In this document: one piece after another, positions 1-45,018 of the stretch
Position numbering within the stretch: position 1 is the first letter of the stretch
Layout: the number at the start of each line of letters is the position of its first letter
Assembly: GCA_903902915.1 (NCBI GenBank)
Contig: CAIUWR010000079.1
Span: 1 to 45,018, forward strand
Reading direction: 5' to 3'
Length of the DNA stretch: 45,018 bases
DNA from: an uncultured Hyphomicrobiales bacterium
Lineage (GTDB): Bacteria; Pseudomonadota; Alphaproteobacteria; Rhizobiales; Beijerinckiaceae
Translations under genes and position numbers: made by a program
The notes under the pieces: generated by a model
What the model saw: only the letters and a program-made list of their open reading frames with translations
What the model was told of the DNA's origin: nothing
Database searches by the model: none

Positions 1-1
1 A

Positions 2-32
2 TCGAACCAATCTCCTCCCGCCTAATTAGGCG
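2..32 (-). promoter_or_regulatory. Shine-Dalgarno and palindrome upstream of a gene starting at the left edge
   Basis: Read leftward, positions 18-12 give GGAGGAG, a near-perfect ribosome binding site, and positions 2-1 read AT after a 9-nt spacer, so an ATG is probably cut by the window edge. Just upstream, 19-32 is a perfect 14-bp palindrome (CGCCTAATTAGGCG), either an operator or a very short stem. Together with the promoter at 110-138 this implies a leftward gene with a ~100-nt leader. Its identity cannot be seen. Confidence 0.5.
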
Positions 33-109
33 AGATATGAACACCCTAAGGAGCTCGGAAAAACTGGGTCGCGTCCGCCGCACAAGTCGGCGTCGCCGTC
101 AGTGGGTGC

Positions 110-138
110 TGTATAGTCGCGGCCCCCGGACCTGTCAA
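110..138 (-). promoter_or_regulatory. sigma-70 type promoter reading leftward
   Basis: On the minus strand TTGACA (138-133) and TATACA (115-110) are separated by 17 nt, five or six consensus bases in each box. It points away from rplS toward the left edge, where a Shine-Dalgarno site lies at 18-12. This is one of the strongest promoter matches in the window and suggests a well-expressed gene or operon just outside. Confidence 0.65.
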
Positions 139-401
139 CACCCATATGTCACTATTGCAACGTTATCGGCTGTTCGCAGGCTTTTCCCTGGTTCTATGGG
201 ATAGATGCCCGGTCGAAAGACTATCGATACGCCTCCGGGCACACGAAGGGAAACGAGCAATGGCCTCGAGGCTTCGATGTCCGCGCGCAGAACGCCGGGC
301 GTCGGCTGATCGGGGAAGCCATTCCAAGATGGGGAACGATCCGCAGACCAAGGGCGCGACCTCAGCACAGGTCCAGACATGCTTTCATCGTCGTCAGACT
401 G
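139..401. other. intergenic, no gene seen
   Basis: About 260 bp between the leftward promoter and the rplS terminator. Reading frames open here on both strands have no ribosome binding site, overlap one another and look like no known protein. I see no tRNA or repeat. Confidence 0.5.
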
Positions 402-432
402 AAAAACCCCGCCGCATCGCTGCGACGGGGTT
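402..432 (-). terminator. intrinsic terminator of rplS
   Basis: On the minus strand an 11-12 bp stem (AACCCCGTCGCA / TGCGGCGGGGTT, one G-T wobble) with a GCGA loop is followed directly by a run of T. It lies 28 nt past the rplS stop codon. Confidence 0.85.
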
Positions 433-459
433 CAATGATGTTCAGTGCGTGCACGCGGC

Positions 460-897
460 TTACTTGCCAGCGGCGAGCTTGGCGGCCTTTTCCTTGGCCT
501 TCTTGGCGGTCTTGGCCTCGACGCGAGCGGTCCGCTCGGCCACGGTCTCCTGCTTCTCGGCGATACGGGCCGACTTGCCGCGACGATCACGCAGATAATA
601 AAGCTTGGCGCGACGCACCTTGCCGCGACGGACGACCTTGATCGACTCGATGTTCGGGGAGAACACGGGGAACACGCGCTCGACGCCTTCGCCGTAGGAG
701 ATCTTGCGAACGGTGAAGCTCTCGTTGATGCCGGCGCCGCCACGGGCGATGCAGACGCCTTCATAGGCCTGCACGCGGCTACGCTCGCCTTCCTTCACCT
801 TGACGTTCACGATGACCGTGTCGCCGGGGGCGAAGGGGGGAATTTCCTTGGCGAGCCGAACGATCTGTTCGGCTTCGATGGTGGCGATGATATCCAT
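460..897 (-). CDS. rplS: 50S ribosomal protein L19
   Basis: L19 sits at the 30S-50S interface of the ribosome. The 145-residue protein shows the family core: an N-terminal helix, the FAPGDTV segment, the [11 protein letters not shown] loop and the [10 protein letters not shown] to [18 protein letters not shown] block. A Lys/Ala-rich tail (about residues 115-145) is typical of alphaproteobacteria. The frame is open 16 codons further upstream, but ATG 897 is chosen because AGGAG lies 6 nt before it and family members start there. It is usually next to trmD; here a permease gene and ruvC lie between. Confidence 0.97.
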
Positions 898-967
898 AAC
901 TAACTCCTGCGCTTTTCGCCCTCTTTGGAGCGAGCGTTTTGGCAACGCTGTTTTCAGTTGAGCGCCG

Positions 968-997
968 CCTATACCCCAGCGCGCCCGCCATGTCCAA
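968..997 (-). promoter_or_regulatory. candidate rplS promoter
   Basis: Minus strand TTGGAC (997-992), an 18-nt spacer and TATAGG (973-968), about 70 nt before rplS. The leader then contains a 6-bp hairpin (AGCGTT/AACGCT arms, 934-950) before the ribosome binding site, which could take part in L19 feedback control. The match is moderate and inferred by eye. Confidence 0.45.
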
Positions 998-1029
998 TGA
1001 GAACAGCCGCGCTTTGGAACGCTGCGGCG

Positions 1030-1542
1030 TTATTTGGCGAGGCGCGCCGCCAATTCGCGGGAGCCCCGGTGCTGGGCATGGGTGATGGCCACCGCCAGCG
1101 CATCCGCCGCATCCGGGCTTTTGAAGTCGGATTTGGGCAACAGCACCTTCACCATCATGGCGATCTGCGCCTTGTCCGCATGGCCCGCGCCCACCACGGT
1201 CTTCTTCACCAGATTGGCGGCATATTCGGCCACCGGCAGGCCCGCGAGGCTGGGCACCACCAGCGCGACGCCCCGCGCTTGCCCAAGTTTCAGCGCCGAT
1301 TGCGGGTCGCGGTTGACGAAGGTCTCCTCCACCGCCGCCTCCTGCGGCATGTGCAGATGGATGATCTCGGCCAGCCCCTCGTGCAATTGCCGCAGCCGGT
1401 CGGCCAGCGACAGCTTTGCGTCCGAGTGGATCGCGCCGCAGGCCACGAAGGACAGGCGCGAGCCTTCGCTCTCCACCACGCCCCATCCGAGGTTGCGAAG
1501 ACCGGGATCTATGCCGATGATGCGAATCGTAGCCATTGCCAT
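1030..1542 (-). CDS. ruvC: crossover junction endodeoxyribonuclease RuvC
   Basis: RuvC resolves Holliday junctions by paired nicking as a homodimer, normally with RuvAB. The 170-residue protein has the RNase-H-like start [14 protein letters not shown] with the first catalytic Asp, the [10 protein letters not shown] segment carrying catalytic Glu, and the C-terminal [14 protein letters not shown] motif with the last acidic residues. Length is normal. ATG 1542 and ATG 1536 are both possible starts; the weak GGCGG upstream does not separate them. RuvC usually leads ruvAB, but here it stands alone, divergent from the TauE gene and upstream of rplS on the same strand. Confidence 0.96.
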
Positions 1543-1602
1543 CCGCCAAGCTGTAACAGTCTGGCGGTCACCTCCCTAGCGCCGTCAGAAGCGGAGTTCA
1601 TT

Positions 1603-2400
1603 TTGCCCGATCTTTCGTCCCTGCCCGGCGAGCTTGTCGCAGGTCTCTGGTCCGCGATGCAGGAGCCGCGTCTGTGGTTCGTTTTCGCGGTGTCGCTCAT
1701 CGGGGGCGTCGTGCGAGGCTATTCGGGCTTCGGCGGCGCGCTGATCGTCATTCCGCTGGCGGCCATGACCATGGGGCCGGTCATCGCCGTGCCCATGTTC
1801 TACCTCTTCGATCTGGGTTCAGCGACGCCTTATGGCTATAAATCGCTGCCCCAGTGCCGCTGGGCCCAGGTGACGCCGATGCTGGCGGGCCATCTCCTGA
1901 TGCTGCCCGTGGGCGCGTGGCTGTTGACGAATCTGCCCTCGGAGACGGTGCGCTGGGCCATGGCCGGCACGGTGTTTCTGATGCTGGGGCTGCTCGTTTC
2001 AGGCTGGCGCTACACGGGCAGGCCCAATCCGCCCGCATCTTTTGGCGTTGGCGCGGTGGCGGGCTTGATGGGCTCCTCCACCGGCATTTCGGGCCCGCCG
2101 ATCATCGCCTACTGGCTCGGCCAGAAGGATAACGCCACCGTCATCCGCACCAATATCATGGCCTATTACGCCTTGAGCTCGACGGCGACCGACGTGCTTT
2201 TGTGGTGGAAGGGCCTCTTCACCTGGCAGGTGGCGCTCTACGCCATCGTCATCTGGCCCGCCTATGCGCTGGGCCTGTGGGGCGGGGCGAAGATTTTCGA
2301 CCGCGCGAGCGAGCGGTTTTTCCGCGTCTCGGCCTATGCGCTGATCCTGATCTCGGCCATCATCAGCCTGCCGCTGATGGATCGGTTTTTGGTGCGCTGA
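1603..2400 (+). CDS. TauE/SafE family permease (sulfite/anion exporter type)
   Basis: Inner-membrane protein of about 265 residues. Hydrophobic segments follow each other (near residues 20-50, 55-75, 85-120, 135-165, 180-215 and 225-260). Two family hallmarks are visible: the N-terminal half-repeat GYSGFGGAL and the second half-repeat GLMGSSTGISGPPII. Members export sulfite, sulfonates or other organic anions; the substrate cannot be read from sequence. The frame stays open far upstream across ruvC, but TTG 1603 has GGAG 6 nt before it and gives a normal family length. It converges on trmD with a 3-nt gap and no terminator. It sits between trmD and rplS, which are usually adjacent. Confidence 0.85.
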   Translation: MPDLSSLPGELVAGLWSAMQEPRLWFVFAVSLIGGVVRGYSGFGGALIVIPLAAMTMGPVIAVPMFYLFDLGSATPYGYKSLPQCRWAQVTPMLAGHLLMLPVGAWLLTNLPSETVRWAMAGTVFLMLGLLVSGWRYTGRPNPPASFGVGAVAGLMGSSTGISGPPIIAYWLGQKDNATVIRTNIMAYYALSSTATDVLLWWKGLFTWQVALYAIVIWPAYALGLWGGAKIFDRASERFFRVSAYALILISAIISLPLMDRFLVR

Positions 2401-2403
2401 CGC

Positions 2404-3087
2404 CTATGGCCGCTTCAGCAAATCCGGCCGACGGGCGAGCGTGATCGCCTGCGCCTGCGCCCGCCGCCAGGCCGCGATCTTCGCATGGTCGCCCGACAGC
2501 AGCACCTCGGGTATCGGCCGACCCTCGAATTCCCGGGGACGGGTGTAATGGGGATATTCCAGCAGGCCGGATTCGAAGCTCTCGTCGGCGCCTGACTCCA
2601 GCTTGCCCATGACGCCTGGAATCAGCCGCACGCAGGCGTCCAGCAGCACCATGGCGGCGAGCTCTCCGCCCGAGAGCACGTAATCGCCGATGGAGACCTC
2701 CTCCAGCCCGCGCGCCTCGATGACCCGCTCGTCCACGCCCTCGAAGCGCCCGCAGACGATGGCGACGCCCGGCCCCTGCGCCAGATCGCGCACGCGCGCC
2801 TGCGTCAGCGGACGGCCACGCGGAGACATCAGAAGGCGGGGGCGGGGATCGTCGGGGAGCAGCCCCGCATCAAGGCTGGCGGCCAGCACGTCGGCGCGGA
2901 TGACCATGCCGGGTCCGCCGCCCGCAGGCGTATCGTCAACCGACTTATGGCGCCCCAGCCCATGGTCGCGAATTTGCCGCGTTTCAAGCGCCCAGAGCCC
3001 GCGTGCGAGCCCGTCGCCGGAGAGCGACTGGCCAAGCGGGCCGGGGAAGAAATCAGGGTAGAGGGTGAAGATGGAGGCGCGGAACAT
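2404..3087 (-). CDS. trmD: tRNA (guanine-37-N1) methyltransferase
   Basis: TrmD methylates G37 next to the anticodon using S-adenosylmethionine and prevents +1 frameshifting. The 227-residue protein shows the SPOUT trefoil-knot elements: SPRGRPLTQ, the [12 protein letters not shown] segment, and the knot signature [14 protein letters not shown] with the catalytic-region [17 protein letters not shown]. Length is slightly below the usual ~240. Its ATG overlaps the rimM stop by one base (TGATG), so translation is probably coupled. It is the last gene of the ffh-rpsP-rimM-trmD run. Confidence 0.97.
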
Positions 3088-3668
3088 CAGGCCTGCTCCC
3101 CGTCCTCCCCCTCCTCCTCCTCCCGCACTTCCGATTCTTGCGGGGGAACGATGGTCACGCGGCCCGCGCTCAGGTCCACATGGGGCGCCACCGCCTTGGT
3201 GAAGGGATAGAGCAGCGTCTCGCCGCCGCTGGCGGGGCGCACTTCCAGAATGTCGCCGGCGCCGAAATTCAGGACATTCGCGACTTCGCCGATCAGCTCG
3301 CCGTTTTCCAGATGGGCGGAAAGGCCGATGAGGTCGGAGTGATAGTATTCTTCTTCGTCCGCTGGCGGCAGGTCGGCCTTGCGCACATGCAGATCGAGAT
3401 TGACGAGGGCTTCCGCCGCCGTGCGGTCATTGACCCCCTCGACGCGGGCCACGAACATGTCGTCGCGGATATGGCGCAGGCTGCGCAAGGCGAAGCTGCG
3501 GGCGCCGTCGGCGCTAAATAGGGGGCTGTAGTCGCCGATGGCGGCCGGGTCTCCGGTGAAGCTCTTCAGCCGCACTTCGCCGCGCACCCCATGGGCAGCG
3601 CCAAAGCGCCCCACAAGCACGAGGTCATGCGCGGGGACCGGCGTTGCGGGGGAGGGAGCGTTGGCCAT
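3087..3668 (-). CDS. rimM: ribosome maturation factor RimM
   Basis: RimM binds S19 and assists maturation of the 30S head. The 193-residue protein has an N-terminal RimM domain starting [22 protein letters not shown] and a C-terminal PRC-barrel domain with [10 protein letters not shown] and the end-of-barrel segment [14 protein letters not shown]. It ends in an unusually acidic tail (about 20 residues rich in Glu and Asp). The start at 3668 fits the family. It precedes trmD with a 1-nt overlap and follows rpsP after 73 nt that hold a strong hairpin. Confidence 0.96.
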
Positions 3669-3704
3669 CGGGTAATTTCTTGCAGTTGAGAAAACCGGAG
3701 GGAT

Positions 3705-3731
3705 CCAGCTCCCCCGGGGTGGGGGAGCTGG
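3705..3731 (-). terminator. perfect 11-bp hairpin between rpsP and rimM
   Basis: CCAGCTCCCCC (3705-3715) and GGGGGAGCTGG (3721-3731) form an 11-bp stem with a 5-nt loop, 10 nt after the rpsP stop. There is only a weak T tract (GGTTTTC) beyond it on the transcribed strand. It is more likely a partial terminator or an mRNA 3' stabiliser that lowers rimM-trmD expression relative to rpsP than a full stop. Confidence 0.5.
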
Positions 3732-3741
3732 CGGGGCGGTC

Positions 3742-4104
3742 TTACTCGGCGGAAGCGGTCGCAGCGGCGGCTTCAGCAGCGGCGGCGGCTGCGGCGCGCT
3801 CCTGAGCCTTCTTCTTCGGCTTGGCCTTCTCGGGGTTGCTATGCGCGGCGCGATGGCCGACGCCCACGGTCTCGAGCAGGCGGGCGACGCGGTCGGTCGG
3901 CTGGGCGCCCTTGGCGAGCCAGGCCTTGGCCTTCTCGGCGTCGATGACGAGACGATCAGCGGCGTCCTTGGCCTTCAGGGGATCGAAGGTGCCGATCCGC
4001 TCGACGAAGCGGCCGTCACGGGGCATGCGGGCGTCGGCGATGACGATGCGGTAGAAGGGACGCTTCTTGGCGCCGCCGCGCGACAGACGGATTTTCAGGG
4101 ACAT
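3742..4104 (-). CDS. rpsP: 30S ribosomal protein S16
   Basis: S16 is a small-subunit assembly protein. The 120-residue sequence opens with the family signature [20 protein letters not shown] and continues with [20 protein letters not shown]. The C-terminal 35 residues are Lys- then Ala-rich (a run of seven Ala and further Ala/Glu), an extension common in alphaproteobacteria. The GGAAAGG-like stretch upstream of ATG 4104 may serve as ribosome binding site. It is downstream of ffh and an unrecognised small ORF on the same strand. Confidence 0.97.
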
Positions 4105-4134
4105 TGGATTTTCCTTTCTGGGATGGGGAACGGT

Positions 4135-4386
4135 TCAGGATTTATGGTCTTCGACCAGTTGCTCGATCGCGGCCCAGGCGTCGTCCTGCATGCCTTCCGA
4201 ACGGAAGACCTCGACATCCACCGAGCCGTCCTCGCGCACGTCGATCTCCCAGTATTCGCCGGGCACATGCACGAGAAACGAGAACGCATCGTCACGATAC
4301 GCTTTCGTGTCGTAGTAGATGTTCGCCGCGTCGAGCTGCTCCTTGATGCTCTTGAACACGTCGAACATATTCACTTTCATTTCCAT
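4135..4386 (-). CDS. unrecognised small acidic protein between ffh and rpsP
   Basis: I do not recognise this 83-residue protein. It starts with an amphipathic helix (FDVFKSIKEQLDAANIYY), has two likely beta strands (AFSFLVHV and YWEIDVREDGSVDVEVF) and ends in an acidic helix. There is no signal peptide or membrane segment. The start lies 4 nt after the ffh stop, suggesting translational coupling; ATG 4386, 4380 and 4368 are all possible, and the frame is open further up inside ffh. Codon use matches the neighbours, so it is probably real and co-transcribed with ffh and rpsP. Confidence 0.7.
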   Translation of the reverse strand: MEMKVNMFDVFKSIKEQLDAANIYYDTKAYRDDAFSFLVHVPGEYWEIDVREDGSVDVEVFRSEGMQDDAWAAIEQLVEDHKS

Positions 4387-4390
4387 CGGA

Positions 4391-5956
4391 TCACTTCTTC
4401 TTTCCGAAGGGATTGAAATTGGGCAAACCGCCGAGACCGGGCAGTTTGGGACCGCCCAGGCCCGGAAGGCCGGGGAGCCTGGGGGGCGCGCTGAAGGCGC
4501 CGGGGGGCGGGGCGTCGGGCAGTTTGGGGGCCGCGCCGCCCATCTGCTTCTGCATTTCGGCGATCTGCTCCTGGCTTGGCATGCCGCCGGGCAAGCCTCC
4601 CATGCCGCCGCCGCCAAGCCCGAACATTTCGGCCATCTTGCCCATGGGGCCACGCTTGGCGCCGCCCATGGCCTTCATCATGTCGGCCATCTGCCGGTGT
4701 TGCTTGAGCAGACGGTTGATCTCCTCGACCTTGGCGCCCGCGCCCGCCGCGATGCGCCGCTTGCGCGAGGCCTTCAAGATGTCGGGGTTGCGCCGCTCCT
4801 GCGGCGTCATGGACAGGATGATGGCGCGCTGGCGCTTGATCATGCGGTCGTCGAGATTGGCGCCGGCGATCTGGCTCTTCATCTTCGCCATGCCGGGCAA
4901 CATGCCCATGATGCCGCCAAGACCGCCGATCTTCTCCACCTGCAACAGCTGGTCGGCCAGATCTTCCAGATCGAACTTGCCCTTGCGCATCTTGTCGGCG
5001 ATGCGTTGGGCCTTTTCGGCGTCGATGCTCTGCGCCGCCTTCTCGACGAGCGAGACGATGTCGCCCATGCCCAGAATGCGGTTGGCGATGCGCGAGGGGT
5101 GAAAATCGTCGAGATCGTCCACCTTCTCGCCGGTGCCGATCAGCTTGATCGGCTTGCCGGTGACGGCGCGCATGGAGAGGGCCGCGCCGCCGCGCCCATC
5201 GCCATCGGTGCGGGTCAGCACGATGCCGGTGATGCCCACGCGACTGTCGAAATTGCGCGCCAGATTCACCGCGTCCTGACCGGTGAGCGCGTCGGCGACG
5301 AGCAGGATCTCATGCGGATTGGCGGCCGCCTTGATCTGCGCCATCTCCTCCATGAGCGGCTCGTCGATATGGGTGCGGCCGGCCGTGTCGAGGATCACCA
5401 CGTCAAAGCCCTGCAAACGCGCGACTTCCTCGGCGCGGCGGGCGATTTCGACGGGGCTCTGGCCCGCGATGATCGGCAGGGTCTCGATGCCGACCTGACG
5501 GCCCAGCACCGCGAGCTGCTCCTGCGCGGCGGGGCGCTTCACGTCGAGGGACGCCATCAGCACCTTGCGCTTGTAGCGGTCGCGCAGGCGCTTGGCGATC
5601 TTGGCGGCGGTGGTGGTCTTGCCCGCGCCTTGCAGGCCGACCATCATGACGCCGACGGGAGCGGCGGCTTCGAGATTGATCGGATCGGCGTCGGAACCCA
5701 GCGTCTCGATGAGCACGTCGTTGACGATCTTGATGACCATCTGGCCGGGCGAGATCGACTTCACCACATTGGCGCCGACCGCGCGCTCTTTCACCTTGTC
5801 GATGAAAGCGCGCACGACGTCGAGCGCCACATCCGCCTCAAGCAGGGCGCGGCGCACTTCACGCATGGCGACATCGACATCCGCCTCGCTCAACGCGCCC
5901 CGGCGCGTCAGCTGGTCGAAGATGCCGGAGAGCTTTTCGGACAGGCCCTCGAACAT
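4391..5956 (-). CDS. ffh: signal recognition particle protein Ffh (SRP54)
   Basis: Ffh with 4.5S RNA binds signal sequences of nascent membrane proteins and delivers them to FtsY. The 521-residue protein has the N domain (MFEGLSEKLSGIFDQL), the G domain with P-loop GLQGAGKTTTAAK near residue 108, DTAGRTHID and the TRTDGDGRGGAAL segment, then a Met-rich M domain (about 320-450). The C-terminus is a long Gly/Met/Pro-rich tail. The frame is open to 6136, but ATG 5956 has AGGAG 5 nt upstream and gives the canonical N-terminus. First gene of the ffh-rpsP-rimM-trmD group. Confidence 0.98.
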   Translation of the reverse strand: MFEGLSEKLSGIFDQLTRRGALSEADVDVAMREVRRALLEADVALDVVRAFIDKVKERAVGANVVKSISPGQMVIKIVNDVLIETLGSDADPINLEAAAPVGVMMVGLQGAGKTTTAAKIAKRLRDRYKRKVLMASLDVKRPAAQEQLAVLGRQVGIETLPIIAGQSPVEIARRAEEVARLQGFDVVILDTAGRTHIDEPLMEEMAQIKAAANPHEILLVADALTGQDAVNLARNFDSRVGITGIVLTRTDGDGRGGAALSMRAVTGKPIKLIGTGEKVDDLDDFHPSRIANRILGMGDIVSLVEKAAQSIDAEKAQRIADKMRKGKFDLEDLADQLLQVEKIGGLGGIMGMLPGMAKMKSQIAGANLDDRMIKRQRAIILSMTPQERRNPDILKASRKRRIAAGAGAKVEEINRLLKQHRQMADMMKAMGGAKRGPMGKMAEMFGLGGGGMGGLPGGMPSQEQIAEMQKQMGGAAPKLPDAPPPGAFSAPPRLPGLPGLGGPKLPGLGGLPNFNPFGKKK

Positions 5957-6004
5957 GGTTGCTCCTCGCATGGCCCCCGAAGGAGGCGGCTTCGCCAAAG
6001 CCCC

Positions 6005-6028
6005 AAAACAAAACGCGCCCGGGGGCGC
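6005..6028 (-). terminator. terminator-like hairpin inside the ffh leader (possible attenuator)
   Basis: On the minus strand GCGCCC and GGGCGC (6028-6015) form a short GC stem followed by TTTTGTTTT. It lies between the ffh promoter (6108-6136) and ATG 5956. A second small hairpin (GGCTT/AAGCC) and a CCCGCC/GGCGGG hairpin are in the same leader, so competing structures are possible. No known riboswitch was recognised. Confidence 0.4.
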
Positions 6029-6107
6029 ATCGCGCTGCCGGGCGTTGACCCCCCGCCTCAAGGGCGGGTGGGCGTCAGGTTTCAGGATCTCTGACGAGAA
6101 CTCGCGG

Positions 6108-6136
6108 TGTTTAGGCTGCGGGGGCGGAGGAGTCAA
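6108..6136 (-). promoter_or_regulatory. ffh operon promoter
   Basis: Minus strand TTGACT (6136-6131), 17-nt spacer, TAAACA (6113-6108). It lies just past the end of the upstream gene and about 145 nt before the ffh start, leaving a structured leader. This is a good sigma-70 match, found by eye. Confidence 0.6.
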
Positions 6137-6163
6137 GGAAAGGAGCGTGGGCCTCGCGATCCC

Positions 6164-7135
6164 TCATTCCACCACCCAGGCTCCGGGCTTGGCCAGCGGG
6201 CGCAAATCGGCGTAGGGCAGGTCGCAGCCATAGCCGCCCTCCGCATAGGAGCCCAGCGCATAGCGGTCAAAGGTGACGCTGACATGATCGGCGGTGAAGC
6301 TCCATGTGCGCAAGTCGCGCAGGGACTTGTCCAACGCGGCGTCGAAGTCGCTCAGCTCCTGCGCCTCGGGCTGGTCAACGCCGCGCTCCTTCTTGTCTTG
6401 CAGGACTTGCGCGCGGCACAGGCTGACCACCTTGTGCGCGGCCGTTCCGTCAAACAGATCCGCAAAGCCAAGCTCACGGCCCCGGGCGAGATCGACATTG
6501 ACGTCCCGGCTCGACATATTGGGATGGGCGGCGCCTTCCGCCATTGTGTATGAGTCCATATGCACCGACACGAGGCGCGCGGAGGCATAGGTGACGGCCG
6601 CCGTGGTCTCGATGTTCGTCTCCCTGTCCGGCTCGCCGCTCATATCCGCAATCAATTCGTCAACATATCCGCGAACGAGTTCGTTGAACCGCTTCTCCCC
6701 CGCAGTCGCAGAGCCGGCGAAAGCGAAGGTCTCGATCTGCTGTCCGGACTTGCCCCGGCCATTGCGCCAGCGGATCAGCGGGACGAGGCGGCTCTCGGCG
6801 CCGGGGCCCGCCTGGGGCGCTCCGGTGAGATAATTCAGCCGCCCATTCATCCGGGTGGCGAGGCAGGCGTTGACCTTGTCCTGATTGGCGCAGGCGTCGC
6901 GCAGGGCGAGCCAGGCGCGTTGGGAGCCCTGTAGCGCGGCCTTGGCGCCCGCATCGCCAGCCGCCCGCAGCGCGCCATAGGCCTGATTGATCTGATCGTC
7001 GAGGGCGAGCAATGGCGTATTGGCGCAGATCGCTTTCTCGACCGGACTGCGGGCGGCCGCACAATCGAAGGCCAAAGCGGGCGCCACGTGGGCGCATCCC
7101 AGCAGCAGGGACATCAACGGCAGGCTGGGCTTCAT
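6164..7135 (-). CDS. secreted protein with LprI-like N-terminal and RsiV/DUF3298-like C-terminal domain
   Basis: The 323-residue protein starts with a signal peptide (cleavage probably after PALA, residue 22). Residues 24-105 resemble the lysozyme-inhibitor LprI N-terminal domain: FDCAAARSPVEKAICANTPLLALDDQINQAY with paired cysteines and LRDACANQDKVNACLATR. The C-terminal part contains the GGAHP-type signature seen in RsiV/DUF3298 domains (here AEGAAHPNMSS) and ends with a DLPYADLRPL strand. Such proteins act in the periplasm and may bind lysozyme or envelope components; the exact role is unknown. It lies divergent from priA and upstream of the ffh promoter. Confidence 0.75.
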   Translation of the reverse strand: MKPSLPLMSLLLGCAHVAPALAFDCAAARSPVEKAICANTPLLALDDQINQAYGALRAAGDAGAKAALQGSQRAWLALRDACANQDKVNACLATRMNGRLNYLTGAPQAGPGAESRLVPLIRWRNGRGKSGQQIETFAFAGSATAGEKRFNELVRGYVDELIADMSGEPDRETNIETTAAVTYASARLVSVHMDSYTMAEGAAHPNMSSRDVNVDLARGRELGFADLFDGTAAHKVVSLCRAQVLQDKKERGVDQPEAQELSDFDAALDKSLRDLRTWSFTADHVSVTFDRYALGSYAEGGYGCDLPYADLRPLAKPGAWVVE

Positions 7136-7255
7136 GGCGTGGCTCCGGACCGCTAAAAGGGTCGAATCTCAAAAAAACCAGAGTGCTACAGAAATCCGCG
7201 CGCGTCATCTCACGCGCTTTTCCGTTTCCTCGCCCAAGGTGCTACTCCTGCGGCC

Positions 7256-9511
7256 ATGAGTGGCCTCTTCCCAGCTTCCGACCAGCAAGACCCAGGACCG
7301 CAGGACATGGTCGCCGACGTATTGACGCCGGTGGCGGTGGATATCGCCTATTCCTACCGCGTGCCGCGCGGCATGACGGTCGCCGCAGGCGACTTCGTGC
7401 TCGTGCCGCTGGGCTCGCGCGAGGTGACGGGCGTGGTCTGGGAGACCCGCAAGGCGCCCGGCGGCAATCTCAAGAGCATCAAGGCCAAGCGCGATCTGCC
7501 CCCGCTCGCGCTGCCCCTGCGCCAGTTCGTCGACTGGGTGGCCCGCTGGACCATGGCGCCGCGCGGCATGGTGTTGCGCATGGGCGTGCGCGCCCCCGAC
7601 GCCGCTGGCCCCGAGCCCATCCGCATCGGCGTGCGCCTCACAGGCGACCAGCCCGAGCGCATGACTCCCGCCCGCAAAAGGGTGCTGGCTGCAGCCGCAG
7701 GCGGCCTTGCCTTCCAGAAGTCCGTGCTGGCGCAAGCCGCAGGCGTTTCGGCTGGCGTCATCGACGGCCTTGTGGATGAAGGCGCGCTGGAAGCGATCTC
7801 GCTCGCCGCCGAACCCGTCGCCCTGCCCCCGCGCGCCGATTTCGCCGCTCTGCCGCTGGAGCCTGACCAACAAGCAGGCGCCGACGCCTTGCGCCTCAGC
7901 GTCGCGGCGCAAAAATTCTCCGTCACCTTGCTGGAAGGCGTCACCGGTTCGGGCAAGACGGAGGTCTATTTCGAGGCGGTGGCGGAGGCTCTACGCTGCG
8001 GCAAACAGGCGATGATCCTGATGCCGGAAATCGCCCTCACCGCGCAATTTCTCGACCGATTCGCCGCGCGCTTTGGCGTGCGTCCAGCCGAATGGCATTC
8101 AGGCGTCGCCCCGCGCAAGCGTTCGCGCATCTGGACCGGCGTGGCCTCCGGCGAGGTGCGCGTGGTGGCGGGGGCGCGCTCGGCGCTGTTCCTGCCCTTC
8201 GCGCAGCTCGGCCTGATCGTGGTCGATGAAGAGCACGAGGGCGCCTACAAGCAGGAGGATGGCGTCAGCTATCACGCCCGCGACATGGCGGTGGTGCGCG
8301 GGCGCATCGAGGCTTGTCCGGTCGTGCTGGCCTCGGCCACGCCCTCGCTGGAATCGCGCGTCAACGCGCAACAGGGCCGCTACGCCCATCTGCGGCTGGA
8401 AGCGCGGTTTGGCGGGCGCAGCCTGCCCCCCATCAAGGCCATCGACCTGCGCAAGGAGGCCGCCCCGCGCGGCAAATGGATCTCGCCGCGCCTGTGCGAG
8501 GCGGTGCGCGAGACCATCGGGCGGCAGGAACAGGCGCTGCTCTTCCTCAACCGGCGCGGCTATGCGCCGCTCACCCTCTGCCAGTCCTGCGGCCATCGGT
8601 TTCAATGCCCCAATTGCACGGCGTGGCTTGTGGAGCATCGCTTTCGCAAGGCGCTGGTCTGCCACCACTGCGGCCATGTGGAGCGCCGCCCCGACGCCTG
8701 CCCGGAATGCCAGACCGTGGATTCGCTCACCGCCTGCGGGCCGGGCGTGGAGCGGCTGGGCGAGGAGGTCGCGGCGCTGTTCCCCGCGGCGCGCACCCTC
8801 GTCCTCTCCTCGGATTTTCCCGGCGGCGCGGAGCGGCTGCGGCGCGAGCTGGAGGAGATCGCGCAAGGCAATTTCGACATCGTGATCGGCACGCAATTGG
8901 TGGCGAAGGGCCACAATTTCCCGCGCCTGACCTTGGTCGGCGTGGTGGATGGGGACGTCGGCCTCTCCTCGGGGGATCCGCGCGCCGCCGAGCGCACCTT
9001 CCAGTTGCTGCAACAGGTCACGGGCCGGGCGGGGCGCGGCGATCAGCCCGGGCGCGGATTTGTGCAGACCTGGCAGCCCGATCATCCGGTGATGCGCGCG
9101 CTGCTGTCAGGCGACACCGAGCGCTTCTATGCTGAGGAGATCGCGTCTCGCGAACGCGCGGGCCTGCCGCCTTTCGGGCGCCTCGCGGCGCTCATCGTGT
9201 CGGGCAACGACCGGGCTACCGCCGAATCCCATGCGCGCGCGCTGGCCCGCGCCGCCCACGGATTGCCGCCGTCCGAGCGCTGGCGCGTGACCGCCCCCAG
9301 CGCCTTGCCGGGCGACGAGGACATCATGGTGCTTGGCCCCGCCGAGGCGCCCATCGCGGTGGTGCGCGGGCGCCATCGCTTTCGCCTGTTGCTCAAGGCG
9401 CCGCGCAGCACCGATCTGCAAGGCTTCCTGCGCGCCATGATCGCGGCGGCGCCGCCCGAGCGAGGCGGCGTCAGGGTCGCCATCGACGTGGACCCGCATT
9501 CCTTCCTGTGA
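7256..9511 (+). CDS. priA: primosomal protein N' (replication restart helicase PriA)
   Basis: PriA recognises stalled forks and reloads DnaB. The ORF gives 751 residues; an internal ATG at 7307 (VADVLTP) is an alternative start matching the family N-terminus better. Visible are the 3'-binding domain (VDIAYSYRVP), Walker A GVTGSGKTE near residue 228, DEEH box VVDEEHEGAYKQEDG, the insertion with eight cysteines in CxxC pairs (about residues 440-490) that binds two zinc ions, motif V/VI region QLVAKGHNFP and QQVTGRAGRGDQPG, and the C-terminal domain. It is divergent from the LprI-like gene. Confidence 0.97.
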   Translation: MSGLFPASDQQDPGPQDMVADVLTPVAVDIAYSYRVPRGMTVAAGDFVLVPLGSREVTGVVWETRKAPGGNLKSIKAKRDLPPLALPLRQFVDWVARWTMAPRGMVLRMGVRAPDAAGPEPIRIGVRLTGDQPERMTPARKRVLAAAAGGLAFQKSVLAQAAGVSAGVIDGLVDEGALEAISLAAEPVALPPRADFAALPLEPDQQAGADALRLSVAAQKFSVTLLEGVTGSGKTEVYFEAVAEALRCGKQAMILMPEIALTAQFLDRFAARFGVRPAEWHSGVAPRKRSRIWTGVASGEVRVVAGARSALFLPFAQLGLIVVDEEHEGAYKQEDGVSYHARDMAVVRGRIEACPVVLASATPSLESRVNAQQGRYAHLRLEARFGGRSLPPIKAIDLRKEAAPRGKWISPRLCEAVRETIGRQEQALLFLNRRGYAPLTLCQSCGHRFQCPNCTAWLVEHRFRKALVCHHCGHVERRPDACPECQTVDSLTACGPGVERLGEEVAALFPAARTLVLSSDFPGGAERLRRELEEIAQGNFDIVIGTQLVAKGHNFPRLTLVGVVDGDVGLSSGDPRAAERTFQLLQQVTGRAGRGDQPGRGFVQTWQPDHPVMRALLSGDTERFYAEEIASRERAGLPPFGRLAALIVSGNDRATAESHARALARAAHGLPPSERWRVTAPSALPGDEDIMVLGPAEAPIAVVRGRHRFRLLLKAPRSTDLQGFLRAMIAAAPPERGGVRVAIDVDPHSFL

Positions 9512-9567
9512 GCGATTCCCATGCGCTGGAAAATGCTCTAGCTTGCCCGGCGAATGGAGGAGCTCCC

Positions 9568-9852
9568 ATGCATTTCGTCGCCCTTTGCACCGACAAGCCC
9601 GATGGTCTTGAAATCCGCATGCAGCACCGGCCCGAGCATCTCGCCTGGCTGGAGGCCAACAAGGCGCGCGTATTGCTGGCGGGGCCTTTTCTGAGCGCGG
9701 AAGGCCAGATGACCGGCTCCATGCTGATCGTTGAAGCCGCTGACGAAGCTGACGCGAAGGCCCTGCTCGCGAGCGATCCGTTCGCGAGGGTCGGTCTGTT
9801 CAGCGCCAGCGAGGTGAAGCCCTGGCGGCGCACCTTCGGCGCGGCGGTCTGA
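9568..9852 (+). CDS. YciI family protein
   Basis: Small 94-residue ferredoxin-like-fold protein of the YCII family. The conserved His in RPEHLAWLEANK, the GPFL turn and the Asp in LLASDPFARVGLF are present, the His-Asp pair being the proposed active site. Its reaction is not established. ATG 9568 is chosen because GGAGGAG lies 5 nt upstream; the frame opens 20 codons earlier without a site. It is followed 10 nt later by an EVE-domain gene. In relatives this pair often lies beside tsaD/gpsA; here it is behind priA. Confidence 0.88.
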   Translation: MHFVALCTDKPDGLEIRMQHRPEHLAWLEANKARVLLAGPFLSAEGQMTGSMLIVEAADEADAKALLASDPFARVGLFSASEVKPWRRTFGAAV

Positions 9853-9862
9853 GGCCGGACCC

Positions 9863-10276
9863 ATGGCGCACTGGCTCGTCAAAAGCGAACCCTCCGTCTG
9901 GTCCTGGGACCATCAGGTCGCGGCGGGGGCGAAGGGCACCCATTGGAACGGCGTGCGCAACCATCTCGCCAAACAGCAGCTCATGGCCATGAAGATCGGC
10001 GACCACGCCTTTTTCTACCATTCCAACGAGGGCAAGGAGATCGTCGGGATCGTGGAGGTCATCAAGACCTTCTATCCCGACCCCTCCGACGAGAGCGGCA
10101 AATTCGGCATGGTGGATTTCAAGGCGGTGAAGCCCCTGCTAAGGCCGGTCTCGCTCGCCGAAGTGAAGGCGACGCCCGCCCTGTCCAAAATGTCGCTCGT
10201 CACCTCGATGCGGCTTTCCGTGCAGCCGGTCACGGATGAAGAATGGGCGCTGGTCTGCAAGATGGCGGGCGTTTGA
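9863..10276 (+). CDS. EVE domain-containing protein
   Basis: 137-residue protein of the EVE/thymocyte-nuclear-protein-1 type (PUA-like fold), thought to bind modified nucleic acid bases. Key features are WLVKSEPSVWSWD at the N-terminus, WNGVRNHLAKQQL, the GDHAFFYHSNEGKEIVGI strand pair and a FYPDPSD loop. Length and start match the family. It forms a two-gene unit with the YciI-like gene and converges on carD. Confidence 0.93.
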   Translation: MAHWLVKSEPSVWSWDHQVAAGAKGTHWNGVRNHLAKQQLMAMKIGDHAFFYHSNEGKEIVGIVEVIKTFYPDPSDESGKFGMVDFKAVKPLLRPVSLAEVKATPALSKMSLVTSMRLSVQPVTDEEWALVCKMAGV

Positions 10277-10335
10277 GGCACGGGAACGACAGGCGCTTGC
10301 AACCGAAGAGGCGCCATTCGTGTGAAGACCGCCCG

Positions 10336-10367
10336 TAAAAAGCAAAACCCGGTCTCACGACCGGGTT
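10336..10367 (-). terminator. carD terminator
   Basis: AACCCGGTC/GACCGGGTT (9 bp, loop TCAC, 10346-10367) followed on the minus strand by TTTGCTTTTT. It lies about 23 nt past the carD stop. The plus-strand side has no T tract, so it mainly serves carD. Confidence 0.85.
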
Positions 10368-10389
10368 CTGTACTGGGAATATGAAGGGC

Positions 10390-11670
10390 TCAGGCCGCTT
10401 CTTCGATATCGCCGTCGGCGGCTTCTTCGGCGAGATCCTCGACAGCCTGTTCGGCCTTGGAGCCGCGCTTGGGCCCCTTCTGAAGATGCGCCTCGATGAC
10501 CTTCAGCGACTCGCTGTCCGTCAGCTTCTGCACGACCGCGATCTCTCGCGCCATGCGGTCGAGGGCTGATTCATACAGCTGACGCTCTGAATAAGACTGC
10601 TCGGGCTGGGCGTCGGAGCGATAGAGGTCGCGCACGACTTCCGCGATGGAGCCCAGATCGCCGGAATTGATCTTGGCTTCATATTCCTGCGCGCGGCGCG
10701 ACCACATGGTGCGCTTGATGCGCGCGCGGCCGGTCAGCGTGTCGAGGCTCTTCTTCACAGTCTCGGCGTCCGCCAGCTTGCGGATGGCGCCGGCGATGAC
10801 CTTCGGCATGGGAACCTTGAGGGTCATCTTGTCCTTGGCGAAGGAGATGACGAAGAGCTCCAGCTTGAAGCCCGCGACTTCCTGCTCTTCGACGGCGATG
10901 ATCTGACCGACGCCATGGGCCGGATACACGATGTGTTCGCCGGCTTTGAACCCGGTGCGATGCACGCCAGGCTTGGCGGCGGGTTTGGCTGCGGCGGGCG
11001 CGGTGGCGGGCGCGGCGACTGCTTTGGTTGGCGTGGAAACGGGGGCGGAATCGGCGGCAGTCTGGATCGTTTTCAGGTTCACAGTCCCAACATTCGTCTG
11101 AGGAGATTTTACCGCGGGCTTGGCGGCTGACTTGGCGTCCGACAGGATGACCTGCGGGGCGGGAGCGGATAATTCGGGCGCCTTGACGGGCGATGAAGAT
11201 GGCGCAGCGGCCGGCTGGCTCTGCGGCGCATTGGGGGCCAGCTTTGCAGTCGTCGTCTGCACGGCCGCAGCTGCGCTGACGCTGGGCGCCGACGCGGCGT
11301 CTTTGGCTGCATTCGCCTGCTGGACCGCAGGGGCCTTCGCTGCGGGAGCCTTGGCTAGGGGAGCCTTGGCGGGCTCCACTTTTCTGGCCGACGCGGTCGT
11401 CTTTGCGGCGGCCTTGGCCGCTTTTTCAACGGCCGCCTTGGGCGTCGCGGTTGCGGCGGGTTCCGCCGTCTTGAGCGTGCTGGATTTCTTCACGCTGCTC
11501 GTCGCCGCCGAAGAAGCCGCCGCCTTGGGCCTGGCGACGGGGGTCGTGAGGGCGGAAGCAGGCTTGTTGGTCAGTTTTTTGGACGCTGGCCGGGAGGCGT
11601 CGGATTGGGTTGTTTTTGACTTTGCGCCCGCGCTTGCACCGCTCCGCGACGACTTGGCTGTCGAAGGCAT
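10390..11670 (-). CDS. carD: CarD family transcription regulator with long Ala/Lys/Pro-rich N-terminal extension
   Basis: CarD/CdnL proteins bind the RNA polymerase beta subunit and stabilise open complexes, notably at rRNA promoters. Residues from about 238 to 400 form a full CarD protein: the Tudor-like RNAP-interaction domain (FKAGEHIVYPAHGVGQI, LELFVISFAKDKMTLKVPM) and the helical DNA-binding domain (AKINSGDLGSIAEVVRDLYR, ERQLYESALDRMAREIA). Ahead of it are ~237 low-complexity residues rich in Ala, Lys, Pro, Ser and Thr, resembling histone-H1 or HMGA tails. The start at 11670 has AGGGAG about 10 nt upstream, and no better start lies nearer the domain. Relatives are usually about 170-190 residues. 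Confidence 0.93.
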   Translation of the reverse strand: MPSTAKSSRSGASAGAKSKTTQSDASRPASKKLTNKPASALTTPVARPKAAASSAATSSVKKSSTLKTAEPAATATPKAAVEKAAKAAAKTTASARKVEPAKAPLAKAPAAKAPAVQQANAAKDAASAPSVSAAAAVQTTTAKLAPNAPQSQPAAAPSSSPVKAPELSAPAPQVILSDAKSAAKPAVKSPQTNVGTVNLKTIQTAADSAPVSTPTKAVAAPATAPAAAKPAAKPGVHRTGFKAGEHIVYPAHGVGQIIAVEEQEVAGFKLELFVISFAKDKMTLKVPMPKVIAGAIRKLADAETVKKSLDTLTGRARIKRTMWSRRAQEYEAKINSGDLGSIAEVVRDLYRSDAQPEQSYSERQLYESALDRMAREIAVVQKLTDSESLKVIEAHLQKGPKRGSKAEQAVEDLAEEAADGDIEEAA

Positions 11671-11815
11671 ACTCAGGTACTCCCTCTGTCATCCCGCTTT
11701 GGAGACGGGACGGGCGGCCGCTCACCCTGCGGTGAACGGGTCAGAGACCCTGGCGCGAACTTCATGCGCTCGACGGCCTCAAGGGCCGATCAGGCGTCCC
11801 GGGTGCAAATTCCGC

Positions 11816-11850
11816 AAAAAAGGCCACGGCCTCTGGAGAGAGGCTTGGCC
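11816..11850 (-). terminator. intrinsic terminator upstream of carD
   Basis: On the minus strand GGCC-AA-GCCTCT, loop CTCC, AGAGGC-CGT-GGCC is followed by six T. It lies 145 nt before the carD start and 220 nt after fdxA. It is either the end of the fdxA transcript, an attenuator in the carD leader, or the end of a small RNA begun near 11925. Confidence 0.7.
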
Positions 11851-11925
11851 GAAACCGGGAAAATGAACCCTTGCCGCAACGCCATGTCCGGCGCGAAGCT
11901 GAGCAAATGCCATGATCGACTGTTA
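11816..11925 (-). ncRNA. candidate ~110-nt small RNA or attenuated carD leader
   Basis: A candidate promoter at 11932-11959 would start RNA near 11925, and the strong terminator at 11816-11850 would end it after about 110 nt. The interval contains further short hairpins (GCGCC..GGCG, GGG..CCC) and no ribosome binding site with ORF. No known RNA family was recognised. The call is an inference from promoter plus terminator only. Confidence 0.3.
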
Positions 11926-11931
11926 ACAGAC

Positions 11932-11959
11932 CGTATACCACAAAATATGACGATTTCAA
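11932..11959 (-). promoter_or_regulatory. candidate promoter upstream of carD
   Basis: Minus strand TTGAAA (11959-11954), 16-nt spacer, TATACG (11937-11932), in an AT-rich pocket. It could drive carD or a short RNA ended by the terminator at 11816-11850. The region 11671-12067 holds no gene. Confidence 0.4.
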
Positions 11960-12067
11960 AATCGCTACCAACTGTGGCTTATGCGCACGCGATTTGACCC
12001 GTAACGCTGACGTTGCGGCGGCCTGTCAGCGTCCGCAGCCCGCCTAGACGGGCGTTCGATCCAGCGC

Positions 12068-12406
12068 TCAGTCCCCTTCGCCCGGCTCCGGCGAAAAGAA
12101 TGCGTCGAACTTGCCTGACTTGCCGTCGAATTCCTTCGCGTCCTGCGGCGACTCGCGCTTGACCGTGATATTGGGCCAGGACTTGGCCATATCGGCGTTG
12201 AGTTTCAGCCACTTGTCGAGGCCCGGCTCGGTGTCGGGCTTGATCGCCTCGGCGGGGCATTCGGGCTCGCAGACGCCGCAATCGATACATTCGTCGGGAT
12301 GAATCACCAGCATGTTCTCACCCTCGTAGAAGCAATCCACGGGGCACACCTCAACGCAATCCATGTATTTGCATTTGATGCAGTTTTCGACGACGACGTA
12401 AGTCAT
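12068..12406 (-). CDS. fdxA: 7Fe ferredoxin FdxA
   Basis: Ferredoxin of 112 residues carrying one [3Fe-4S] and one [4Fe-4S] cluster. The ligands are visible: [17 protein letters not shown] near residues 9-25 and [12 protein letters not shown] near 40-51. A C-terminal extension of ~50 residues is typical of the Azotobacter FdI/FdxA type. It carries electrons at low potential; its partners are unknown. AGGAGAT precedes ATG 12406 by 6-7 nt. It sits between carD and the S4/helicase genes, an order seen across Hyphomicrobiales. Confidence 0.96.
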
Positions 12407-12504
12407 TCCAACATCTCCTGGCGCGTGCGGTCCTTGAATCCGCCCACAACACTGTGGCTTTTGCTAACGCCTTTGCGACGCAGGCGCAAGATGAGGGCGG
12501 TCGC

Positions 12505-12852
12505 TCAAACCGTCGCATCGGGGCTGGAATCGTCCGGCTTCTGGTCGGCGCCCTCGGACAGATCCGAATAAAGCCGCCGGGCCTCCTCATAGGGACCGCG
12601 CCGCTGCCCCGCCGCCACGACCCGCAAGATCTTCACCTGCCGCTCCAGCGCGATGGTCAGCACATCCCCCGGGCGCACCCCTTTGGCGGGCCCTGCGGTG
12701 CGCGCGCCGTTGAGGCGCACATGTCCAGCCTCGATGAGGCGGACGGCCAGCGCGCGGGTCTTCACCACGCGCGCGAACCAGAGCCACTTGTCCAGCCGTT
12801 GCCGTTCCCCCGCCGGGGCGCCAGAACCCTCATGAGGATCCCGGCCCGCCAT
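12505..12852 (-). CDS. S4 domain RNA-binding protein (Hsp15-like)
   Basis: 115-residue protein with an S4 RNA-binding fold: RLDKWLWFARVVKTRALAVRLIEAGHVRLNG then GDVLTIALERQVKILRVV. This matches Hsp15-type proteins, which in E. coli bind 50S subunits carrying stalled nascent chains. A basic/acidic C-terminal tail follows. It lies 26 nt downstream of the helicase stop on the same strand, so the two are probably co-transcribed and both act on RNA. Confidence 0.92.
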   Translation of the reverse strand: MAGRDPHEGSGAPAGERQRLDKWLWFARVVKTRALAVRLIEAGHVRLNGARTAGPAKGVRPGDVLTIALERQVKILRVVAAGQRRGPYEEARRLYSDLSEGADQKPDDSSPDATV

Positions 12853-12878
12853 TTAAGGGAGCGACCGCCGTGCGTGGA

Positions 12879-15800
12879 TCAATCCTTCTTGCCCTTGTTT
12901 TCGAGTTCGGCCTTCAAGGCGAGCAGCTTGGCGAAGGGCGAATTGGGATCGGGCTGCTTGTCGCGGGCGCTGGCGGGGCGCTCGGTGCTCGCGAAGGTGC
13001 GGTCGCCGCGCTGATCGTTGCGCTCGGGGCGGCCCTTGACGAAGGGACGGTCGCCCTGGGGCCTGCCGCCTTGCGGACGATCACCATGGGGACGGCCACC
13101 CTGGGGACGGTCGCCGCGCGGACGCTCGCCCTGCGGCCTGTCGCCTTGCGGGCGGGCGCTGAAGCCTTCGAACCGGCGCTGGTCGCGGCGGGGCTGCTGG
13201 GGCCTCTCCGGCGTCGCGCCGACCGCAGCCGCCTCGCCTTCAACGGTGGGGGCAGGTGTCGCCTGCGCGCCGTCGCGGGGACGCTGGCCCTGCTGGTCGC
13301 GGCGCGGTCCGCGATCACCCCCACGGCCACGCGGCCGCTCGGGCCTGCGGCCTTCATGCTGCCTGCGGCTTGGGCGCCAGACCTCGATGAGGGTTTCTTC
13401 GACGACGGCCTGTTCAGCTGTGGATTCGGCTTCCACAGCGCCGGTCTCGCCGCCTTCGGCTTCGACGACTTGCGCCTCGGAAGAAGTTTCTTGCGCCGTC
13501 GGTTCATCAGCGGGAGCGACTTCGGCGACCGCCTCGGGGACGGCCTCGGGGGCGGCCTCGACTTCAGCCTCCTGCGCAGCCGCTGCTTCATCGGCGGCCT
13601 CAACAGGCTCGGCGGTCTCGCGCACGACTTCGGATTCAGCCTCAGCCGTCTCCGCCGCGCCTTCCTCGGCTTCCACATCCTGCGGAACCGCCGCCGCGAT
13701 GGGCTGCATCGGAGCGGGCTTCAGGATTTTCGCGGTGATGGCCGGACCCTTGCGGCTCTCGACCGCATAGCCAAGGGATTTGAGGATCGACGCGAAGGCC
13801 TCGCCCGAGCAGCCCGCCAGGGAGGTCATGGCGACGGTCACCACAAAAGCGTCCCCGTCCGCAGCGCCCGCCGGGGGCTCGCCAACGGTGACGCCGGGGC
13901 GATAGGCGATGGCGGGACGAATCAGATCGGCCAGCCGCTCCAGAATGTCGACGCGCACGGCCCGCTCGCCTGACACGCGGAAACCCGCCGCCAGATAGAG
14001 GCCCTTGGGCGTATCCTTGTCGGCGGCGAAAGAGGTGCGGCCGGTGGAGGCGAGATGCGCCACCTCGTCCAGTCCCTTCACGCCTTCGATGCCGCCATGC
14101 TTGAGCGCCCAGAGCTGCGCAGCCAGCGCGCGGGGCGCAGGCTTCAGCGATTGGGGAAGATAGAGATGGTAGGCGCCGAAGCGCACGCCCAGTTTGCGCA
14201 GCGCGGCGCGGGCGCCCTGGTCGAGGGATTTGGTCTCATTGGCGACGCGTGAGCGTTCCAGCACGCCAAGCGATTCGGCCAACTGGAAAGCGATGCCGCG
14301 CCCGATGCCCTCAAGCCCCTCGCCAGCCTCCAGTTCCGCGATGCCGCCAAGCAGCTTCTTGATGTGCTGGGCGGTCCACAGATCGAGCCGCCGCTGCACC
14401 ATCTCCAGCGCCGGGCCGGTGAGTTGCTCGTCCGCCAGCACCCGCACGCGGGGGGCCAGGATCTGCTCGCCCGAGGTGAGTTTGCCGACCGGTTCGCCAA
14501 GCCATCGGATCGTGCCGTCATTGGCGAGCACGAAGGCTTCGTCGACCGCCTCGCTGACGCGGGTGGCGCGACTTTCGATCTCGCTCGCCAGCGCCTGATG
14601 GGCGGCGGCGGTCAGGGTGCGCGCGACGTCGCCCCCGGCCAGCGGGTCCGGTGTGAACCGGAACCCATGAAGGTTGCCCACATGCTGACCTTCGACCATG
14701 ACGTCGCCGGACCCGGTGATTTCCGCTTCGAGCATTGCATTCTCTCTCAAGCGACGCATCAGCACGCTCGTGCGCCGGTCGACGAACCGGTGGGCGAGGC
14801 GCTCGTGAAGAGCGTCGGACAAACTGTCCTCTACCTGACGCGTGACGCCCTGCCAATGCTCGGGATCGCGCAGCCAGTCGGGACGATTGGCGATAAAGTT
14901 GAAAGTTCGCACCTGCGCAATGCGCGCGGAGAGCGTGTCGATCTCCCCATCAGTGCGGTCGAACTGGGCCAGCTGACGCTGAAACCACTCGTCCGGAACC
15001 CGCCCCGCCCGCACCACAAAGCCATACAAGGTGAGCGCCAAATCCGCATGGGCGGCAGGAGAAACCTTACGATAATCAGGTATTTGGCACACTTCCCACA
15101 GGCGCTGCACATCGGCTTTCGTCTTCGATTGGCGCCGCACGTCCGGGTCGCGGGACAGAAGGTCGAGCACCACCATGTCGGTCGCCGTAGGCGCTCGCGT
15201 CAGGCCCTGTTCGGTGGGCAGCATCTCGAGTGAGGCCTGCAAACTTTCGATCGAAGAAAAATCGAGCGAAGAATTTCGCCACTGCAACATCATCAGCGGA
15301 TCGAATCGGTGGGTCTCGATCGCTTGCGCCGTTTCCGCGTCGAAGGCGGGGCAGCGTCCCGTGGTTCCGAAGGCTCCATCCTTGATATAGCGCCCGGCCC
15401 GGCCCGCGATCTGACCATACTCGCCATTGTTGAGGGGACGGTACTGCCAGCCGTCGAATTTGCGGTTTCCGGCGAAGGCGATGTGATCGACGTCGAGATT
15501 GAGCCCCATGCCGATGGCGTCGGTGGCGACGATGTAATCCACCTCGCCCGACTGATACAGCGCCACCTGGGCGTTGCGGGTGCGCGGGCTCAGGGCCCCC
15601 AGCACCACCGCCGCCCCGCCCCGCTGGCGACGAATCAATTCGGCGATGGCGTAGACCTCTTCCGCCGAGAAGGCCACGATGGCGCTGCGCGGCGGCAGGC
15701 GCGACAGGCGGCGCTCTCCGGCGAAGGTCAGCGTGGACAGGCGGGGCCGCGTGACGATGGGAACGCCAGGCAGAAGCTTCTCGATCAGCGGCTGGATGGT

Positions 15801-16217
15801 GGAGGCGCCGATCAGCCAGGTTTCCTCGCGCCCGCGCCGGTTGAGCAGGCGATCCGTAAACACATGGCCGCGATCGAGGTCGGCGGCGAGCTGAATTTCG
15901 TCCACGGCGACGAAATCGACGGACAGATCGCGCGGCATGGCCTCGACGGTGGAGATCCAGTAGCGCGGATTGCGCGGTTTGATCTTCTCTTCGCCGGTGA
16001 TGAGCGCCACAGCCCCCACGCCAGCTTTCTCGACGACCTTGTTGTAGACCTCACGGGCCAGCAGCCGCAGGGGCAAGCCAATGATCCCGCTGGGATATTG
16101 CAGCATGCGCTCAACGGTTATGTGGGTCTTGCCCGTGTTGGTCGGTCCCAGCACGGCGGTGACGCCGCGGCGACGCTCCGAGGGAGGCAGGGCGGGCGCC
16201 GGGATAGCGATATTCAT
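12879..16217 (-). CDS. SUV3-like superfamily 2 helicase with disordered C-terminus
   Basis: 1112-residue putative RNA helicase related to mitochondrial SUV3. N-terminal motor: Walker A LGPTNTGKTHIT near residue 27, DEIQ box AVDEIQLAADLDRG near 105, motif V ATDAIGMGLNLDVDH and motif VI QIAGRAGRY near 268. A central helical/winged region follows to about 800. Residues ~830-960 are Glu/Ala-rich and ~965-1100 Arg/Gly/Pro/Gln-rich with RPQGDRP-type repeats, like RNase E scaffolds. The frame opens at 16277, but ATG 16217 has AAGGGG upstream and starts directly before the motor. Upstream is the GANTC-dense gap; downstream is the S4 gene. Confidence 0.92.
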   Translation of the reverse strand: MNIAIPAPALPPSERRRGVTAVLGPTNTGKTHITVERMLQYPSGIIGLPLRLLAREVYNKVVEKAGVGAVALITGEEKIKPRNPRYWISTVEAMPRDLSVDFVAVDEIQLAADLDRGHVFTDRLLNRRGREETWLIGASTIQPLIEKLLPGVPIVTRPRLSTLTFAGERRLSRLPPRSAIVAFSAEEVYAIAELIRRQRGGAAVVLGALSPRTRNAQVALYQSGEVDYIVATDAIGMGLNLDVDHIAFAGNRKFDGWQYRPLNNGEYGQIAGRAGRYIKDGAFGTTGRCPAFDAETAQAIETHRFDPLMMLQWRNSSLDFSSIESLQASLEMLPTEQGLTRAPTATDMVVLDLLSRDPDVRRQSKTKADVQRLWEVCQIPDYRKVSPAAHADLALTLYGFVVRAGRVPDEWFQRQLAQFDRTDGEIDTLSARIAQVRTFNFIANRPDWLRDPEHWQGVTRQVEDSLSDALHERLAHRFVDRRTSVLMRRLRENAMLEAEITGSGDVMVEGQHVGNLHGFRFTPDPLAGGDVARTLTAAAHQALASEIESRATRVSEAVDEAFVLANDGTIRWLGEPVGKLTSGEQILAPRVRVLADEQLTGPALEMVQRRLDLWTAQHIKKLLGGIAELEAGEGLEGIGRGIAFQLAESLGVLERSRVANETKSLDQGARAALRKLGVRFGAYHLYLPQSLKPAPRALAAQLWALKHGGIEGVKGLDEVAHLASTGRTSFAADKDTPKGLYLAAGFRVSGERAVRVDILERLADLIRPAIAYRPGVTVGEPPAGAADGDAFVVTVAMTSLAGCSGEAFASILKSLGYAVESRKGPAITAKILKPAPMQPIAAAVPQDVEAEEGAAETAEAESEVVRETAEPVEAADEAAAAQEAEVEAAPEAVPEAVAEVAPADEPTAQETSSEAQVVEAEGGETGAVEAESTAEQAVVEETLIEVWRPSRRQHEGRRPERPRGRGGDRGPRRDQQGQRPRDGAQATPAPTVEGEAAAVGATPERPQQPRRDQRRFEGFSARPQGDRPQGERPRGDRPQGGRPHGDRPQGGRPQGDRPFVKGRPERNDQRGDRTFASTERPASARDKQPDPNSPFAKLLALKAELENKGKKD

Positions 16218-16285
16218 GCGTGACGCCCCTTGCGCGCTTTTCGCTGCAACACAGACCTCGTCTGCCCGATTTGGCACAGTTCGTC

Positions 16286-16552
16286 GAGTCTTCGTTCACA
16301 CTTCGAACGGGATGGGAACGAATCGCGCCCGAATCGGCGACTTTGCGTGAGTCCTGATTTGTTCACCGCAAGATCTGGCCTGATTCAATTACAGCATAGC
16401 TAAGTCTTGTGAATCGGCTCGACTCTGAAGCGCTCGGACGATGAGTCCGCTCGACTCGCGGACGGACTCCAACCAACCATCCTGTCAACGAATAATCTTG
16501 GGACAGCTGCGTTAACCTCTCGTACGGAACCTGAACGAATCGGCGACGAATC
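16286..16552. promoter_or_regulatory. dense GANTC (CcrM site) cluster upstream of the helicase operon
   Basis: Twelve GANTC sites lie in 267 bp, starting at 16286, 16320, 16331, 16349, 16382, 16411, 16421, 16443, 16453, 16465, 16537 and 16548. About one would be expected at 65% GC. A 12-mer CGAATCGGCGAC occurs twice (16330, 16536). GANTC is the cell-cycle methyltransferase CcrM target in alphaproteobacteria and methylation there can recruit GcrA to promoters. The rest of the gap (16218-16818) shows no gene. Confidence 0.6.
16388..16397 (-). promoter_or_regulatory. candidate extended -10 element of the helicase operon
   Basis: On the minus strand TGCTGTAAT forms an extended -10, with a GATTC site at the expected start point and another GANTC near the -35 position. 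No good -35 hexamer is seen, as is usual for GcrA-assisted promoters. It lies about 165 nt before the helicase start. Confidence 0.35.
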
Positions 16553-16689
16553 ACCTTGGGGAAGCTATTCCCGGCCTGTTCCCGCCATATCTGGTGGCTG
16601 ACGAGGCGTTGCGCCACTATCGAGGCGCGAAAAAGACGTCACAGGCGGGGGGCCAGCAGTGATTGGCGACGTCGAAGCTTAACGACTGT

Positions 16690-16705
16690 CCTGTTTTAGA
16701 ACAGG
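16690..16705. other. short inverted repeat after the DUF3108 gene
   Basis: CCTGTT-TTAG-AACAGG forms a 6-bp stem with a 4-nt loop, 115 nt past the DUF3108 stop. There is no T tract on either side, so it is a poor terminator and may instead be an operator. Confidence 0.3.
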
Positions 16706-16818
16706 TCCAGAGGGAATTGGATCGGGGTTTTCGCCTGTGCGTGTGGAATCATCGGACGCATCTGCACGGTCCACGGCGGTTCGCAGGCGGGTTTTGCGTC
16801 CCGCAGGTTCCAGGCGGG

Positions 16819-17646
16819 TTAACGAGCCGATGTCTGGGCGCGGGTGGTTTCAAATTCCGTGGCCTCGATCACGGTCGTGCCGACCATGGTCGCGACGGAG
16901 ATGCGGAAGGGCGCCAGAACGCGGCTCTCGCCCACAGGCGCGAGCCAGACTTCCATGCCTTTGTTGTCTTCCATGAACTTCGTCGCAGGCCGGTCCGGTC
17001 GATGACCCGCCACCGCCACATAGCGGGCCGCGCAGACAGCCACTGGACCCTCATAGCCCTTCACTCTGACTTGCCGCAGGCCGGTGTAGGTCAGGTTGAT
17101 GTTGAAGCGCGCCCAGCCGTCATAGACGGGGATCGAGCGGGCGCATGCGGCCGGGCCGACGACGTCGGCCCCCTCGGGCACGGGCATGAGCAGGGCGCTC
17201 AGCGGGTCGATGATCTTTTGCTTGTGCGCTTCGGTGACGGGCACGCGGCCGGGCAGTTCCTCGAAAGGCGGCGTGATTTCGGTGGCCTTCACGTTCCCGC
17301 CCGTCATGGCCATGCGCACGGTGCGGGTCATGGTGGCGTTGGCGGAGGTCGTGGCATAGGCGTTTGGCGCGAGACGCCCTTGGATCAAAAGCCCAGACGC
17401 GGTCGCCGCCCCCTTGGAGCTCGACACGAGGGCCGCCACGCCCGAGAGCTTGGCGATGGCGTCGATCTGATAGGAGCCGGGGTCAATCGAGCCAGTCAGG
17501 GTCGCGGCGCCCAGCGACAGGCCGATCAGCTTGACCGAGTAGCGGGCCTTGAAATTGTCCGCAAAGGCCGCCCCCGGGAGCGTGAGCGCCAGCGCGACGG
17601 CTCCCGCACGCAATGCGCCAGCCCGAAGAGCAGGAATGCTATGCAT
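16819..17646 (-). CDS. DUF3108 domain-containing exported protein
   Basis: 275-residue protein with a signal peptide (HSIPALRAGALRAGAVALALTLPGAAFA). The mature part matches DUF3108: an N-terminal beta-rich segment FKARYSVKLIGLSLGAATLTG, a repeat of paired strands, and a C-terminal PVGESRVLAPFRISVAT motif. The fold resembles lipocalin-like or LolA-like barrels; function is unknown. The frame is open to 17709 (TTG) and ATG 17664 also exists. ATG 17646 is preferred because the signal peptide begins there, although no clear ribosome binding site is seen. It is divergent from rpmB. Confidence 0.82.
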   Translation of the reverse strand: MHSIPALRAGALRAGAVALALTLPGAAFADNFKARYSVKLIGLSLGAATLTGSIDPGSYQIDAIAKLSGVAALVSSSKGAATASGLLIQGRLAPNAYATTSANATMTRTVRMAMTGGNVKATEITPPFEELPGRVPVTEAHKQKIIDPLSALLMPVPEGADVVGPAACARSIPVYDGWARFNINLTYTGLRQVRVKGYEGPVAVCAARYVAVAGHRPDRPATKFMEDNKGMEVWLAPVGESRVLAPFRISVATMVGTTVIEATEFETTRAQTSAR

Positions 17647-17793
17647 CTGCAAGCCATGGAACATCGAATCAAACCATCTGGAGCGCCCCCGCGCTTGTAG
17701 CCCGCCCAACTGGCCTTGGGAATCCGCCGCTTTCGTGGCGTGAGCGCGGCGCAGCGCGCAACGGCGCCAAAGCAGCCGGTTCGGCGCTTTTGC

Positions 17794-17822
17794 TTGACGC
17801 GGCCCGCCCCCTCAACTATATA
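17794..17822 (+). promoter_or_regulatory. rpmB promoter
   Basis: TTGACG (17794-17799), 17-nt spacer, TATATA (17817-17822), the strongest plus-strand match in this gap. It implies a ~160-nt GC-rich leader before rpmB, long enough for regulatory structure, although I recognise no family. Confidence 0.65.
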
Positions 17823-17988
17823 CCCGCGACCAATCACCCGAGCGGTTCCATCCGTTGGGGCCTGCGCCGTGTGTCGGCGCGGTCCCGTTGAAGGCCTTGC
17901 GCCGCCCCGGATTGCATCGTGATTTCAGTTTCCGGATGTCCGGACGCCGCCGCAAGGGGGCGCAGATGAGTTCGAAAGGAAGCGTGCC

Positions 17989-18288
17989 ATGTCCCGTCGT
18001 TGCGAGCTGACCGGCAAGGCCGTCCAGAGCGGCAATCTCGTCAGCCATTCAAACCACAAGACGCGCACCCGGTTCATGCCGAACCTGTGCAACGTCACCT
18101 TGATCTCCGACACGCTCCAGCGCTCCGTGCGCTTCCGCGTGGCGGCTGCGGCGCTGCGCTCGGTCGAGCATCGTGGCGGCCTCGACGCCTTCCTGATGAA
18201 GGCCCATGACGACGAGCTGTCGCAGGGCGCCCGCATCATCAAGCGCGAAATCGTGAAGAAGCAGGCGTCCGTCGCGGTCGCCGTCTGA
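17989..18288 (+). CDS. rpmB: 50S ribosomal protein L28
   Basis: L28 is a large-subunit protein. The 99-residue sequence has the family start [25 protein letters not shown] and the [24 protein letters not shown] core, with the longer C-terminal helix typical of alphaproteobacteria. GAAAGGAAG precedes the ATG. It is a single-gene unit between a good promoter and an intrinsic terminator. Only one of the zinc-ligand cysteine positions seen in some L28 proteins is retained. Confidence 0.97.
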
Positions 18289-18315
18289 TCCAACTGGATC
18301 ACGGAAGAGAATTTG

Positions 18316-18346
18316 AACGGCTCGCTTCGGCGGGCCGTTTTTTTTT
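18316..18346 (+). terminator. rpmB terminator
   Basis: AACGGC-TCGC-TTCG-GCGG-GCCGTT stem followed by nine T, 27 nt past the rpmB stop. A textbook intrinsic terminator. Confidence 0.9.
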
Positions 18347-18460
18347 GCGTGGTGTGGGCAGTGGCGAAAACCTTTCCGAGCGGTTGCTCAACCTTGGCAT
18401 TTGGGCCAAAGAGGCGGCCATCCGGGAAAATCCTCGGCTATGTAATTAATTTTGCCGCTT

Positions 18461-18487
18461 AAAAGCAAAAACGGGGCTTTCGCCCCG
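18461..18487 (-). terminator. cobT terminator
   Basis: On the minus strand CGGGGC-GAAA-GCCCCG followed by TTTTTGCTTTT. It lies about 100 nt past the cobT stop, facing the rpmB terminator across 115 bp. Confidence 0.8.
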
Positions 18488-18586
18488 CCCGATGGATTAT
18501 GCACCATCCGCTACCGACCGCCGTAGCATCGGATTGCCATAATCATTTCCCGGCAAGGGCCGCTCGTCAAGTGCGGCCCGAACCTT

Positions 18587-20539
18587 TTACGCGCCCGCCC
18601 GCACCGGCTTCGACGTCGTCCGCGTCGCGGGCGCTGGCGCAGCAGCCCGGCGAGGCTGGCGTGTTGGGGCGGCGGCGGGGGTTTCGTCGAAGAGTTCGGC
18701 GAGCTTCTCGGTCATGGCGCCGCCAAGCTCCTCGGCGTCCACGATGGTCACCGCGCGGCGATAGTAGCGGGTCACGTCATGGCCGATGCCGATGGCGATC
18801 AGCTCCACCGGCGAGCGGGTCTCGATCTCCTCGATCACCCGGCGCAGATGCCGCTCCAGATAATTGCCCGGATTGACCGACAGGGTGGAATCGTCCACCG
18901 GCGCGCCATCCGAAATCATCATCAGGATGCGCCGCTGCTCGGGCCGACCGAGCAGGCGCTGATGCGCCCAATCCAGCGCCTCGCCGTCGATATTCTCCTT
19001 CAGCAGCCCCTCGCGCATCATCAGCCCGAGGTTGCGCCGCGCGCGCCGCCAGGGGGCGTCCGCCGATTTGTAGATGATATGCCGCAGATCGTTCAGGCGG
19101 CCGGGATTGGCGGGCTTGCCCCCTTGCAACCATGCCTCGCGGGACTGGCCGCCCTTCCAGGCGCGGGTGGTGAAGCCGAGAATCTCGACCTTGACGCCGC
19201 AGCGCTCCAGCGTGCGCGCCAGAATGTCGGCGCAGCTCGCCGCGACCGTGATCGGGCGACCGCGCATGGAGCCGGAATTGTCGAGCACGAGGGTCACGAC
19301 AGTGTCGCGGAAATTCGTGTCCTTCTCGCGCTTGAACGACAGGGGCTGCTGCGGGTCGATCACGATGCGCGACAGGCGCGCGGGATCGAGCATGCCCTCT
19401 TCGAGGTCGAATTCCCAGGCGCGGTTCTGCTGGGCCATCAGGCGGCGTTGCAGCCGGTTGGCCAGCCGCGCGACGATGCTGGACATGTTCTGCAACTGCT
19501 TGTCGAGATAGGCGCGCAGGCGCTCCAGCTCCTCGGGCTCGCACAGGTCTTCGGCCAGAATCATCTCGTCGAATTTGGTGGTGAAGGCCTTGTAGTCCGC
19601 CCCGCGCATGTCCTGCGCCGTCATGGAGGGCGGGCGGCGGGCCTCCGAGGCCTCGTCCGCGTCGCCTTCTTCCCCGTCCTCCGGCATGTCGCCAGCGGGG
19701 GCCTCGGCGGAATCCATCTCGCCTTCTTGCAGGTCGTCGTCCGAGCCCTCGGCGCTTTCCATCTCCATGGCGCTGCCGGACTCGCTCTCTTCACCCTCGC
19801 CTTCGGCCTCCTGCGGCTTGTCGTTGGGCTCCTCGTCGCCGGACTCTTCGCCCGTGTCGTCGTGGTCGAGGGCCTCCTGATCCATCATGTCGAGGGAGGC
19901 CAGCAGCTTGTGGACGGCCTTGCCGAAGGCGCGCTGATTCTCGATGGAGCCGGTGAGCTGATCCAGCTCCCTGCCCGCCCGACTCTCGATGATCGGGCGC
20001 CAGACGTCGACGATCTTCTGACCGGCGGCGGGGATCTTGAAACCGCTCAGGCGCTCGCGCACCATCATGGCCACCGCGTCCTCGAGCGGCGCGTCGGCGC
20101 GGTCGGTCACTTCCGCATAGGCGCCGCGATGATAGCGGTCCTCCAGCATGGCGCCGAGATTGGACGCCACGCCTTCCATGCGGCGGGCGCCGATGGATTC
20201 GACCCGCGCCTGTTCCACCGCGTCGAAGATCGAGCGCGCTTCCTGACCCTTGGGGGCCAGGCGCTTGTGCACATTGGCGTCATGGCAGGCGATGCGCAAA
20301 GCCATGGAATCCGCATGGCCGCGCACGATGGCGGCCTCATGCGGGGAGAGTTTGCGCGCGGGCTCGGGCAGGCGCGCCTTTGCGCCCTCGCCCACGCCCA
20401 CGAGCGATGGTCGTTCCGAGGCGAAACTCACCTCGAGATCATGGCTCCCGGCCATGGCCCGCAAGCAGCTCGCCACGGCCCGTTTGAACGGCTCCTGCGG
20501 GCTTTCGGACTTCTGCGGCGGCTTGCGGTTCGTGCTCAT
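18587..20539 (-). CDS. cobT: cobaltochelatase subunit CobT
   Basis: CobT with CobS forms the AAA+ motor that drives CobN to insert cobalt into hydrogenobyrinic acid a,c-diamide in aerobic cobalamin synthesis. The 650-residue protein has the CobT N-terminal domain, a very acidic linker (about residues 215-300, Asp/Glu/Ser), and a C-terminal von Willebrand A domain with MIDAS motif [12 protein letters not shown] near residue 420 and [13 protein letters not shown]. The tail is Ala/Pro/Arg-rich. It starts 3 nt after the cobS stop, so the pair is an operon. CobN is not in the window. Confidence 0.97.
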
Positions 20540-20542
20540 GGC

Positions 20543-21529
20543 TCAGGTCAGCGCAACGTTCACGGAGCTTTCGGGAAGTTCCTGCCCGAAGCAACGCTGA
20601 TAGAACTCCGCCACCAGCGGACGCTCCAGCTCATCGCACTTGTTCAGGAAGGTGAGCCGGAAAGCGAAGCCGACATCCTTGAAGATGTCGGCGTTCTCGG
20701 CCCAGGTGATGACCGTGCGCGGGCTCATGACGGTGGACAGATCGCCCGCCATGAAGGCGTTGCGGGTCAGGTCGGCGACACGCACCATCTTGTTGACGGT
20801 GTCGCGGCCCTCCTTCGCGCCCTTGTAATGGGGCGACTTGGCCAGAACGATCGCCACCTCGTTGTCATGGGGCAGATAGTTCAGGGTGGTCACGATGGAC
20901 CAGCGGTCCATCTGGCCCTGATTGATCTGCTGGGTGCCATGATAGAGGCCCGACGTGTCGCCAAGGCCCACCGTATTGGCGGTGGAGAAGAGGCGGAAGG
21001 CGGGATGGGGACGGATGACGCGGTTCTGGTCGAGCAGGGTCAGGCGGCCGGAGAGCTCCAGCACGCGCTGGATCACGAACATCACGTCGGGACGGCCCGC
21101 ATCATATTCGTCGAAGCAGAGCGCGATATTGTTCTGCAAGGCCCATGGCAGGATGCCGTCACGGAATTCCGTGATCTGCTTGCCGTCCTTCAGCACGATA
21201 GCGTCCTTGCCGACAAGGTCGATGCGCGAGACGTGGCTGTCGAGATTGATGCGCACGCAGGGCCAGTTGAGGCGGGCGGCGACCTGCTCGATATGGGTCG
21301 ATTTGCCGGTGCCGTGATAGCCGGTCACCATCACGCGGCGATTGCGCGCGAAGCCCGCCAGAATGGCAAGCGTCGTGGGCTTGTCGAACAGATAGTCCGG
21401 GTCGAGATCGGGCACATGTTCGCTGTGCTGCGAATAGGCGGGGGTCTCCATATCCGAATCGATATGGAATACGTCTCGCACCGAGATCTTCTTGTCGGGC
21501 AGGCCGGGCGTCGTCGTAGCGGTTTGCAT
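20543..21529 (-). CDS. cobS: cobaltochelatase subunit CobS
   Basis: AAA+ ATPase partner of CobT. The ~328-residue protein has an N-terminal CobS segment ([17 protein letters not shown]), Walker [16 protein letters not shown] near residue 70, Walker [15 protein letters not shown] and the sensor region [14 protein letters not shown]. Two ATGs are adjacent (21532, 21529); the second is chosen because GGAGG ends 4 nt before it and only 1 nt before the first. It is upstream of cobT and downstream of the J-domain gene on the same strand, the usual order in Hyphomicrobiales. Confidence 0.97.
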
Positions 21530-21637
21530 CATTCCTCCATACCCGTCCGCTTCACGAAGGGGCGCAAGCGCGGGCCTTTGGGGCCTTGCCCCGCAGGCGA
21601 TGTCGCCGGAACCCCGGCTGGGATGCCCTGCCCGCCG

Positions 21638-22240
21638 TCAGACGAGCTTGGCTGTTCTGAGATAATTATAGGCCTGGATGATCTCGCGCAATTTGTCTTC
21701 CATGGATCGGTCGCCCGCATTGGCGTCCGGATGGAGTCGTTTCACCCACTCCTTGTAGCGAGTCTTGATCTTCTCCGCATCGGCCGTGTCGTCAAGACCC
21801 AGCGTCGCCAACGCCTTCATGACCGCGACCCCGTATCTGGGCCGGCTTGGCGCGTCCGCCGCGCCAGCGCCCATCCCGGCGCGGAACATCCCCAGCGGAT
21901 CGACCTCCGGATCGACGCCGTCCTCGCGGAAGCCCCGCGCGGCGCGATTGACCCCCATGGACCAGGTGGGGCGATGGCCGATCACCGCCTCCTTCTGGAA
22001 GCGGGCCACGTCGTTGTCGCTCATCCCGTTGAAATAATTGTAGGTCGCGTTGTATTCGCGCACATGGTCGAGGCAGAAGCAGAAGTATTGCCCCTCCCGC
22101 AGCCGCCCCATGGGCGCCTTGAATTCCCCGGCGGCCGCGCAGCCTGGATGGGCGCAGCTCTGCTTTGGCTTGGGCTCGACGGCCGGCGCCAGTTTCGACT
22201 TCGTCCTGATTCGGTCGAAGATGGGTGAATTGAGGTTCAT
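21638..22240 (-). CDS. J domain-containing protein (DnaJ-like)
   Basis: About 200 residues. The J domain is at the C-terminus (about 135-200): VMKALATLGLDDTADAEKIKTRYKEWVKRLHPDANAGD with the HPD motif needed to stimulate DnaK, and IIQAYNYLRT. The N-terminal half holds a CxxxxC...CFCLDH cluster that may bind zinc. Co-chaperone function is inferred; clients are unknown. The frame opens at 22276, but ATG 22240 gives the family N-terminus (NLNSPIFDRIR). It is divergent from bolA and upstream of cobST, a conserved neighbourhood. Confidence 0.92.
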   Translation of the reverse strand: MNLNSPIFDRIRTKSKLAPAVEPKPKQSCAHPGCAAAGEFKAPMGRLREGQYFCFCLDHVREYNATYNYFNGMSDNDVARFQKEAVIGHRPTWSMGVNRAARGFREDGVDPEVDPLGMFRAGMGAGAADAPSRPRYGVAVMKALATLGLDDTADAEKIKTRYKEWVKRLHPDANAGDRSMEDKLREIIQAYNYLRTAKLV

Positions 22241-22370
22241 GCGCCAGACATTATGGGTGTAAACCTTGCTCCGCAAGGAGCCGCAGGCGGCTCTGGCGAA
22301 ACTTCGGACGAAGGGCCGCCGCGATCACGCGCGGCGCGGCCCGCGAAGACGACCTGATGGAGGCTCACGA

Positions 22371-22661
22371 ATGAGCGTGAAGGAACGAATCCAAGGCAAG
22401 TTGAGCGCTGCGCTCGCGCCGCTGACGCTTGAAGTGATCGACGACTCCCACAAACATGCGGGACATATCGGCCATCCAGGGTCCGGACATCCCGGCGCCC
22501 TGTCGTCGACCGAAACGCACTTCACAGTGAAAGTGGTGTCCGCGGCCTTCACAGGCAAGACCCGGCTGGCCCGCCACCGGGCCGTCAACGAGATCCTGGC
22601 GGAGGATCTGCGCGGCGGCGTGCATGCGCTCGCCATCGAGGCGCGCGCGCCGGGGGAGTGA
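22371..22661 (+). CDS. bolA: BolA family protein
   Basis: 96-residue BolA-like protein, likely a partner of monothiol glutaredoxin in Fe-S and redox signalling. The core LEVIDDSHKHAGH and ETHFTVKVVSAAFTGKTRLARHRAVNEIL with the conserved His residues is present; a His/Gly-rich loop lies between. GGAGG lies 7 nt before ATG 22371, which rejects the longer open frame from 22266. It is divergent from the J-domain gene, sharing a 130-bp promoter region. Confidence 0.94.
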   Translation: MSVKERIQGKLSAALAPLTLEVIDDSHKHAGHIGHPGSGHPGALSSTETHFTVKVVSAAFTGKTRLARHRAVNEILAEDLRGGVHALAIEARAPGE

Positions 22662-22864
22662 CGGCGCGCTTCGCGACGGATGAGGCCACGATTTCGCCGC
22701 AAGGCGCTGGTCTGTAGCTGCGCGTCCGCGAGATCCAAGCCTTTCGCGAACGCTTTGCATTCTCCTTGCGGACAGCTACGAATGACGCTCATCGGTCCGC
22801 CCATTCGCCATGCGGCGCCTGCGTCCGCATATGCCTGAAACCATGAAATGCCGGAAAAGGTGAA

Positions 22865-24160
22865 ATGCGCATCCCAGGCCGACTTTCGCCAACCCGCCTT
22901 CTGCGTCTCGCCGGATTGTCCCTCGCCGTTATCGCCTGCGGCGCGTCTCTGGCTCAAGCCACGCCTTATGTGGTCGTCGATGTCGCCTCCGGCGCCGTCG
23001 TCGCCGAGCAGGACTCCACCCAACGCTGGTATCCCGCCTCCCTGACCAAGCTCGTGACCATCTATGTCGCCCTCACCGCCGTGCGGCAGGGGCGCGTCAC
23101 CCTCGATACGCCGATCATGGTCTCGCCGCGCGCCGCGCGCATGCCGCCCTCGAAAATGGGGTTCAACCCGGGTTCGGAAGTCACCCTCGACAATGCTTTG
23201 AAGATGCTGGTGGTGAAATCGGCGAATGATCTCGCCATCACCATCGCCGAAGGTCTGGGTGGTTCGGTGGAGGGCTTCGCAGATCAGATGAATGAGACGG
23301 CGGCCAGGCTCGGGATGCGCGAATCGCATTTCGTGAATCCGAATGGCCTGCATGATGACGAGCACTATTCCTCGGCGCGGGACATGGCGATCGTCGGTCG
23401 CGCCCTGTTCCGCGATTTTCCCGAATATGCGGATCTGTTCGGCATCGGCGCCCTGCGCCTCGGGGAACAGATCATCCCCACCCACAACGGTCTTCTGGGA
23501 CGCTACCCCGGCGCCGACGGCATGAAAACCGGGTTCACTTGCGCTGCGGGCTTCAATGTGGTGGCCAGCGCCACGCGCAACGGGCGACGGTTGATCGCCG
23601 TTGTGCTGGGCTATCCCAACGCCAAGGCGCGCACGCTGAAGGCCGCGAGCTTGCTTGATGCGGGCTTCGCCAACAGCTCCGGCGGCCCTTCCATCATGGC
23701 TCTGCCGTCAAGCTCGGGCGCGGCCCCCAATAACCGCACGCGCGTCTGCGGCGCGCATCGCGAACAGGTGTCCGAGGACGATTACGCCGTGCCGGTCGCT
23801 GGAGCGCGGGCGGAGGGCGACAATGCGGCCGCCTATTTCGCGGCCCAGGGCCTCATGGGTCAGGCCGGCGGCGGTCAGGGCAGCGGCGTCGCCGCCATTC
23901 AGGCCCAGATGGGCGTGCGGCCGAGCTTCGAGCCGATCAACGTCTTTGTGGGCCGCGCGCCTGGCTGGACGGGGCCTGCGCTTGCGTCCTGGGGCGCTGC
24001 GCCGCCGCCCGCCGCCGCCGCCTCTGCGCCAAAGCCAACGAAAGCTGCGGCCGTCATGCGGCGCAAACCATCCGTCAGGGGCAAGCATGCGGTGAAAAAG
24101 AAGCCCGTGACCAAAGCGTTGGCCAAACCCGTCGTCAGGCCGGCGAAGACAGCTGAATGA
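22865..24160 (+). CDS. D-alanyl-D-alanine carboxypeptidase (penicillin-binding protein 5/6 family)
   Basis: Peptidase S11 of 431 residues that trims the terminal D-Ala from peptidoglycan peptides in the periplasm. Signal peptide at residues 1-32 (ends ASLAQA). Catalytic motifs: SxxK in ASLTKL near residue 60, SxN in KSANDL near 118, KTG in GMKTGFT near 220. Instead of a PBP5-like membrane anchor the C-terminus (about 290-431) is an Ala/Pro/Lys-rich extension ending in a basic tail. Its stop overlaps the start of the CobW gene (ATGA), so the two are translationally coupled. Confidence 0.95.
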   Translation: MRIPGRLSPTRLLRLAGLSLAVIACGASLAQATPYVVVDVASGAVVAEQDSTQRWYPASLTKLVTIYVALTAVRQGRVTLDTPIMVSPRAARMPPSKMGFNPGSEVTLDNALKMLVVKSANDLAITIAEGLGGSVEGFADQMNETAARLGMRESHFVNPNGLHDDEHYSSARDMAIVGRALFRDFPEYADLFGIGALRLGEQIIPTHNGLLGRYPGADGMKTGFTCAAGFNVVASATRNGRRLIAVVLGYPNAKARTLKAASLLDAGFANSSGGPSIMALPSSSGAAPNNRTRVCGAHREQVSEDDYAVPVAGARAEGDNAAAYFAAQGLMGQAGGGQGSGVAAIQAQMGVRPSFEPINVFVGRAPGWTGPALASWGAAPPPAAAASAPKPTKAAAVMRRKPSVRGKHAVKKKPVTKALAKPVVRPAKTAE

Positions 24161-25350
24161 GCAGGAGTTCAGGCTTGAGCGAGAGTCCCGACGCGCGCCG
24201 CCCCCCGCCGCCGATTCCCGTCACCGTACTGACGGGCTTTCTGGGCGCTGGCAAAAGCACGCTTTTGAACCGGCTGCTGAAAGATCCCGCGCTGGCCGAT
24301 ACGGTCGTGATCATCAACGAGTTTGGCGAGGTTGGCCTTGACCATTTGCTGGTGGAGGCGGCTGACGGGGATATGCTCCTTCTGTCGTCAGGCTGCCTGT
24401 GCTGCACCATTCGCGGCGATCTGATCACCACGCTGGAAGACCTGCTGCGCCGTCGCGACAACGGCCGCATGACGCCTTTCAAACGGGTGGTCATCGAGAC
24501 CACGGGCCTGGCCGATCCCGCCCCCGTGCTGCACACCATCATGTATCACCCCTATTTGCTGATGCGGTTCCGTCTCGATGGTGTGGTGACGCTGGTGGAT
24601 GGCGTGAACGGCGCGGCGACGCTCGACGCCCATGAGGAGGCGGTCAAACAGGCCGCCGTGGCCGACCGGATCGTGCTGACCAAGACCGATCTGCTGGTTG
24701 GCGGTGCGGGCGGGGCGGACGCCCGCGCCTTGCGGGGGCGGCTGAACGCGCTCAATCCCGGCGCGAGGATTCTCGATGCGGCGCAGGGCGAGGCGAGCGC
24801 GCAGGCGCTGCTGGATCTGGGCCTTTTCGATCCGGAAACGAAAATTCCCGACGTGCGCCGCTGGCTGAACGCCGAAGCCTTTGGCGATCATCACCATCAC
24901 GGGCATGATCACCATCATCATCATGGTCACGCCCATGCCGGGCAGGATCCGCATGATGTGAATCGCCATGACGCGCGCATCAGGGCTTTCTGCCTGGAAA
25001 GCGATGCGCTCATGCCCAAGAGCGGCTTCGACCTCTTCCTTGATTTGTTGCGTCAGGCCCATGGGCCGCATTTGCTGCGGGTGAAGGGCATCGTGGGGCT
25101 CGATGACGAGCCGGACCGGCCGGTCGTCATCCACGGCGTGCAGCATGTCTTCCACCCGCCCGTGAGTCTCGACGCCTGGCCGCAGGGCGAACGGCGCACA
25201 AGGATCGTCTTCATCCTCAAGGATATGGACCCCGGCTTCGTGGAGGGGCTTTGGCGCGCCTTCACCGGGCAGGTGCGGCCAGACCAGCCTGACCGTGCGG
25301 CGCTGGCGCAAAACCCTCTGAAGCCGGACCAAGGCGGGTTGCTGGCCTGA
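24157..25350 (+). CDS. CobW/YjiA-type GTPase with His-rich metal-binding loop
   Basis: G3E GTPase of 397 residues. Walker A LTGFLGAGKSTLLN near residue 27, the invariant metal site SSGCLCCTIRGDL (CxCC) near 79-83, VIETTGLADP, and the guanine motif LTKTD. Residues ~244-262 form a His-rich stretch (HHHHGHDHHHHHGHAHAG), followed by the CobW C-terminal domain. Family members deliver zinc or cobalt. CobW itself accompanies cobN, but this copy is coupled to a carboxypeptidase and 2 kb from cobS, so either a zinc role or a cobalt role is possible. It ends exactly where the TusA-like gene ends (convergent). Confidence 0.92.
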   Translation: MSRSSGLSESPDARRPPPPIPVTVLTGFLGAGKSTLLNRLLKDPALADTVVIINEFGEVGLDHLLVEAADGDMLLLSSGCLCCTIRGDLITTLEDLLRRRDNGRMTPFKRVVIETTGLADPAPVLHTIMYHPYLLMRFRLDGVVTLVDGVNGAATLDAHEEAVKQAAVADRIVLTKTDLLVGGAGGADARALRGRLNALNPGARILDAAQGEASAQALLDLGLFDPETKIPDVRRWLNAEAFGDHHHHGHDHHHHHGHAHAGQDPHDVNRHDARIRAFCLESDALMPKSGFDLFLDLLRQAHGPHLLRVKGIVGLDDEPDRPVVIHGVQHVFHPPVSLDAWPQGERRTRIVFILKDMDPGFVEGLWRAFTGQVRPDQPDRAALAQNPLKPDQGGLLA

Positions 25351-25608
25351 TCAATCGGAGGCGGGCCTGGCGGCGCGCTCGATCAGGAACTGATGCGCGC
25401 CATTCAGGGATTCCTGCGCCACCACATGGCCGCCCGCCTGTGCGACGGCGTGCGGAATGTCGATCACGCTCATGGGATCGGTTGCGAGCACCCGCAACAG
25501 TCCATGGTCGGGCAGGCTCGCCAATGCGCGGCGTGTGCGCAAGGCGGGCAGTGGGCACTTGAGGCCGCGCAGATCGAGCAGGGTTGCAGTCTGGTCGGTT
25601 TCTTCCAC
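25351..25608 (-). CDS. TusA-like sulfur carrier protein
   Basis: 85-residue protein with the TusA/SirA/YeeD signature LDLRGLKCPLPALRTRRAL, the Cys in CPxP being the persulfide carrier, and the C-terminal strand HVVAQESLNGAHQFLIER. Such proteins relay sulfur, for example to thiolated tRNA or molybdopterin; the partner here is unknown. The start at 25608 is GTG. Its stop abuts the CobW stop with zero spacing (TGATCA). Confidence 0.9.
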   Translation of the reverse strand: MEETDQTATLLDLRGLKCPLPALRTRRALASLPDHGLLRVLATDPMSVIDIPHAVAQAGGHVVAQESLNGAHQFLIERAARPASD

Positions 25609-25733
25609 ACCAAAGCCTCAGATCAGGGCGTTCAACGCAGCGGCATCATCCATCTGACTCTCTAGCATATTCCTGCCCCGCCAGTGCACGATTGAGATTC
25701 GGAAGGGTCTGGCCGACAGGAGCGCGCGCAGGC

Positions 25734-27542
25734 ATGGCCATCTTGGATCAGGTCGCCAGCGAATGGGCCTATATACGCGGCGCCTATGGCGCGTTGCGCG
25801 GCACAGTGCCGATTGGCCGCAACCCCGGGCGCACCGCGCGCGAACTGTTCGAGGATCTGGCGCAACGCTTCGGCGAGCGGCTGGCGCTTTTCTCGGGCAC
25901 GGAACGCCTGACCTTCGCCGGGCTCGACGCGCGGGCGAATCGTTACGCCCGATGGGCGCAATCCATCGGCGTCCGGCGAGGCGACGTGGTTGGTCTGCTC
26001 ATGCCGAACCGGCCGGAATTTCTCGCCATCTGGCTTGGCGTCGCCAAAGCCGGCGGCGTGACCGCTCTGCTCAACACCCATCTGACGGGCGCCTCGTTGG
26101 CCCATTGCGTCAACTGCACAGGCGCCAAGGCCCTCATCGTCGACGCCGCGCTACTGGACCAATTCGAAAGCGCCCGGCCGCGTCTGGCCGCTTGCCCGCC
26201 CCTCTTCATCCATGGCGAGGCGATGACCGGGGTCAACGCCCGCATCGACCGGATCGTCGAGGGCTTTCCAGGCGAGCGGCTGACAGGCGCCGCGCGCGTC
26301 CCCCTGACGATCAATGATCGCTGCCTCTTCATATTCACCTCCGGCGCGACGGGCCTGCCGAAAGCGGCGAATGTGAATCATTACCGGGTGCAGCTCGCAA
26401 TGCAGGGGTTCGCAGGTCTGACAGGCGCCCGCGCAGGCGACCGCATGTATGATTGCCTGCCCATGTATCATTCGGCGGGCGGGCTCTGCGCCACCGGCGC
26501 GGTGCTGAGCGTGGGCGGCTCCTGCTTCATTCGCGACAAATTCTCCGCCCGCGACTTCTGGCCCGAAATCATCGAGCATGATTGCACCATGTTCGCCTAT
26601 ATCGGCGAGCTTTGCCGGTATCTGCTGGCCGCCCCCAGCTCTCCTGTCGACAGGGGGCATAAAATCCGCCTGTGCTTTGGCAATGGTCTTCGCCCCGATA
26701 TTTTCGAAGCCTTCCGGGACCGCTTCGCCCTGCCCCAGATTCTGGAATTTTACGCAGCGACCGAGGGCAACATCACCATCTTCAACTTCGATTCGAAGCC
26801 GGGAGCCGTTGGCCGGATCCCTTGCTGGCTGGAGCACCGATTTCCCATCAAGCTCGTGCGTTACGATGTCGAGATCGGCATGCCGGCGCGCGGCCCGGAC
26901 GGGCGGTGCATCGAATGCGCGCCCGGGGAGCCGGGGGAGGCGATCGGCAAGATCGTCAATGACCCGGCGCGTCCCGCCAACCGTTTCGACGGCTACGCGG
27001 ACCCGCAGATGACGGGCGTGAAGATCTTGCGCGACGTCTTTGCGCCGGGCGACGCCTGGTTCCGCTCCGGCGATCTCATGCGCAAGGACGCGCGCGGCTA
27101 TTTCTACTTCATCGACCGTATCGGCGACACCTTTCGCTGGAAGGGCGAGAATGTCTCGACGACAGAGGTGAGCGAGGTGGTGAGCGCATTTCCCGGCGTG
27201 CGGGAGGCCAATGTCTATGGCGTGCAGGCGCCGGGTTTTGAAGGCCGGGCTGGCATGGCGGCTTTGGTGGTGGAGGATGAGGCGCGGTTCGATCTGGCGG
27301 GTTTTCGCGCCTGGCTGGCGGCGCATCTGCCGCCATATGCGCAACCTCTCTTCCTGCGCTTCCAGCGGGAGCTGGATGTCACCGCCACGTTCAAGCCCAT
27401 GAAATACAAGCTCGTCGAGCAGGGTTTCGACCCGCAGGGCATCGATGATCCGCTCTACTTCAACGATCCGCGCGCGGGCGCCTTCGTCCGCATCGACAGG
27501 GCGCTCTTCAGCGAGCTGGCGCGCGGGGCGATCCGCCTGTGA
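25734..27542 (+). CDS. long-chain acyl-CoA synthetase (FATP/FadD6 type)
   Basis: 602-residue AMP-forming ligase that activates long-chain fatty acids. P-loop FIFTSGATGLPKAANVNH near residue 202, the FATP-type YAATEGNITIFNFDSKPGAVGRIP, GDLMRKDARGYFYFIDRIGDTFRWKGENVST hinge, and the C-terminal FKPMKYKLVEQGFDP typical of SLC27-like enzymes. ATG 25734 is preferred over the longer frame because the recognisable protein begins there; the ribosome binding site is weak. It ends flush against the next synthetase gene, which is convergent. Confidence 0.93.
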   Translation: MAILDQVASEWAYIRGAYGALRGTVPIGRNPGRTARELFEDLAQRFGERLALFSGTERLTFAGLDARANRYARWAQSIGVRRGDVVGLLMPNRPEFLAIWLGVAKAGGVTALLNTHLTGASLAHCVNCTGAKALIVDAALLDQFESARPRLAACPPLFIHGEAMTGVNARIDRIVEGFPGERLTGAARVPLTINDRCLFIFTSGATGLPKAANVNHYRVQLAMQGFAGLTGARAGDRMYDCLPMYHSAGGLCATGAVLSVGGSCFIRDKFSARDFWPEIIEHDCTMFAYIGELCRYLLAAPSSPVDRGHKIRLCFGNGLRPDIFEAFRDRFALPQILEFYAATEGNITIFNFDSKPGAVGRIPCWLEHRFPIKLVRYDVEIGMPARGPDGRCIECAPGEPGEAIGKIVNDPARPANRFDGYADPQMTGVKILRDVFAPGDAWFRSGDLMRKDARGYFYFIDRIGDTFRWKGENVSTTEVSEVVSAFPGVREANVYGVQAPGFEGRAGMAALVVEDEARFDLAGFRAWLAAHLPPYAQPLFLRFQRELDVTATFKPMKYKLVEQGFDPQGIDDPLYFNDPRAGAFVRIDRALFSELARGAIRL

Positions 27543-29174
27543 TCACCCGCGCTCGCGCAATTCGCGACGAATCACCTTGCCGGACGTGGTGAGCGGCAGG
27601 CGGTCGATGAAGGCGACTTCGCGGGGATATTCGTGAGCCGACAGGCGGGTGCGCACGAAGCTCTGGATGTCGGCGGCCAGCTCGGCGGAGGGTTTGAACC
27701 CGGTTCGGGGCACGATGAAGGCCTTCACGATCTCGCCGCGAATGGCGTCCGGCTTGCCCACCGCCGCCCCGGCCTCCACGGCGGGATGGCGCAACAGGCA
27801 GTCTTCGATCTCGCCCGGCCCGATGCGATAGCCCGACGAGGTGATCACATCATCGTCGCGGCCAAAGAAGAAGACATAGCCGTCAGCGTCGCGCCGCCCC
27901 TGATCCCCGGTCGTCATCCAATCGCCGATGAATTTGGCCTGCGTCGCCTGCGGATTGTTCCAATAGCCGAGGAACATGACGGGATCAGGCCGCAGGACCG
28001 CGATCTGGCCGGGCTCATCGGCCTCGCAACGCGAGCCATCGGGGCGAATCACGTCGCAGATGTGGCCAGGCACCGATTTGCCGATGGCGCCGGCGCGCGA
28101 CACGCCCATGGCCATGCAGGAGGCCAACACCAGATTGCATTCGGTCTGGCCGTAAAATTCATTGATGGTGAGGCCGAAAGCCTCCCGGCCCCAGGCATAG
28201 GTCTCCGCGCCCAGGGATTCGCCGCCCGAAGCGAGCGTCCGCAGGTCCACATTGTAGCGTCGTCCCGCCGCGTGAACGCTGCGCAACATGCGCAGCGCGG
28301 TCGGCGGGATGAAGGCGTTGCGCACGTCCAGTTGCGCCATCAGATGCAGCGCCGCTTCCGGGTCGAAGCGGTCGAACCGCCGCGCCACGACCGCGACGCC
28401 AAAATAGAGGCTGGGCAGCAGCACATTGAGCAAGCCGCCCGCCCAGGCCCAATCGGCGGGCGTCCAGAAACGGTCGCCCGGTCTGGGAAAGCCCTCATGG
28501 GGGAATTGCACGCCGGGCAGATGGCCCAGCAGCACCCGATGGGCGTGGAGCGCCCCCTTGGCCGGACCAGTGGTGCCAGACGTGTAGATCATCATGGCCG
28601 GATCGTCCGGTCCGGTGTCGACTGGGGTGAAGGCGGGAGAACCGCTCTCCAGCAATTGCGCGAATCCAAAAGCCGCGCCGTCGGGACCATCCGTCGAGAC
28701 GAGCAGATCCAGTTGGGGCAGGCGCGCGCGGATCGACGACACTTTCGCAAGGCCCGGCGCATCGGTGATCAGCGCCCGCACCCCTGCATTCGCCAGTCGA
28801 TATTCCAGCGCATCCACGCCGAACAGGGCGGCCAGCGGCAGGGCGATGGCGCCCAGCTTGTAGATCGCCACATGGGCGATGACGAATTCGGACATTTGCG
28901 GCAGCAGGATCGCCACCCGGTCGCCGCGCGCCACGCCTGCCGCCCGCAGCGCATGCGCCAGCCGGTTGGAGCGTTCGGCGAGCGCGCCGAAGGTGAGGGT
29001 TTCGAGCGTCCCGCCGCGCAAGTCCAGAATCGCGGGCAGGTCCGGCTGGGTCGTAGCCCAGGCGTCGGAGACCGCGACGCCCATGTTGAAGCGCGGGGGG
29101 ACGGCCCAGCGGAAGCGGGCGGAAAGTTGCTGATAGTCGCTGGCGTCAGGCAGCACGGCGGCGTCCCGGTTCAC
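27543..29174 (-). CDS. acyl-CoA synthetase (AMP-forming), medium-chain/acetyl type
   Basis: 543-residue ANL-superfamily ligase. P-loop MIYTSGTTGPAKG near residue 194, WTPADWAWAGGLLN, A5 motif NEFYGQTECNLVLASC, GYWNNPQATQAKFIGDWMTTGDQGRRDADGY, the hinge FFGRDDDVITSSGYRIGPGEIE, and C-terminal lysine in LTTSGKVIRRELRE. The pattern matches acetyl-CoA synthetase-like acyl-CoA synthetases; chain-length preference cannot be told. GTG start at 29174. It is head-to-tail with no partner and convergent with the FATP-type gene. Confidence 0.92.
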   Translation of the reverse strand: MNRDAAVLPDASDYQQLSARFRWAVPPRFNMGVAVSDAWATTQPDLPAILDLRGGTLETLTFGALAERSNRLAHALRAAGVARGDRVAILLPQMSEFVIAHVAIYKLGAIALPLAALFGVDALEYRLANAGVRALITDAPGLAKVSSIRARLPQLDLLVSTDGPDGAAFGFAQLLESGSPAFTPVDTGPDDPAMMIYTSGTTGPAKGALHAHRVLLGHLPGVQFPHEGFPRPGDRFWTPADWAWAGGLLNVLLPSLYFGVAVVARRFDRFDPEAALHLMAQLDVRNAFIPPTALRMLRSVHAAGRRYNVDLRTLASGGESLGAETYAWGREAFGLTINEFYGQTECNLVLASCMAMGVSRAGAIGKSVPGHICDVIRPDGSRCEADEPGQIAVLRPDPVMFLGYWNNPQATQAKFIGDWMTTGDQGRRDADGYVFFFGRDDDVITSSGYRIGPGEIEDCLLRHPAVEAGAAVGKPDAIRGEIVKAFIVPRTGFKPSAELAADIQSFVRTRLSAHEYPREVAFIDRLPLTTSGKVIRRELRERG

Positions 29175-29204
29175 GTCTCGCAGCTTTTACAGCGGCTGCG
29201 ATCA

Positions 29205-29230
29205 ATAAAAAAGCCGGGCGAGCCCGGCTT
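29205..29230 (-). terminator. atp operon terminator
   Basis: AAGCCGGG-CGAG-CCCGGCTT stem with TTTTTTAT following on the minus strand, 26 nt past atpC. It ends the atpHAGDC transcript before the acyl-CoA synthetase start region. Confidence 0.88.
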
Positions 29231-29255
29231 TCCGTTTCATGCGATGCGATGCGGC

Positions 29256-29657
29256 TCAGATGCTGAGGACCGCGCGAACTTCGCGCAGTTGATCGAGCTT
29301 CTCGGCGGCGATGCGCTTGCCTTCGTCGGAGGTCGCGTCGCTGAGGTCTTCCTCGACGTCCTTGATCTGGGCGTCGATCTTGGCGGCGTCGAGTTCTTCG
29401 ACCGGGATCGCCTGTTCGGCGAGAATCGTCAGGCCCGTCGCGGACACGTCGGCGAAGCCTCCACGGACGAAAAGGCGCTGCTTTTTCGTGGCGGATTCAT
29501 CGACTTCAACGATGCCGGGCTTCAGCACCGACATGACCGGGGCATGGTCCTTGAGCACCGTGAAGGCGCCCTCGGCGCCCGGCACAACGACAGCCTCGAC
29601 GGCGCCGGAGAAGAGCATGCGCTCCGGCGAGACGAGTTCGAAGTGGAAAGCGGCCAT
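29256..29657 (-). CDS. atpC: ATP synthase F1 subunit epsilon
   Basis: 133 residues of the F1 central stalk. The N-terminal beta-sandwich ([38 protein letters not shown]) and the helical hairpin C-terminus are present. This subunit couples rotation and can inhibit ATP hydrolysis. Last gene of atpHAGDC, 29 nt behind atpD, followed by a terminator. Confidence 0.97.
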
Positions 29658-29686
29658 TGCTCAATCTCCGGTGAGGATGCTCTGGC

Positions 29687-32019
<2,333 letters not shown>

Positions 32020-32047
32020 GGGCTTCCGCTCTGGTCAGATGAGCCGA

Positions 32048-34140
<2,093 letters not shown>

Positions 34141-34551
34141 AATTGGCCCCTGGAACTGGCGAACTTCAGCAGGCGTGCCGCAAGGTTTTGAAAGTCAGCC
34201 GCCTTTGGAAAGCGGTTCACTCCTGCGGCGAAAGCCGCAACCACGACGACATGCTGTGGGAACGGGACCGAACAGGCGCGAGCGCGCATCCGTCCCGAAG
34301 GCGGCTGTGACCTAACACATGGCTATTTGGCGCGCAACCCTGCCAAGCTGCCCCGCCAGGGCTTTGCCGGGCTTCCTGCGGTCGCCAATCGCTCCAGGGC
34401 GCGCAAGGTTGCGTCAAGAAAGCGTCGCACAAACGCCACGCCGCTGAATTAGTTCCCAATTTCGTAAAAATCCTTTCGCGGGGGCGCGCCGCTTCCGCTA
34501 TGGTTAGCAATTAGTTGAGAGGGACAGCGGGTCAGACCGCGAGGAGCCGCC
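34141..34551. other. intergenic region before the atp operon
   Basis: 411 bp that must hold the leftward atpH promoter and the rightward promoter of the small gene at 34552. I see no convincing sigma-70 pair for atpH. For the right-hand gene TATGGT at 34499-34504 is a possible -10 with a weak -35. Several GC-rich short inverted repeats are present; no ORF with a ribosome binding site. Confidence 0.4.
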
Positions 34552-34878
34552 ATGCCCAAGCGTTTCGGAGCATTCCTTCTGGGAGCAGCACTGGTTTCCG
34601 CCTTGATTCCGGGCAAATCGAAAGAGCCCGCTCAGCCCCGCCCCCGTCCCCGTCGCAACTTGGCGCAAAAGCCGCTGTATGCGCTCGTGCAGACAAGGCC
34701 GCAGGCGCTCATCCTGGCGGTGAGCGAGTCGCGCGCCGACCTCGAAGCGGAAATGGGGGAACTGAACGAGACCTGGAATCTCGAGGGTTTGCGCATCGAG
34801 TTCCACAGCTACGAAATCCAGCCCGTCTGCCTGTTGCAGACCGACCGCGATCAATTCCCCAAATTGACCGCCGCATAG
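34552..34878 (+). CDS. unrecognised small protein with N-terminal hydrophobic segment
   Basis: 108 residues, not recognised. Residues 3-20 (KRFGAFLLGAALVSALIP) could be a signal peptide or a membrane anchor, followed by a basic Pro/Arg linker and a compact domain with a predicted helix (ADLEAEMGELNETWNL) and two strands ending in QPVCLLQTDRDQFPKL. GAGGAG sits 5 nt before the ATG. It converges with gpsA (22 nt apart). Codon use is ordinary, so it is likely real. Confidence 0.7.
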   Translation: MPKRFGAFLLGAALVSALIPGKSKEPAQPRPRPRRNLAQKPLYALVQTRPQALILAVSESRADLEAEMGELNETWNLEGLRIEFHSYEIQPVCLLQTDRDQFPKLTAA

Positions 34879-34900
34879 TTTGCGGGGGCCGCGCTGCGGC

Positions 34901-35887
34901 TCAGGCTTCAGCTTTCGATGGCCTGGCCAGCAGGGCCTCAACGGCCGCATCGACGCTGATTCGGCCCGCCAGGATCGCCTCGACGCTCTGGGCGATGGGC
35001 ATGTCGATCCCCTTGGCGCCCGCCAGTTCGATCAGAACGCTCGCCGTGAAGGCGCCCTCGGCGAGCTTTCCCTGCATGGCCTGTTCAGGCGTTTGGCCGC
35101 GTCCGATGGCGAAGCCGAGGGAGAAATTGCGCGATTGGGCCGAGCCGCAGGTCAGAACCAGATCTCCAAGGCCGGACAGGCCCATCAGCGTGTCTGGCCG
35201 CGCGCCGCAGGCGCGGCCGAAGCGGCCGAGTTCGGCGAAGCCCCGCGCCACCAGCGCCGCCCCCGCGCTCGCTCCCAGTCCCCGTCCCGCCGCGATGCCG
35301 CAGGCGATGGCGAGCACATTCTTGGCGGCGCCGCCGATCTCCACGCCCAGCACGTCGGTTGAATGGTAAAGCCGGAAGGCGGGCGCCGAAAGAGCGGCGG
35401 CGATGCGCTGCGCCAGCGCTTCATCGACGGCGGCCAGGGTCACGGCGGTCGGCAAGCCGCGCGATACGTCTGCGGCGAAGCTGGGGCCGGACAGGACCGC
35501 CGCCGGATTGTCCGGCAGCGTCTGCGCCAGCACTTCGCTCATGAAAAGGCCCGTGCCGCGCTCGATGCCTTTGGAGCACAGCACGATGGGCCGGCCTGGC
35601 GCCACGATCCCCGAAAGACGGGCGGCCAGATCCCGGGTCGCCTGGGCCGGGACCACGGCCAGCAGAAGATCCGCCTTGGCGGCGGCGGCCAGATCGGTCT
35701 GCGGCGTCACGCCCGCATCGAGCGCCACGCCTGGCAGATGCGGATTTTCGCGCGTGCGGGCGATGGCGGCCATCACGGCCGGGTCGCGTCCCCACAGGCT
35801 GACCTCATGGCCCGCCCGCGCCGCCACATTGGCGAGCGCCGTACCCCAGGCCCCCGCGCCCAGAACAGAAACCGAGCGGAATTCCAC
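34901..35887 (-). CDS. gpsA: glycerol-3-phosphate dehydrogenase [NAD(P)+]
   Basis: Makes sn-glycerol 3-phosphate from dihydroxyacetone phosphate for phospholipid synthesis. 328 residues with the Rossmann loop [13 protein letters not shown] at residues 8-20, [30 protein letters not shown], the catalytic lysine in [13 protein letters not shown], and the C-terminal [17 protein letters not shown] segment. Start is GTG 35887 behind AGGCGCAAG. It is third in the leftward run tsaD-PLD-gpsA. Confidence 0.96.
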
Positions 35888-35950
35888 CTTGCGCCTCGCG
35901 TGTTCAACTGGAGGCGACCTTATTCCAGTTCTCGCCGTGGCGGAACCGGC

Positions 35951-36511
35951 TCAGGGCCGAAAGGGATCATTGTCCCGCCGGGTCCAGATCTGCTGGAATT
36001 TCAGGGCGAAAGCGCCCGCGATCTGCGGGCTTTCCAGCACGATGATGTCGTTGTCCTGCCTGCGCGTCCCGGAGAAGCTGAAATTGGCGGAACCCGTGCG
36101 CAGCCAGCGACCGTCCACCTGATAGGCTTTGAAATGCATGATGTCCCGGCTCACGGCCTTGAAGCGGGTCTCTACGCCGGGCATGCGCAACAGGGCGGCC
36201 AGACGTTCCCGCGGTTCGCCGTCCTGCGGATCGCGCTGGTCTGCGTCGAGGTAGAGACGCAGCTTCACGCCGCGTCGCACGGCCGCCTCCAGCGCGTCGA
36301 TCACCGGACGCTGCGTCAAAACATAGGCGGCCATGTCGATGGTCTGCGGCGCGCGGGCGATAAGGCCGGGGTCGATCTGGTCGAAGCCCTCGGAGGGGCC
36401 ATAATAAATGCGCGCGGCGGCCATGGCGGGCTCGTGGTCGAGCGGTCCGCGCGCGGAGCCGGGCGCGAGGCTCAGCAGAAAGGTGGCGGCGAGAACAAGG
36501 GGTCGTCGCAT
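35951..36511 (-). CDS. exported single-HKD phospholipase D-like nuclease
   Basis: 186 residues with a signal peptide (LVLAATFLLSLAPGSA). One HKD motif is visible: HFKAYQVDGRWLRTGSANFSFSGTRRQDND near residues 125-155, preceded by an AAYVLTQRPVIDALEAAVRRGVKLRLYLD segment. A single-motif protein of this size resembles the Nuc endonuclease group, which dimerises to complete the active site. It probably cleaves nucleic acid or phospholipid in the periplasm; substrate unknown. It is wedged between tsaD (22 nt) and gpsA (63 nt). Confidence 0.88.
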   Translation of the reverse strand: MRRPLVLAATFLLSLAPGSARGPLDHEPAMAAARIYYGPSEGFDQIDPGLIARAPQTIDMAAYVLTQRPVIDALEAAVRRGVKLRLYLDADQRDPQDGEPRERLAALLRMPGVETRFKAVSRDIMHFKAYQVDGRWLRTGSANFSFSGTRRQDNDIIVLESPQIAGAFALKFQQIWTRRDNDPFRP

Positions 36512-36532
36512 GGGAGCCCGCGAATCGGGAGC

Positions 36533-37594
36533 TTAAGCCTTGCCATTGTGGCTGCGCTGCGCGCCCGCGTCGAGAGGCCAGCGGGGGCGAGGGGCGAAGT
36601 CCATGGCGTCGGTCATGCCAAGGCGCAGCCGCTCCAGCCCGGCCCAGGCGATCATGGCGCCATTGTCGGTGCAGAGCCCCGGCGGGGGAATGACGAGCTT
36701 GACGCCGGTCTGGGTGGAGAGGCGGCTCAGGGCGTGGCCGATGGCCTGATTGGCCGCCACGCCGCCCGCCACCACCAGAGCTTGCGGCGGGCCGAACTGT
36801 TCGCGGAACAGACGCAGGCCCGCGCGGGTGCGGTCGCCGATCACATCCACGACGGCGGCCTGAAAGCTGGCGCACAGATCCGCCACGTCATTGGGTCGAG
36901 GCGTCCGGCCGAGCCGCTGGATTTCCAGCCGCACCGCCGTTTTGAGGCCGGAGAGGGAGAAATCCGCGCCCGGGCGGCGCAGCATGGGGCGCGGCAGGTC
37001 GAAGATGGTCGGATCGCCGGTTTGCGCCGCCCGCTCCACCTGCGGCCCGCCCGGATAAGGCAGGTTCAACATCTTGGCCACCTTGTCGAAGGCCTCGCCA
37101 ATGGCGTCGTCCACGGTGGCGCCGATGCGGGTGTATTCGCCAACGCCCCGAACAGCGATGAGCTGGGTATGGCCGCCGGAGACCAGCAGCAGCAGATAGG
37201 GGAAATCGACGCCATCGGTCAGCCGCGCGGTGAGCGCATGGGCCTCCAGATGGTTGATCGCCATGAACGGCTTGGCCCCCGCCAGCGCCAGGGCCTTGCC
37301 GGTGGTCAACCCCACCATGACGCCGCCGATCAGGCCGGGGCCTGCGGCGGCGGCGACGCCGTCAAGCTGCGAAAAGCGCAGGCCCGCCTTGTCGAGGGCG
37401 CGACGCACCAGATGGTCGAGGATCTCCACATGGGCGCGCGCCGCGATTTCGGGCACCACGCCCCCATAGGCCGCATGTTCGGCGATCTGGGAATGAACCT
37501 CGTTCGACAGGATCGCGCCGCTCCCGTTCGGCCGCAGCTCCACCACGGAGGCGGCGGTTTCATCGCAGGTGCTCTCGATCCCCAGAACGCGCAT
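36533..37594 (-). CDS. tsaD: tRNA N6-adenosine threonylcarbamoyltransferase TsaD
   Basis: Transfers the threonylcarbamoyl group to A37 of ANN-decoding tRNAs together with TsaB and TsaE. 353 residues: start [16 protein letters not shown], the metal-binding HxxxH in INHLEAHAL near residue 111, [10 protein letters not shown], and the second metal site in [22 protein letters not shown] lies ahead of ATG 37594. It is divergent from hemC with a ~95-bp shared promoter region. Confidence 0.97.
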
Positions 37595-37689
37595 CGCTTC
37601 TCCTCGTCCCCGTCTTTCGCCTCGGCCCGCAGCACCCTATAGTCCCCTTCATCCATTCCGCAATGATCGCGGCGGGACTTCAGGACATC

Positions 37690-38610
37690 ATGACAGAACC
37701 CTTCCTTCGAATCGGCACCCGCGGCTCGCCTCTTGCGCTGGCCCAGACCCATCTGGTGCGCCGGCTGATCGCCGAAGCGCATGGCATGGCGCAGGAGCGC
37801 ATCGAAGTGGTGGTGATCCGCACCACCGGCGACGCCATCCAGGACCGGCCCCTGTCGGAATCAGGCGGCAAAGGCCTCTTCACCAAAGAGCTGGACGCCG
37901 GCTTGCTGGAAGGGAGCATCGATCTGGCGGTCCATTCGTCGAAGGATCTGCCCACGGTTCTGCCCGAGGGCCTGTGCGTGGCGGGCTATCTGCCGCGCGA
38001 GGATGTGCGCGACGTGCTCATCACCGCCCATGGCGCGAGCTTCGCGGATCTCCCGCATGGCGCGAAGCTGGGCACCGCCTCGCTGCGCCGGGGCGCGCAG
38101 GCCAAACGGCTGCGCCCGGATCTGGAATTGACCCTGCTGCGCGGCAATGTGGAGACGCGCCTGCGCAAGGCCGAGACCGGGGAGGTGGACGCCACCTTGC
38201 TGGCGCTGGCGGGCCTCAAGCGTCTGGGTCTGGCGCATCGGGCCACCTGCGTGCTGAGCGTCGAGGATTTTCTCCCGGCCGTGGGGCAGGGCGCCATCGG
38301 CATCGCCACCCGCACCGAGGATCACGCCACCCGCGTGGCTTTGGGCGCCATTTTTGATGACGCCACCGGCTGCGCCCTCACCGCCGAGCGCGCCTTCCTG
38401 CGCGTTCTGGACGGCTCCTGCCGCACCCCCATCGCGGGCCATGCGACGGTTTTGCAGGGGGTCGTCATGTTCAAGGGCACGGTGCTGCGGGCCGATGGGT
38501 CGCAGGCCTGGGACGTCGAAGAGTCCGGCCATCCCGACGAGGCCCAGATGATCGGCGCGCGCGCCGGGCGTCGCCTGCTCGATGTGATGCCGCCCGACGT
38601 GCTGCCCTGA
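37690..38610 (+). CDS. hemC: hydroxymethylbilane synthase (porphobilinogen deaminase)
   Basis: Polymerises four porphobilinogens to hydroxymethylbilane for heme, cobalamin and chlorophyll. About 306 residues: IGTRGSPLALAQT start, KGLFTKELDAGLLEG, DLAVHSSKDLPT, and the cofactor cysteine in LDGSCRTPIAGHA near residue 242. The frame opens at 37663, but ATG 37690 matches the family N-terminus and has CAGGACA upstream. It is followed one base later by hemD. Confidence 0.97.
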   Translation: MTEPFLRIGTRGSPLALAQTHLVRRLIAEAHGMAQERIEVVVIRTTGDAIQDRPLSESGGKGLFTKELDAGLLEGSIDLAVHSSKDLPTVLPEGLCVAGYLPREDVRDVLITAHGASFADLPHGAKLGTASLRRGAQAKRLRPDLELTLLRGNVETRLRKAETGEVDATLLALAGLKRLGLAHRATCVLSVEDFLPAVGQGAIGIATRTEDHATRVALGAIFDDATGCALTAERAFLRVLDGSCRTPIAGHATVLQGVVMFKGTVLRADGSQAWDVEESGHPDEAQMIGARAGRRLLDVMPPDVLP

Positions 38611-38611
38611 C

Positions 38612-39307
38612 ATGCGGGTGATCGTGACCCGGGCCAGGGGCGACGCGGAGCGAACCGCCGCCGCCTTGCGCGCCCGCGGTCACGCGGCGCTGCTCTCGCC
38701 GGTGCTCGAGATCGTGAGCGCGGGGGCGGTGATTGATCCGCGCCCAGCCGAGGCGGTCATCGCCACCAGCGCCCACGCTTTCGAATTCATCGCCCCGCTC
38801 GAGGCGGAACGGCTCGCCCATCGGCCCCTCTTCGTGGTCGGCGCCCGCACGGCGCAGGCGGCCATCGGCGCGGGTTTGGCGCCGCCCCGTCTCGTCGCCC
38901 CGAGCGCGGCGGACCTTTCGTCCCGGCTGGCGCGAGACGTGTCGCCCCCCGCGCGGCTGCTTTATCTGGCGGGCCATGACCGCAAGCCCGATCTGGAAGA
39001 GGCGCTGCGCCGGCGCGGCTTCACGCTTGACGTCGTCGTGACCTATGCGGCCCGCGCCCTCGACGCGCTTTCGCCTGAAGTCGTTGCGGCTTTGGCCGAA
39101 GGCGAGGCCGACGCCGTCCTGCATTTCTCCCGCCGCAGCGCGCAATTGTTTCTCGCCTGCGCGGCGCGGGCGGGGGTGGCCCGCCAAGCCGCCGGGCTGC
39201 GGCATGTCTGCATTTCGCAAGATGCGGCGGCGGACCTCGGGTCCAGCGCCGTCCTCGCCCCGACGCCCGACAGCGTCGGGCTCTTCAAGGCCCTTGAACA
39301 AATGTGA
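38612..39307 (+). CDS. hemD: uroporphyrinogen-III synthase
   Basis: Closes and inverts ring D of hydroxymethylbilane. 231 residues with the two-domain HemD pattern: RVIVTRARGDAERTAAALRARGH, SAHAFEFIAPL, the linker RLLYLAGHDRKPDLEEALRRRGF, and the C-terminal VCISQDAAADLGS plus APTPDSVGLFKAL. The family is poorly conserved, but the position one base behind hemC supports the call. It is weakly linked to the downstream receptor gene (44-nt gap). Confidence 0.92.
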   Translation: MRVIVTRARGDAERTAAALRARGHAALLSPVLEIVSAGAVIDPRPAEAVIATSAHAFEFIAPLEAERLAHRPLFVVGARTAQAAIGAGLAPPRLVAPSAADLSSRLARDVSPPARLLYLAGHDRKPDLEEALRRRGFTLDVVVTYAARALDALSPEVVAALAEGEADAVLHFSRRSAQLFLACAARAGVARQAAGLRHVCISQDAAADLGSSAVLAPTPDSVGLFKALEQM

Positions 39308-39351
39308 GCGACGCGACAAGATCAAACCATAAAAATCAGGAGGAAGCGTCG

Positions 39352-40386
39352 ATGAGAATGATCACCACCCGCCGCGCGTTGCTCGCGCTGACGGCCTTCG
39401 TCGGGCTGGGACTTGGGGCGGCGCAGGCGCAAACCTCCGAAGATTTCTTCAAGGGCAAAACCGTCCGCATTGTCGTCGGCTATGGGCCGGGCGGGGGCTA
39501 TGACATCTATGCGCGCATGATCGCGCCCTATATCGGCAAGGCGCTGGGCGCCAATGTGATCGTGGAGAACCAGCCCGGCGCAGGCGGCACCACCGCCCTC
39601 AACCGCATCGCGACCACAACGCCGGACGGCCTTACCTTCATGCTGGTCAATGGCCTGGGCGCGGCCCTGTCGCAACTCACCGAGCAAGTGGGCGTGCGCT
39701 ATGATCTGGGCAAGCTCAGCCATCTGGGCACGGTCAGCGCCTCGCCCTGGGTCTGGCTCGTTTCGGCCAATTCGCCGTTCAAGACGCCGCAGGATGTGCT
39801 CGATCACAAGAAGCGTTTCATGTGGTCGTCGAGCGGGCCCATCGACGGATTGTCGGACGGCGCCGCCTTCACCTGCGCGGCGCTGAATCTCGAATGTTCC
39901 ATCGTGCTGGGCTATCCGGGCAGCAACGAGGCGGCGCTGGCGGTGGCCAAGGACGAGATGGACATGATCTATGTCTCGGACACGTCCGCCAACAATTATG
40001 TGAAGGCCGGACAGAACCGGGCGCTGGCCACCATGGGCCGGGTCAAATCTCGCTTCTTCCCCGAGCTTCCCACCATTTTCGAGGCGGTGAAAGTCTCGCC
40101 GGAGGGGGCGGCGATCTTCGATTTCCACTCCACCGCCGAAAACCTCGGCCGCATTCTGGTGGCCCCGCCCGGCATGGCGCCCGACCGCCTCGCCACCCTG
40201 CAAAAGGCCATCGCGACCGCCTTGCGCGACCCCGTGCTGGTGGCGGAAGGCGAGCGCACCCAGCGCTATGTGGATTTCATCGACGCGGAAAAGACGCGCA
40301 CGGCCACCGTCAGCGTGGTTTCGGACGTGGCGCCGGACCTGAAGAAAAAGCTGATCGCCCTCATCGCCAGCGCGGAGAAGAAGTGA
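39352..40386 (+). CDS. Bug/TctC family tripartite tricarboxylate transporter receptor
   Basis: Periplasmic solute receptor of 344 residues with a signal peptide (RRALLALTAFVGLGLGAAQAQ). The Bug fold shows as FFKGKTVRIVVGYGPGGGYDIYARMIAPYIGK and VENQPGAGGTTALNRIA. Ligands in this family are carboxylates, amino acids or nicotinate; unknown here. Start 39352 has GGAGGAAG upstream; the frame overlaps hemD without a site. No TctA/TctB membrane genes lie nearby, so it is an orphan receptor, as is common. Confidence 0.93.
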   Translation: MRMITTRRALLALTAFVGLGLGAAQAQTSEDFFKGKTVRIVVGYGPGGGYDIYARMIAPYIGKALGANVIVENQPGAGGTTALNRIATTTPDGLTFMLVNGLGAALSQLTEQVGVRYDLGKLSHLGTVSASPWVWLVSANSPFKTPQDVLDHKKRFMWSSSGPIDGLSDGAAFTCAALNLECSIVLGYPGSNEAALAVAKDEMDMIYVSDTSANNYVKAGQNRALATMGRVKSRFFPELPTIFEAVKVSPEGAAIFDFHSTAENLGRILVAPPGMAPDRLATLQKAIATALRDPVLVAEGERTQRYVDFIDAEKTRTATVSVVSDVAPDLKKKLIALIASAEKK

Positions 40387-40414
40387 GGGGGTTCAGGCCG
40401 CCAACTTTTCGCGC

Positions 40415-40447
40415 GGCATGGCGCGCAACCAGCACGCTCGCCATGCC
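40415..40447. terminator. possible bidirectional hairpin between convergent genes
   Basis: GGCATGGCG (40415-40423) and CGCCATGCC (40439-40447) form a perfect 9-bp stem with a 15-nt loop between the receptor gene and the small leftward gene. No T tract is present, so termination is uncertain. Confidence 0.35.
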
Positions 40448-40479
40448 GACGAACGTCACGCCAATCTTGGCGCCCGTCG

Positions 40480-40704
40480 TCAGGCGGCGGTTCGCTTGTC
40501 GCCCTTCCGGGGGTTGATGATACCCGCCATGATGACCACCCGCCCCTCGTCGTCCGTCACGACGACGCGCAGCCCGGGCTCCTCGAATTGGCTGGCGATG
40601 TCATCTATGAAGGCCCAGATCCGGGTCGAATCCGCGATCAATACGTCCTGCGCGACATAGAGCACGCTTTCGCCACGCTTGATGGTGAAGCTGTAGCGAA
40701 TCAT
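40480..40704 (-). CDS. unrecognised small protein
   Basis: 74 residues, not firmly recognised. Alternating strands and helices (IRYSFTIKRGESVLYVAQDV; WAFIDDIASQF; LRVVVTDDEGRVVIMAG) resemble the small DUF6894-like proteins abundant in Hyphomicrobiales, though the match is weak. ATG 40704 is preferred because AGGGACA precedes it; the frame opens at 40749. GC content is core-like, so it lies left of the island boundary. Confidence 0.6.
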   Translation of the reverse strand: MIRYSFTIKRGESVLYVAQDVLIADSTRIWAFIDDIASQFEEPGLRVVVTDDEGRVVIMAGIINPRKGDKRTAA

Positions 40705-40906
40705 GCCATGTCCCTGCTCTGTGATCGTCGAGCGGCAACTATCTGGCAATCACGACAACTTCAATACGCTGAACTGTCGCGCCTTTAGCTTGAGGTTATG
40801 GGCGTTGCGAGACGCTCGCCAAGCAGGCGACACCTGAAAGCCCAGCAAACTACAGTGTGTCTTTCACACGCTTGCTGACGGATTTGCATAGACGCCAAGG
40901 GGAAAA

Positions 40907-40951
40907 TGGTGCCGCTTGAGGGATTCGAACCCCCGACCCCCTCATTACGAA
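40907..40951 (-). pseudogene. 3' fragment of tRNA-Thr(CGT), likely integration site
   Basis: Read on the minus strand this is the 3' part of a tRNA: anticodon loop TTCGTAA, 3' anticodon-stem strand TGAGG, variable loop, T arm GGGGG-TTCGAAT-CCCTC, acceptor strand AAGCGGC, then A-CCA. The loop and acceptor match tRNA-Thr with anticodon CGU. Upstream bases give CAGCA instead of the complement CCTCA, and no D arm follows, so the 5' part is missing. This is the usual attachment sequence of tyrosine-integrase elements; the intact gene should lie further right, outside the window. Confidence 0.75.
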
Positions 40952-40986
40952 TGCTGTTGCTTATCATATTTTACGGGCCAGAATCG

Positions 40987-41013
40987 GTATAGTTGTATAG
41001 TTTGTTGTATAGT
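40987..41013 (+). repeat. GTATAG iterons in copy A
   Basis: Three copies of GTATAGT spaced 9 and 12 nt apart, directly behind the tRNA fragment. Copy B has the same array with the first unit changed to GCATAGT (44180-44206). They may be recombinase arm sites or overlapping -10 elements. Confidence 0.5.
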
Positions 41014-41031
41014 CTACCTGATCGGGCACGA

Positions 41032-41090
41032 TGTCGTGTCGGCACGACAAATCACGTTTCCCGAAAGATACTCGCCGACTAGAGCTTCAG
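41032..41090 (+). promoter_or_regulatory. 59-bp identical block with inverted repeat, copy A
   Basis: Identical over 59 bp to 44225-44283, although the flanks differ by 15-50%. It starts with the inverted repeat TGTCGTG-TCGG-CACGACA (41032-41049), a plausible regulator operator, 90 nt before the amine oxidase ATG. Confidence 0.6.
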
Positions 41091-41179
41091 CATCGCGTTA
41101 GCTAAAAGATAGCAACTACGCCCTATTCGCAAAAGTGGCAGGGACTCCAAGCCAAGCCAGCCCAGCGTAGGACAGATGG

Positions 41180-41242
41180 ATGAGCGGAACGCTCCCGGAC
41201 GACTCCGAAGTTCTAGCGATAAGCGGCGGACTCGTTGTTTAA
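41180..41242 (+). pseudogene. 5' stub of flavin amine oxidase gene, copy A
   Basis: Encodes MSGTLPDDSEVLAISGGLVV then TAA. It corresponds to the first 18 residues of the copy at 44372 and is cut exactly where the leftward channel gene ends (stop codons overlap by two bases). The dinucleotide-binding Gly pattern is already mutated (ISGGL for IGGGL). Clearly a remnant. Confidence 0.65.
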
Positions 41243-43476
41243 ACTCCTGCTAAGACCACGCCAACAACACTAAACACCACCGTGATAAGAACGAAGAAGA
41301 TTTTAATTGCTCGGTCTATCATAAAGTATCTGCTATCGACCTCGCCTGGTTTGAACTTTGTTAGATTTATTGTAGCTATGATGCAGCATAATCCGAGCGA
41401 AAAGAAAGCATAGAAAAGGTATTCTATCGCCATGGTATAGCCGACCGATCCAAGTTGTGAATTGACTGAGCTCAGCAAAACCGATCCTGCGATAACGCTA
41501 GCCACTGGAACCCCCGCACGCCCATTCCCAACGCTGATAGGCAACCAAAGAGATGCAAACATCATCAAAGTCATAATAACGAGTGGCAATAATGTCTTCG
41601 ACAAAGTAGCAACACTTTTACGTGCAATAGAAACATCCATTCGATAACCGGAGACTTCCCTGACGGCGCTTGTCCCTTGACGGTTTGGATTACCTAACGA
41701 TGATTTTGTTACGAGGTCGTCTCTCCTCTGAGATATAGCAAGTGGGTGCCATTGCGTGATGTGATCAAACGCACCGCTTCCCGCAGTAACACTCGTTGAC
41801 GAATTAGCTAGATCAGAAACTGCAGAGGATATGGAGCGTCGATCTAATGCATAGACAATATGGTTCGACGCAGCTCGGCGATTGAAGAATCTTATGACCA
41901 GGTTCTGTTTATCAAATGGATACATGTGCGCATCAAATTCACCCGAAAAAAGCCCGTTTATGTGGTAAAGATGATAAGTAGTTCCATCCTCGAGCAAGGT
42001 TGTCGATTTCTCCACAGGCTGACGCAGGTCAAAAGCGCCTTTCGTTATTAGGTCAGGGAAGACCAAGTCAGTTGGATCTGATAAGCTAGCAGTTTTTTGG
42101 TTAAATCTCATCCAAAAATAGAAATCTGCTTGGAACGTCGATTTCGCAAAATCTACGTCTGAGACACTATTCAGATAAAAACCAGAGTAAATCACCTTCT
42201 GACGACGTGCGAGGTGCCCCGGCGCCAATTCTACGACGACATTTTCTGCCAGCTCTTGTTGGGTAGGCGGTTCGTCGTTTCTATCCAACTGAATTAACTG
42301 CTCGGGTGCAGATTCGAAAACACGGCCCCGAAAACGACCGATACGACCTGATTGCGCGCGAGTTCTATCTGCAGAAAACCAAATTGGCCCTGCCAAACCG
42401 GGGATACCAACCTCAGGTGTTTTGAGCTCACTAAGCCAGCTTATCGCTCTGTTACGTAGTGACTTCAGGTCCTCATTTGGCCAATTATTTGAAACTGCCC
42501 GAGCAGCTAAAATGGCAATTCTCGCAGCATCATAGCCTTGAACCGCAAGCCAAGTGGGCGCACGTTTATATCGCTTTTCGAATCTGTTAGAAAAATCCAG
42601 TGCTTCAGCGCTACTCGTGTCGAGAATAATTGGTGTAACTGCAAAAACACCGTCGGTAAAATATCCCGGTCTACGAATCTCCTCATCAAATTTGTCAAAA
42701 AACTTAGGATAATTATCTTGTCCATTCGCGCTGCCGCATAAGATGAAGCCTTTCGCGCCTCCTCGCCGCAATTCGGCAAGAACCGGTACGCTTTCAACAT
42801 CCGTCATGCCCAATACGATAGCCGGGGCAGTGGAATCAGAGGCAACTTTACGCGCCACAGAGATGGCTTCATCCGAATTCTGCACGCTAATCATCTCGGT
42901 CTTAATTCCGATATATTCAGCAGTCTTCTTAAATCCTTCCGCGAGCGGGGTACCAAATCCGTTCGGGTAAAAAATTACAATCGCACGACGACCACCCAAG
43001 AGATGGCCTAAATGATTCGCTAATATACCTCCCATTTCGCTTGTGCTAAAAATCGTCTTAAAAGACGTTGCGCTCTTACTTACGGCATCTCCACCCGCCG
43101 CAGGAGCGATCATCGCCATCCTAAAATCAGCAAACACTGGGCCTGCTGAAACGGCTCCAGATGTTAGGTTCGGTCCAATAGCAATGAGCGCACTGCTATT
43201 GCCCGCAAGGGTCGCGGCTGCGCGCGCGCCATCCTCGGTGCTATGATCGTCGAACTCCTCAATTTTTATGTGACCTTCTCGGGACTCAGCGTTGGCTTCC
43301 TCCACCGCCAGGTGGACCCCATCGGACAACTGATCTGCCACGTCTTTTCCCGGGCCGCTTTGTGACATTGTCGTCGCGATGGTCAAATCTGCTGCGGAAC
43401 TAAAAGCGCTGCTAAATGCAAACGTGAAAGCTGCTATGATTAATACCAGAATAAAACGGGGCTCTTTGGGCATCAT
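41239..43476 (-). CDS. periplasmic solute-binding domain fused to a pentameric ligand-gated ion channel
   Basis: About 745 residues. Signal peptide at 1-31 (PRFILVLIIAAFTFAFSSAFSSAA). Residues ~32-400 are a type I periplasmic-binding (LivK/Peripla_BP_6) domain: IATTMSQSGPGKDVADQLSDG, FYPNGFGTPLAEGF, AVQGYDAARIAILAAR. Residues ~425-620 are a Cys-loop-receptor beta-sandwich: SVSDVDFAKSTFQADFYFWMRF and the pro-loop YPFDKQ near 519, lacking the loop cysteines as in bacterial GLIC/ELIC. Four membrane segments follow: M1 with LLPL (~625-647), M2 pore (GVPVASVIAGSVLLSSVNSQL), M3 and M4 (~722-745). The frame is open to 43713, but 43476 begins at the signal peptide. It is low in GC and flanked by direct repeats. 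Confidence 0.88.
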   Translation of the reverse strand: MMPKEPRFILVLIIAAFTFAFSSAFSSAADLTIATTMSQSGPGKDVADQLSDGVHLAVEEANAESREGHIKIEEFDDHSTEDGARAAATLAGNSSALIAIGPNLTSGAVSAGPVFADFRMAMIAPAAGGDAVSKSATSFKTIFSTSEMGGILANHLGHLLGGRRAIVIFYPNGFGTPLAEGFKKTAEYIGIKTEMISVQNSDEAISVARKVASDSTAPAIVLGMTDVESVPVLAELRRGGAKGFILCGSANGQDNYPKFFDKFDEEIRRPGYFTDGVFAVTPIILDTSSAEALDFSNRFEKRYKRAPTWLAVQGYDAARIAILAARAVSNNWPNEDLKSLRNRAISWLSELKTPEVGIPGLAGPIWFSADRTRAQSGRIGRFRGRVFESAPEQLIQLDRNDEPPTQQELAENVVVELAPGHLARRQKVIYSGFYLNSVSDVDFAKSTFQADFYFWMRFNQKTASLSDPTDLVFPDLITKGAFDLRQPVEKSTTLLEDGTTYHLYHINGLFSGEFDAHMYPFDKQNLVIRFFNRRAASNHIVYALDRRSISSAVSDLANSSTSVTAGSGAFDHITQWHPLAISQRRDDLVTKSSLGNPNRQGTSAVREVSGYRMDVSIARKSVATLSKTLLPLVIMTLMMFASLWLPISVGNGRAGVPVASVIAGSVLLSSVNSQLGSVGYTMAIEYLFYAFFSLGLCCIIATINLTKFKPGEVDSRYFMIDRAIKIFFVLITVVFSVVGVVLAGV

Positions 43477-43758
43477 CAATCCGATTGGTTCATGTGCTGA
43501 ACAATGGTAATTTCGGTTGGAGCAAATAAATGTCGTATTGTTTGTCACTTCAAAATCGACATGAGACTGTGCGTTTCCCGACTTCGAAGCGCCCGCCAAT
43601 AGAAGGTGGCTCAGAATTGAAAAAAGAGCATTTTTGTGGAACGTAGAAGGAGCCTTAAACATCAAGTCCACCGAGCCTTGCCGTAAGTCCGCCCATTGAA
43701 TGAGCAGCCCCATGATAACAATCTAAAAGGAGCCGGTCTGCGCCCTCTTAAGAGATTT

Positions 43759-43786
43759 TTATTAACTGGTTTGAGACATTTGTCAA
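43759..43786 (-). promoter_or_regulatory. candidate promoter of the channel-receptor gene
   Basis: Minus strand TTGACA (43786-43781), 16-nt spacer, TAATAA (43764-43759). It implies a ~275-nt leader before the chosen start 43476, or allows use of the longer frame starting at 43713, for which no ribosome binding site is seen. Confidence 0.6.
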
Positions 43787-43884
43787 TGTATCGGTGGTCG
43801 TAGTAGCTATTGCGCATCTTGCGAAACTGAGCCTTGTTGGTAGTACCTGCTCGCAGACAACTTCTTCAATGGGTCACGCTTGGA

Positions 43885-44131
43885 AGCCCTCAAGAGAAAG
43901 CAGCCATCACGCTAGCTGCATTCCATCCTTAAGGTTATGAAGAAGACTTTTTGGACAGCGTACATTTCGAGATCTAGTTAGGCTCTGGAGCCGCAATGCC
44001 TGCAAGCGAGAACTTGAACTGCAATACCTCGGGATCAGTCTCCACAGCGTACCGCGAGAGACTGCATCACGCCTGTCGGGGCAACACGACAACCAAAGCG
44101 CAATCGAACTATTACCCCCAAATAGAAAAAG
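43885..44131 (+). pseudogene. possible decayed Crp/Fnr (FixK-like) regulator C-terminus
   Basis: No intact ORF. In plus-strand frames separated by a shift or stop I read QEKAAITLAAF, then LELQYLGISLHSVPRETASRL and SAIELLPPNRK. This order resembles the C-terminal helix-turn-helix of Crp/Fnr proteins (pattern DYLGLTxxTVSRxLSxL followed by IELPTSRR). Earlier helices are missing and stops interrupt. It directly precedes repeat copy B. The homology is from memory and weak, so treat as tentative. Confidence 0.35.
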
Positions 44132-44140
44132 GGCGAGTTG

Positions 44141-44424
44141 CGAATCCCGTCACTTTCCATATGTTAATGGAATAAATCAGCATAGTTGTATAGTTTCTTG
44201 TATAGTCAGCAGGAAAGGGTCCGTTGTCGTGTCGGCACGACAAATCACGTTTCCCGAAAGATACTCGCCGACTAGAGCTTCAGTATTTTATTTGCTAAAA
44301 GCTGGCATTACGCCCTATTCGCGCAATTGGCAGGGAAACCACTCCAAGGCGACCCAGCGTAGGACAGGTGAATGAGCAGCACACTCCCGGAAGACTGCGA
44401 AGCTCTAGTGATAGGCGGCGGACT
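44141..44424 (+). repeat. direct repeat copy B (~284 bp)
   Basis: Partner of 40948-41232, about 3.2 kb away in the same orientation. It carries the same iterons, 59-bp block and amine oxidase 5' end, but no tRNA fragment; instead a possible Crp/Fnr remnant lies upstream. Confidence 0.85.
44225..44283 (+). promoter_or_regulatory. 59-bp identical block with inverted repeat, copy B
   Basis: Identical to 41032-41090, including inverted repeat TGTCGTG-TCGG-CACGACA at 44225-44242. It lies about 90 nt upstream of the amine oxidase ATG, at promoter distance. Confidence 0.6.
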
Positions 44425-44578
44425 GACATGTGCTGTCTTGCTGCACGAGGCTGGTCACTCTGTAATCGTGGTGGAGGCTGTAGAGCGTCTTGGTGGCCGG
44501 GTACACTCGCTACGCGCCCCTGTCTCGGACGCCTATTTTGCCGATCTCGGCCCAACTTGGATTTGGCCTGAGGCCTAG
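44372..44578 (+). pseudogene. truncated flavin-containing amine oxidase, copy B
   Basis: 68 residues with the FAD-binding N-terminus ALVIGGGLTCAVLLHEAGHSVIVVEAVERLGGRVHSLR and the next strand FADLGPTWIW, as in monoamine oxidases of ~400-500 residues, then a stop. The third Gly of GxGxxG is replaced (GGGLTC). The catalytic and substrate domains are absent, so it is a deletion remnant. The stop is 10 nt from the end of the amidohydrolase gene, marking the right boundary of the AT-rich segment. Confidence 0.75.
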
Positions 44579-44588
44579 CCCTTCTTTG

Positions 44589-45018
44589 TCAGCGCGCCAA
44601 TGAGGGATAGAGATGTTCCGCCGTGCGATGGAAGATCCACGCGCGTTCTTCCTCCGTCAAGAAGGCAAGGGCCTGCAGACTTTCGGCGACGATGCGCGAT
44701 AGCGACGCGTCGGACGTAGGGAAATTGGAGCCCCAGGCGATGCGCGAGGCGCCAAACACATCCACAATCCTACGGAAATAGGGCTGAAAGTCGCCGCCGC
44801 CTTCCGCGATCATGCGCACATTCCGGATCGTCACCTTGAGGAAGACATTCGGATTGGCCGCGAGATCAAAAAGCGGCTGCGCAGCGGCATAGGGCGCGCC
44901 ATCGCGGGCGTCGGGCGAGGCCAGATGATCAAGGATAATCACCGCGCGGGGGAAGCGCGCCAGCAAAGTATGCAGCTGGCTCATCCCAGCCATATGCATC
45001 TGCACGCAGACGGGGATA
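44589..45018 (-). CDS. amidohydrolase family 2 (TIM-barrel metal-dependent hydrolase), C-terminal part
   Basis: The right edge cuts this gene; about 143 C-terminal residues are visible. They follow the amidohydrolase-2 pattern: metal-ligand His in AVIILDHLASPD, the strand NVFLKVTIRNVRM, RRIVDVFGASRIAWGSNFPTSD and the terminal helix AWIFHRTAEHLYPSL. The metal/catalytic Asp of the usual GSDxP is Asn here (GSNFP), also seen in some subfamilies. Such enzymes hydrolyse lactones or decarboxylate aromatic acids; substrate unknown. GC content is again core-like. Confidence 0.85.
   Translation of the reverse strand, partial: IPVCVQMHMAGMSQLHTLLARFPRAVIILDHLASPDARDGAPYAAAQPLFDLAANPNVFLKVTIRNVRMIAEGGGDFQPYFRRIVDVFGASRIAWGSNFPTSDASLSRIVAESLQALAFLTEEERAWIFHRTAEHLYPSLAR

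Follow-up and report, generated by a model that had tools for sequence, protein, structure and literature searches.

Can a bacterial ion channel be gated by a nutrient-sensor-like domain carried on the same polypeptide? The question is raised by one gene in the window, i.e. the whole 45,018-nucleotide stretch of DNA analysed here from an uncultured Hyphomicrobiales bacterium. The gene was read in a first-pass annotation as a fusion of a LivK-like periplasmic binding protein (PBP) with a pentameric ligand-gated ion channel (pLGIC). Among the accessory ligand-binding domains that may control pentameric receptors, the partly characterised one of DeCLIC has another fold. According to PMC12664993, DeCLIC alone has an N-terminal domain that is partially characterised; it consists of two jelly-roll lobes, binds calcium and is flexible (PMC9897478, PMC12664993). 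In having such an additional domain this prokaryotic pLGIC resembles the window protein, but the domain is built of jelly-roll lobes and is not a type I PBP.

The gene (41239..43476, minus strand, as for all protein features below) encodes 745 residues, comprising a putative signal peptide, a type I PBP, a pLGIC extracellular domain and four transmembrane helices. The start chosen was the ATG of 43476, and a longer frame is present upstream. Residues 1-28 (43393..43476) read as signal-peptide-like, with a helix at residues 7-22 in the AF2 model. The PBP domain covers residues 29-396 (42289..43392) and the extracellular ligand-binding β-sandwich residues 421-620 (41617..42216), including the Pro-loop YPFDKQ at residues 519-524 (41905..41922). 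The membrane part consists of M1 (residues 621-643; 41548..41616), M2 (650-675; 41452..41529), M3 (681-706; 41359..41436) and M4 (715-744; 41245..41334). Peripla_BP_6 scored 88.1 bits against the protein (cut-off 31.7) over profile positions 3-333 of 343. On the channel side of the proposed HMM check, no Pfam channel family matched at E <= 1, and the NCBIfam model LGIC_1 reached 27.3 bits, below its cut-off of 500. The full-length model had a pLDDT of 72.9, with 46-67 per ten-residue block in the membrane part. The structure-search matches listed for this model covered the binding-protein half only, so the channel half was modelled separately. The predicted folds agreed with the β-sandwich and four membrane segments read from the sequence. 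In an alignment of 26 rows (A2), the Pro-loop residues P520 and D522, the pre-M1 residue R619 and the M1 proline P631 were invariant (26/26 rows). Domain order, both predicted folds, gating-interface residues and long-term constraint are thus supported by sequence and models, and the PBP and channel halves are joined in one polypeptide, as had been claimed; the interpretation given with that claim was supported in part.

Animal pLGICs carry the Cys-loop cysteines, and the name Pro-loop receptors was proposed for the family, the proline being its only absolutely conserved residue (Jaiteh et al., PMC4795631). No cysteine was found within residues 505-535 of the window protein, the Pro-loop region, so it is not a Cys-loop receptor in the strict sense. 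Unlike the window protein, GLIC, ELIC and the animal GluCl, GABA-A and glycine receptors have no N-terminal binding protein. The fusion itself is already known, and the window gene is a further example. As the earlier reading had indicated, PBP-I fusions to pLGICs were described in 2004, with a proposed role in chemoreception, and the extra domain was suggested to concentrate or sense ligand for the channel's own site (Tasneem et al., PMC549065). The PBP-I-fused ART-LGICs of Magnetospirillum magnetotacticum and Bradyrhizobium japonicum, also alphaproteobacteria, have the same order by their description in that paper (PBP-I, LBD, 4-TM). The window protein, for its part, has lost the acidic -1' residue of M2 and lies on an apparently tRNA-integrated element.

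The fusion is rare and patchy. Among about 5.8 billion proteins, at least 14 full-length matches were found, and a search with the channel region gave at least 16, the window's own being included in each; these counts are lower bounds, since both searches scored the 7,995 candidates sharing most words with the query. P0003 is 92% identical to the window protein, and the other twelve full-length matches are 38-44% identical. The same two-domain order is therefore present in at least 13 proteins besides the window's own, in further ones from the channel-region search, and in genome loci L024-L027 and L033, which answers the suggestion to look for it elsewhere. Genomes with a match at E <= 1e-20 numbered 2 of 298 in the same family and 7 of 397 in the order, both counts including the source genome (G000). 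One comparable protein in the other 297 family genomes suggested that its role is dispensable. Five of the seven order-level genomes have the pLGIC type (G000, G334, G337, G376 and G503); the open frame of the G503 copy (L023) covers only query residues 206-711. In G574 the membrane part is of the MscS type (PF00924), and G658 is similar, its contig ending before the MscS β-domain. A scan of genome contigs with the full protein confirmed a single locus, L004, by its binding-protein part (residues 48-324). A plasmid scan returned 11 records, mostly of Azospirillum (including Azospirillum sp. B510), none covering 80% of the query.

Genes of PF16868, which we take to be the TAXI-type binding protein family, adjoin the PBP-pLGIC fusions at L024 (7530-8510), L025 (10531-11511) and L026 (8791-9771 and 12304-13275). 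Such a neighbour is found at 3/3 loci of the more distant group (G337, G376 and G334). Only the G334 locus has one directly upstream and in the same direction, together with a second that is convergent; in G337 and G376, both of one genus, the neighbour is convergent with the fusion. By eye, no TAXI-type neighbour was seen beside the fusions of G289 (5.6-kb contig) or G966.

M2 positions are given in prime numbering, assigned on the presumed analogy to the nAChR GEK motif, so that G652 is -1', A659 is 6' and I662 is 9'. By a rule from nAChR work, cation-selective pLGICs have an acidic residue at -1'. This position is E in 11, D in 8, P in 5 and G in 2 of the 26 rows of A2. The two glycines are those of the window protein and P0003, against an acid in 19/26 rows; the acid is not universal, as shown by the proline of five family members. 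Tasneem et al. (PMC549065) likewise give a glutamate a role in cation selectivity, in the legend of their Figure 1. Because the acidic selectivity ring was lost in the window lineage, its pore is predicted not to be cation-selective, i.e. to be anion-selective or weakly selective. Position 9' is L in 24/26 rows and I in the window protein and P0003. Position 6' is T in 24/26 rows; P0003 retains it and the window protein has A659.

The window protein and P0003 differ at 60 of 745 positions. Only one of these differences, the 6' T to A change, falls within the 117 columns conserved at >=95% among the other 23 rows (Fisher p 6e-4). Constraint has acted on the gene ever since the two proteins diverged. 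As the sole change in a conserved column is 6' Ala, reduced channel function is possible. P0027, a disrupted sequence, is part of the 26-row A2 and was left out of alignment A4, the constraint count and all trees.

The gene seems to have arrived inside an integrated element. The 3' half of tRNA-Thr(CGT) lies at 40907..40953 (minus strand), at the element's left junction, and matches intact genes at loci of five congeners by 92-98%. The 5' half is found on another contig of this genome (C6:192-230), and a 9-bp core is common to the two halves, on C79 and C6. The motifs TTGTATAGT are present at both element ends. From the separated halves, the core and these motifs, the element apparently split the tRNA gene; it would run from 40954 past the contig end, its middle being absent from the assembly. 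The break apparently falls at the anticodon loop, with an intact tRNA restored at neither end, and ARAGORN called no intact tRNA-Thr(CGT) when run on the window and on the initial 4,000 bases of C6. The congener tRNA matches eight places in the source genome: the two split halves, five other tRNA genes (Pro, Gly, Met, Thr-GGT and Arg), and a partial match on C15 without a tRNA call.

Two direct repeats (plus strand), the first at the element end (40945..41232) and the second 81% identical to it (44138..44424), represent two copies of the end of the element, and an amine-oxidase gene begins in each. The first remnant (20 aa with a stop; 41180..41242, plus strand) was recognised by its likeness to the second copy and overlaps the stop of the channel gene. 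The second (68 aa; 44372..44578, plus strand) matches Amino_oxidase (PF01593, E 3.9e-13). These two truncated starts flank the channel gene, within or extending out of the repeats. Congener G119 has 106 bp of the same element end at 84% identity. From about 40.5 to 44.5 kb the GC content is 46-56%, whereas the remainder of the window lies mostly at 60-74%. The GC3 of the channel gene is 0.442, against 0.845 for hemC, 0.837 for the neighbouring binding-protein gene and 0.853 for atpA (names given by eye). Horizontal acquisition inside an element integrated in tRNA-Thr(CGT) is the origin that these features point to. In the first-pass reading the gene lies on a repeat-flanked island. The gene looks foreign by GC3 and the tRNA appears split, but the repeats do not bound a 3.3-kb island, which we rejected because neither an intact tRNA nor a second junction lies in the window.

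Which ligand may the binding domain accept? In the E. coli LIV-binding protein, we take Ser79 and Thr102 to be the hydroxyls that bind the carboxylate and Glu226 to contact the α-ammonium group. The Ser79 position is T105 in the window protein, and is Thr/Ser in 25/25 rows with a residue (A2). The Thr102 position is G128 and is variable across the family. The Glu226 position is S249 and is acidic in only 4/26 rows. In five solved binders aligned here it is D/E in 4gnr, 4n0q, 3td9 and 3ipc and Ser in 3hut, a putative branched-chain amino-acid protein. The domain belongs to the type I family, but unlike LivJ/LivK it is channel-fused, and it lacks the amine-binding acid of a LivK-type amino-acid sensor. 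Conservation of the carboxylate-position hydroxyl without this acid makes α-amino acids doubtful as ligands, and another carboxylate, without an amino group, is possible. The Ser of 3hut and the lost Thr102 equivalent weaken this assignment, and the ligand class rests on residue correspondences in profile alignments, much weaker than a structure.

The order-level match in G574 carries MscS in place of the receptor membrane part (PF00924, E 4.3e-11). Its fusion frame (L029, contig C16) is interrupted by an in-frame TAG, and the downstream piece was used. A search with this piece gave 249 matches among 7,990 candidates scored, of which the best 120 were listed; among the matches listed, nearly all have about 1000 residues and precomputed PF13458 and PF00924. 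Proteins with PBP-I, a pLGIC-like domain and MscS are L029, L034-L037 and P0029-P0147; the fusion at L028 is cut by the contig end before the MscS β-domain. Named carriers include Azospirillum, Paramagnetospirillum, Magnetococcales and Desulfamplus. A Pfam check found both families in 7/7 PBP-MscS proteins (best PF00924 E 6.8e-19), and P0065 residues 28-225 match the MscS structure 2vv5 (E 9.5e-14). E. coli MscS is heptameric. The YPFD motif is absent from the six MscS-type loci aligned, some of which keep a proline (PYGT, PFGH). A channel-only profile from six fused pLGICs matched 16 of 385 genomes of the class; in G792, G1063, G963 and G739 it found MscS fusions through the receptor domain (E 4e-21 to 8e-20).

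Read by eye, L036 (G963, contig C102) ends in an apparent cyclic-nucleotide-binding domain, an arrangement that would allow sensing from either side of the membrane. The MscS fusion genes L076, L077 and L028 adjoin very long repeat/LamG-/cadherin-like ORFs by eye, as is also seen near L075. P0109 of Paramagnetospirillum marisnigri is an MscS version in a magnetospirillum relative; given this protein, it is worth rechecking whether the M. magnetotacticum protein is a 4-TM pLGIC, as assigned in 2004.

The receptor domains of the two sets are homologous. A profile of the fused-pLGIC extracellular domain matched 116/116 listed MscS fusions above 900 aa (17.6 to 60.4 bits), 113 of them at a domain E below 1e-5 for that small set; the proteins were chosen by likeness to one domain carrier, so 116/116 is not an independent count. 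Consistently, five MscS-type domains aligned to six binding-protein-fused pLGICs by hhalign (probability 99.6%, E 6e-24). In the reverse direction, the MscS-domain profile scored 135, 135 and 126 bits on L024, L025 and L026, 44.5 bits on the window protein, and only about 20 bits on the fused P0021, P0022 and P0023. The tie of the MscS receptor domain to plain pLGICs appears weak, and the link passes through the binding-protein-fused pLGICs. The hhalign probability against plain pLGICs was 16% (E 0.0015), rising to 66% (E 5.4e-5) with 116 MscS proteins, the best plain pLGIC scoring 10.7 bits. A five-row profile (A5) of this domain found no direct pLGIC match in the PDB at E up to 10.

The binding-domain profile scored 81.6-117.0 bits on stand-alone L068-L073 and 94.7-240.0 on MscS fusions, overlapping at the low end. 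In the binding-domain tree, fusions separated from stand-alone proteins with ultrafast bootstrap 88 (15 stand-alone) or 91 (13), and with FastTree 0.999 against the nine stand-alone proteins of the source genome alone. This support is moderate and the test limited, nine of the 15 coming from one genome. The MscS set without L036 formed one clade (99), and the pLGIC set with L036 another (85). In the receptor-domain tree, support was 98 for the split between four plain pLGICs and the fusions, and 92 for a group made up of the MscS set, here with L036, so L036 is either a chimaera or noise. The trees held 33 MscS fusions (28 of the 119 listed besides the query's own, plus five loci). P0016, a short match, was left out of the binding-domain trees, L023 out of all trees, and L053, L055, L059 and L063 out of both the 13- and the 15-protein tree by a length filter; L068 and L073 were in the 15-protein tree only. 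The simplest reading of these sequence comparisons is a single origin of the cassette with later pore exchange. We consider it probable that the type I PBP and the pLGIC-type extracellular domain form a portable periplasmic ligand-sensing cassette on two unrelated pores, the pentameric channel and MscS, giving natural ligand-gated MscS channels. PBP-MscS proteins would then have the N-terminal cassette of the window protein with MscS as the pore instead of pLGIC. No report of the MscS version was found in the titles and abstracts searched, a set with subscription journals and preprints largely outside its scope, and the main text of PMC549065 contains neither the term mechanosensitive nor the term MscS. 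As far as the literature searched reaches, the cassette on two pores is unreported.

We lean towards the view that the gene product is one subunit of a homopentameric Pro-loop channel in the inner membrane, a prokaryotic relative of Cys-loop receptors, whose periplasmic type I PBP gates or biases the pore in response to a small ligand, with horizontal arrival and a non-cation-selective pore. Five binding lobes would stand above the pentameric channel. Closure of the binding cleft on the ligand would push or twist the extracellular β-sandwich, whose movement may open or bias the pore, and cation selectivity would have been lost in the window lineage. In a variant of the same picture, the extra domain may concentrate or sense ligand for the channel's own site, as the text of Tasneem et al. 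(PMC549065) proposes. Alternatively, the binding domain may have no ligand-driven effect on channel current. The N-terminal domain of DeCLIC, described as flexible and without a clear role (PMC9897478, PMC12664993), fits this idea. So do the unconserved amino-acid-clamp residues, as if ordinary ligand binding were relaxed, and the separate TAXI-type genes at L024, L025 and L026, whose products could supply an agonist. However, the carboxylate-position hydroxyl is kept throughout, and retention of binding and extracellular domains together in two channel types argues for joint function, so that we regard an inert domain as unlikely.

A non-conducting or decaying receptor, i.e. a foreign gene without selectivity ring and pore-facing Thr on its way out, appears quite improbable. 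It would account for three changes from kin in M2, namely Gly for E/D at -1', Ile for Leu at 9' and Ala for Thr at 6', and for the gene's position among truncated amine-oxidase remnants, but the 745-codon frame is intact, nearly all differences to P0003 avoid the conserved columns, and the M1 Pro, pre-M1 Arg and Pro-loop are preserved. The chance that two separate genes were joined artificially, in assembly or in gene calling, is negligible. Nothing was found in favour of an artefact on this contig, which is short and ends inside the element, and the relatives with the same domain order rule it out. That the cassette is kept on a second pore type supports a coupling of sensor and pore by way of the extracellular domain.

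With a binding protein of the soluble type attached to a pLGIC, the receptor has two domains: ligands can be sought with the binding domain in isolation, and its coupling to the channel can be probed by deleting or swapping domains. If pLGIC and MscS pores are both driven by the cassette, comparing them would reveal the receptor-domain motions that gating requires irrespective of the pore. In that case the receptor domain would act as a transducer that can drive either pore, beyond the pLGIC alone, and an externally ligand-controlled branch would be added to the MscS superfamily.
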